Source: a virus
Direction: 5' to 3' (one strand)
IMG/VR virus record: IMGVR_UViG_3300028706_000019
Location: 1-37,478 of that record
Length of the DNA stretch: 37,478 nucleotides
The position numbers were made by a program, and so were the translations under genes. Positions 1-37,478 of the stretch are shown piece after piece (position 1 is the stretch's first letter; every line of letters starts with the position of its first letter). Below the pieces are notes generated by a model, which saw only the letters and a list, made by a program, of their open reading frames with translations, ran no database searches and was not told the origin of the DNA.

Positions 1-121
1 ATAGATTTAGCGCCGATATCTTTTTTGTAAGATACAAACTGATCCATAACACCTTCAGCACCAGCTGCGATAATAAATTGTTGGTCATACTCTAGTACAA
101 TCGAGTCATCGACTGCAGCAG
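1..121. repeat. Terminal direct repeat (assembly overlap or terminal redundancy), left copy
   Basis: These 121 bases are identical to 37357-37477 at the other end. Joining the two copies restores one continuous major capsid gene, so the contig closes into a circle of about 37,357 bp. The base after the repeat differs (C at 122, T at 37478). The overlap may be an assembler artefact of a circular or circularly permuted molecule rather than a physical terminal repeat. The sequence alone cannot separate these. Confidence 0.95.
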
Positions 122-149
122 CATCAGACATGTTTAGTGTAAATGCCAT
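1..149 (-). CDS. Major capsid protein, N-terminal part (continues at 37356)
   Basis: This is the first 49-50 codons of the coat protein gene that continues at the far end of the window. The ATG at 149-147 follows an AAGGAG ribosome binding site six bases upstream, and the reading frame runs off base 1. Joined across the repeat, the protein is 309 residues (N-terminus MAFTLNMSDAAAVDDS). See the entry at 36576 for the family assignment. It lies directly downstream of the scaffold gene, the usual order scaffold then capsid. Confidence 0.9.
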   Translation of the reverse strand, partial: MAFTLNMSDAAAVDDSIVLEYDQQFIIAAGAEGVMDQFVSYKKDIGAKS

Positions 150-159
150 TTAACTCTCC

Positions 160-774
160 TTAGTTATAATTTGGATCTCTTCCATATTTTCTTCTGACTC
201 TGTCCATTTCACTTTGAGTCGTACACATCTTTAGTTCAGATAAGTAATCGCTTGGCTTATCTTCCTTGTACCGGGGCATTGTTTGTTTCATTTCAGTTGT
301 TGACTTAAACATCCATGCATTTTTCTTTTTAATCCTGTCGATCTCAGAAGCAACGTTTTTAAATGTAAGTCCCTCTTGATCGTATTCAAGATTGTCCATG
401 TCAATTGCGTTTACAATTGCATCGACAGAATGTGCATCACCAGCATGTTTTGAAACCTCGAACTTAAGGTCTTTCATAACTGCTAGCTTTTGAGTATTGG
501 CCAATGATGATTCTAGCTCAATGCTCCTAGAATTAGCTTTCTTAAGAAGTGCCTCCATATCGCCTTTCTGTGTTAGCGTTTGGTTTTCCTTCTCATCAAC
601 TTCACCCTTTAACTTGTTGTACTTGTCCTTGTTAGTCTTTGATTCAGTTAATAAACGTTCGTTTGTTGAACTCAATCGAGTAACAGTTTCTCTCAACTCG
701 TTAAATTGCTCTAATGAAACTTGGTTTTCACCTTCTGTTGAATCACCTTCGTGGTTCTTTTGCTCAGTAGACAT
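160..774 (-). CDS. Capsid scaffolding protein
   Basis: The 204-residue product is highly charged and predicted to be mostly coiled coil: an acidic N-terminus, then a Lys/Glu-rich heptad-like region at about residues 20-100, and a basic C-terminus ending near RVRRKYGRDPNYN. That is the usual build of phage scaffold proteins of the Gp20/DUF4355 kind, which line the inside of the procapsid and bind coat protein through the C-terminus. It sits immediately upstream of the major capsid gene. The start is supported by a GGAGG seven bases before the ATG. The assignment rests on composition and position, not on a catalytic motif. Confidence 0.8.
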   Translation of the reverse strand: MSTEQKNHEGDSTEGENQVSLEQFNELRETVTRLSSTNERLLTESKTNKDKYNKLKGEVDEKENQTLTQKGDMEALLKKANSRSIELESSLANTQKLAVMKDLKFEVSKHAGDAHSVDAIVNAIDMDNLEYDQEGLTFKNVASEIDRIKKKNAWMFKSTTEMKQTMPRYKEDKPSDYLSELKMCTTQSEMDRVRRKYGRDPNYN

Positions 775-792
775 GTAATGTCCTCCATGAAT

Positions 793-810
793 GTACAGAG
801 TTCTCCGTAC
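793..810 (-). promoter_or_regulatory. Short inverted repeat upstream of the scaffold gene
   Basis: Read on the minus strand, GTACGGAGAACTCTGTAC forms two 8-base arms that pair fully if one G-U pair is allowed. It lies in the 54-base gap before the scaffold ribosome binding site. No T-run follows, so it is not an intrinsic terminator. It may be an operator or an mRNA hairpin that adjusts scaffold and capsid expression. Confidence 0.35.
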
Positions 811-828
811 GTTAATAATAGTATGTTT

Positions 829-1302
829 TTATCTATTGCGTCTAGTCGCCTTCTTGAAACTTGACTCTAATAGTAATTTAATCTTTTTAGTAATTGAACT
901 ATTAAATGTTTCTCTACCCTGCGGAAGCATTGCTCTTATAGTTTTTGAAGCGCCAGCACCTAATTTGTCGTGGTATTTAGCAATCTTAGAGCTGAAAAAG
1001 ATCACAATGTTCTTTCCTGTGTCTCTTATTTTTAAAGATCTAAGCATTTTCCCTGTCACTGTTAAGTTTATGGGCCTTTCTTTTTTGCCGTAACTCTTTA
1101 GATATTTACTTGTTTTCATAGATTTCTTATAGGAATCAGAGTATCTCACATATCTACCAGCACCCTTAACAGGTGAAACCCCTCTTTTAATGCTGTCTGT
1201 AATTGCTTTTTTTAACACCGGTTTAACGGCTCTATTAAAGTTGGTCCTAGTGTTAGGGATTAGCTTTTTGAGAAACTTAGTCCTCTCAATTTTAAAACCC
1301 AT
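829..1302 (-). CDS. Virion morphogenesis / tail completion protein, Mu G / HK97 gp10-like (copy 2)
   Basis: The 157-residue, very basic protein shows the pattern of phage virion morphogenesis proteins (Mu gpG, HK97 gp10 group): a segment SPVKGAGRYVRYSDSYKK, then LTVTGKMLRSLK, then a LPQGRETFNS stretch near the C-terminus. These proteins act at the head-tail junction or in tail completion. The gene overlaps the previous one by 11 bases and has an AAGG before the ATG. It resembles its upstream neighbour (1292-1765) in the same three places, so the pair looks like a tandem duplication. Confidence 0.6.
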   Translation of the reverse strand: MGFKIERTKFLKKLIPNTRTNFNRAVKPVLKKAITDSIKRGVSPVKGAGRYVRYSDSYKKSMKTSKYLKSYGKKERPINLTVTGKMLRSLKIRDTGKNIVIFFSSKIAKYHDKLGAGASKTIRAMLPQGRETFNSSITKKIKLLLESSFKKATRRNR

Positions 1303-1765
1303 CTTTAGCCTTCTCGATTAGCCGATCAATCTTATCCATTATCTCAGACCTAAACTTCCTGTTTCCTTTTGGGAGGTATTGCCTTTTAGGTAAAGTATCC
1401 CCAACGTTGTGGTTGAATGATTTCTTCTTCTGCAGAGAGTCCGTGATTTTTAACTGGACCCCATTGGCCGTATTTTTAGAGCCTAGGCTTGCATTCATGA
1501 GTTGAGTTAGCTGGAGATCTGGCTTTCCACCTTTACCTTTAGACTTTTTGAATTTCGCATAATCTTTTGAAAGGCCCTTAAATGCAGCACCATTAACGGG
1601 AGATTGAGCCTGATCTAAGTCCTCATCTACAAGCCTCAAGAGGGATTCTCCCACTAGCGTTTTAATCTTCGAGGCTTGTGTTTTGTTTAGACCTTTAAGC
1701 TCTTCAGATAGATCAATATTAACTTCTATCTTGCTCTTCTTGATCTGGCTCTTGAACTTGGCCAT
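1292..1765 (-). CDS. Virion morphogenesis protein, Mu G-like (copy 1)
   Basis: This basic protein of 157 residues contains SPVNGAAFKGLSKDYAKFKK, LQLTQLMNASLG and LPKRQYLPKGNRKFRSEI in the order seen in the Mu gpG family, where SP(V)xGxxFxxLSxxYxxxK is a typical core. Two ATGs are adjacent; the second (1765) is better spaced from AGGAG. It overlaps the portal gene by about 45 bases, which implies translational coupling. Its role is likely head-tail joining. Why two related copies are kept is unknown. Confidence 0.65.
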   Translation of the reverse strand: MAKFKSQIKKSKIEVNIDLSEELKGLNKTQASKIKTLVGESLLRLVDEDLDQAQSPVNGAAFKGLSKDYAKFKKSKGKGGKPDLQLTQLMNASLGSKNTANGVQLKITDSLQKKKSFNHNVGDTLPKRQYLPKGNRKFRSEIMDKIDRLIEKAKDGF

Positions 1766-3236
1766 CATCGACTCCTAATGATAATCCAAACTGTTTAGCG
1801 TTTGCCAGCTTGTCTTCCTTAATTTCCTCAAGCATTTCTATTGCCTGGTCTTCACTTAAATTAGGGTTTAGCTCTTGGATAACAGTGTGCTCTTTAGCAG
1901 CGTTCAACTCTCTTTTAAGCTTAAATGCTGTGAGTATATCCATTTCTGACTGCAAAGGTTTAGGCTTCACATAATGGACTTCTAATTGGTCCTCTAGCTT
2001 GAATAGACCAGTACCATTGACCTCATCGAACTTCTTAATAATCTCAAATATACCCTGCTCAAACTCTTCATACCGCTGGGCGTTCTCTTCTCTTACTTCT
2101 GTGACATCTGCCATCGCAAGCATTCTATCAAACCCAGATGTGAAATTCTTTTCACTTCCGGCAAGAGATACACCGTCAAGGCCATGGTCTGCCATGATAG
2201 ATGAGGCGTAGTCATAAACAACACCCTTAATGCCTTCGAGATCAGGGCTTGGGTTAATAAAATCAGCTTCAGTTGGAGGTGCTCCCTCTTCGGTAGATTG
2301 TGGCAATTCAAGTGAGACACTGTGCCCCGTGAATAATTGCTTAACCTCACTACCTGCAGGATATTTAATAGTAAGCATTCCAAGGGATGCTCTCGAGGCG
2401 CCGGTTAAGAGATCTGAATTTAATATATTGATCCACACTGACTCAAGTGGAAGTGAGTTTTCAACTGGCTTGTCTGGTACATCCCAATCTTGAGACAACC
2501 ATTCAAAAGGCAGCTTCCCTAAAGGGTTTTTTAGATCAGGATTTTCAGGGTCTTCAACAAGCTTGAGCTCCGAGACCATTTTACCCTTTTCGTCTTTATG
2601 TGTTTTTACAATCCATGCAGCATGGAACTCTTTAGACCACATGGTGTAAGTTTTTGTCTCAACACCGGCGTCATTTGCTGACTCCATTATTTTTTGGTCT
2701 ACACCATCATTCTTGTCACTAAATCCTGTGATATTCCCGTCCGGATAGGAAAGAATAACAGTTTCTAGCTCACCAGTATCTGGGTTTATGATCACGTCAA
2801 ATAAGTATGGTGCAAGAATCTTTAGTTTGAACTCTGTTTTTATAATTGGATCATTCCAAACCCAGCCAAGATTGTATCTGTGCCTGTTAAATACCACATC
2901 CATTAGCTGGAATGACTTATCGAACTTCCCCTGGCCATAAACCATGTCTAAGTTTTCATTTGGCTCGTTTGAGATAGTTCTTATTGGTGGTTTTTTGTAA
3001 ACCTTAGCTTTTTTATTGGTTACTTTGCCATGAATGTTCACATTGGAAACAATCATCTGTGCATGGGACTCTGGATACAGGTCTTTAAGAGAGTTTTCTA
3101 CATAGTATCTCTGGTTTCCTGCATATATTTGGTAATTCTGCCACTCTCTCTTTTTCCTATCTACGTTTTCCTGGGATTCAATCTCACTTATTAGGGCCGA
3201 AACATCTGAAGGGTCGGTTATATTGAAACGAGGCAT
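1719..3236 (-). CDS. Portal protein
   Basis: The 505-residue product lies between the large terminase and the morphogenesis/scaffold/capsid genes and has the length and layout of a phage portal: an N-terminal segment rich in charged helices, a central region with NILNSDLLTGASRASLG, and a C-terminal part with an acidic tail (VQEPDQEEQDRS). Portals form a 12-mer ring at one capsid vertex, dock the terminase and let DNA through. The ATG follows AAAGGA by eight bases. The family call rests on position, size and general sequence feel. Confidence 0.85.
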   Translation of the reverse strand: MPRFNITDPSDVSALISEIESQENVDRKKREWQNYQIYAGNQRYYVENSLKDLYPESHAQMIVSNVNIHGKVTNKKAKVYKKPPIRTISNEPNENLDMVYGQGKFDKSFQLMDVVFNRHRYNLGWVWNDPIIKTEFKLKILAPYLFDVIINPDTGELETVILSYPDGNITGFSDKNDGVDQKIMESANDAGVETKTYTMWSKEFHAAWIVKTHKDEKGKMVSELKLVEDPENPDLKNPLGKLPFEWLSQDWDVPDKPVENSLPLESVWINILNSDLLTGASRASLGMLTIKYPAGSEVKQLFTGHSVSLELPQSTEEGAPPTEADFINPSPDLEGIKGVVYDYASSIMADHGLDGVSLAGSEKNFTSGFDRMLAMADVTEVREENAQRYEEFEQGIFEIIKKFDEVNGTGLFKLEDQLEVHYVKPKPLQSEMDILTAFKLKRELNAAKEHTVIQELNPNLSEDQAIEMLEEIKEDKLANAKQFGLSLGVDDGQVQEPDQEEQDRS

Positions 3237-3252
3237 ATATTAATCCTTTAAT

Positions 3253-4677
3253 TTAGTGTCTTGCTTTTATAGTAACTGTTTTTGACTTGGTACGTCCATA
3301 GCACCTAACAACCCCATAGCCTGCTGCAGTAGTAACGTGTTGATATGGCTTACTGTCATCTTCCTGGTAGCTTGCGCCAGCTTTGAGCTCACATAAACGA
3401 AAGCCCTTATCAAGATTCACACACTCCTTGTAGATGAATAATCTGTGTTGACCCTCATCGTTTTCACAGTATGCATTTACCCTGTTATGCCTTTCCTTTA
3501 TGGGTGGGTTTGCTGTTGGAATATCTATCTCAAACATTATTTTCTGGTTCTTTCTATTTTTGTTGTTGGAGAAAAAGTTTTTTATGATCTCATAATTAGT
3601 ATGTTCTGAATTAGTTGACCTTGCCTTCCCCGTGGCATCACCTTGAACCTTATACACAGTATCGTAATCCAAGAAACCTAACCCCAAGAGTTCTTTGCAA
3701 CTCTCTTCCGTTCTCATTGATTCAATAACTATTTCGTTAAAGAAATGAAACTGCCCTTTAATGAATTGAAACAGACACAAAGAAAGGGGCTTCCCTACAC
3801 CAATATTAAAGTCCCATGAGATGTAAATAGGATATTTAGCATTAACCCGATAACTGTAATCTCTATAGTTGTATTCTCTTTTGTAGCATGAATATATTTT
3901 GCCAGTGCCATCTGAGACCCATCGACCTCTAAGTTTTCTTTCGGCCTCTATTGGAGAAAGATTTGCTTTCAGCCCTTCCAAATATGTCTTGGGTAGAAAT
4001 GGATTATCTTCTGCATTTGAATAGTGAACTTTCCTAGAGGGGAATTTGCCATCATCTAAAATAAAATAGTTGTATGCCCAATGCGTTTCCTCGTCTGGGT
4101 TTGTTAGGTATAAAATCCAGTTCTCTTTAACGTTTGAGTTAATAGAATTTATTCTACCTACTCTTGAAAACAATTCTGGGTGTACTTTCTGACACTCTTC
4201 AGTATCATTTTCTGTCACCTCTTCCCATATAGCTGCCGAATAAGGGTGTGATCTAAGTTTTTTATATTTCTTATCTGCCCATGACCTTGATCTTATTTTA
4301 GCTCCGTTAATGTAATCAATTGAGGCTTTCTGTTTATTGTGCGTAAAGTGTACGCCTTCTCTCATCGTGTCTTTCATGCCGTCGATGACTATCTCTGACC
4401 CTTCCATGTGATCCACTAGCATTTCAATCATTGTTTCTTTGAGATCTGGCATGGCCTTTCTGAATAACCCAAACCGTGCATCTGAGAATTTAAGACAGTG
4501 GCTTACGGCCATATGAATTGCGAATATAGATTTAGCACTACCTACAGTTCCACTCATGAGCATTTCTAAAACGCCATTAACATCATAGTTATATGTTTTT
4601 CTCATGAAATAAATTAAGTCGTATTGCCATTGGATATCACGTGGATTGAATTCACTAAATACTGGGACATCTGCCAT
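3253..4677 (-). CDS. terL: Terminase large subunit
   Basis: The 474-residue ATPase-nuclease drives DNA into the procapsid and cuts the concatemer. Visible motifs in order are Walker A GTVGSAKS (43-50, an Ala where Gly is usual before the Lys), Walker B-like AAIWEE (148-153), coupling motif LTNP (191-194), and nuclease acidic sites in YISWDF (D289) and QGDATG (D347), with a further segment KERHNRVNAYCENDEG. The start overlaps the stop of the small subunit (TAATG). It is followed directly by the portal gene. Confidence 0.95.
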   Translation of the reverse strand: MADVPVFSEFNPRDIQWQYDLIYFMRKTYNYDVNGVLEMLMSGTVGSAKSIFAIHMAVSHCLKFSDARFGLFRKAMPDLKETMIEMLVDHMEGSEIVIDGMKDTMREGVHFTHNKQKASIDYINGAKIRSRSWADKKYKKLRSHPYSAAIWEEVTENDTEECQKVHPELFSRVGRINSINSNVKENWILYLTNPDEETHWAYNYFILDDGKFPSRKVHYSNAEDNPFLPKTYLEGLKANLSPIEAERKLRGRWVSDGTGKIYSCYKREYNYRDYSYRVNAKYPIYISWDFNIGVGKPLSLCLFQFIKGQFHFFNEIVIESMRTEESCKELLGLGFLDYDTVYKVQGDATGKARSTNSEHTNYEIIKNFFSNNKNRKNQKIMFEIDIPTANPPIKERHNRVNAYCENDEGQHRLFIYKECVNLDKGFRLCELKAGASYQEDDSKPYQHVTTAAGYGVVRCYGRTKSKTVTIKARH

Positions 4678-5069
4678 TAGGTTAGCTCACACTTGGTTAC
4701 AAATGTTACTTGGTTTGATGCATCTGTTTTATTTTCTTCTTGCTTGTTGCCATACTCTCTGTGATATCTAGTCTGGAGTACTAATTGAATTGCCCGCCAG
4801 TCTACTTTTTTAGCGTCAAAATTATCTATTTTCTTAGTTGACCCTGATGCCATATACAATAAACGCTGCTCAAAAAACAACAACCCTTTTGATACACCCC
4901 GTCGTATACTGTCTCGAAATTCTTCATGCTCATCCATCCAACGATAGATTGTTGCCCTTCCTATGCCTAGATGTCCAGCGCACCCGTGTATAGAATGACC
5001 TTTAGCCAGAAACTCTTCTGCTTCTCCACAGTGATCTACACTATAATCGGTTGGCCGGCCCCGCGGCAT
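4677..5069 (-). CDS. terS: Terminase small subunit
   Basis: The 130-residue protein begins MPRGRPTDYS and carries a helix-turn-helix (about residues 25-50, GHSIHGCAGHLGIGRATIYRWMDEHEEF), then a helical oligomerisation region with LFFEQRLLYMASG, the layout of small terminases that recognise the packaging site. I place the start at the ATG at 5069, which has a GAGGAG six bases upstream and overlaps the methyltransferase stop (TAATG). An earlier TTG is possible but not supported. Confidence 0.9.
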   Translation of the reverse strand: MPRGRPTDYSVDHCGEAEEFLAKGHSIHGCAGHLGIGRATIYRWMDEHEEFRDSIRRGVSKGLLFFEQRLLYMASGSTKKIDNFDAKKVDWRAIQLVLQTRYHREYGNKQEENKTDASNQVTFVTKCELT

Positions 5070-6343
5070 TAGCAACTCCTCGGCATAGATTCTTCTTTCA
5101 CTGCTTTTAACTCTTCATATGTAGCACCAGTGCTTTCAAGTTTAGCTTTTTTACCTGAGAATTTTTCAAAGCGCTCAATTACAACGTCACAGTAATGCTC
5201 GTCGAGCTCTAGCCCGTAGCATTTTCTTTTTGTTTTTTCACAGGCGATTAGAGTTGAGCCAGAGCCTAGAAATAAGTCTATAACATTGTAGTCCTTGCCC
5301 CACTTATTGATAAACCATTCGCAAATACCGACGGGCTTTTGAGTAGGGTGCACTCTTTTGCCGTCCTCAGGCTTCATCCCTGCCACGCCCTTATAGGTCA
5401 CCCGTGCTATATCTCTTTTATGCTTAACCATAGACCAGCACAACTCAAAGTTTGATGCAAAACCGGCATCCATAAGAGAGTCATTGCCACCTGTCTTGTC
5501 CCAAACAACCCAAGATCCCCCAGAGGGCAAACTCCAGCAATAATAATCGGCGCCCCATAAAAACATCTCTTTAGGCGACAATATCTCGAATAAAAATGTA
5601 GGATCAAAATACTCAGAATCGCCGAGAACTTTATCGTAAGTGTTGCCACTTTTGATATTTCGCTTGGAGTTTTTAGATGGAAGGCATTTTGAATAGTCCG
5701 TGTCGAGGTCCATCCCATATGGCGGATCAGTAAAAACCATATCAGCTTTCTCACCCTGCATTAACCTCTCAACATCATCAATCATTGTACTATCGCCGCA
5801 CATCACTCTATGATCACCAAGCAACCAAACATCACCTCTTTTAGTGACAGGATCATGCTTAACCCCAGGCACGTGGTCGTCTTTTTCAGATGGGGGTAAA
5901 ATTTCTGCTTCTATATCTAAAAGCCCCATGTCAAAGTCAGGTATATCAATCTGGTTTTTCGCTTCACTCATATCAATTTCAGCTGTAAACTCTAGGTAAC
6001 CATCTGCGTTAACTTTGGCATAATTAGAGTCACACTCAAGTAATTTAAGCTTTGCTTCTCCTATGTTCTCAGCTTCGATTCTACATGCTGGGATAGGGGG
6101 AATTACGTACCCCTCTTCTTCGAGCTTCCTCATGACCATGACTCTATGATGACCGTCTAAAATGAAGTTAGTGCCTTCGTTGGGCCATATAAAAATAGGG
6201 AATGAAAAACCTCTTTGTAGTATCCGAGATTTTAGCTTTTCATAATTTTCAGTTGATAGTGTCTTTAGATTGCCCTGCAGTAATGTAAATTCTTTTAGAG
6301 GGAGTTCAATCTCACCCTTGCAGGATATGCGTACTACTTTCAA
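5069..6343 (-). CDS. ParB-domain fused DNA methyltransferase (N4-cytosine or N6-adenine, beta-type order)
   Basis: The N-terminal ~110 residues form a ParB/sulfiredoxin-like domain with DGHHRV (63-68). After a linker comes a methyltransferase: TDPPYG (DPPY at 206-209) precedes the SAM-binding motif LFLGSGST (358-363), the order of the beta class of amino-methyltransferases (PF01555 group). The segment HPTQKPVGICEWFI just before the SAM motif is typical. It starts with TTG, six bases after AGGAG. Its own promoter and a perfect palindrome lie just upstream. It leads directly into the terminase genes. Likely roles are protecting phage DNA from host restriction or marking DNA for packaging; the target site cannot be read from sequence. 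Confidence 0.9.
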   Translation of the reverse strand: MKVVRISCKGEIELPLKEFTLLQGNLKTLSTENYEKLKSRILQRGFSFPIFIWPNEGTNFILDGHHRVMVMRKLEEEGYVIPPIPACRIEAENIGEAKLKLLECDSNYAKVNADGYLEFTAEIDMSEAKNQIDIPDFDMGLLDIEAEILPPSEKDDHVPGVKHDPVTKRGDVWLLGDHRVMCGDSTMIDDVERLMQGEKADMVFTDPPYGMDLDTDYSKCLPSKNSKRNIKSGNTYDKVLGDSEYFDPTFLFEILSPKEMFLWGADYYCWSLPSGGSWVVWDKTGGNDSLMDAGFASNFELCWSMVKHKRDIARVTYKGVAGMKPEDGKRVHPTQKPVGICEWFINKWGKDYNVIDLFLGSGSTLIACEKTKRKCYGLELDEHYCDVVIERFEKFSGKKAKLESTGATYEELKAVKEESMPRSC

Positions 6344-6357
6344 GGAATTCTCCTAAG

Positions 6358-6371
6358 CTTGAGTTCTCAAG
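6358..6371 (-). promoter_or_regulatory. Palindromic operator candidate at the start point of the ParB-methyltransferase promoter
   Basis: CTTGAG-TT-CTCAAG is a perfect inverted repeat with a two-base centre. It sits between the -10 element (6381-6386) and the ribosome binding site, at about +3 to +16 of the predicted transcript. A dimeric repressor bound here would block transcription. The same bases could also form a small hairpin in the leader. Confidence 0.45.
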
Positions 6372-6380
6372 TGTGCTTAA

Positions 6381-6410
6381 ATGTTAGTGGATTAGTTAGT
6401 GGAGCGTCAA
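6381..6410 (-). promoter_or_regulatory. Sigma70-like promoter for the ParB-methyltransferase gene
   Basis: On the minus strand the -35 is TTGACG (6410-6405), the spacer is 18 bases and the -10 is TAACAT (6386-6381). The -35 overlaps the stop codon of the upstream methyltransferase gene. The ten bases CTTGACGCTC are identical to those at the -35 of the other methyltransferase promoter (7984-8013). Confidence 0.55.
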
Positions 6411-7972
6411 GTTTTGTTAATCCTGGCTTCCGCTATAGTAAAAAACTCTTCTTCTCTCTCAACACCTACAAAGTTGAAACCGTTCCGTTTGCAGGCGATG
6501 CCAGTTGTTCCGCTGCCCATGAAAGGGTCGAGGCATGTACCGCCTGAGGGAGTAACTAGTTTTATAAGCCATTCCATGAGTTTGATTGGTTTGACAGTCG
6601 CGTGAAAATTACCCCTATCATCACACCCCGCATTTCTCTCGCTCTTTGAAGCTTTTGGGCAATACAAAAACGGTGCGTCTAATTCAGTTATTGGGAGGGC
6701 GTTGAAAAATCTTGAGGCTGAGCCTTGATCAGTTTTCCTTGGCGGAGCGAGGCTCTTGCCCTGGCTAGACATTTTCCATGATTTTGTGTTTTGAACACTG
6801 GGAAAATTCCCGCTAGTTCTTATCACACACTGCTCCAAAAATTCCTTCTCAACACTCTCACTCCCGTCATGGAGTAGGTTGGCGGGGTGACGGCCTTGGT
6901 CATTAGGAGTAAATACCTTTTGGTCTCTCTGGTCTTTCTGATAGATATTGCCCTGGTTCCCAGACTGCCCCTGAACTGTTTTTGATGCCTGCTTGTCCTG
7001 ATTATTCTGGAACTCAACCCTACAAGCATCAATATTCATCGCACCCACGCCGTGCGCTTCAATGTTTTTGGTCATTGGTTTCAAGTGGGGTTTTTGAAAT
7101 ACGCCGATTGGCTCGACGCAGGGCTTCAGGCTTTGTAGTCCATATTTCCACCCCTGCCATTTTTCAAAGTCTAACCCTATAATTTCTTTCTGGCATTTTC
7201 CGCAAGCTTGTGTTCTGAGTTGCTTTGGAACAGCTCTAGATTTTCTATTCGATTGTCTCGCGGGTTGTGGTTTTTGTGATGTACTATCTCTGTTCTTTTC
7301 AGAGGCCTCTTTAAATGTCTCGCCATCATCAGCCTGTGTTCCAGGATGTAACCGTTCGCTTTTTTCATCTCCAGGTATTCTTTCGGGCATCTCACAAAGA
7401 TCGGTCCTTTGTAGCTCCCCACGTCCTCCTTGTAGTACCTCCCTCCCTTCCACGCAGGGTTGTTTTTGCCCGCAAGTTTCGGGTTTGCACCTCTCAACCC
7501 TTTCGGTGGGTATGCTTTGTTCCGACATGCTCTGCTGCAAAATTTCCCTTTCTGTTTTTCCAGCTGGGACTTTCTCCGGTAGATTTGTGTCGGGCAAAGA
7601 TCGCATGTCGTGTTTGGTTTTCTCATGGCAAGTACAGTACCTTTTTTCAAATTGTTTATAAAGATCCGTTGCTTTCGGAAATCCCTGGCCTTGCACCCAC
7701 GCTATCATTGGGTGCACTATCATACCGAGATCCTCGATCTGTACAGCGAGCCTGTGAAAAGTTCTTGATGCACTCATGGCGATTAAATAACCACCAGGCT
7801 TAAGCACTCTAATGCATTCTTTCCATATACCGATAGGGGGTAGTGCCTTATCCCAGTTTTTCCCCATAAAGGAGATGCCATAAGGAGGGTCGGTTACAAT
7901 TGAGTCTATTGAATTACTCTCAATATCTTTTAAAACGTTATAAGAATTTTCGTTATATAAATCTAATTTCAT
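6407..7972 (-). CDS. DNA methyltransferase with an HNH gene nested inside it
   Basis: The 521-residue frame begins and ends as a normal beta-type N4/N6 amino-methyltransferase: TDPPYGISFMGKNWD (DPPY at 28-31), VLKPGGYLIAM (56-66), WQGWKYGLQSLKPCVEPI, then HATVKPIKLMEWLI and the SAM-binding DPFMGSGTTG (482-491). Between residues about 115 and 265 the frame reads through a complete HNH endonuclease gene in another phase. There the protein is a Glu/Lys/Gln/Pro-rich, low-hydrophobicity stretch with no family resemblance. Either the enzyme tolerates a ~150-residue disordered loop, or it is inactive. CxC before and CxxC after the insert could be halves of a zinc site. Confidence 0.85.
   Translation of the reverse strand: MKLDLYNENSYNVLKDIESNSIDSIVTDPPYGISFMGKNWDKALPPIGIWKECIRVLKPGGYLIAMSASRTFHRLAVQIEDLGMIVHPMIAWVQGQGFPKATDLYKQFEKRYCTCHEKTKHDMRSLPDTNLPEKVPAGKTEREILQQSMSEQSIPTERVERCKPETCGQKQPCVEGREVLQGGRGELQRTDLCEMPERIPGDEKSERLHPGTQADDGETFKEASEKNRDSTSQKPQPARQSNRKSRAVPKQLRTQACGKCQKEIIGLDFEKWQGWKYGLQSLKPCVEPIGVFQKPHLKPMTKNIEAHGVGAMNIDACRVEFQNNQDKQASKTVQGQSGNQGNIYQKDQRDQKVFTPNDQGRHPANLLHDGSESVEKEFLEQCVIRTSGNFPSVQNTKSWKMSSQGKSLAPPRKTDQGSASRFFNALPITELDAPFLYCPKASKSERNAGCDDRGNFHATVKPIKLMEWLIKLVTPSGGTCLDPFMGSGTTGIACKRNGFNFVGVEREEEFFTIAEARINKT
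7177..7626 (-). CDS. HNH homing endonuclease nested inside the methyltransferase gene
   Basis: The 149-residue product has a treble-clef-like zinc knuckle (CDLC...FCSRAC, first ~35 residues), a GKNNPAWKGG motif typical of phage HNH proteins, and an HNH_3-type core: EHRLMMARHLKRPL, then EIVHHKNHNPRDNRIENLEL and SEHKLAE. It lies wholly within the methyltransferase gene in a different phase on the same strand. I prefer the ATG at 7626 to the TTG at 7650 because conserved-looking sequence starts there and AAAAAAGG lies upstream. The stop (TAG) falls just before the codons for the methyltransferase segment LDFEKWQGW. It probably arrived as a mobile endonuclease gene. Confidence 0.85.
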   Translation of the reverse strand: MRKPNTTCDLCPTQIYRRKSQLEKQKGKFCSRACRNKAYPPKGLRGANPKLAGKNNPAWKGGRYYKEDVGSYKGPIFVRCPKEYLEMKKANGYILEHRLMMARHLKRPLKRTEIVHHKNHNPRDNRIENLELFQSNSEHKLAENARKKL

Positions 7973-7983
7973 AGTGTATTAGA

Positions 7984-8013
7984 ATAGTAGTTTATGGATC
8001 AAAAGAGCGTCAA
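7984..8013 (-). promoter_or_regulatory. Sigma70-like promoter for the nested-HNH methyltransferase gene
   Basis: On the minus strand TTGACG (8013-8008), an 18-base spacer and TACTAT (7989-7984) form a good promoter. The predicted start lies only about five bases before the ATG at 7972, and no ribosome binding site is visible, so the mRNA may be leaderless. The -35 shares CTTGACGCTC with the promoter at 6381-6410. Confidence 0.5.
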
Positions 8014-8043
8014 GCCCCAGAATTAGGCTGTTTTCTGGGGGCT
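8013..8043. terminator. GC-rich hairpin next to the methyltransferase promoter
   Basis: AGCCCCAG (8013-8020) pairs with CTGGGGGCT (8035-8043) with one bulged G; the loop is 14 bases. On the plus strand it is followed by AGTTCTTTG, so it could be a weak plus-strand terminator. On the minus strand it abuts the -35 box and may separate the methyltransferase transcript from upstream transcription. Confidence 0.4.
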
Positions 8044-8072
8044 AGTTCTTTGTGTGTCGAATAACTGCGCAT

Positions 8073-8104
8073 TTTTGTGCATATTTATTAACTCATGCAC
8101 AAAA
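8073..8104. promoter_or_regulatory. Perfect 10-bp inverted repeat TTTTGTGCAT ... ATGCACAAAA
   Basis: The arms are 8073-8082 and 8095-8104 with a 12-base AT-rich centre. It lies 60-95 bases upstream of the methyltransferase promoter and just past the terminator at 8124-8150. The core GCACAAAA recurs once more near 8524, upstream of the neighbouring minus-strand gene, which makes a protein binding site more likely than a simple hairpin. Confidence 0.4.
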
Positions 8105-8123
8105 GTCTTTAGTTTTTAGGCAT

Positions 8124-8150
8124 AAAAAAGCACCCGTTTCCAGGTGCCTT
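8124..8150 (-). terminator. Intrinsic terminator after the small basic protein gene
   Basis: On the minus strand GCACC, an 8-base loop and GGGTGC are followed by six Ts (8129-8124). It lies about 50 bases past the stop of the gene at 8202-8462 and ends the leftward early operon before the methyltransferases. Confidence 0.7.
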
Positions 8151-8201
8151 ATCTTGCTTGATCTCTATTCAATCCCGTAAATAGTGGTCGGGTATAATAT
8201 A

Positions 8202-8462
8202 CTACTTCTTTTTCTTCTTTGGATATCTTAAATCTCTAGGTTTAGATTTCTTAGTGTTAGAGGGTTTATTTCTTCTCTTTTTGGCCATAATTCCGTCCGT
8301 GAATGTTGGTATAAATCTTGGAGTGAGGTTGAAATAGCCGCTACGGCCTTCATTCCCGACATTGACCGCCTCGTTGGGGCCTATTTCACTTAAAAGGTCA
8401 GCGGCTTCATTGTAAATTTCGTGATCATCGTCGGATCTAACCCATATGAATGATGGTCGCAC
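8202..8462 (-). CDS. Small basic protein of unknown function
   Basis: The 86-residue product has an ordinary first half (IWVRSDDDHEIYNEAADLL, then FNLTPRFIPTF) and a very basic C-terminal tail of about 27 residues ending in RYPKKKKK, suggesting nucleic-acid binding. I do not recognise a family. The start is GTG with a strong AAGGAAGGG just upstream. It is the last gene before the terminator at 8124-8150. Confidence 0.6.
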   Translation of the reverse strand: MRPSFIWVRSDDDHEIYNEAADLLSEIGPNEAVNVGNEGRSGYFNLTPRFIPTFTDGIMAKKRRNKPSNTKKSKPRDLRYPKKKKK

Positions 8463-8644
8463 ATTTCCCTTCCTTGGGGGCCATCCGTGGCAGCTAAATT
8501 AATTTTATATTACTTAATCCAATGGCACAAAAAGATGGCAGTGAGTGTTACTTTTTATCAGGTAGACCCGCCTAAGCCACTGATTCTTTGTAGGAATTAA
8601 TTACCGTGTCATTATAATATGTATCTACAAACGGAGGGTTTGAA
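8463..8644. promoter_or_regulatory. Divergent control region between minus gene 8202-8462 and plus gene 8645-8851
   Basis: A consensus -10 box TATAAT (8613-8618) lies at the right distance before the GGAGGG (8633-8638) of the plus-strand gene; its -35 is poor. On the minus strand TATAAA near 8505 with TTTGTG about 16 bases upstream may drive the 8202-8462 gene. The GCACAAAA motif (about 8524) overlaps the latter and matches the inverted repeat at 8073-8104. Confidence 0.4.
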
Positions 8645-8851
8645 ATGAAAGATTCGGAATATAGGTGTAGTTGTTGCGACCAAATAAAAAACTCTGAAGA
8701 GTCAATATCAGTGGCATGGTCGGGCAACGAAGTTATGAGAGATGCTGCTGGGTACACGACTGTCGAGGTATGTATTGGTTGTTGTGATAAAATACGCGAG
8801 GCAGATGTGGTTGGGGTTTTGGATTATTTTAAGTACCTTGTAAACAAGTAA
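8645..8851 (+). CDS. Small zinc-ribbon-like protein
   Basis: The 68-residue protein has CSCC near residue 8 and CIGCC near residue 43, a likely zinc-binding pair, and an amphipathic C-terminus VLDYFKYLVNK. It is the only plus-strand gene inside the leftward block. It has a strong GGAGGG and a TATAAT box of its own. Its stop codon abuts that of the minus-strand DUF1064 gene (8851/8852), so the two are convergent. The function is unknown; an independently expressed early regulator is possible. Confidence 0.65.
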   Translation: MKDSEYRCSCCDQIKNSEESISVAWSGNEVMRDAAGYTTVEVCIGCCDKIREADVVGVLDYFKYLVNK

Positions 8852-9193
8852 TCAGCCGGCCCCGCGGGTTTCAGATAATAACTCAAACCCGCAGCCTTTC
8901 TTTTTAACCCACCTTAAAAGCCCAGGTCCATAGTGTTTCCAAAGACGTTTTTTAAGGTTAGCGACTGGCGTAGGATGGCCCTTGACGTCGATCCAGACCT
9001 TTTCATCACCCTCTTGTATCAAAAAATCTGCCCTCAAAAGTATCTTTGATCTAGTCATATAAACCTTAGGCTGTAATTCAAGTATCATGCCTGTGGGTTT
9101 CATCATTATGTAGTATTCGGCTTCTGCTTTGGAGTCGAAAATAATATTATCAACCATTGTTTTCTTGGCTGAATACTTATTTTTTTTGAACAC
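8852..9193 (-). CDS. DUF1064-family nuclease-like protein
   Basis: The protein has the DUF1064 pattern: NKYSAKKT, then IIFDSKAEAEYY, LQPKVYM, LRADFLI and VWIDVKGHPT. The spaced acidic residues and DxK (D...DVKG) fit a PD-(D/E)xK or resolvase-like nuclease fold. Such proteins are common in the recombination and replication clusters of phages. I place the start at the GTG at 9193, which overlaps the upstream stop (TAGTG) and has an AGAGG before it. An ATG at 9211 would add six residues. Confidence 0.75.
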   Translation of the reverse strand: MFKKNKYSAKKTMVDNIIFDSKAEAEYYIMMKPTGMILELQPKVYMTRSKILLRADFLIQEGDEKVWIDVKGHPTPVANLKKRLWKHYGPGLLRWVKKKGCGFELLSETRGAG

Positions 9194-9402
9194 TACCTGC
9201 ACCTCTTGCATTCAACTGCAGGCTTTATGGTTTCGTAAATTCTCTGAGTTCTTCTCTCAATAAAATAATCACCACACCTACAGATCTTTATACCTCTAAG
9301 ACCTTTGCTATATCGGCGTTTCAGCTCTTCCTGGTATAAATCTTTGTTCCGTTTAACCATGTGTTCTATATCAGCTTTTGATCTTCTAATTTGCTGGTAC
9401 AT
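9193..9402 (-). CDS. Small zinc-ribbon protein
   Basis: The 69-residue basic protein has a helical N-terminal half (SKADIEHMVKRNKDLYQEELKR is about the extent) and a CRCGDYFIERR...CKRC pair that should bind zinc. The family is unknown to me. It is coupled by a one-base overlap to the DUF1064 nuclease gene, so it may belong to the same nucleic-acid function. Confidence 0.6.
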   Translation of the reverse strand: MYQQIRRSKADIEHMVKRNKDLYQEELKRRYSKGLRGIKICRCGDYFIERRTQRIYETIKPAVECKRCR

Positions 9403-9562
9403 CTCTCAACCTCTCAACTATATAATCCCCCAACTGCTTTAGTGCTTCTATAATATTAATTTTGACCCCCTCGCTATATAAATTTTACATTTATGCTTAA
9501 CCACCCGCTATTTAGGTGTATGTTGTTTTTGCGGTGGCTTCAAGTAACCGCACGTATACACT
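9403..9562. other. 160-base gap between small early genes
   Basis: The gap holds a hairpin GCGGT/ACCGC (around 9530-9550), an AT-rich stretch with a possible minus-strand -10 (TATATA near 9475), and an AGGGGG that would serve a 24-codon frame starting with a non-standard codon. I see no convincing gene. Confidence 0.4.
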
Positions 9563-9880
9563 TCAGGTGGTAGGCTTTGTAACCCTGCCACCGCTCTTTG
9601 CTTTTTCCCTATTAAACTTAGCATCAAACAATGCAAGCAATGCTAGCCTTTCAAATGAAACCATTGATAGACCTTTTCCTATATGTATTCTTAATGCTTT
9701 TTCACCATATACACCTATAAACCATTCTCGTGCCCATAGGCGCAGATTTCTTTCTACGTCGCCTTTGAACCTTGTTTTAAAATCCCTATAAGCAGTGTCG
9801 TATTTTCTATCTGACATCATTGCCATTCTTTGAGCGGCACTTTGTTTGCTTCTGCTTTTGGCTATTTGTTTTTCATTCAT
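9563..9880 (-). CDS. Early protein, paralogue of the C-terminal half of the 10420-11058 product
   Basis: The 105-residue basic protein contains RKYDTAYRDFKTRF, LRLWAREWFIGVYGEKALR and LLALFDAKFNR. The product of 10420-11058 shows the same pattern in its C-terminal half (KKYSVAYKCF, LLKWTQEWFEAIYGKGAIR, ALFDLHDSEF). The two genes lie about 500 bases apart, so this appears to be a duplicated domain. No known family is recognised. The Shine-Dalgarno is weak. Confidence 0.65.
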   Translation of the reverse strand: MNEKQIAKSRSKQSAAQRMAMMSDRKYDTAYRDFKTRFKGDVERNLRLWAREWFIGVYGEKALRIHIGKGLSMVSFERLALLALFDAKFNREKAKSGGRVTKPTT

Positions 9881-9898
9881 TTATTTTCTTACCCCGTG

Positions 9899-10228
9899 CT
9901 AGTCGTATTTATGGCTTTCGAGGTTGGTTGAGAACCCTCTTTTTTTCTCCAGGTTTTTTCTCAAGGTCGCTCTCGTCTTGTCGGCAATTGCATCAGCTCT
10001 GGCTATCAATAAGCTCAAATTAAGAACTTCGCATGCTGCCAAAATAATCTTGTCTGCCAAAAAGTCCAAGCTGTCACCAGGGCACTTTTGGTTTATATCC
10101 GAAAAGCTTTGGTCAAACCGCCATCCGCAAAAATCGCAAACAGGCCCTCTTAAGACCGCTCCTGCAATCTCTCGCTCCTCGCCTTCCCAAATTTCACTTT
10201 TACAGACGTTGCACTTACTTGCTTCCAA
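9899..10228 (-). CDS. Zinc-binding protein of unknown function
   Basis: The protein has CNVC near the N-terminus and CDFC about 28 residues later, a likely zinc site, followed by a helical C-terminal half (ACEVLNLSLLIARADAIADK). The start is uncertain: I favour the TTG at 10228, after AAAAGG, which overlaps the end of the upstream gene; a TTG at 10252 is also open. The context is the cluster of small DNA-metabolism genes. Confidence 0.55.
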   Translation of the reverse strand: MEASKCNVCKSEIWEGEEREIAGAVLRGPVCDFCGWRFDQSFSDINQKCPGDSLDFLADKIILAACEVLNLSLLIARADAIADKTRATLRKNLEKKRGFSTNLESHKYD

Positions 10229-10448
10229 GCCGTATCGCCTTTTCAGAAGCAAGTTGGGACATCTTAAACCCGTTTTCCATCTCAGTTTTGGTTAGAAGGA
10301 TTATTTGGGTTGCAAGCTTGTGGATAGTGTTGGCCCTGGCGATTGTAGTCGTGCCAGCTCTCAACCCGTTTATTTCATCGAACAAAGCATCCCTCAAGCC
10401 TATCGATGTTTTATCGATTTTAATCGTTTTCTTTTTTGTTGCGATCAT
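10215..10448 (-). CDS. Small helical phage protein
   Basis: The 77-residue protein has the pattern LRDALFDEINGLRAGTTTIA...ANTIHKLATQIILLTKTEM, which I recognise as a widespread phage early-gene type without known function. It is entirely helical and may form dimers. The ATG follows a GGGG and overlaps the upstream gene by 29 bases. Confidence 0.65.
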   Translation of the reverse strand: MIATKKKTIKIDKTSIGLRDALFDEINGLRAGTTTIARANTIHKLATQIILLTKTEMENGFKMSQLASEKAIRLGSK

Positions 10449-11058
10449 TAAGCACCCCTATTAGGACTATCAAGTTTTTCTTTCTACCAAGAGCAATAGC
10501 AGTACTCCTGATAAACTCTGAATCATGTAAATCAAATAATGCTGGTTTGCTAAAAAGGGACAGTGTGAGGTCTTGGCTCTTAAGGTTTCTTATTGCACCT
10601 TTGCCATATATTGCTTCGAACCACTCTTGCGTCCACTTCAAAAGTTTATTATCAACATCTACGCCATTACACTTATCACTAAAACATTTATATGCAACTG
10701 AATATTTCTTGTTCTGCATTTCCAGGTCTGACTCGTAGCGTTTTTCTGCAGGATCCTTTTGGGTTTTACTTTTACACCTAGTGTTATACTCGGACTTAAT
10801 CTCATTTAATTTGGGCATCCATGTTGAAGTTGTTCCGAAGTGATCAAGGACCTCTTTTAAAAGCCCTAGCTTTAGATCTGACAGCTTTTCGGCGTAGTAG
10901 TCTAGCCTTGTATCATCTGATCTCTTGGACCAAGCACGGGCCCAATTTGCTAGGACAGCTCTTAGATTCATACGTTCCTTGCCTTGCTCTGTGTCACCGT
11001 CTAGATTTATGACTGACCTGTTCCATTTGTTATTAAACTGCCTGTAATCACCGCTCAT
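10420..11058 (-). CDS. Probable replication accessory protein (helicase-loader-like) with duplicated C-terminal domain
   Basis: The N-terminal ~90 residues (LRAVLANWARAWSK, YYAEKLSDLKLGLLKEVLDHFGTTSTWMPKLNEI) resemble the part of phage loader/inhibitor proteins (G39P group) where short helices precede a WxPxxxEI motif. The C-terminal half is the domain shared with the 9563-9880 product. If the resemblance holds, it may recruit the host helicase, which fits the absence of any phage helicase or polymerase in this genome. This is an inference. The start has AGAGG and an ATGA overlap. Confidence 0.5.
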   Translation of the reverse strand: MSGDYRQFNNKWNRSVINLDGDTEQGKERMNLRAVLANWARAWSKRSDDTRLDYYAEKLSDLKLGLLKEVLDHFGTTSTWMPKLNEIKSEYNTRCKSKTQKDPAEKRYESDLEMQNKKYSVAYKCFSDKCNGVDVDNKLLKWTQEWFEAIYGKGAIRNLKSQDLTLSLFSKPALFDLHDSEFIRSTAIALGRKKNLIVLIGVLNDRNKKEND

Positions 11059-11270
11059 ATGTCCTCTACTTCTGAATAAACCAGCTTTTTGTGGTCGAGT
11101 TGCTTTTTAATGTCTACAAGCACGCTCAGTTGGCGCCATGTCACAAACCCGTTTTCTTGGTAAAAATCTAGAAATTTAAATATCCATTCCTTGTCTCTGT
11201 TCGAGAGCCACTCTTTGTCATCCTGTAGCCCGTCCAGCAGTTTCTTGAAAATAACTTTTTGGTCATTCAT
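11055..11270 (-). CDS. Small early protein, unknown
   Basis: The 71-residue protein has LLDGLQDDKEWLSNRDKEWI and a C-terminal segment FVTWRQLSVLVDIKKQL, a pattern found in short phage proteins near replication genes. It is coupled on both sides by ATGA overlaps. No motif assigns a function. Confidence 0.55.
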   Translation of the reverse strand: MNDQKVIFKKLLDGLQDDKEWLSNRDKEWIFKFLDFYQENGFVTWRQLSVLVDIKKQLDHKKLVYSEVEDI

Positions 11271-11763
11271 TAAACATCTCCTTCACTTTTTGCCTTGCTC
11301 TTTGGTCGGCTTCTTTTGCAAATGCTACTCTGCTACGTCTTTCTATTTCTGCCTTCTCTCTGGCCATGCGCATTCCTATCAACTGGCTCTTGGTCATTGG
11401 CTTGGGCCCTTGCCGCTTCTTGGCCTTCTTTTTGTCTTTCTTTTTAAGCCTGTTCACTAGTTTCAAAGCCAATTTCTTGTACTCCTTAACCTCGAACCAG
11501 GATGGGGCGGTTTTAAGGCTGTGACCGATTCTAAGGTCTGTTTCGCACGTGTTGCTTTTACCTAGATTACAATCACGGCATAACACTTGTAGGTTCTTAA
11601 TGTCCAACTCCAGCTCCGGGTAGCTGCTCCGTGGTTTTATGTGGTCTACATGTATCTGGACGGAGACGGCTGTAACACCACACGACATACACTTATGGCC
11701 GTAGAACTTTAAAACCTGCCACCTTACTTTTCTCCAAGCTTCTGTTTTGTAGAAGTCTGCCAT
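11263..11763 (-). CDS. HNH endonuclease (first leftward gene)
   Basis: The 166-residue protein has the classical HNH signature: FYKTEAWRKVRWQVL, CMSCG, IHVDHIKPRS, LDIKNLQVLCRDCN and GKSN. The two CxxC pairs bind structural zinc. A long Lys/Arg-rich helical tail (about residues 95-166) likely grips DNA. HNH proteins in this position may take part in packaging, host DNA degradation or gene mobility. The ATG follows GAGG by six to seven bases. It heads the leftward operon, facing the structured non-coding region. Confidence 0.85.
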   Translation of the reverse strand: MADFYKTEAWRKVRWQVLKFYGHKCMSCGVTAVSVQIHVDHIKPRSSYPELELDIKNLQVLCRDCNLGKSNTCETDLRIGHSLKTAPSWFEVKEYKKLALKLVNRLKKKDKKKAKKRQGPKPMTKSQLIGMRMAREKAEIERRSRVAFAKEADQRARQKVKEMFNE

Positions 11764-12116
11764 GCGTTACCTCACTTTTGGATATAGGAGCCCTCAATTC
11801 TGCATAGAACAACTAAAGAGCTTTGAAGCCTTCTTACTATTCCGAACTGGTAGGATCCATTTATCAAGTATGCAGATTTCTGGGCTGAGTTACTGGCGTA
11901 TAGGCCCCGGGATTTTAACCCTAATCCTTGTTCTTCAATTCGTTACTTCAGAAAACGTTTTACTAAGGTTAGACCGTTACACTGTTTAGCTGCCCCTGCT
12001 CCAAAAAGCCAGGTAGGGGTTCTACCGATACAGAAACTATGAATCACTTAGGTTATTAAATTTACATGAATATGCTCTTCATGGGAGTTTTCGAGTCCTC
12101 CAAACGTATTTTTTTT

Positions 12117-12146
12117 GGTTTACGGCAAAAAAGATAAACCCGTAAA
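12117..12146 (+). promoter_or_regulatory. Two mutually exclusive hairpins
   Basis: TTTACGG (12119-12125) pairs with CCGTAAA (12140-12146), or GGTTTA (12117-12122) pairs with TAAACC (12135-12140). The arms overlap, so only one can form at a time. The right arm also shares bases with the next large stem. Such an arrangement is typical of RNA switches but can also arise by chance in AT-rich DNA. Confidence 0.35.
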
Positions 12147-12151
12147 TTTGA

Positions 12152-12188
12152 TTGATTGAGTATTTTAGAATACATTGGACTCAATCAA
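12152..12188 (+). repeat. Perfect 10-bp inverted repeat with nested hairpin
   Basis: TTGATTGAGT and ACTCAATCAA flank 17 bases that begin with a smaller stem (GTATT-TTAG-AATAC uses the last two bases of the left arm). Weaker pairing continues outward to 12144 and 12196. It could be an operator pair or an RNA stem. Confidence 0.5.
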
Positions 12189-12198
12189 GTCAATTTAT

Positions 12199-12233
12199 GC
12201 CTTGGGTGTTTCTTTCAATTATTCACTCAAGGC
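12199..12233 (+). repeat. 10-bp stem-loop with one G-U pair
   Basis: GCCTTGGGTG (12199-12208) and CACTCAAGGC (12224-12233) pair at all ten positions on the plus strand when one G-U is allowed. On the minus strand the same position is C-A. This asymmetry supports a plus-strand transcript. Confidence 0.5.
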
Positions 12234-12470
12234 TTATCCATTAAATTATAGAAGTTGTTAAAAGTAAACCGAGACTACACTGTGCATTATGCTATTAAGT
12301 GATTAGTTTGGTTTAATATTATCAACTATGTTATTCCCTGGACATTAAAAGGCATACCTACCTCAAGGTAGAGGTGGGAGCCTTATTATTTATACTAATG
12401 ATGTAGATATTACCTTATTAGAAAGTAATGGGTTTACTTTTTGGGGTTAAGTTTTTATGTTGGTTCCTAA

Positions 12471-12568
12471 TTGTGGACGACATTCTTCAAGATTTTAAAA
12501 AGTAATATTTTTAAATACTACTCTGGCCCCCGGTAGATCATTGATGCGTCCACAACGTATAGGGGGCC
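12471..12568 (+). promoter_or_regulatory. Pseudoknot-shaped leader before the first rightward gene
   Basis: TTGTGGACG (12471-12479) is the perfect complement of CGTCCACAA (12547-12555). GGCCCCC (12525-12531), inside that loop, is the perfect complement of GGGGGCC (12562-12568), outside it. The two stems interleave as in an H-type pseudoknot. The second stem is followed by TTTCTT and alone would resemble a weak terminator, so the pair could work as attenuator and anti-terminator. The AAGGGAG ribosome binding site of the next gene follows within nine bases. Confidence 0.5.
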
Positions 12569-12589
12569 TTTCTTGTAAGGGAGATATTT

Positions 12590-12814
12590 ATGATTGAGGA
12601 CTACTTGTTATTCTTATTTTGGTTGGAGTTTAAAGGTGCGCTCGATGGCTTTGAACAAGGGGTCCAGACTCGCAATTTTCGGGAATATCCAGGGACGGCA
12701 GACAGCCAGGACTTTGTCTTATGCGCTTTCCGGTGGGACAAAGCGCCCGGTGGGCCCTCTTACTGGCGGCCATTGAACACAGAGTGGCGGAGGCGGCATC
12801 ATGACGATAAGTAA
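12590..12814 (+). CDS. First rightward early protein, unknown
   Basis: The 74-residue protein starts with a hydrophobic segment (MIEDYLLFLFWLEFKGAL) and ends in an Arg/His-rich tail. The middle AFRWDKAPGGPSYWRPLN recalls short phage proteins of unknown role. It follows AAGGGAG by six bases and lies right behind the pseudoknot-like leader, so it is probably expressed first in this operon. Confidence 0.65.
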   Translation: MIEDYLLFLFWLEFKGALDGFEQGVQTRNFREYPGTADSQDFVLCAFRWDKAPGGPSYWRPLNTEWRRRHHDDK

Positions 12815-12995
12815 TTCAGATTTTTCAGGGCTTAGCGACCACGAGACTAAGCAGGCGGCCATCCGTGAACAGATGGAAAGAGACGCAATGGAAGAGCTAA
12901 TAGAAGATCTTAAGAAACAAAACACTGAGCTAGAGAATAAATTAGCGTGGTTTAAAAAGGAGTTGGAAAGTGTCAATTCATCAAAAACTAAGTGA
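12801..12995 (+). CDS. Small coiled-coil protein
   Basis: The 64-residue acidic protein is nearly all predicted helix with heptads (EELIEDLKKQNTELENKLAW). It overlaps its neighbours on both sides, with GGCGGAGG upstream of its ATG. Position before the ERF recombinase gene suggests a partner role, but this is inference. Confidence 0.6.
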   Translation: MTISNSDFSGLSDHETKQAAIREQMERDAMEELIEDLKKQNTELENKLAWFKKELESVNSSKTK

Positions 12996-13557
12996 AATAC
13001 AAGCAAAGCTTAAGGCACCAAAGGCCGAGTATAATTCTTTTGGTAAATACAAATACAGAAGTGCTGAAAATGTTATGGCCGCTATAAAACCATTTCTAAA
13101 TGGGCTTAGCCTTGTTTTAACAGATGAGATGGTAATGATTGGAGAAAGGTATTATCTGAAAGCCACAGCCGTCCTGACGGACAATGAAAGCACTGTTGTT
13201 AATTGTGCGTATGCAAGAGAGCCTTTGTTGCAAAAAGGAATGAATGACTCACAGATAACAGGTAGTGCCTCTAGTTATGCTAGAAAATATGCTCTTGGCG
13301 GTTTGTTTCTTTTAGATGACAACCCAGACCCTGACTCTCAAGATAACACCCAAGGCAAGGAACCAGCCCAACAAAACCACCAGCCCAACCACGGCAATAA
13401 ATATATAGTCCCCTTCGGCAAAACAAAGGGCAAACACTTTGACACATTAGCGCCTGACGAGATGGGCAGTATGCTTACTTGGTGTAAGAGTAAAAATGAA
13501 GAAGGCAAATTTAACAAGCTTATCGCAGAGATAACTGAATACATGGGGCAGAAATGA
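12970..13557 (+). CDS. erf: ERF-family single-strand annealing protein
   Basis: The 195-residue protein matches the ERF superfamily of phage recombinases, which bind single-stranded DNA as rings and anneal complementary strands. Visible parts are the N-terminal KLSEIQAKLKAPKAEYNSFG, YRSAENVMAAIKPFL, then TGSASSYARKYALGGLFLLDD, the best-conserved ERF block. After a Gln/Asn/Pro linker there is a second small module (VPFGKTKGKHFDTLAPDEM...LTWCKS) like the C-terminal domain of exonuclease X. The start is GTG after AGGAG. It could circularise the genome or repair phage DNA. No partner exonuclease is seen. Confidence 0.9.
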   Translation: MSIHQKLSEIQAKLKAPKAEYNSFGKYKYRSAENVMAAIKPFLNGLSLVLTDEMVMIGERYYLKATAVLTDNESTVVNCAYAREPLLQKGMNDSQITGSASSYARKYALGGLFLLDDNPDPDSQDNTQGKEPAQQNHQPNHGNKYIVPFGKTKGKHFDTLAPDEMGSMLTWCKSKNEEGKFNKLIAEITEYMGQK

Positions 13558-13742
13558 TAACTGAATTTTCAATAGCAATAAAACACAACATGCTTTCTAT
13601 GGAACTTAAATCCGATGAGGAAACAATGCATAGAATAATGGGTGAGCTTATTAATAAGATAGCCTGTGAAAATATGAAGCCAGAGGGACCGGCGACTGAG
13701 CACGAGTTTGCGGGGTCAGATTTAAACTATGAGCTACAATAG
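13554..13742 (+). CDS. Small acidic protein, unknown
   Basis: The 62-residue protein begins MITEFSIAIKHNMLSMELKS, overlapping the ERF stop (ATGATAA). No motif is recognised. It is kept because the start/stop coupling fits the operon pattern. Confidence 0.5.
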   Translation: MITEFSIAIKHNMLSMELKSDEETMHRIMGELINKIACENMKPEGPATEHEFAGSDLNYELQ

Positions 13743-13776
13743 AAGAGTTATGCTTGCGTCGAGACACAGGAGAGTC

Positions 13777-14043
13777 ATGATTGATAGTGACGAAAACTAC
13801 GATAACCGTGCGAGAATGCATTCGCTTTGGCGCTCTCAAGGGCTGAAGCCTAAAGAGGAAGAGGCTTTGGCGGAAACCTGGGATGAAAATGCTAGGACTA
13901 TGGGCTCCCCTACTGGTAACATTGACCATGTATTAAAAGACATGGAGGTTACCAATGGTGGAAATGCTACTGGAAAGAATGGCAGACCTAGAAAACCAAA
14001 TAGCGGAAAAGAAAAATCGAATAAGAACGATGAGGCACGATAG
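13777..14043 (+). CDS. Small hydrophilic protein, unknown
   Basis: I place the start at the ATG at 13777, which has AGGAGAG just upstream. An ATG at 13729 would add 16 basic residues but lacks a good ribosome binding site. The protein has a central segment LKPKEEEALAETWDENARTMG and a Gly/Asn/Lys-rich tail. The last 89 bases are read in a second frame by the next gene. Confidence 0.5.
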   Translation: MIDSDENYDNRARMHSLWRSQGLKPKEEEALAETWDENARTMGSPTGNIDHVLKDMEVTNGGNATGKNGRPRKPNSGKEKSNKNDEAR

Positions 14044-14149
14044 CATGACTTATAAGATAGAAGTTAAAAGAATTAAATCTTTAGAAAAAATGCATGGGTT
14101 GAATCAGTTTTTATATAGGCAGATAACACATAGTGAGACTTTGCATTGA
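13955..14149 (+). CDS. Small coiled-coil protein overlapping its neighbour by 89 bases
   Basis: The 64-residue basic protein begins MVEMLLERMADLENQIAEKK, a clear leucine-heptad coiled coil, then a basic helical region. GGAGG lies six bases before the ATG. Because both the heptads and the ribosome binding site look real, this frame is likely coding even within the overlap. Confidence 0.55.
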   Translation: MVEMLLERMADLENQIAEKKNRIRTMRHDSMTYKIEVKRIKSLEKMHGLNQFLYRQITHSETLH

Positions 14150-14562
14150 AAGCAATTGTAAAACAAAGAAACATGGCGGATTGCGCAGTGGCCTGCCTAG
14201 CGATGGCTACCGGCGAGTCTTACGAGGCGATCTTTAGCAGCTTAAACACAGAGGCGAGGGAAAGCCTTGGTTTAGGCGAGGGGCTTTACTGGCGCGATGA
14301 TTTAGAATTGCTTGACCTGTTAAAGTTCGAATACGAAAGCTATTATCCTGAACCAGGCGACGGTTGGTCTTCCACATGCAAAAGGGCGATATTGCAAGTT
14401 CCGTCTAAAAATTTTGAAAACAAAAAACATGCGCTTTTTTGGGACGGGGAATCCATTCTGGACCCATCGAACATGCTTACTTACGACACAGAAGAAGGGC
14501 TTGGCGCGTGCGACTTTGTCCTTAAAATTTGGATGCCGAATGAGAGACACACTAGAACATAA
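14146..14562 (+). CDS. C39-like (papain-fold) cysteine protease homologue
   Basis: The 138-residue protein shows the layout of small C39-like peptidases: Q7 (oxyanion-type Gln) in KQRNMADCAVACLAM with C13 as likely nucleophile, H95 in KKHALFWDG and D106 in SILDPSNM. The family's usual DCG is DCA here. Similar stand-alone domains occur in phages, where substrates are unknown. The start is a TTG that overlaps the upstream stop (TTGA). Confidence 0.6.
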   Translation: MKAIVKQRNMADCAVACLAMATGESYEAIFSSLNTEARESLGLGEGLYWRDDLELLDLLKFEYESYYPEPGDGWSSTCKRAILQVPSKNFENKKHALFWDGESILDPSNMLTYDTEEGLGACDFVLKIWMPNERHTRT

Positions 14563-14710
14563 AATAGTTACTGATCACTTAGCCTTTATGGATATAAGAG
14601 AGTTTGACGAAATTGAAACTAAGAAAGTTATAGGCAACTATATAGTCACTATTAGAGTTGAAAAATTGGAGGGAACCAATGCAGGAAGTGAAGAAGAAGG
14701 ATCTAGTTGA
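14540..14710 (+). CDS. Small acidic protein, unknown
   Basis: The 56-residue frame starting MRDTLEHKIVTDHLAFMDIR overlaps the end of the protease-like gene and the start of the lipoprotein gene. It has a plausible mixed helix/strand pattern (KKVIGNYIVTIRVEKLEG) but a weak ribosome binding site and no known family. Confidence 0.45.
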   Translation: MRDTLEHKIVTDHLAFMDIREFDEIETKKVIGNYIVTIRVEKLEGTNAGSEEEGSS

Positions 14711-15524
14711 ATTGGCCATGTATATGGTGTTTATGTTTGGGGTTTTGTATTTAACAGGTTGTAGCAATGTCGATACTAAAAAAGAAGCTGAAAGTGATAC
14801 ACCTCATGAACAGCCAGTTCCAGAGGACAACGGTACGCCTCCAGAAAAGAAGTACCCGTTTATCTATGATCTTAGAGCCACTCCTGATGTTAACATGCTG
14901 TGGCTTGCTGATGTTGCTTTTGTGGACCCTTCTTTGGATGTCGCAGTCATTGAGTCAATCAAAAAGTATACAGAAAAAGTTAGGGCCTATGTATCATGCG
15001 GTACTGCAGAGGAAAGCAGAGACAACTTCTCAGAGCTTGAACCCTACATTAAAAAAGAAAAAGACAGCAGGGGCAAGGAACATAAGGTAAAGCTTGAGGG
15101 TTATGACGAGTACATATTGGACCCTCAGCACAAAGATGAAATTGTCCCCATACTAGAAAAGAAATTTATTCTGGCCAAGTCCATAGGCCTCACCGGCGTC
15201 ATTTGCGACAACGCAGAATTTTTAACGGGAGTAATGTTAAATGAACTCAAAGAAAGAGCTAATCTTTTGGCGCTTAGTTTCGGCTTTGTTAATGCTTTGT
15301 ACATTGTGGACGCTGGTGAAGCATCCCCAGATTTTCACGTCGTAGAACAGTGCAACCAATACGGTGAATGCAACCTTGTAGATAAATTAGTTGAAAAAAA
15401 TGTGCCTATTTTCCATTTAGAATATAAGAGCAAATATTGTTACCCCACCCCGGGGCATGAAACTGTTTTATATGGTGGTGACAGAGAACTTTACGCTGAC
15501 AGATTTGAGAGGGTGTGTGAGTAA
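14679..15524 (+). CDS. GH114-like (endo-alpha-1,4-polygalactosaminidase) lipoprotein
   Basis: The 281-residue product starts at the ATG at 14679 (GGAGGG six bases before; an upstream TTG is less likely). It has a hydrophobic signal with lipobox LTGC (Cys28), a Pro/Glu-rich linker, then a TIM-barrel domain with the GH114 pattern: YDLRATPDVNMLW, ADVAFVDPSLD, KVRAYVSCGTAEESRDNF, and AKSIGLTGVICDNAE. The acidic DNAE is a candidate catalytic site. The family cleaves galactosamine-rich exopolysaccharide. As a phage product anchored in the host envelope it may remodel surface polysaccharide or exclude other phages. This function is inference. Confidence 0.75.
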   Translation: MQEVKKKDLVELAMYMVFMFGVLYLTGCSNVDTKKEAESDTPHEQPVPEDNGTPPEKKYPFIYDLRATPDVNMLWLADVAFVDPSLDVAVIESIKKYTEKVRAYVSCGTAEESRDNFSELEPYIKKEKDSRGKEHKVKLEGYDEYILDPQHKDEIVPILEKKFILAKSIGLTGVICDNAEFLTGVMLNELKERANLLALSFGFVNALYIVDAGEASPDFHVVEQCNQYGECNLVDKLVEKNVPIFHLEYKSKYCYPTPGHETVLYGGDRELYADRFERVCE

Positions 15525-15720
15525 CGCGATTAAACGGATCATTAAAACTTTGGCAGTGCTGTGGCTTTTCGCCTCGGTCCCATTGGTCTTTGTTTGGGCC
15601 GATGGTGAGCAGTGGGCTGGGTGGGTGTCCCTTGGCCCCATGGTCGCTGCTTGGATATTATGGACGATTTTCGGTGGCGCGATTTTTGATAAAATTGGAA
15701 AGGCCATGAGTGATAGTTAA
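15517..15720 (+). CDS. Small membrane protein with two transmembrane segments
   Basis: The 67-residue protein has hydrophobic stretches TLAVLWLFASVPLVFVWA and WVSLGPMVAAWILWTIFGG. The start is the GTG at 15517 (GAGAGG upstream), just before the lipoprotein stop. It might be a holin-like or exclusion protein, but it lies far from the lysis genes and the sequence does not decide. Confidence 0.6.
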   Translation: MSNAIKRIIKTLAVLWLFASVPLVFVWADGEQWAGWVSLGPMVAAWILWTIFGGAIFDKIGKAMSDS

Positions 15721-16000
15721 AAACCCCGCCCTGCTAAAAGCCTACCGAGCTAAACCGTGTGAAATATGCGGCTCAACTACTGCTGTGTCTGGGCACCACA
15801 TAATTACTAAAGGTTCTAACGGTGGTCATTTAGATATTGAAGAAAACTTAATAGCATTATGCTTCCATCATCATAGGGCCATACACGACATTGATACGGT
15901 GGTTTTTTGTGAGTTGTTTCCTGTTGTGAATGGTATATTTATTAATAAAGGTTTTTTCCAGTGTGAGTTAACTGGGAAATGGAAGAAGGCAAAAGAATGA
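15710..16000 (+). CDS. HNH-like zinc nuclease
   Basis: The 96-residue protein has CEICGS, GHHIITKGSNGG, ENLIALCFHHHRAIHD: a compact HNH/treble-clef pattern like phage DUF968 and recombination nucleases. The start is a GTG overlapping the previous gene (GTGATAG). A role in phage DNA recombination with ERF is plausible. Confidence 0.7.
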   Translation: MIVKNPALLKAYRAKPCEICGSTTAVSGHHIITKGSNGGHLDIEENLIALCFHHHRAIHDIDTVVFCELFPVVNGIFINKGFFQCELTGKWKKAKE

Positions 16001-16233
16001 CCCCGTATGCAGAAGACCTGAAATATTTAAAAGAGTTAATAGAGTCGCAGAAAGGAGACACCTTCCACGTTGATAAGAAAATTCTTGGAAGCTTTGTCCA
16101 ACACGCCATAAGAAATTCCACCCACCAAGACAGCCTTGTTCGCCAGATAGAGGGCATGGGCCAGACAATTGAAGATTATAGGAAACTTATTGTAACCGCT
16201 TTGACAAGGAGTGAAAAATGCGAGCACTTTTAA
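15997..16233 (+). CDS. Small helical protein, unknown
   Basis: I place the start at MTPYAEDLKYLKEL, whose ATG overlaps the upstream stop (ATGA); an ATG at 15979 would add six residues. The 78-residue protein is helical and charged with no recognised domain. It overlaps the start of the PAP2 gene. Confidence 0.5.
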   Translation: MTPYAEDLKYLKELIESQKGDTFHVDKKILGSFVQHAIRNSTHQDSLVRQIEGMGQTIEDYRKLIVTALTRSEKCEHF

Positions 16234-16760
16234 TACTAATTACATTTATTTGCATAGCTTTTAATGCATTTAGTGCAGATAAAAGCTTCGATGTCTTGAG
16301 ACCCGTTGATGAGCCGATATCTAAAGCTCTGGCCTGGGATGATCATGAGCTGCCAGCTAAACTATCGGACTATGGATTATATGCATCTATTGCTATGCCA
16401 TATGTTTATGTGGTTACTGAGAAAGAAGATAGGCTTAAAAGGTTTGGATCTATAGCGGCGACTCAATTTACGGCCATGCTTCTTTCAGACGTCGTAAAAA
16501 TGAGATCCAAGAGAGTCAGGCCTAACGGGCAGGACGACCGGAGCTTCTTTAGTGGCCATTCGTCGATGTCTTTTGCCAGTTCGGGGCTTGTGTGTTTAAT
16601 GGGGAACAAGTATCACTGCTATGGGTCGGTGGCGCTAGCAGGGGTTACGGCATATCTCAGGGTGGCAGCAAAGAAGCACTACGCTAGTGATATTTTAGTG
16701 GGGGCTGGGTTGGGTTATCTCAACGGGAGATACTACCCGAAGCTATTTATGAGGTTTTAA
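16218..16760 (+). CDS. PAP2-family phosphatase with signal peptide
   Basis: All three PAP2 motifs are present: K94-x6-R101-P102, SGH at 112-114 (in SFFSGHSSMSFA) and R148-x5-H154-x3-D158. The N-terminal 20 residues form a signal peptide (MRALLILITFICIAFNAFSA), so the active site should face the periplasm. PAP2 enzymes remove phosphate from lipids such as undecaprenyl pyrophosphate, phosphatidic acid or lipid A. Only a few further hydrophobic segments are seen. The active-site set is intact, so it is probably an enzyme. It lies two to three genes downstream of the GH114-like lipoprotein. Confidence 0.85.
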   Translation: MRALLILITFICIAFNAFSADKSFDVLRPVDEPISKALAWDDHELPAKLSDYGLYASIAMPYVYVVTEKEDRLKRFGSIAATQFTAMLLSDVVKMRSKRVRPNGQDDRSFFSGHSSMSFASSGLVCLMGNKYHCYGSVALAGVTAYLRVAAKKHYASDILVGAGLGYLNGRYYPKLFMRF

Positions 16761-16900
16761 TGAAAAAATTAAGGGTATATTTGCCTAACACTGAAAGCAA
16801 GCAATGGGTCTACACTAAGGTTGACGACAGTTGGCACGAAATGCTGAAACACCATGGAAAATATGGACGGTTGAACTTCCCAAGGTCGGATTATGAATAA
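16760..16900 (+). CDS. 46-residue protein, unknown
   Basis: A short frame (MKKLRVYLPNTESKQWVYTK at the N-terminus) begins at an ATG overlapping the PAP2 stop, with GAGG five bases upstream, and ends at the TAA at 16898-16900, inside the next gene's start. The tight coupling and regular codons argue that it is real. Confidence 0.5.
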   Translation: MKKLRVYLPNTESKQWVYTKVDDSWHEMLKHHGKYGRLNFPRSDYE

Positions 16901-17108
16901 CCTCGACCCTCAACTAGAAAGCTGGAAGGTTGAAAAGTCCCTCCAAGACCAAAACGAAGCTCTGAAGTTGGAAAACCTAGGGCTTAAATCTTACATTGTT
17001 ACTTGTAATGATATGATAACTAACGATATTGGCGGGAAGGTTTTTAAGTTTGTGGCTTTTGTTTGTTGTGCGAGTTTGGTGCTTAATATTTATTTAATGG
17101 GGAAGTAG
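16893..17108 (+). CDS. Small coiled-coil protein with C-terminal membrane anchor
   Basis: The 71-residue protein has a helical N-terminal part (LESWKVEKSLQDQNEALKLE) and a C-terminal hydrophobic segment (FKFVAFVCCASLVLNIYLM), the form of a tail-anchored membrane protein. It overlaps its neighbours on both sides. The function is unknown. Confidence 0.55.
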   Translation: MNNLDPQLESWKVEKSLQDQNEALKLENLGLKSYIVTCNDMITNDIGGKVFKFVAFVCCASLVLNIYLMGK

Positions 17109-17653
17109 TGAAGTGGTTTACGAGTGATTTACATTTCGGTCACAAGAACATTTTGGAGTATTGCGATAGGCCATGTGAAGACTTGTACCAAATGCAGGAA
17201 ATGCTCATATCAAATTGGAACTCAGTCGTTAAGCCAATCGATGATGTGTTCCATTTGGGAGACTTTTCATTCCTAAGACCCGCTGAAACCAGGGCCATAT
17301 CAGCAAGCCTGAATGGCAACAAGCATGCTATATGGGGCAATCACGATTCAAGAAACAACCTTGTGTCGTGCGGTTTTACCTCTGTCTACCACTCGGCAAA
17401 ACTCAAGCTGGCCAAAGATGTTTATGTCCATTTAAATCACTTCCCTTATTATGGCGATCACGAAGGCCTAGAGGATCGCTATGTTGAGCTTAGACCTAAA
17501 AGAACCGACACCAATTGGCTTCTCCATGGTCACGTGCACGACTGCTGGCAGGTAAAAGCCGAAGAAAAAATGATTAATGTTGGTTGTGATGTGTGGGGCT
17601 TTAAGCCTGTTTCTGCAGATAAAATTTTGGACATAATAAGAAAGTCGCGTTAG
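17108..17653 (+). CDS. Calcineurin-like metallophosphoesterase
   Basis: The 181-residue protein carries the full metal-binding set: SDLHFGH (6-12), FHLGDFS, WGNHDSR, LNHFPYY and LHGHVHDCW. Such phage enzymes hydrolyse phosphodiesters or phosphomonoesters with a two-metal centre; proposed substrates include RNA 2',3'-cyclic phosphates and nucleotides. The start is GTG. It is the last gene of the rightward operon and its stop overlaps that of the convergent lipoprotein gene by four bases, with no terminator hairpin between. Confidence 0.9.
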   Translation: MKWFTSDLHFGHKNILEYCDRPCEDLYQMQEMLISNWNSVVKPIDDVFHLGDFSFLRPAETRAISASLNGNKHAIWGNHDSRNNLVSCGFTSVYHSAKLKLAKDVYVHLNHFPYYGDHEGLEDRYVELRPKRTDTNWLLHGHVHDCWQVKAEEKMINVGCDVWGFKPVSADKILDIIRKSR

Positions 17654-17928
17654 CGGCACTCGTCCTGACCCCAACGTCTCAACTCTTTTCCTGTAGGAGT
17701 GATATCTAGTGCCCATTCGTCTGCAGAGAATCCTAGAATATCGTCGCAGAATCTTTTTTCGCATTTATAAAGCTCTTCTAGAGGTCCAGGGTTGTTCAAG
17801 TCATATGCCTGGCAGTAGCATTGATCAAACTTGAAGGACCACACCCGCCTTGTTACTTCTCTAAATTCTGGAACCTGGCACCCGGCGAGGCTAAAGGCGA
17901 CCAATGTGCTTGCGATAACCTTCTTCAT
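17650..17928 (-). CDS. Cys-rich lipoprotein of the lysis module
   Basis: The 92-residue product has signal and lipobox SLAGC (Cys17) and then five to six more cysteines (QCYCQAY, KCEKRFCDD, DECR) with a conserved-looking FSADEWAL. Small lipoproteins of this sort follow endolysin genes in several marine phages. It might act as an outer-membrane spanin partner, but it lacks the Pro-rich make-up of classical Rz1, so this remains open. GGAGG precedes the ATG. It overlaps the upstream gene by 38 bases. Confidence 0.65.
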   Translation of the reverse strand: MKKVIASTLVAFSLAGCQVPEFREVTRRVWSFKFDQCYCQAYDLNNPGPLEELYKCEKRFCDDILGFSADEWALDITPTGKELRRWGQDECR

Positions 17929-18181
17929 TGCCTTCCTCCTTAGCCTCCATGACTCTTTTTAATAGTATTTTACCACGCGTTTTGTCATAAACAAGTAGGC
18001 CCTTTCTTATGGCCGTGTTAATGATTGGTTCTGCTATCATTTTAAAGGCTTTTTCTAATATAAAAGAAATAACCCAGGCCCTGAAGCCAGTGGTCTTGCC
18101 TAAAATCTTAAGCAAGGCAGTTTGCACCACCTTGTTTTTAAGAAGTTTTATAAATGATTCTTTTAATGCTGCCCAATTCAC
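17891..18181 (-). CDS. Membrane-associated helical protein, holin candidate
   Basis: The 96-residue basic protein has amphipathic/hydrophobic helices (VVQTALLKILG, FRAWVISFILEKAFKMIAEPI) and a charged tail. Its place among the endolysin genes makes a holin or membrane-disrupting role possible. No clean transmembrane topology is visible. The start is GTG overlapping the previous stop (GTGA). Confidence 0.45.
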   Translation of the reverse strand: MNWAALKESFIKLLKNKVVQTALLKILGKTTGFRAWVISFILEKAFKMIAEPIINTAIRKGLLVYDKTRGKILLKRVMEAKEEGNEEGYRKHIGRL

Positions 18182-18414
18182 AGTGCTTTTAACGCGCTTT
18201 TAACCATTGCTAGGACCGCATCGTCTAGCTCTCCTGGAATCAAAGCCGCTAATTTATCCAGGAAGTAGTCGGGTTCAAGGTCAACATAAAGGCCGGTATC
18301 AAGTCCTTTTCCATCGTAAGCAAATACTAGCCGCAGTTTGCCATCTTTCATGTCGACTTCGAAATCAACTTCTTTTGATACTGCGAATTCCACCATCTTC
18401 TTTTCTTCTGTCAT
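18178..18414 (-). CDS. Small acidic phage protein, unknown
   Basis: The 78-residue product has the pattern VDFEVDMKDGKLRLVFAYDG and LIPGELDDAVLAMVKSAL that I associate with small conserved phage proteins near lysis genes. No biochemical role is known to me. It lies three bases after the endolysin stop. Confidence 0.6.
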   Translation of the reverse strand: MTEEKKMVEFAVSKEVDFEVDMKDGKLRLVFAYDGKGLDTGLYVDLEPDYFLDKLAALIPGELDDAVLAMVKSALKAL

Positions 18415-18417
18415 TTC

Positions 18418-18822
18418 CTATTCCTTGGTTAGATATTTTTCTTTCCACTTGTCCACATCAAATACAGGGCAAGCTTTTGAATGATTGAAATGATTATGAC
18501 CGTATACGTCATCTTGAGTCAAGTCGAAGATGTCTAAAAAGGTTTGCACAAGCTTTGCTAGAGCTTCCATTTGCTTCTGTGAGAACACTTTGAGCCCCAA
18601 CACGCAAATTCCTATGGACGAAAAGTTATGGCCCTTACAGTGAGCGCCAGGCTTTTTTATTGGGCGTAGTATTTTAATTTCACCTTGATAATCAATACCG
18701 AAATGGTAACCAATAGAATTCCATCCCCTATGATCCACATGGTCAGTTTCCATAAGCTTGAAATCGTAGAAATATTTATCACTAGCACTACAATGTAATA
18801 TAATTTTATCTATCGTTCTCAC
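18418..18822 (-). CDS. Endolysin: N-acetylmuramoyl-L-alanine amidase (Amidase_2, T7 lysozyme type)
   Basis: The enzyme cuts the bond between N-acetylmuramic acid and the stem peptide. Visible features are IILHCSASD with the first zinc His, GWNSIGYHFGIDYQGEI, RPIKKPGAHCKGHNFSSIGI, and VYGHNHFNHSKACPVFDV with the last zinc His and Cys. There is no signal peptide, so it needs a holin for release. The start is uncertain: a GTG at 18822 gives the usual N-terminus of this family; a TTG at 18843 is also open and overlaps the upstream gene. Confidence 0.9.
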   Translation of the reverse strand: MRTIDKIILHCSASDKYFYDFKLMETDHVDHRGWNSIGYHFGIDYQGEIKILRPIKKPGAHCKGHNFSSIGICVLGLKVFSQKQMEALAKLVQTFLDIFDLTQDDVYGHNHFNHSKACPVFDVDKWKEKYLTKE

Positions 18823-18997
18823 GTTTATATAACTTCCATACAATTTGTCTAATTTCTCTTATATCATTTCGCATTTCAGATTGGTCTATTTGTATTTGGA
18901 CTGCTGTTTCTTTGGTTTGGAAATTAGCATGGGCGTATGCAATAAGGGCGGCGGCTGAGGTGGCAATAAAAATGACGTATTGTATTTCTCTTTTCAT
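18806..18997 (-). CDS. Single-pass membrane protein of the lysis module (spanin or holin candidate)
   Basis: The 63-residue protein has one N-terminal transmembrane segment (VIFIATSAAALIAYAHA) and then a hydrophilic helix (QIQIDQSEMRNDIREIRQIV). That is the form of a short inner-membrane spanin or of a type III holin. It is coupled to the upstream gene by ATGA and overlaps the endolysin gene. Confidence 0.55.
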   Translation of the reverse strand: MKREIQYVIFIATSAAALIAYAHANFQTKETAVQIQIDQSEMRNDIREIRQIVWKLYKRENDR

Positions 18998-19512
18998 AAT
19001 CCCTTGGAGGCCTTAAGGACTAAATAATCTTTTATGGCCGTGTCTCTCTTGATATCTAATTCAACTAAAACTTCCTTATAATAATCTCTTATTTTATCCG
19101 CAGTGTCTAAAGCATCGCCCTGCGTGAATGTTCCAATTGATTTAAGGGCAGTTAAGTTTTGGTTAATATATTTCTCTGGGGCAGTCATCTTGAGGTGATA
19201 AGACGCTGTAAATGCTAACAGGGATTCAAGTCTGGTTGTTCCAAAAACAGCTGCAGCATCTGAAATTATAGTTGTGTCCATAGTTGAGTGTTGTGCTTTA
19301 ACCGCCTTTTTGTCTAGGTCTTCTACGACGGTCACGACATCAGCCTCGCCGGAATCATCAACATCTATCTTAACTTCACCCCTCGGTGAATCGGGTCCGT
19401 TAACTAGAATGTAATCTTGGTATGGATGATAGGCCGCATTTGTAGCACCTTTAATTTCTCTGCTAATAACAAGGCCATCTTCGTCTTTGGTTTCTTTTAT
19501 AATCCACTTCAT
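18994..19512 (-). CDS. Protein encoded behind the tail fibre, unknown
   Basis: The 172-residue protein has a beta-rich first half (YHPYQDYILVNGPDSPRG) and a helical second half (KYINQNLTALKSIGTF, ADKIRDYYKEVLVEL). Its ATG directly follows the fibre stop. By position it could be a fibre chaperone or a virion component, but no motif proves either. Confidence 0.55.
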   Translation of the reverse strand: MKWIIKETKDEDGLVISREIKGATNAAYHPYQDYILVNGPDSPRGEVKIDVDDSGEADVVTVVEDLDKKAVKAQHSTMDTTIISDAAAVFGTTRLESLLAFTASYHLKMTAPEKYINQNLTALKSIGTFTQGDALDTADKIRDYYKEVLVELDIKRDTAIKDYLVLKASKGL

Positions 19513-22500
19513 TTATAACTCCGGAACCCATCTACTTGAGGTTATTTTGACATCTATATCACCAGTACTGATTTGAACATTCTTTAGATCTTGCGGAAAG
19601 CTCCATGTTTGCGAGATAACAGATCTCCCTGTTATATCAATTGAACTTGTCGAATATGTGCCTGCGTTCCCGTCACTGTGAATCGGATAATATAAATCGT
19701 CGTTATTAACAACTCCCGAGAATGTGATTGTTTTTGTTTCAAGCTTGTAGCCAGAGGCATTTCTTTCGAACCACTTATTAGGTTCTAATGGTAATGGCTC
19801 GTAAGCAAGCGAACCACTTCTGAAAGAACTTGTAGAGCCTTGAGTGAATTTAATAGTGTGAAACCCGGGGAAGCTTACATCTGTCACGTTAGCGTCAACG
19901 ACTGTGGCCCTAGCTTTTTTAACATCAAAGCTTGTATCAGATACAATGGTAGTGATGATAACTTCTTCCGTGTTTGTACCGTCGTCCAGTATGGCCCTTT
20001 GACCCTCAACAAGCCCCCTTGTATCAGCAATGGTGAATGTGTCAGACGCTGAAAATGAGCAGGCAAGCTTAAACCTTTTTTGCCACAATCTCGCGTTAGC
20101 TTCAATTGCAGTTGGCACCCCGCCGGCCTTAACACACACTCTTTGCGAATAAGCCGTATAAGATCTGGTATCCAAGGTCGCTGTCACTGCTGTTTCGTGG
20201 CTGGTGAAACAAGCATCTTCTATACATGCTGACCTCATGAAGCCCATAAATTTAAGTGACGATGCTGTCGTTCTGAGGCTTACAGTGCTGGCAAAATGCC
20301 AAGGATGCTTACCAAAATTAGAAGTGGACTCGGTGAAGTTTTCGAAAGCCGCTGAAACATCTATGCCAATATCCACCGGCATAACATCGCCTTCGCGATA
20401 ACCTGATTCCTCAAGATATGAAGGAACCCTGTCAGCTGAATGCCTGTTAGGGGTAATTCTTTTTGTGTATAAAGGGTAACCCACACCCTGGCCGTTGTTG
20501 GCAACATCTGCGTTTATGTTTTTGTTTTCTTCTTCTTGGACATCATCAATCGTTATAATACTGGTGTGCCCGAAAGTGTTGGCCGTAGCTTCATTATTTT
20601 TGAATCGGGCCTTATAAGTTCCCGCTGGAAGCCCAGTAAAAAAGAATATGTCGTAATTAGAATACCCAGGATTTTGAAAGGCTATTATATTTTGAACAAG
20701 ATCAGTGCCTTCAACGATGGCGGCTGTGGAAAGGTACAAAGAAAGGTATTCAGACCTGTTTGTAAACCTGGACATTTTAAGCCCTATACCCCCACCGTCA
20801 CCGGCCAAAGTAAAATCAACTTCTACATAAGCCCCTGTGGTTGTACTTGTTCTTGCATAGTTGTTGAATGCGTCACCATCCAGGCCACCAGCCCAGGTTC
20901 CACTTTCTGTAATACTATTTATATTGTCACCAGAACCCGGGACATAAAGCGTTCCCGTGTTATGCGCATGTTCTGAAGCCCATAAACTTATTGGTGCTAT
21001 GTCGATGGTTTTAATTATAGATTCTGTTAGTGTCAGTGACTCCCAGTTGGGCTTAGTAAAATATTGTCTGGCCCCTAAGAATACAAACCCTTGGTTGTTA
21101 TTTGTTAGCTCAAAAGAAACCCTGTTTTCAGCTTGGACCCATATAGACCTAGTACCTCTAGGGAAAGATATGAAGCAAGACATTATTTTGCCTCTGACAC
21201 TGGAAGTCGTGGGGGCCGTGCTTGCAGTTGCCTCAAGGTTCAGCGGGTAAACAGGCTGTTGGTTGTCCACGGTCACGCTTATAGCGCCTGCTTCGAATGA
21301 CTGAACAAAGTGCAGTGCAATTCCAGAACAATCATGGTCTGGGTAAATGGCTATTGCACCTTGGGTTGTTGAGTTAATATAAGCAGTCTTTGGTCCGAAA
21401 CCTAACATCTCAGTCACAGCGTCAGCTTCTATGGCCGCGCTAGTTGAGGTATATGGGTACTTAATCCGAGGGTCATTTGCTTCCATTAAAAACTTATCAG
21501 CCTCGAAAACTCTTTGGCACAAATGTTGTTTGGTAGTTGTGCCAACATACGAAAGGCTCGCACTCAGGTCAGCATCACCATAGCCAAGATCACCGTGAAT
21601 CGAATTGGCCTGGTTAGCACCAGATGAAAACAAGAGCTCAAAGGAATCAACCTCTGGACCATGCGCCATCACCATCCATCTTTGTGTTGTTTCGTCATAC
21701 TTAGCTTTGTATCCGCCATTGTTAATTGCATGGGCCGTATTTAACGCCTCTTCTATTGCTGCTCCCAAAGGAAGTACGTCTGCAGAGTATAGACCATTTG
21801 TGATAGTGGCAGCGAAAGTGGACTGTGCCCCGCCGTTTTCCCCTACCTTGAAATCGATTTTATTATTAGAAGCACTAACAACAATTGTACCAGCACCGAT
21901 GTGATTTATATTAAGCTCCATTTGCGAATCACCAGGAGTCACGCTGTCTAGTGATCCCATTGGAGTGAAGTCTGCGGTTGGTTGGGTCTGCCAAATAATT
22001 CCATCTAGTGAATGGGATTGTATAGAACTGTCTGTTTTAGATGTGTAAGAAAAGATATGCTTAGCCCCATAAGGCGTAGTCATTTCACAAAGGCCTGATG
22101 CTGGAAAGTTCCAGTTGTTTTTAACGTCCAGACTTGTTACTGCAGATGAAAATGAAATGGCCTCTTCTGGTTTAGTTTGAGTCATTGCAGGTGATAGACC
22201 ATCAACAGCGGTAAGCGTTCCACCAGTGTTCATTTTGATTGCACCAGTATGGCCCCAAGAAAAACTTTTAGCAGGAGGGGAGAAACTTAGATCTGACTCA
22301 CTGAATGATGCTGTTGTACCCCTCGCAGAACCCAGCCCTGCGGATATTTTAACAGCGTGGTCTATAGTGGGTGAGTCGGCCCTGTAACCAAATTCCACGC
22401 CTTCAAGCTTGAATACCTTCGAGGCAGAGTCAGTGTTTTTTATAGTTATGATATGCCTGTGTCCATCCAGCCCGAAATAATGCTCCTTATAGCCAGCAAT

Positions 22501-23073
22501 TGATATAGTGCTGTTAGAATTAAAAGTGTTTGTTTGAGCAACATCATCTTCGTCAACTATGCCAGTGTAGGTGACTATTGCAGTACCATCTATCTTCACG
22601 TCTACAGCATCGCAAGTCGTTGACGTGCCTTCGTAGATCAGTGAGAAATAATTTTCTCCCTCTTCTACAAAAAAAGACAATGAAGAATCCTTTGCCAGTT
22701 CTATGACTTGATCAAGGTATGCCTTACCAGTTGTTGATATTGCATAAACCCAAGTGGGGTCATTGCTTTCGTAGTGAACAAGCCTTCTTCTTATGTCGTG
22801 TGAACCAAATTCTGCGCCTTCTTTTAACGCTGAATTCGCAAGGTTTGATTGTGTTACGTGGAATCTTTTCTTGGTAAAAACGGCTTCATTCGTTTCACCG
22901 CCTGCAAGTATTTCACCCCTTGCACCCGCGTCACCCACGCTTCCACCACCACCACCGCCGCTGACAGAATCGAGGTATTCAATGTTTTGTCTAACTTTTT
23001 CGTCAAACAATTCTTGATCTATGGGTTCTTTTGCTAAAGTTTCACTGCCCGTAAAGGGATATGGAAGCGTCAT
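19513..23073 (-). CDS. Tail fibre / receptor-binding protein
   Basis: At 1186 residues this is the largest product. A conserved-looking N-terminal attachment region is followed by a glycine hinge (SGGGGGGS, about 38-45) and then a series of beta-rich domains with many Thr, Ser, Gly and aromatic residues. It includes a module with GAGTIVVSASNNKIDF...YSADVLPLGAAIEEAL also seen in other phage fibres. No pectate-lyase or glycosidase motif is evident, so binding rather than cutting is likely. It is the last big gene of the tail cluster and sits just before the lysis genes. GAGG precedes the ATG. Confidence 0.8.
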   Translation of the reverse strand: MTLPYPFTGSETLAKEPIDQELFDEKVRQNIEYLDSVSGGGGGGSVGDAGARGEILAGGETNEAVFTKKRFHVTQSNLANSALKEGAEFGSHDIRRRLVHYESNDPTWVYAISTTGKAYLDQVIELAKDSSLSFFVEEGENYFSLIYEGTSTTCDAVDVKIDGTAIVTYTGIVDEDDVAQTNTFNSNSTISIAGYKEHYFGLDGHRHIITIKNTDSASKVFKLEGVEFGYRADSPTIDHAVKISAGLGSARGTTASFSESDLSFSPPAKSFSWGHTGAIKMNTGGTLTAVDGLSPAMTQTKPEEAISFSSAVTSLDVKNNWNFPASGLCEMTTPYGAKHIFSYTSKTDSSIQSHSLDGIIWQTQPTADFTPMGSLDSVTPGDSQMELNINHIGAGTIVVSASNNKIDFKVGENGGAQSTFAATITNGLYSADVLPLGAAIEEALNTAHAINNGGYKAKYDETTQRWMVMAHGPEVDSFELLFSSGANQANSIHGDLGYGDADLSASLSYVGTTTKQHLCQRVFEADKFLMEANDPRIKYPYTSTSAAIEADAVTEMLGFGPKTAYINSTTQGAIAIYPDHDCSGIALHFVQSFEAGAISVTVDNQQPVYPLNLEATASTAPTTSSVRGKIMSCFISFPRGTRSIWVQAENRVSFELTNNNQGFVFLGARQYFTKPNWESLTLTESIIKTIDIAPISLWASEHAHNTGTLYVPGSGDNINSITESGTWAGGLDGDAFNNYARTSTTTGAYVEVDFTLAGDGGGIGLKMSRFTNRSEYLSLYLSTAAIVEGTDLVQNIIAFQNPGYSNYDIFFFTGLPAGTYKARFKNNEATANTFGHTSIITIDDVQEEENKNINADVANNGQGVGYPLYTKRITPNRHSADRVPSYLEESGYREGDVMPVDIGIDVSAAFENFTESTSNFGKHPWHFASTVSLRTTASSLKFMGFMRSACIEDACFTSHETAVTATLDTRSYTAYSQRVCVKAGGVPTAIEANARLWQKRFKLACSFSASDTFTIADTRGLVEGQRAILDDGTNTEEVIITTIVSDTSFDVKKARATVVDANVTDVSFPGFHTIKFTQGSTSSFRSGSLAYEPLPLEPNKWFERNASGYKLETKTITFSGVVNNDDLYYPIHSDGNAGTYSTSSIDITGRSVISQTWSFPQDLKNVQISTGDIDVKITSSRWVPEL

Positions 23074-23081
23074 ATATACCT

Positions 23082-24890
23082 CTAAAAAGTAATTTGATAT
23101 GTCTTGGAGCCGTCGATGGTAAAAGTACCGGCGTTAGGCCCAACATAGGCATATCTAGCTCGTTGTAAATCACTGCTATCATCATATGTTGCAAATTTAA
23201 TCTTGTAACCTGTGCTTAAAGTTGTGGCCCATGCAGTTCCGAAAGTTAATTGATTACCGCTAATGGCAATTATCTCGTTAATTGGGTCTGCAAAGTATGT
23301 TTGAGCCGTGTAATCCCACAGTCTAACCTTGTAACCAACCTCATAACACGCACCGTCAGGCACGGTTATAATTGACTGACTTACTATTGTTGAAATATTT
23401 GGTGAAGGGGCGATAAGGCCTAATCGTATTCCGTGGTAGGAAGTGAATTCTAATTTATATCTTACAAGCCCAGTATTAAAGTCTATGGCCCTAGACATAA
23501 TCTCCATTTGATCACTCATGCCAAGTGATGCACCTTGTTGTGGTAAATATCTATGAGTGACTAGAACATCGTCACCCACATTGTGGTCAGACTGCTTAAA
23601 ATGAGCTGTAGCCTGCACTGTTGCCCGTGGTGTTGCCAAACGTGCCAATAATCTTGCAGCTCTGCTAGAGACGATTGCAGAGCCTCCTATGTCAGCTTGG
23701 ACCCCTTTAAAATTAAAAGTCAGTGCCTTGGATTCACCGTAGTCAGTTATCGAGTCATCATCTTGAGACTCAGATACTCGGGTATATTTCTTAAGACCTT
23801 CAGACCATGCCCAGTTAACCTTTATTTTGTTAACAACCCTGTTAGAATCAAGCTTCCATGTGGGGTTTCCCACGATATCGTCTTCATTTAAATTTGGGAC
23901 ACTCGCTCCAAAATCGACTTGGTCTAATAGCGATAGGGAAATTAAAGAATCCTTAACAATTATTCTTGTATTTGTAGCGGCCATGATTTCTTTTTCAAGA
24001 TACTTCAGCGTGTCGTCTATATCGTAAAGCCATAATCTAAATGAATCAGTTGAAAAGTTAACATCTCTTATGGATTCAATGCCTGGAACATCCACCAACG
24101 CAGCATCAATCCCGAGGCCACCATGTTCTAAAACATCATAAGTAGCATGGTTAGTGCCACTCCCATCTGTAGAGAGTAATATTTGAAGCAATATAGTTAG
24201 TGGATTATCTTCGACCTCTGTTACAAGAAAAACCTCGTCGTCGTCACTATGTGCATCTGCGGTTGAAGAAAGATCTGCCCTTGTAGCGCCTGTTAAATCT
24301 TCCAGTGATTTCCCTGTCCACTTCAAAAACTCGTCATTTATTTTTAACAAGACAGTGTTATTGCCAACTGTGGAAGAAGAGGGGAAATCAGTCGCATCTG
24401 TCAAGGATACCGTAGTATCTACGGCTGAGATCCCCCCGTCTAAAGTGGACCTAACCTGAAAAGAAGGGGCGGTAACAAGGGTAGTAATATCTTTTGCAGA
24501 AATGGCGTATTGGTTGGCCACTTTTCTTATTGATTTAATTCTTGTATCGGCTAGTTTTTTATAGTCAGCAAATGCAAAGCCTGCTGTTGTGATGAATCCC
24601 ACATACACAATACATGTTTCATTCATCCAGTTGGTAATATCTGTCATTACCTGGGAAGAGATCACAGCGTCTTTATCTAGCAGTGAAAATGAAACACTTG
24701 GGAGGGTTGTTTTTACGTTTCTAATATCTACAGTGTCAGGGTTTAATCTTACATTCATCACAGTGCCAAGTTTATCGGCGTCGATAGTAAGACCCGAGTC
24801 TACTTGATATTGAGAATAATATTCTGCGCCTATCTTGATAACGATATTTAATTGAAACTCTTTATTTAAAAGCTCTGTTTCGTACGTCAA
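23082..24890 (-). CDS. Tail tip / baseplate hub-like protein
   Basis: The 602-residue protein is mostly beta, with repeated short domains. The part YYSQYQVDSGLTIDADKLG and IVYVGFI...RIKSIRKVANQYAISAKD recalls hub proteins that close the tail tube and carry the fibre. The C-terminal segment (PDGACYEVGYKVRLWDYTAQ is part of it) looks like a small beta domain for fibre attachment. The start is TTG overlapping the upstream stop (TTGA), with AGAGG before it. Confidence 0.65.
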   Translation of the reverse strand: MTYETELLNKEFQLNIVIKIGAEYYSQYQVDSGLTIDADKLGTVMNVRLNPDTVDIRNVKTTLPSVSFSLLDKDAVISSQVMTDITNWMNETCIVYVGFITTAGFAFADYKKLADTRIKSIRKVANQYAISAKDITTLVTAPSFQVRSTLDGGISAVDTTVSLTDATDFPSSSTVGNNTVLLKINDEFLKWTGKSLEDLTGATRADLSSTADAHSDDDEVFLVTEVEDNPLTILLQILLSTDGSGTNHATYDVLEHGGLGIDAALVDVPGIESIRDVNFSTDSFRLWLYDIDDTLKYLEKEIMAATNTRIIVKDSLISLSLLDQVDFGASVPNLNEDDIVGNPTWKLDSNRVVNKIKVNWAWSEGLKKYTRVSESQDDDSITDYGESKALTFNFKGVQADIGGSAIVSSRAARLLARLATPRATVQATAHFKQSDHNVGDDVLVTHRYLPQQGASLGMSDQMEIMSRAIDFNTGLVRYKLEFTSYHGIRLGLIAPSPNISTIVSQSIITVPDGACYEVGYKVRLWDYTAQTYFADPINEIIAISGNQLTFGTAWATTLSTGYKIKFATYDDSSDLQRARYAYVGPNAGTFTIDGSKTYQITF

Positions 24891-25288
24891 ATAGTCCTCT
24901 CAATATCTAGCACTAAGTCATATATGAAGCCTGTAGTTTCTTTTACAAGCCTTCTTGGGTTGAATTTCTTATCTCTTAGAGTAACCGTTATAAAAGTGAC
25001 CTCATCTTCCGACTCATAGTAATCAAAAGACCCGCCTTTCAGTGCATGATCTTCATACAGCTTTCTAAGTGCAGTTATTTCTGTCTCAGTTAGAAATGTA
25101 AGTTGTATCTTATTTCTTTCTTCAGTGTAATTATATTGAAATTGCTTCGTTCCGTTATTTGACTTGGATAATTTCCCTACGCCTAGTTTGTCTTCTGGGA
25201 AGAAGTCACCCTCTGGTGGGAGTGTTAGGGTTATTGTAGTAGAACCGTCTACTGGATGTGTGTATATGAGCTTGGGCACGTAATTCAA
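24887..25288 (-). CDS. Tail protein (distal-tail-like)
   Basis: The 133-residue beta-rich protein (TITLTLPPEGDFFPED, then SFDYYESEDEVTFITVTLRD, FIYDLVLDIERTI) has the size and pattern of small tail proteins encoded between tape measure and hub. It starts with TTG, overlapping the stop of the HNH gene (TTGA), after GGAGG. This odd start may be a result of the HNH gene insertion just upstream. Confidence 0.6.
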   Translation of the reverse strand: MNYVPKLIYTHPVDGSTTITLTLPPEGDFFPEDKLGVGKLSKSNNGTKQFQYNYTEERNKIQLTFLTETEITALRKLYEDHALKGGSFDYYESEDEVTFITVTLRDKKFNPRRLVKETTGFIYDLVLDIERTI

Positions 25289-25731
25289 GAAACACCTCCA
25301 AATAATTCATCTCTTCTTTTTATCGCGTCCTCTAATTTTTTAAATCTCCCAAAGAACTTAAGCACGCCGTCGATTCTTTTCTGGACCATAAACTTGTTAC
25401 GCTGAGGGTTAATATACTTTTCTTTTACTTTCCCATAGGGGCGCCTATTTAATGCTTGCTCCCTTCTCGTGGCCCATTTGCAGTTCTCTTTGGAATAGCC
25501 TTTATCATTGTTGACCCGCTCAAGCGAGTAATCCCCCTCTGGTCGAAACCCCATGTCGTGGAGGAAGATCTCGAAGATCAGCCAGTCTTCGCATATATCT
25601 ATTCCCCTGCCCCCGTACCTGTAGTATTCAGGTCGCTTTTCGTCCAGGCATCTTCTTTTCATGTCATACCATATCCAATACTCATTTAGCTCACTTATCC
25701 CGCCCTTGTATGCACCTCTGCTGCCGCTCAT
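25285..25731 (-). CDS. HNH homing endonuclease with AP2-like C-terminal domain
   Basis: The 148-residue protein matches a known free-standing homing endonuclease type: WYDMKRRCLDE, YYRYGGRGIDICEDW, FLHDMGFRP, SLERVNNDKGYSKENCKWAT and EQALNRR, followed by a small AP2-like DNA-binding domain (KFMVQKRIDGVLKFFGRFK). It is inserted between the tape measure and the next tail gene, where it has no structural job. It has a good ribosome binding site (AAGGAC) formed by the last codons of the tape measure gene. Confidence 0.85.
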   Translation of the reverse strand: MSGSRGAYKGGISELNEYWIWYDMKRRCLDEKRPEYYRYGGRGIDICEDWLIFEIFLHDMGFRPEGDYSLERVNNDKGYSKENCKWATRREQALNRRPYGKVKEKYINPQRNKFMVQKRIDGVLKFFGRFKKLEDAIKRRDELFGGVS

Positions 25732-25732
25732 A

Positions 25733-28240
25733 TTAAGTCCTTAGCTCCGCGTTACCGAAGTCTATTCTGTCATTTATTGCTGAGATCATGCCGTCAACTG
25801 TGGTCTCTGGTATATCACCTGTTAGAGATTCAATGTTCACGGTTATATTAGAACCACTAGATACTTCACCCCTGTTAAGAGAGTTAAATAAGTTAGTTTG
25901 TTGTCTTCTGTTTAACACAGCTTCACCGCCTGCAACAGATATCTGCCTATTGTCAGCGTTTGATATTGGTCCACCAACTATACCACCGTCCTGAAATCCA
26001 CCAGAGCTAGGGGGTTTTTGTGATGCAATCTTTTGAACATTTATAGCGGCTGCGATGCCTGTAGCTGCTGCCACGGCAAAGGAAAACGGCGGAGGCACGC
26101 TTGACAGAGCGGTCTGCACTGCTAAAGCTCCCTTCACCACGGCCTGTGCGATTGCCGCTGCCTTACCAAGAGCGAATAAAGTTTTGTTAGAGCTCTGAGT
26201 GAGTGTTGAAATGTTTCCCAATGTCGTTTGCAAATTAGCAAGACGTTGCTTATTAGTTAGCTCTCTGAATTTCTGTATTCTAAATATTGAATTCTTTTCT
26301 GACTTCTCTTGAGCAGCTTGTCTTTTCTTTCTAGCTTGGGTGAACTTCTTTTCTCTTTTAAGCCTTATCTGCTCAGCCTGCATTCTAATGGTTTCTTGCC
26401 TGCCAAGATTATCAGAGATTCTTTGAAGCTCAGTGCTTGCCTCAACTTCTTTTTCAGCTTGGGCAAGATCTTTCCTCTCCTGCTCGGCAAGTTTCGCGTC
26501 TTCTAGCTGGAGTCTTTCTATTTCTTGTCTTTCTAGCTCTATTGCTGTCAACTGCTCATTCTTTGCGGTTGTCCCTGCCACTGCTATTTGGGTTCTTTGT
26601 GCATAGAACTCGATATCTCTTTCTAATATTGTCTGCGTTGTCGTTTGATTTTGTTCTACTTCTTTTTGCCTGCTCTCCTGTAGTTTAGTTTGGAATTGGT
26701 CTATCGTCTCCTCTAGTTTGTTTTGTGCGCTAATCCTCTCTGCAACATCTAGCTGTGTCTGCTTTCTTGCCTCTTTAAGGGAGGCTATTTCTCGCTCATT
26801 AGCGGCAACAGCATCATCTGCGCTTTTTATAATCTCTTCCCGCCCGCCAGTGAACCTGAGTATAGCTGCAAGGGCTTCGTTGTAAGATATAGCCATCTCT
26901 TTTACTGAGATAGAAACACCGTCAATAACAAACCCCATAGCATCTAAAGTGTTCGAAACACTCGATAGAGAGCTTGTAAAAAAAGCAAAGGTTTTAACCG
27001 CTATGTCTACAGCGTCAGCAACAAGGAGTAAGCCATTGCCCCCGACAAACTCCCTGATGGCCTTAAGCCCAAAAGCTATTGGCTGTTCAAAGTTAACAAA
27101 GAATGCCTGAGGCAAGTTAGCTAATTCTTGTTGAAGCCGTTCCAGTTGGAACGCTGCTGATTGGGATATGACTTTGAATGCATCTGCTGTAGCATTGGAA
27201 TTAACATCTAATGTTTTCGCCGTCTCTCCAAGTATCCTTTCAAAGTCCTCGAAGTCTCCTGCTACAACTTTTAATATTGGGCCAAGAGCTCTTACGTTAG
27301 GGAACAGCTTTGCAAGTTTTTCAGTACTGCCACCTGTCGCTTCGGCCACGCTTTTGAGAAATCCTGCAAACCCTTTTGACTCGATAGCAGCGATACTGAA
27401 ATCAAGACCCATTCGTTTTGCAGCATCCGCAGTCTCCTTGGCAGGCTTAATGACAGTTGTAAGAATTGCCTTTAATCCTGTTACTGCGATGTCTGTAGAG
27501 ATACCACCCTTGGTAATCGCGGCCAGTGTCCCGGCCAATTCGTCAAACCTTACATTGGCAGCTGCTGCGATTGGGGCGACCACGCCTATAGTGTTTGCGA
27601 GTTGCCCAAAGGTTGTTTGGCCCTCCCTTACGGCAACAAAAAGAGCATCACTAGACTGTTTAGCTGTGAGCCCAGATTGCGAGTAAGCATTCATTGTAGA
27701 CACTAATGCCTTAGCAGAGGTGTCTATATCAACAAGGCCAGCAGTAGCAGCAAGGTTGGCAGCTTTTAATACTTCTAATTGGGCCGCTGTAGTTTTAATA
27801 CCCGCTGAAACAATCGCATAAAATGCTTTCGCTTGGGTCTGTGCATCACCACTGAAAGCAGAAGAGAAATCTATAAATGCTTGCGTAGACTTTGCTGTAA
27901 GTTTTTCATTTTTGGGAAGGATCGAATTAACTTCAGCTATTGCTTTGGAAAATTCTAACGCTTCTTTTGAGGCGCTTATAAACCCTCTAGTTAATAGTTG
28001 GAGCCCCTTGAATGCAACAGCAGCCCCAAAGACACCAGCAAGAGTGGCACCTAGTTTTTTAGCTGAAGAGCGGGTGCTATCAAGCCCCTTCTTCATTTTC
28101 TTAGTGCTCTTGGTCGCCTGTTTGTCGGTCTTGTCGAAGCCCTTCTCTAGCGCGCCAATGCCTATTCTAAGTGCCCTTAACGCTTTTTCTGCCTGCTTGG
28201 CGTCTAGCGTGAGGGTAGTCTTGACAGTATCTCCCATCAT
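25733..28240 (-). CDS. Tape measure protein
   Basis: The 835-residue protein sets the tail length. The N-terminal part (about 1-60) is a basic coiled coil; next comes the phage tail tape measure core with STMNAYSQSGLTAKQSSD, VREGQTTFGQLANTIGVV and DELAGTLAAITKGGI. A hydrophobic segment lies near 370-440, long Gln/Glu/Lys coiled coils at about 470-660, and an Ala-rich membrane-prone region (ALGKAAAIAQAVVKGALAV) near 690. By the usual 0.15 nm per residue, the tail would be about 125 nm. Two ATGs are adjacent at the start; the second fits AAGGAAAG better. Confidence 0.95.
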   Translation of the reverse strand: MMGDTVKTTLTLDAKQAEKALRALRIGIGALEKGFDKTDKQATKSTKKMKKGLDSTRSSAKKLGATLAGVFGAAVAFKGLQLLTRGFISASKEALEFSKAIAEVNSILPKNEKLTAKSTQAFIDFSSAFSGDAQTQAKAFYAIVSAGIKTTAAQLEVLKAANLAATAGLVDIDTSAKALVSTMNAYSQSGLTAKQSSDALFVAVREGQTTFGQLANTIGVVAPIAAAANVRFDELAGTLAAITKGGISTDIAVTGLKAILTTVIKPAKETADAAKRMGLDFSIAAIESKGFAGFLKSVAEATGGSTEKLAKLFPNVRALGPILKVVAGDFEDFERILGETAKTLDVNSNATADAFKVISQSAAFQLERLQQELANLPQAFFVNFEQPIAFGLKAIREFVGGNGLLLVADAVDIAVKTFAFFTSSLSSVSNTLDAMGFVIDGVSISVKEMAISYNEALAAILRFTGGREEIIKSADDAVAANEREIASLKEARKQTQLDVAERISAQNKLEETIDQFQTKLQESRQKEVEQNQTTTQTILERDIEFYAQRTQIAVAGTTAKNEQLTAIELERQEIERLQLEDAKLAEQERKDLAQAEKEVEASTELQRISDNLGRQETIRMQAEQIRLKREKKFTQARKKRQAAQEKSEKNSIFRIQKFRELTNKQRLANLQTTLGNISTLTQSSNKTLFALGKAAAIAQAVVKGALAVQTALSSVPPPFSFAVAAATGIAAAINVQKIASQKPPSSGGFQDGGIVGGPISNADNRQISVAGGEAVLNRRQQTNLFNSLNRGEVSSGSNITVNIESLTGDIPETTVDGMISAINDRIDFGNAELRT

Positions 28241-28270
28241 CTTTCCTTGATTTCATTATTTTAATAGAGT

Positions 28271-28783
28271 TTACCTAGATTTACTATTATTACGACGCGC
28301 ATCCATGGCGTCTTCTTTTTCTTGCTGCAACACCTTCTCATCTCTAATAGATTGTATTAACTCAAAAATTTCTATTATCTTTGCAGGCTGATCTGCCATA
28401 GGGCCATCAAAGGGCATCACGCCCTTCTCATACATCATAAACCAGTCAACCAAATACCTGACTTGGGTATCAGTGTAATTACCAGGGCACTTTTTAAACC
28501 TAACGTTTTCTAATTGATAATTTCTCTCGGTTTCACCGGAGCAGCTCTTTTTAGTAAACATATTCCGCAATGCCCGATCTTTCTTAGGCCCATCATAACG
28601 ATCATATGTTTTCTTACAGTGATAGCAACTCCACTTACTATCAAATGATGCTTCAACAGAAGCCACTAAGCAGATATATTCTTGGTCGGTAACGCTATTA
28701 TATTGCCTAATAGCTTCAGAATAAGGCCCCCATATTTCATGGTATGGGCCTATTACTTTACAGAGCTTTTTTCTCTTACTATC
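28271..28783 (-). CDS. Tail assembly chaperone, frameshift extension (GT-type)
   Basis: This frame is open from just after a TGA at 28786-28784 to 28271, but has no good start: no in-frame ATG, and only a GTG at 28666 without a ribosome binding site. It is -1 relative to the upstream chaperone gene and overlaps its end, so it is best read as the extension made by ribosomal frameshifting. The extension contains four cysteines (CYHC, KSCS, KKCPGNY) that may bind zinc and a segment GVMPFDGPMADQPAKI typical of proteins encoded just before tape measures. Confidence 0.8.
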   Translation of the reverse strand, partial: DSKRKKLCKVIGPYHEIWGPYSEAIRQYNSVTDQEYICLVASVEASFDSKWSCYHCKKTYDRYDGPKKDRALRNMFTKKSCSGETERNYQLENVRFKKCPGNYTDTQVRYLVDWFMMYEKGVMPFDGPMADQPAKIIEIFELIQSIRDEKVLQQEKEDAMDARRNNSKSR

Positions 28784-29169
28784 TCAACGCCTTCAAGATC
28801 TTCCTGGGTGTAGATATTGGTAATCTTCCCATTCTTTAAGGGCATGGCAAGGCCTGCAAGGGCATCTCTCATTAAAGCGGTTGGCTCAATAGAGAATAAT
28901 TCACTTACACAATCATCGGTAAGAGAGTCACCTTCAAATCCAAACTCGTAATCTTTCCCGTCCTCATCTTTAAGACCCTCACAAGCTTTTAGCGTGTGCT
29001 TTATAAGATAAGCCTGGGACTCAATTAGGTTAACAACTGGATCTTTCCCTACTTGGTTTGTAAGTGAAGCAAGCTCTGCTCTTTGAATGTAAGATAATGG
29101 TTTGGCGTGGAATACTAATTCACCAATTTTAAATTTAACAAGCTTTTTTAAACTCGATACTACTATCAT
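28753..29169 (-). CDS. Tail assembly chaperone (G-type)
   Basis: The 138-residue protein (MIVVSSLKKLVKFKIGEL at the N-terminus) sits between tail tube and tape measure, the place of lambda G-like chaperones, which coat the tape measure during tail assembly. I place the start at 29169, seven bases after AAAGG, not at the upstream ATG (29202), which lies inside a hairpin. Near its 3' end a run of six As (28772-28767) is the likely frameshift site into the extension frame. Confidence 0.8.
   Translation of the reverse strand: MIVVSSLKKLVKFKIGELVFHAKPLSYIQRAELASLTNQVGKDPVVNLIESQAYLIKHTLKACEGLKDEDGKDYEFGFEGDSLTDDCVSELFSIEPTALMRDALAGLAMPLKNGKITNIYTQEDLEGVEIVREKSSVK
28756..28783 (-). promoter_or_regulatory. 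Ribosomal -1 frameshift window of the tail chaperone genes
   Basis: The -1 frame opens after the TGA at 28786-28784 and the zero frame closes at the TAA at 28755-28753, so the shift must occur between. The window contains GAAAAAAGC, read in zero frame as GAA AAA AGC. The best -1 heptamer A AAA AAG is present in sequence but not in the correct phase, so slippage on AAA in the P site alone is the simplest model. Confidence 0.65.
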
Positions 29170-29176
29170 AATGTTT

Positions 29177-29229
29177 CCTTTGAACGAATGTCCTAATATC
29201 ATACGACACTAGGACACTTCATTCAAAGG
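29177..29229 (-). promoter_or_regulatory. Hairpin burying the chaperone ribosome binding site
   Basis: On the minus strand CCTTTGAA (29229-29222) pairs with TTCAAAGG (29184-29177), and inside it TGTCCTA pairs with TAGGACA, giving 15 base pairs around an internal loop. The AAAGG at the end is the ribosome binding site of the chaperone gene. The hairpin starts six bases after the tail tube stop. No T-run follows. It should limit chaperone translation relative to the tube protein. Confidence 0.65.
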
Positions 29230-29235
29230 ATATGA

Positions 29236-30408
29236 TTAACAAAAACCTACAAAGATTTCTGTTAGATCTCCGGTTGTCCCAGTGTTAGCTTGGAACTCTG
29301 CAGGGCGGGTTAAAACTCCGTCTTTATCAGCTTTTGTAAGTGATGTGAAAATACACTGTGGAAGGTAAAATCCCACTACTGACCCAAGATCGAACTCACC
29401 AGTTGTTGTTGATTCGTTGCGAAAGATACAAACTAAGCTGAAGCTCGTATTGTCGTTAAAATCATTCCACAGATCTAGTGAATTATCATCCATATAAGGT
29501 GCTAAACTTCCATTTACAAGCCTTTCAGCAATCCTGGAGCTTAGTCTACCAGTACACGAAGTGACACTCGTTAGAAATGAAATAGTGTTTTCAACACTCA
29601 AAGAGAGCTCGTCCATTTCTAATGCCACACCATCTTTTGTCAGGGTAACACATAACGCCACTGGGGGGATCTCGTCATCAAATGCGGGGGTTTGACCTGT
29701 AGCAGAAGACCCTTCATTTACTTCATTATAGTCAGTACCTTCTTCAGCAAATGTTATTGTAGGTATTTGCCCAGTTGTAAGGTTTTCGAAACTTCCACTT
29801 GCTGGCCTTAAGCCAATGGCGCTTTCGTGGATCTCATCACCCCAGTAAACATGCTTTGTATAAGTCGGCTCGTCACCGGCCGCATAATAAGTTGTGGATT
29901 TAGCAATCTCCACAGCATCACTTGGGGCACCTGATCTAGCAGGCGTATAAGTAAATGTGTCATCTGTTTTTGATTCAACAAAGTGAGCGGTATGGTCGCC
30001 CGCTTCTAATATTACAACAAAGTCACCAACTACTAGCCCGTGAGCTACGGCGTTGATTAAAGATGTTGTGTGGGTTGTCCCGGTAGTAATCCTTGCTACT
30101 AATTGATTCTTACCACCAAGTAGCGCTTGCCATAAAACATCTGTTTCAGGCGCTTGACCTTCAACACCAGAGCCTTTCCATTCTACAGGAGTGCTGCCAC
30201 TTACTGATTTAGTGGAAACTCTTGGTTGAACCTTACCTTTGCCTGAAGCGATAATTAATCTTTCTAGTAATTCTTTTGCAGGGGCAACTTCAATGCCTTC
30301 TAGCACTTGAATAAATTCAGCTCCTGCACTGATTGGATCTTCTGTTCCTTCGACGGCTTCTTCTACGATGCCTACCTTTGTTTCATTCTTGATTACACCT
30401 ATGGCCAT
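29236..30408 (-). CDS. Major tail tube protein
   Basis: The 390-residue beta-rich protein lies where the tube gene is expected (after the terminator-type protein, before the chaperones). It has an N-terminal MAIGVIKNETKVGIVEEA, a central region with Ser/Thr/Gly-rich strands (including an inserted domain around 100-160) and a C-terminal GTTGDLTEIFVGFC. Tube proteins stack as hexamer rings. The second of two ATGs (30408) is better spaced from AGGAG. Confidence 0.75.
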   Translation of the reverse strand: MAIGVIKNETKVGIVEEAVEGTEDPISAGAEFIQVLEGIEVAPAKELLERLIIASGKGKVQPRVSTKSVSGSTPVEWKGSGVEGQAPETDVLWQALLGGKNQLVARITTGTTHTTSLINAVAHGLVVGDFVVILEAGDHTAHFVESKTDDTFTYTPARSGAPSDAVEIAKSTTYYAAGDEPTYTKHVYWGDEIHESAIGLRPASGSFENLTTGQIPTITFAEEGTDYNEVNEGSSATGQTPAFDDEIPPVALCVTLTKDGVALEMDELSLSVENTISFLTSVTSCTGRLSSRIAERLVNGSLAPYMDDNSLDLWNDFNDNTSFSLVCIFRNESTTTGEFDLGSVVGFYLPQCIFTSLTKADKDGVLTRPAEFQANTGTTGDLTEIFVGFC

Positions 30409-30417
30409 CATTAGCTC

Positions 30418-30858
30418 CTAGTTTAGTTGGTTTCTATATTTAATGGTGAAAATGGCCTGTAAAGATACAGCATTCTCAACCTCTAAATTAATCTCTTCTA
30501 TAGATGATAGGACAATGTTTAAGACTTTGCCAGGAACCAGCTTGGTACATGAGACCTCTTTAACAATCTCGTCTAGGGCGTCTTCTAGCTCGTCTATAGC
30601 TATTTGTTGCTTACTGTCATCTGTTTTGTTGGTGAATTGGTTCGATAATATAACAGTGAAATCCCTATCAGCGGTATAATTTGTGAGAACACCGCTAACA
30701 CCCTCAGCCGCTCCTGCAATAACTCCATACCTTTTTCCTGTGTTTTTACCGTGGTTCTTAAATAGGTCGAATTTATATTTGAGCTCTTCATATGTAGGTA
30801 GAGTTGTAGCTATACTTGATTCAAACGCTTCTCTAATATCTTTTACAATAGAACTCAT
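30418..30858 (-). CDS. Tail terminator-like protein
   Basis: The 146-residue alpha/beta protein (MSSIVKDIREAFESSIATTL, then RDFTVILSNQF and LQAIFTIKYRNQL) has the size and strand-helix pattern of tail terminator proteins that cap the tube at the head-proximal end. It is encoded directly before the tube gene and coupled upstream by ATGA. Confidence 0.6.
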   Translation of the reverse strand: MSSIVKDIREAFESSIATTLPTYEELKYKFDLFKNHGKNTGKRYGVIAGAAEGVSGVLTNYTADRDFTVILSNQFTNKTDDSKQQIAIDELEDALDEIVKEVSCTKLVPGKVLNIVLSSIEEINLEVENAVSLQAIFTIKYRNQLN

Positions 30859-31718
30859 ACCCTAAGCACCTTTGAAATTGTTATCTGGCCACGTTCGTCA
30901 CGGTCCAATGTCCCGTCATCGTCAGTATCAAGAGTAAGAAGGTAAACACCGAATGCCTCTTCAAAGTCCCTGTTATATCTGTCTGCCAATTGAAGCCACT
31001 TGTCCTCTATGTCATCTGAGCACGCAAAGAATATTTTTGAGAGGGCCAAAAACTTAGCTGCAATTCTCAATTGAGAAACATCTAATAAATCCCATATAGT
31101 GATATCTGCTAAATATTTAGAGTTTCCATCAAGCTTTGCATTGTCAGGTCTTGTTTTAACCTTGGTTCTGCCTTGGTTTCTTAATTTTTGGATAATGTCC
31201 CTGGTGACGGCTTGGTGGTATCTAATAAAAGTCGTGTCACCTGTTGGTATAAAATCATCAACAATATTGGGGTATTCTTCTTTTAAATCATTGTCGTTAG
31301 CAAAAACCATCTTAAGGCCAGCAAGGGCAGTGCCTGCAAGCATGGCAACATCGGAAGTTATCTCAATCCAATACTTCTCCTCACCATTGATAGTAGATTT
31401 TTCCCAGTCAGATATGGTTTTATCCTTATCCCATGAAATAAACCCACTTCTAGTGAATGCCTTTGTTTCATCCAAGATATCTGGCATGGCCGTGAAGGAT
31501 GCCACATAATATTTAATAGATAATGTAGCAGCGTTAGTGTTAGCAGTGCTCATCTCTGCATATAGATTAAACACAGGCTTATCAAACCCGATAAGCAGTT
31601 GATCATCTACGGCGTCTAATGGAGACGAGAAAGTGTCTACTATGTAATTATCTGACTCTTGAGAGACATCTGTGTAAGTTGTCCCGTCGTAAAATAATAC
31701 CGTTAATTTATCTTTCAT
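30855..31718 (-). CDS. Neck/tail-associated protein with an EF-hand-like loop
   Basis: The 287-residue protein has a beta-rich first half and a helical second half. At 264-275 it carries DTDDDGTLDRDE, a perfect EF-hand calcium loop (acidic at 1, 3, 5, 9 and 12, Gly at 6). Position among neck genes suggests a head-tail connector or minor structural protein. The enzyme or structural family is not recognised. It is coupled to the upstream gene by ATGA. Confidence 0.55.
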   Translation of the reverse strand: MKDKLTVLFYDGTTYTDVSQESDNYIVDTFSSPLDAVDDQLLIGFDKPVFNLYAEMSTANTNAATLSIKYYVASFTAMPDILDETKAFTRSGFISWDKDKTISDWEKSTINGEEKYWIEITSDVAMLAGTALAGLKMVFANDNDLKEEYPNIVDDFIPTGDTTFIRYHQAVTRDIIQKLRNQGRTKVKTRPDNAKLDGNSKYLADITIWDLLDVSQLRIAAKFLALSKIFFACSDDIEDKWLQLADRYNRDFEEAFGVYLLTLDTDDDGTLDRDERGQITISKVLRV

Positions 31719-32281
31719 ATCTTTCCCTTGAATTCATATACATCTGAGAATAAGTCACATTCTATAAATGTTTTATCAGTGTAAAACTCAGCGCCAAGCG
31801 ATTTAAATTTACACATCTTGTTACCCTTGACTCTTTCATATCCTACAGCGCCAAGCTCATAACAATAAAACATTCCGTTTTCGGGGGAAAGATCCATGTC
31901 ATATCTTTGACCCTCTTGCTTATATAGCCAGTCTATCATTGCGTTAATGGAACTTGGGGAGAGTAAAGTGTCTCTGGTTATTCTAAACTTATCCTTCCTA
32001 TACAAGAAGCCGTCCAGCCTAACAACTCTAACACCAGATCCCACTGCTTCAATAACTTTCCCGTTGCCCAAATAAATACCAAGGTGTTTATACTCTCCCG
32101 GGATGCCCAGATTAGTGGCTTCACCGATTTTGTATGTAAGGATAAAATCACCGCGCTTGATAACCTGCTCAGCTATGTCTAATTGTTCATCCCCTACTAA
32201 TGGCTTCTTGAAAGATACATACCAAGACCCATAAGCGATTATGAATGGCCTGAAGAATCTTAGAAACCAGAGGTAAAACAT
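31715..32281 (-). CDS. YiiX-like permuted NlpC/P60 (papain-fold) hydrolase
   Basis: I place the start at the ATG at 32281, overlapping the previous stop (TAATG). The 188-residue protein begins with a hydrophobic segment (MFYLWFLRFFRPFIIAYGSW), then has RGDFILTY, KHLGIYLGNGKVIEAVGSGV with the catalytic His, and MFYCYELGA with the catalytic Cys: the His-before-Cys order of the circularly permuted YiiX/YebB group. These hydrolyse amides or peptides. As a gene in the neck/tail cluster it may be a virion-borne wall hydrolase. Confidence 0.7.
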   Translation of the reverse strand: MFYLWFLRFFRPFIIAYGSWYVSFKKPLVGDEQLDIAEQVIKRGDFILTYKIGEATNLGIPGEYKHLGIYLGNGKVIEAVGSGVRVVRLDGFLYRKDKFRITRDTLLSPSSINAMIDWLYKQEGQRYDMDLSPENGMFYCYELGAVGYERVKGNKMCKFKSLGAEFYTDKTFIECDLFSDVYEFKGKI

Positions 32282-33264
32282 TACTCGTCCTTTGATAAAC
32301 AATACAGAGTAGCAACACCCCATTCGCCTGTGAGCTCACTATCATCTGCAACACTCATTCTTAATTCTGCTCCAAGTGTGCTTTGAAAAGGTTTTGTGGT
32401 GGTATAATGCCAAGGAAAAATTAAAATTTCTTGAGAAATATTATCACACGCGGGTATAGAACCTGTCCCAAGGTTGCCACTTGCTATCAGATCCTTAACA
32501 TTTTTATAGGTGATTCTTTGGTATAGCATTTTATTAGGAAGGTCAACAGGGTTATAAACCCACACTTCAAAATATATTGGTGATGTTATTGAAAGGTCTT
32601 TTGTAAACTGTAGTTCTGCATGTTCTATAATCATTACCTTGCCAGCAGCCGGGGCAACACAGAACTCACTAGAACCAGCGTAGTAATAATCAGCAGTAAC
32701 AGGCCCTGTTGGAGCAGAATCAAATGCAACTTTCCCGTTTGAATAATCCAAGGTTATACCGGATGTCTGTTCCACGCCATTGTCATAGATCTTAACATTA
32801 TAAGTACCACCGGCATTGGCAATATCTTCGTCGTAAACCTTTCCGTTAATAAGGTCTATCCAGTATTTATTAACTGCCTTGTAAGTTGTTCCAGCATCCA
32901 ATACCAGGGTCTCGCCTGTTACTTGGGTGGATTTTTGGTACCAAGTAGTTTTGTCACACCAATCATGGGTTACATTAATGAAAGATGAGCCCTCAAGAGG
33001 GGAAACTTGGACAAGTTGAGCGTTTTGGATGGGTGATCTTTGTGCAATTTTTTTATTAGCTCCAGCCCTATAATTGTCCTGCCAATCTTCAATGTCAGTA
33101 GAGTCAGTCGGGTCTAATCGCATTCGGCAATACATCATAAAGTTTTCATCTATGGCATATATGTGATCTCTATTTTGATATTCATAGTACTTGTAAAACG
33201 GATCAGCTGCGTCTATAAACGCTTTCATCTCGGGCCATTTTACTCTTATAAGATTCTCGCTCAT
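32281..33264 (-). CDS. Head/neck structural protein with N-terminal domain shared with the next gene
   Basis: The 327-residue protein has an N-terminal ~70 residues (RVKWPEMKAFIDAADPF, then STDIEDWQDNYRAGAN) that resemble those of the upstream gene product (RVKWQELKSLFD..., ADQTDWETNYKSQAN). After this comes a beta-rich region (VKIYDNGVEQTSGITLDYSN, PVTADYYYAGS). Such modular proteins may share an attachment domain and differ in the exposed part. The start overlaps the upstream stop (ATGA). Confidence 0.55.
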   Translation of the reverse strand: MSENLIRVKWPEMKAFIDAADPFYKYYEYQNRDHIYAIDENFMMYCRMRLDPTDSTDIEDWQDNYRAGANKKIAQRSPIQNAQLVQVSPLEGSSFINVTHDWCDKTTWYQKSTQVTGETLVLDAGTTYKAVNKYWIDLINGKVYDEDIANAGGTYNVKIYDNGVEQTSGITLDYSNGKVAFDSAPTGPVTADYYYAGSSEFCVAPAAGKVMIIEHAELQFTKDLSITSPIYFEVWVYNPVDLPNKMLYQRITYKNVKDLIASGNLGTGSIPACDNISQEILIFPWHYTTTKPFQSTLGAELRMSVADDSELTGEWGVATLYCLSKDE

Positions 33265-33926
33265 GACTCATCCGTATAGTAAACATTTATCCAGTCAACT
33301 GTTCTGTTACCATTTGTTTCTTTTGCCTGTATTTTAAAATTAGTTCCATATGCAATAGGGCAGGGTGGTTCAAACAATAATCTGTCATTTGATCCTAACC
33401 TAAAAAACTGGTCCATGGAGCCATTAGATTTCCCGTTGGAATGGAACCTTGCGAATCCCTCTATTTCTTCCCTTAGCTTGTAGTCGAATATTTCGTTACC
33501 ATCCACTTCAAGTCTAAGTGCAACTCTGTTTGAGTTAAATTCCATCGCGAATGAAAATAAATTACCATTCCCGGTGTTCTCAAATACGGTTGCATGCGAA
33601 GATGTAAGGGCGATATCAGAATTACTAAAATGTGTTTTTAATTTTGGACTTATAGTCGGGCATGCAGGCGATGTTGATGTATTAGAAATTATATTAACGT
33701 CAATGGAATTGCTTATGTCGTTTGCCTGGGACTTATAGTTTGTTTCCCAATCTGTCTGGTCTGCACTTGGGCTGACATCTTTGGCAATAGGGCAGATAAC
33801 GTCAATCTGGCTATGCTTGAGGGTCACCTGGTAGAAATTCCCATCATCTGAGTATATGGCCCTACTAGGCATGCTTGCATGGATATCAAACAGTGATTTA
33901 AGCTCTTGCCATTTAACTCTTCTCAT
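33261..33926 (-). CDS. Head/neck structural protein, paralogous N-terminal domain
   Basis: The 221-residue protein shares its N-terminal module with the 32281-33264 product, followed by a different beta-rich C-terminal part (FSFAMEFNSNRVALRLEVDG). It follows GAGGG with a good ATG. It is probably a virion surface or connector protein. No enzyme motif is seen. Confidence 0.55.
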   Translation of the reverse strand: MRRVKWQELKSLFDIHASMPSRAIYSDDGNFYQVTLKHSQIDVICPIAKDVSPSADQTDWETNYKSQANDISNSIDVNIISNTSTSPACPTISPKLKTHFSNSDIALTSSHATVFENTGNGNLFSFAMEFNSNRVALRLEVDGNEIFDYKLREEIEGFARFHSNGKSNGSMDQFFRLGSNDRLLFEPPCPIAYGTNFKIQAKETNGNRTVDWINVYYTDES

Positions 33927-33933
33927 AATTCCC

Positions 33934-34773
33934 TCAGTTCTTGACTAATATTAAGTCGAACCCTGCAGATATGCCCTGCGACCCACTTTGGGCCTTACCC
34001 ATCATTCTTATGTCTGATTTTTCTTCAATCTTTAAATATGGTTTAAATGGGAGTGATTCAGTTGCACTGTCAGACACTATGTATCTTTTAACTTGGAACA
34101 CGCTGCCCTCGGGTCTCACATCAAGCCTGATAGCTGCCTCTACGTTCCGTTCCATTCCTATAAAGAAGCTAGTTAAATATGCCGTGTACCCGGACTTGAC
34201 CGTATATACGGCCATAAGGGTCTGGTTGTTCTCTTCGCTTATTTGAGCTATTACGGTGCCTGTATGAGTGGCCGTAATATCGCCGTCGTTTTCTTCCTGA
34301 GACCCTGCTGTCAAAACCTTCATCCTGAATATTCTCAAATATGAATTAGAGCTTGTTACGTTTGAAGTGCCATTCATTGTTATGGTTTCAGAGATTGGAT
34401 TGTATGACCCATCCAAGCCTTGTATCTCCACCGTTCTCGCACCAGAGCCTGCAGAAGTGTCGCTTGAGTCATCTGATTTAACCGTTACGGTGCTGGCAGA
34501 TGTTTTCCATGTATAACTAGTGCTCACATCCCAGATCTCTTCAAAGTTGCTACCATTGACGTCAGGATTAAAACCAAACTTGTTAACTGACTCTGTGTCT
34601 GTAATTAATCCAGCGGGGACCGCCAGGTAAAAGTCCTGGCCGTTACTTCCGACCACGGTTGCATCAGAAATCACATGGACAGCATTTTCACCGGACCCCT
34701 TGGCCTCTACTTTCGCCTTGAGCCCTGTGTCTTCGTCTTGTATTGAGGTGGAGCCAGATGCTTTTTGAACCAT
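33934..34773 (-). CDS. Virion structural protein of a type common in marine phages
   Basis: The 279-residue protein starts at the ATG at 34773, which overlaps the upstream stop (TAATG). The segments NKFGFNPDVNG, EEIWDVSTSYTWK, TVTVKSDDSSDTSAGSGART and VEIQGLDGSYNPISETITMN match a widespread phage structural protein that I know from marine podo- and siphoviruses, often annotated as hypothetical. It is mostly beta strand. Confidence 0.65.
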   Translation of the reverse strand: MVQKASGSTSIQDEDTGLKAKVEAKGSGENAVHVISDATVVGSNGQDFYLAVPAGLITDTESVNKFGFNPDVNGSNFEEIWDVSTSYTWKTSASTVTVKSDDSSDTSAGSGARTVEIQGLDGSYNPISETITMNGTSNVTSSNSYLRIFRMKVLTAGSQEENDGDITATHTGTVIAQISEENNQTLMAVYTVKSGYTAYLTSFFIGMERNVEAAIRLDVRPEGSVFQVKRYIVSDSATESLPFKPYLKIEEKSDIRMMGKAQSGSQGISAGFDLILVKN

Positions 34774-35096
34774 TACTCGGCCCTCTCTGCTACGATTATA
34801 TTGGAAGAACCATTGCTTATTATATAAACAGGTTGGTTGGGCCCACATGGTATAGATATAAATTCATTTCTACTTACTCTGAAGCCTTTATTGGCACCAC
34901 TTGTCGTCACCGGGGTGTCGAAGCTCCAGAAGCAGGCGTCGCCGGTATCTATCTCCAGGAGTATTTCTACTCTGTTTTCAAGCCTGGAAGCTCCAACTTT
35001 TATCTCAATTTCTGTTGTAAGAGTGAATCTATTTTGCACCGCAGACCCATTGGGGCCAGCGGGAACATTAGAGGGCGTTAAATCACTTATCGTCAT
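34773..35096 (-). CDS. Small beta-rich structural protein
   Basis: The 107-residue protein (MTISDLTPSNVPAG at the start) has alternating strands (RFTLTTEIEIKVGASRLENR, VYIISNGSSNIIVAE). It is encoded in the head-protein run and coupled on both sides. The ATG at 35096 has GGGGGG upstream; a GTG at 35099 is an alternative. Perhaps a capsid decoration or fibre protein. Confidence 0.5.
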   Translation of the reverse strand: MTISDLTPSNVPAGPNGSAVQNRFTLTTEIEIKVGASRLENRVEILLEIDTGDACFWSFDTPVTTSGANKGFRVSRNEFISIPCGPNQPVYIISNGSSNIIVAERAE

Positions 35097-35292
35097 CACT
35101 GCCCCCCACTTCCTGGATTGGATTACCCATCACCTCAGGCATTAGGGCAGCTTCGATTTTAGGCTGAAATTCATCAAACCATTTAAAGAGTAGTGCGACC
35201 CTTATGACCGCACTACCTTTCATATCGTAACTTCCACTATTAATTACGCTTTTAAGTGACTTATAATTTTCCAAATCCTTTTGGTTTATCAT
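35083..35292 (-). CDS. Small helical protein, unknown
   Basis: The 69-residue protein (MINQKDLENYKSLKSVINSG, then IRVALLFKWFDEFQPKIEAA) ends in an acidic tail. It is coupled to the upstream gene by TAATG. The function is unknown; the position suggests a virion or assembly role. Confidence 0.5.
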   Translation of the reverse strand: MINQKDLENYKSLKSVINSGSYDMKGSAVIRVALLFKWFDEFQPKIEAALMPEVMGNPIQEVGGSDDDK

Positions 35293-35927
35293 TATGCCGC
35301 AAACTCCGAGATCCTAATATCGGCTGTTGATGATGCAGTAAGTGCATAAATGTCTGCACCAGCATCCCAAGCCATTTCGATTGATGATCCCTTAGGAAGT
35401 TTAAGCCCTGTTGAGGTAGTAACACCCACAACTTGGCCTAGGTAAATATCTTGAGTTCCAAGGTTTTGAATTATCATTCTTAATCTACTAGAAAGCGGCG
35501 TTGATGCAATTTGAGCAGCTGTAGTCGTAACTGATTCTGCAGTCGCCTTCCAAGAAGAATACCCGCCTTCAAATGATTGCACGTTAATACTTCCATCCGC
35601 ATTCACTTCAAGAAAATCCGTTCCATCACCAACCTTAATGCTGTCACTGGCATGGGTGAGATCTCTAATGTCGAGGTCCGTTGCCGTAACCACGGAGTTG
35701 ATTGACCCATCTGCATTAACTGCAAGAGTGTCTGTTCCGTCACTAATGGCAACATTGTCTTGTGAGGCATCCAGGTCTCTTATATCTAAATCAACAGCAT
35801 CTACTGTAAGTGAGTTGCCACCGTCATTTATTGAAATATGTCCCGAAGCATCTATTAACAGATCATTTGATCCGTCCGAAACCTTAATCGAGTGTAAAGC
35901 TGCGTCGATTGAATCTAGTGTAATCAT
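35292..35927 (-). CDS. Repeat-containing virion surface protein
   Basis: The 211-residue protein has three copies of a ~23-residue unit at about 12-34, 57-79 and 95-117 (HSIKVSDGSNDLLIDASG, DNVAISDGTDTLAVNADG, DSIKVGDGTDFLEVNADG), with DLDIRDL between them at 46-52 and 84-90. Such units suggest a short beta-solenoid shaft. The C-terminal ~90 residues form a beta domain (LRMIIQNLGTQDIYLGQV) like those in head decoration or fibre proteins. It follows AGGGAGGG. Confidence 0.65.
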   Translation of the reverse strand: MITLDSIDAALHSIKVSDGSNDLLIDASGHISINDGGNSLTVDAVDLDIRDLDASQDNVAISDGTDTLAVNADGSINSVVTATDLDIRDLTHASDSIKVGDGTDFLEVNADGSINVQSFEGGYSSWKATAESVTTTAAQIASTPLSSRLRMIIQNLGTQDIYLGQVVGVTTSTGLKLPKGSSIEMAWDAGADIYALTASSTADIRISEFAA

Positions 35928-35937
35928 ACATCCCTCC

Positions 35938-36348
35938 CTAGGTGTGTAATTCCAAAATCTCTACTGTATTACTTCCTTTATCTGACTGCACATAAAGCGT
36001 CTTGCTTGTTAATTGCAGCTGATCCAAGGTTAATACTGTGCTAGGTCTTATTGTAATATATTTTGTAGCACTTTCGGTAGCAGTAAATGCTAACTGTAAT
36101 TGTGCTGTCTTATCTCTTGATCTTATAATTAATGATTTTGTATCGTCGGTTATTGTCTGTGAAACCTCTGTGGCAGCAGTCGGAACCGACTTATTAACAA
36201 TATTTGGGGTCATATTCAGCTGGCTAAACGTGATAGGTACTGGCTCGCCAGCTTCATTTGCTATCCATACCCTGACAGCAGTTTCACCAGAAGGTCTTTC
36301 TATAAACCTGTCCTGCTCTCTGTCTTTATAATTAGAACGCCAAGGCAT
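35938..36348 (-). CDS. Small beta-rich head-associated protein
   Basis: The 136-residue protein has a basic N-terminus (MPWRSNYKDREQDRF) and a C-terminal beta domain (SLIIRSRDKTAQLQLAF, TLYVQSDKGSNTVEILEL) resembling in pattern the C-terminal domain of the next gene product. It starts with a TAATG overlap. Probably a capsid or fibre component. Confidence 0.55.
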   Translation of the reverse strand: MPWRSNYKDREQDRFIERPSGETAVRVWIANEAGEPVPITFSQLNMTPNIVNKSVPTAATEVSQTITDDTKSLIIRSRDKTAQLQLAFTATESATKYITIRPSTVLTLDQLQLTSKTLYVQSDKGSNTVEILELHT

Positions 36349-36545
36349 TATTTAACCCTCTTTATAGGTATGTATTTAGTGGCATCGGCATCAAACCAGC
36401 AGATAAATCTGCCATCTGACAGCTGTGCCCTGTCCCTATATTTAAACTCCCGATCATTTATCAGACTGTTAAGCAGTTGAAGCTTTGTAAGTTCCTCGGG
36501 GGATTTAGCAATAAGGGAAAAACTCGCATTAAAGATATTTTTCAT
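36348..36545 (-). CDS. Small protein behind the capsid terminator, unknown
   Basis: The 65-residue protein (SPEELTKLQLLNSLIND, then LSDGRFICWFDADATKYIPI) has no recognised motif. Its ATG lies right at the end of the T-rich tail of the capsid terminator and lacks a ribosome binding site, so either expression is weak or a later start is used. Confidence 0.5.
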   Translation of the reverse strand: MKNIFNASFSLIAKSPEELTKLQLLNSLINDREFKYRDRAQLSDGRFICWFDADATKYIPIKRVK

Positions 36546-36550
36546 AAAGA

Positions 36551-36574
36551 AAGAAGGGGCCGAAGCCCCTCTTT
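36551..36574 (-). terminator. Intrinsic terminator after the major capsid gene
   Basis: On the minus strand GGGGC-TTCG-GCCCC is a perfect stem with an extra-stable UUCG loop, flanked by A-rich and T-rich sequence (TTCTTTCTTT). It sits directly after the capsid stop and will raise capsid mRNA relative to the genes beyond it. Some read-through is needed because the next gene has no visible promoter. Confidence 0.9.
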
Positions 36575-36575
36575 A

Positions 36576-37478
36576 TTAAACGTTTACGCCTACGCTTGAA
36601 GCGGTTGTTCCGATGTAAAGTGCATCTTGATCCAAAATCCCGTAATCAAGGGTCATCTTGAATCCAAAATTTAAAAATCTATTAAGCTTATCAAAAGGCC
36701 CGCTGAGAACCATTTGTGGTAATTGGCTAACGGCCTTACCAAGTGCATTTTCGCCTAGGAAAATTGAATGGTAAGAGTCAACAGCAGCTGCACCAGCATC
36801 TGTGTTAATAGAAATAAGGTTGTCTTTGATGATTCTAAAACCATTAAGCATACCAATCTCATTTCTAAGAACTTCTTCAGGTCTTGCATACTTGTTAACA
36901 TCAACCCATGATCCTGCACCAACAGAATCTCTTAGGTCATGGATAACATCGTCATGCATAACTGCTACAAACATTCCTTCACTCAAAGGAGCAACTGAAC
37001 TTCTTGAAAGCTTGTTGTAAAGCCTATTAAGAAAAGTTGCAGTCATAACATCCCCTGCCACAAGAGCAGCTTCTGAAGCAACTGACCCAGGGAATAGTTC
37101 GTTTGCAGAACCCTCAGCAGCCAATACGGCAAGCTTATTCATGGTTTGGCCCATGTTTTTCCCAACTAGTCTAGCGGCGCTCAAATCGGCCACCCCCCCA
37201 GTTTGCAAATTAGCAAGCGAAGTTGTCGTAATCACGTTTCCATACTCGGCCGGAGTGAAAGTTACCTTTGAGTCAACCAGTGCTTCACTCGTAACATCCT
37301 CATCTTCTGTAAGAGGTGTTGTTGCAAGAGCTAGCCTTGAATACTTAGGTATTTGAATAGATTTAGCGCCGATATCTTTTTTGTAAGATACAAACTGATC
37401 CATAACACCTTCAGCACCAGCTGCGATAATAAATTGTTGGTCATACTCTAGTACAATCGAGTCATCGACTGCAGCAGT
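36576..37478 (-). CDS. Major capsid protein (C-terminal and central part; N-terminus at 149-1)
   Basis: Across the joined ends the protein has 309 residues. It resembles the N4 gp56-like branch of HK97-fold capsid proteins: RLALATTPLTEDEDVTSEAL, VTFTPAEYGNVITTTS, MFVAVMHDDVIHDLRDSVGAGSW, EIGMLNGFRIIKDN and a C-terminal YGILDQDALYIGTTASSV. It is preceded by a scaffold gene and followed by a strong terminator, in line with very high expression. The window's last codon would give Thr where the other copy gives Ala, from the base after the repeat. Confidence 0.9.
   Translation of the reverse strand, partial: TAAVDDSIVLEYDQQFIIAAGAEGVMDQFVSYKKDIGAKSIQIPKYSRLALATTPLTEDEDVTSEALVDSKVTFTPAEYGNVITTTSLANLQTGGVADLSAARLVGKNMGQTMNKLAVLAAEGSANELFPGSVASEAALVAGDVMTATFLNRLYNKLSRSSVAPLSEGMFVAVMHDDVIHDLRDSVGAGSWVDVNKYARPEEVLRNEIGMLNGFRIIKDNLISINTDAGAAAVDSYHSIFLGENALGKAVSQLPQMVLSGPFDKLNRFLNFGFKMTLDYGILDQDALYIGTTASSVGVNV
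37357..37477. repeat. Terminal direct repeat, right copy
   Basis: Identical to 1-121. See the left copy. The final base, 37478, breaks the match. Confidence 0.95.

Follow-up and report, generated by a model that had tools for sequence, protein, structure and literature searches.

A gene-free element of about 490 nt (12100–12589) lies at the point where the operons of a small phage diverge and folds far beyond chance. We read it, with a probability of roughly 0.45, as a cis-acting structured 5' leader of the rightward early operon, which contains the Erf gene, and possibly as a free RNA. The genome is the 37,478-base IMG/VR virus record IMGVR_UViG_3300028706_000019 (the window, analysed at its full length) and is known from metagenomes only.

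The gap between the divergent operons

Sister contigs cross both ends of the record uninterrupted, with an overlap of 121 bases, so that the record looks like a complete phage genome that is terminally redundant or circularly permuted. The genes that run from 11763 leftward, round the ends, to 17650 are mostly on the minus strand. Since minus-strand genes lie to the left of the gap and plus-strand genes to its right (Table 1), the gap is the main and single operon divergence point of the genome. One sister contig (3300000151_000016) is identical over positions 11417–17811 of the window and averages 97.5% over 11417–19548; divergence thus begins near 17.8 kb, which points to strains having recombined close to the operon border. 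The 74-aa gene that opens the rightward operon has its sole detectable phage relative in a microvirus record (36% over 61 aa).

The sequence-only reading had described 826 bp of hairpin-dense, non-coding DNA between the operons (11764–12589). The gap itself is real, extending from the ATG of the HNH gene at 11763 (minus) to the next convincing ATG at 12590 (plus), which follows a good Shine-Dalgarno sequence. The only ORF of at least 50 aa inside it (11762–11989, 75 aa) was rejected as a hidden gene, as it matched nothing in Pfam, PHROG or phages. The high density of hairpins holds for the right two thirds, with all of the excess in about 12100–12589; the left third (11764–12055) folds at the level of shuffled sequences in sliding 150-nt windows, in separate folds and in inverted-repeat counts. 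This left part is probably the promoter/leader of the leftward operon (HNH to terminase to tail). The best, weak sigma70-like site of the gap is on the minus strand (11938–11912, TTGAAG-15-TAAAAT) and ranks 38th genome-wide, which is not significant; compared with the whole genome, weak sites of this kind in the region do not stand out, and neither end showed a sigma70 consensus promoter.

Folding of the element and choice of strand

The minimum free energy (MFE) of 12100–12589 was −139.3 on the plus strand versus −105.1 in shuffles (z about −5.5) and −117.4 on the minus strand versus −84.2 (z about −6.6). For the plus strand, z was −5.82 for 12056–12589 (0 of 100 shuffles as good) and −5.35 for 12100–12400; the excess persisted with DNA parameters (z −5.79), and in the latter two cases, too, none of 100 shuffles was equal. 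Pairing probabilities above 0.9 were found at 202 plus-strand positions of 12100–12589 versus 66 in shuffles, a number that none of 40 shuffles reached, and the predicted plus-strand fold is of low entropy and well defined. Perfect stems of at least 8 bp number 6 in 12056–12589 versus 1.6 in shuffles (p=0.01), and mismatch-tolerant inverted repeats scoring at least 8 number 13 versus 4.0 (0 of 150 shuffles). The claim of a large structured element is supported, at a size of about 490 nt rather than 826.

Stepping through the genome in 490 nt, the MFE difference of 12100–12589 ranks 1–2 among about 150 window-strands, with 29030–29519 (minus) a close third, and the gap is the most structured of 30 ORF-free gaps of at least 300 nt in related phage loci. 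We consider it very unlikely that the structure is fortuitous, a fold without function in an A+T-rich intergenic stretch: z also fell below −4 in 3 of the 29 other gaps (few shuffles) and the third-ranking region gives a nearly equal excess from a lone hairpin, but none of 100 shuffles of the element folds as well and its structure is spread across many helices, not one.

Within that third-ranking region a very strong long hairpin, TCATATCCTTTGAA...TTCAAAGGAAACATTATGA, lies between two structural genes (29160–29230, minus; local z about −6.7 to −7.8) and is possibly a processing or termination element of the late operon. Among other phage contigs, L075 contains a 530-nt ORF-free stretch directly downstream of an Erf gene (8559–9088, MFE −165.9, z about −4, no Rfam match), which is another candidate large RNA. 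Two further long ORF-free phage regions, in L078 (8368–8875) and L084 (7164–7472), likewise show a strong excess of folding and match no Rfam family.

The helices of the predicted plus-strand fold are listed in Table 1. Helix P0 abuts P1, P7 begins at the base that directly follows P1, and the junctions P1–P2, P2–P3, P5–P6, P6–P1 and P1–P7 are free of spacers. As read from the sequence, the loop of P0 (GTTTACGG) has an alternative partner, CCGTAAA, at 12140–12146. Read on the minus strand, P5 resembles a terminator hairpin.

Table 1. Positions of genes, of the parts of the gap and of the predicted plus-strand helices, with the evidence for each.
Feature	Positions	Strand	Evidence
Leftward gene products: HNH, RusA-like resolvase, methyltransferases, terminase, capsid, tape measure, amidase		-	
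HNH endonuclease, 166 aa, first leftward gene	11263–11763	-	phrog_144 E 2.8e-18; PF01844 E 2e-11
Unstructured left part of gap	11764–12055	.	z about 0, both strands
ORF-free element with strong folding, proposed as a structured leader/RNA	12100–12589	+	MFE excess, pairing probabilities
Helix P0, 11 bp, A/U-rich	12107–12136	+	p=0.93
Five-arm junction domain, closed by P1 AACCC/GGGTT (12137–12141/12430–12434)	12137–12434	+	P1 p=0.72
Arm P2, long hairpin, interrupted 19-bp stem, 17-nt loop	12142–12198	+	core p=0.95; inverted repeat
Arm P3, 10-bp hairpin, one G-U, 15-nt loop	12199–12233 (stem 12199–12208/12224–12233)	+	p=1.00
Arm P4, long, with interruptions and G-U pairs	12237–12342	+	predicted fold
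Arm P5, AAGGC/GCCTT plus CCTACCTC/GAGGTGGG, loop AAGGTA	12349–12384	+	p=0.96–1.00
Arm P6	12385–12429	+	predicted fold
P7 stem-loop, large loop with TTGTGGACG (12471–12479)	12435–12504	+	predicted fold
P8 stem-loop GGCCCCC/GGGGGCC, loop with CGTCCACAA (12547–12555)	12525–12568	+	p=0.90
Shine-Dalgarno AAGGGAG and ATG of first rightward gene	12577–12592	+	sequence
Rightward genes: 74-aa gene, Erf, GH114-like, HNH, PAP2, phosphoesterase	12590–17653	+	
74-aa protein, function unassigned, first rightward gene	12590–12814	+	tblastn E 3e-4, microvirus protein
Erf-like ssDNA annealing protein	12970–13557	+	phrog_155 E 2.2e-41

The loops of P7 and P8 hold a perfect 9-bp complement (12471–12479/12547–12555) with a duplex energy of −13.1 kcal/mol, and 0.02 such GC-rich perfect pairs are expected per shuffle. 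Freeing the loop bases costs about 10 kcal/mol, so that a loop-loop contact is plausible and not compelled; from the sequence, the complement is possibly a kissing contact or pseudoknot. By itself, P7–P8 has a z of only −2.25. P8 is followed by TTTCTTG and then by the ribosome-binding site, and a T-rich stretch follows P8 on the plus strand only; the 30-nt loop of P8 is longer than expected of an intrinsic terminator. The 3' strand of P6 (12413–12425) can be read as pairing alternatively with 12568–12580 (−11.4 kcal/mol), which would cover part of the Shine-Dalgarno sequence.

Two stems with G-U pairs had been taken to work on the plus strand only. Both exist (12199–12208/12224–12233 and 12272–12281/12298–12309) and each G-U is an A-C on the other strand, but over the whole element the plus strand is not singled out: in a strand-blind set of repeats, G.T and A.C mismatches stood at 4:2 (62% expected, p=0.58). 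The folding excess does not choose a strand either, the minus-strand z being at least as extreme as that of the plus strand. Helix junctions with zero spacer numbered 7 on the plus strand versus 3.6 in shuffles (reached by 2 of 40), and 2 versus 2.5, no excess, on the minus strand. This modest excess is the sole strand-specific hint from folding and is for the plus strand, which the gene context also favours.

An excess on both strands, and with DNA parameters, is what strand-neutral palindromes would give. It is possible, if on balance doubtful, that the region is a DNA element, a replication origin and/or operator at the divergence point, whose hairpins and repeated words are protein-binding sites or extruded or single-strand hairpins with no selection on RNA. 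The sequence-only reading had itself named a combined origin and control region as an alternative. The region is A+T-rich and sits at the strand switch. The words GGTTTAC (3 versus 0.06 expected) and AAAGTAA (4 versus 0.12) recur in both orientations, and 12260–12270 and 12431–12441 form an 11-bp perfect repeat. The scanned proteins of the genome included no recognisable replication initiator, helicase or polymerase, and an origin must be somewhere. However, the helices themselves account for part of the word repetition, and the abutting of plus-strand helices without spacers suits a folded RNA more than operators. Regular iterons are absent, a search for arrays having given only two 14-nt copies (12430–12456), and an iteron-type origin was rejected for lack of regularly spaced direct repeats.

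Known RNA classes and relatives

The Infernal search against Rfam that the sequence-only reading had proposed gave no family at gathering score, GOLLD and ROOL included; the matches with E≤10 were at chance level, to unrelated families, and neither GOLLD nor ROOL was among them, so that both were rejected. Group I and II introns were discarded as no intron covariance model matched, and a tmRNA or tRNA array as neither ARAGORN nor Rfam gave a match (relaxed ARAGORN settings yielded only noise); ARAGORN found no tRNA in the whole genome. For HEARO or omega RNA there was no Rfam match. As in IscB/IsrB systems, the structured region adjoins an HNH nuclease gene, but here the product is a 166-aa HNH protein with no other domain found, not an IscB/IsrB with RuvC and HNH, and the gene is divergently transcribed with 300 unstructured nt between.

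Self-assembly of the RNA into a cage is a mark of ROOL. Both ROOL and GOLLD, the latter often longer than 800 nt, are frequently close to tRNA islands, an association that is not strictly defining. Like ROOL, the element is phage-encoded, several hundred nt long and, as predicted, many-armed with loop-loop contacts (PMC12286853); unlike ROOL, it has no Rfam match and no nearby tRNA island. As a putative phage-encoded, large structured RNA with predicted loop-loop contacts it resembles GOLLD, and it differs in its structured part of about 490 nt, with no Rfam match and no tRNAs. A stand-alone ornate RNA in the manner of these two, set free from the leader or transcribed from a promoter of its own and perhaps self-assembling via the P7 and P8 loops, is in our view improbable. 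The length of the element, its multi-arm junction, loop-loop complement and phage setting would suit such an RNA, and GOLLD and ROOL assemble through kissing loops (PMC12286853), but it matches no Rfam family, the genome is without tRNA and the element leads straight into a ribosome-binding site.

The homology search for related intergenic regions, likewise proposed, recovered the region in two contigs, both identical in sequence, and no diverged homologue. As these are the only other copies, no covariation can be read, and there is no basis for claiming a new class of RNA. DNA similarity gave no homologues in phage and plasmid records. Diverged copies were found neither via the neighbouring genes (Erf, the 74-aa gene, terminase and a 212-aa gene) nor by patterns of the loop, P5 and P3 in IMG/VR and of P5 in genomes; the pattern matches examined beyond the self copies were chance-like and mostly within genes. 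Two covariance models (R1 and R2), run over 1.17 Mb plus 0.17 Mb of phage loci, returned the identical copy only, as did R1 when run against 48 whole phage records; models built from a single sequence are weak, and this null is not proof of absence. A 30-nt similarity near the terminase of sister contigs falls in the phage's own structural-gene region and was taken as chance. With no diverged copy found, we call the element an orphan. In the course of this work a complete tmRNA gene with tag peptide was met in another viral contig that carries an Erf gene (L035, 13140–13467).

The proposed leader and its possible roles

We favour the structured 5' leader because it explains the position, the direction of the neighbouring gene, the terminator-like P8, the overlap with the ribosome-binding site and the quality of the fold with the fewest assumptions. 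For it speak the low-entropy predicted fold, the GC-rich loop-loop complement, an end at the Shine-Dalgarno sequence and ATG of a plus-strand gene and the T-rich stretch after P8; against it stand the equal or stronger folding of the minus strand, the lack of a consensus promoter, the small excess of P7–P8 and the absence of diverged homologues.

In the proposed leader, 12100–12589 would be transcribed rightward as a structured RNA of roughly 490 nt and would fold into the five-arm junction followed by the 3' module P7–P8. The pairing of the P7 and P8 loops and the alternative pairing of the P6 strand at the ribosome-binding site could control how much transcription of the operon continues beyond P8, or how much of it is translated, and the leader may be cleaved away and remain as a free RNA. 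Leaders of phage operons can carry attenuator or antiterminator RNA, as in HK022 put. The element resembles such leaders as a putative structured RNA that opens an early operon, with a terminator-like stem and a Shine-Dalgarno sequence close by; it is much longer, and no sequence relation is known.

Tentatively, and with more doubt than confidence, the element could represent a new, very narrowly distributed class of large structured phage RNA, about 490 nt in length and made up of a five-arm junction and a 3' module with loop-loop pairing, that controls or is released from an early operon. To our knowledge there are few large structured phage RNAs, and their roles are mostly unknown. If the region is instead an origin or operator, it shows how a control region is laid out in a phage without recognisable replication proteins. 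If the RNA reading is true, the roles of such RNAs could be studied with unusual ease in this one, an orphan that sits exactly where a small genome is controlled, directly ahead of its first early gene.
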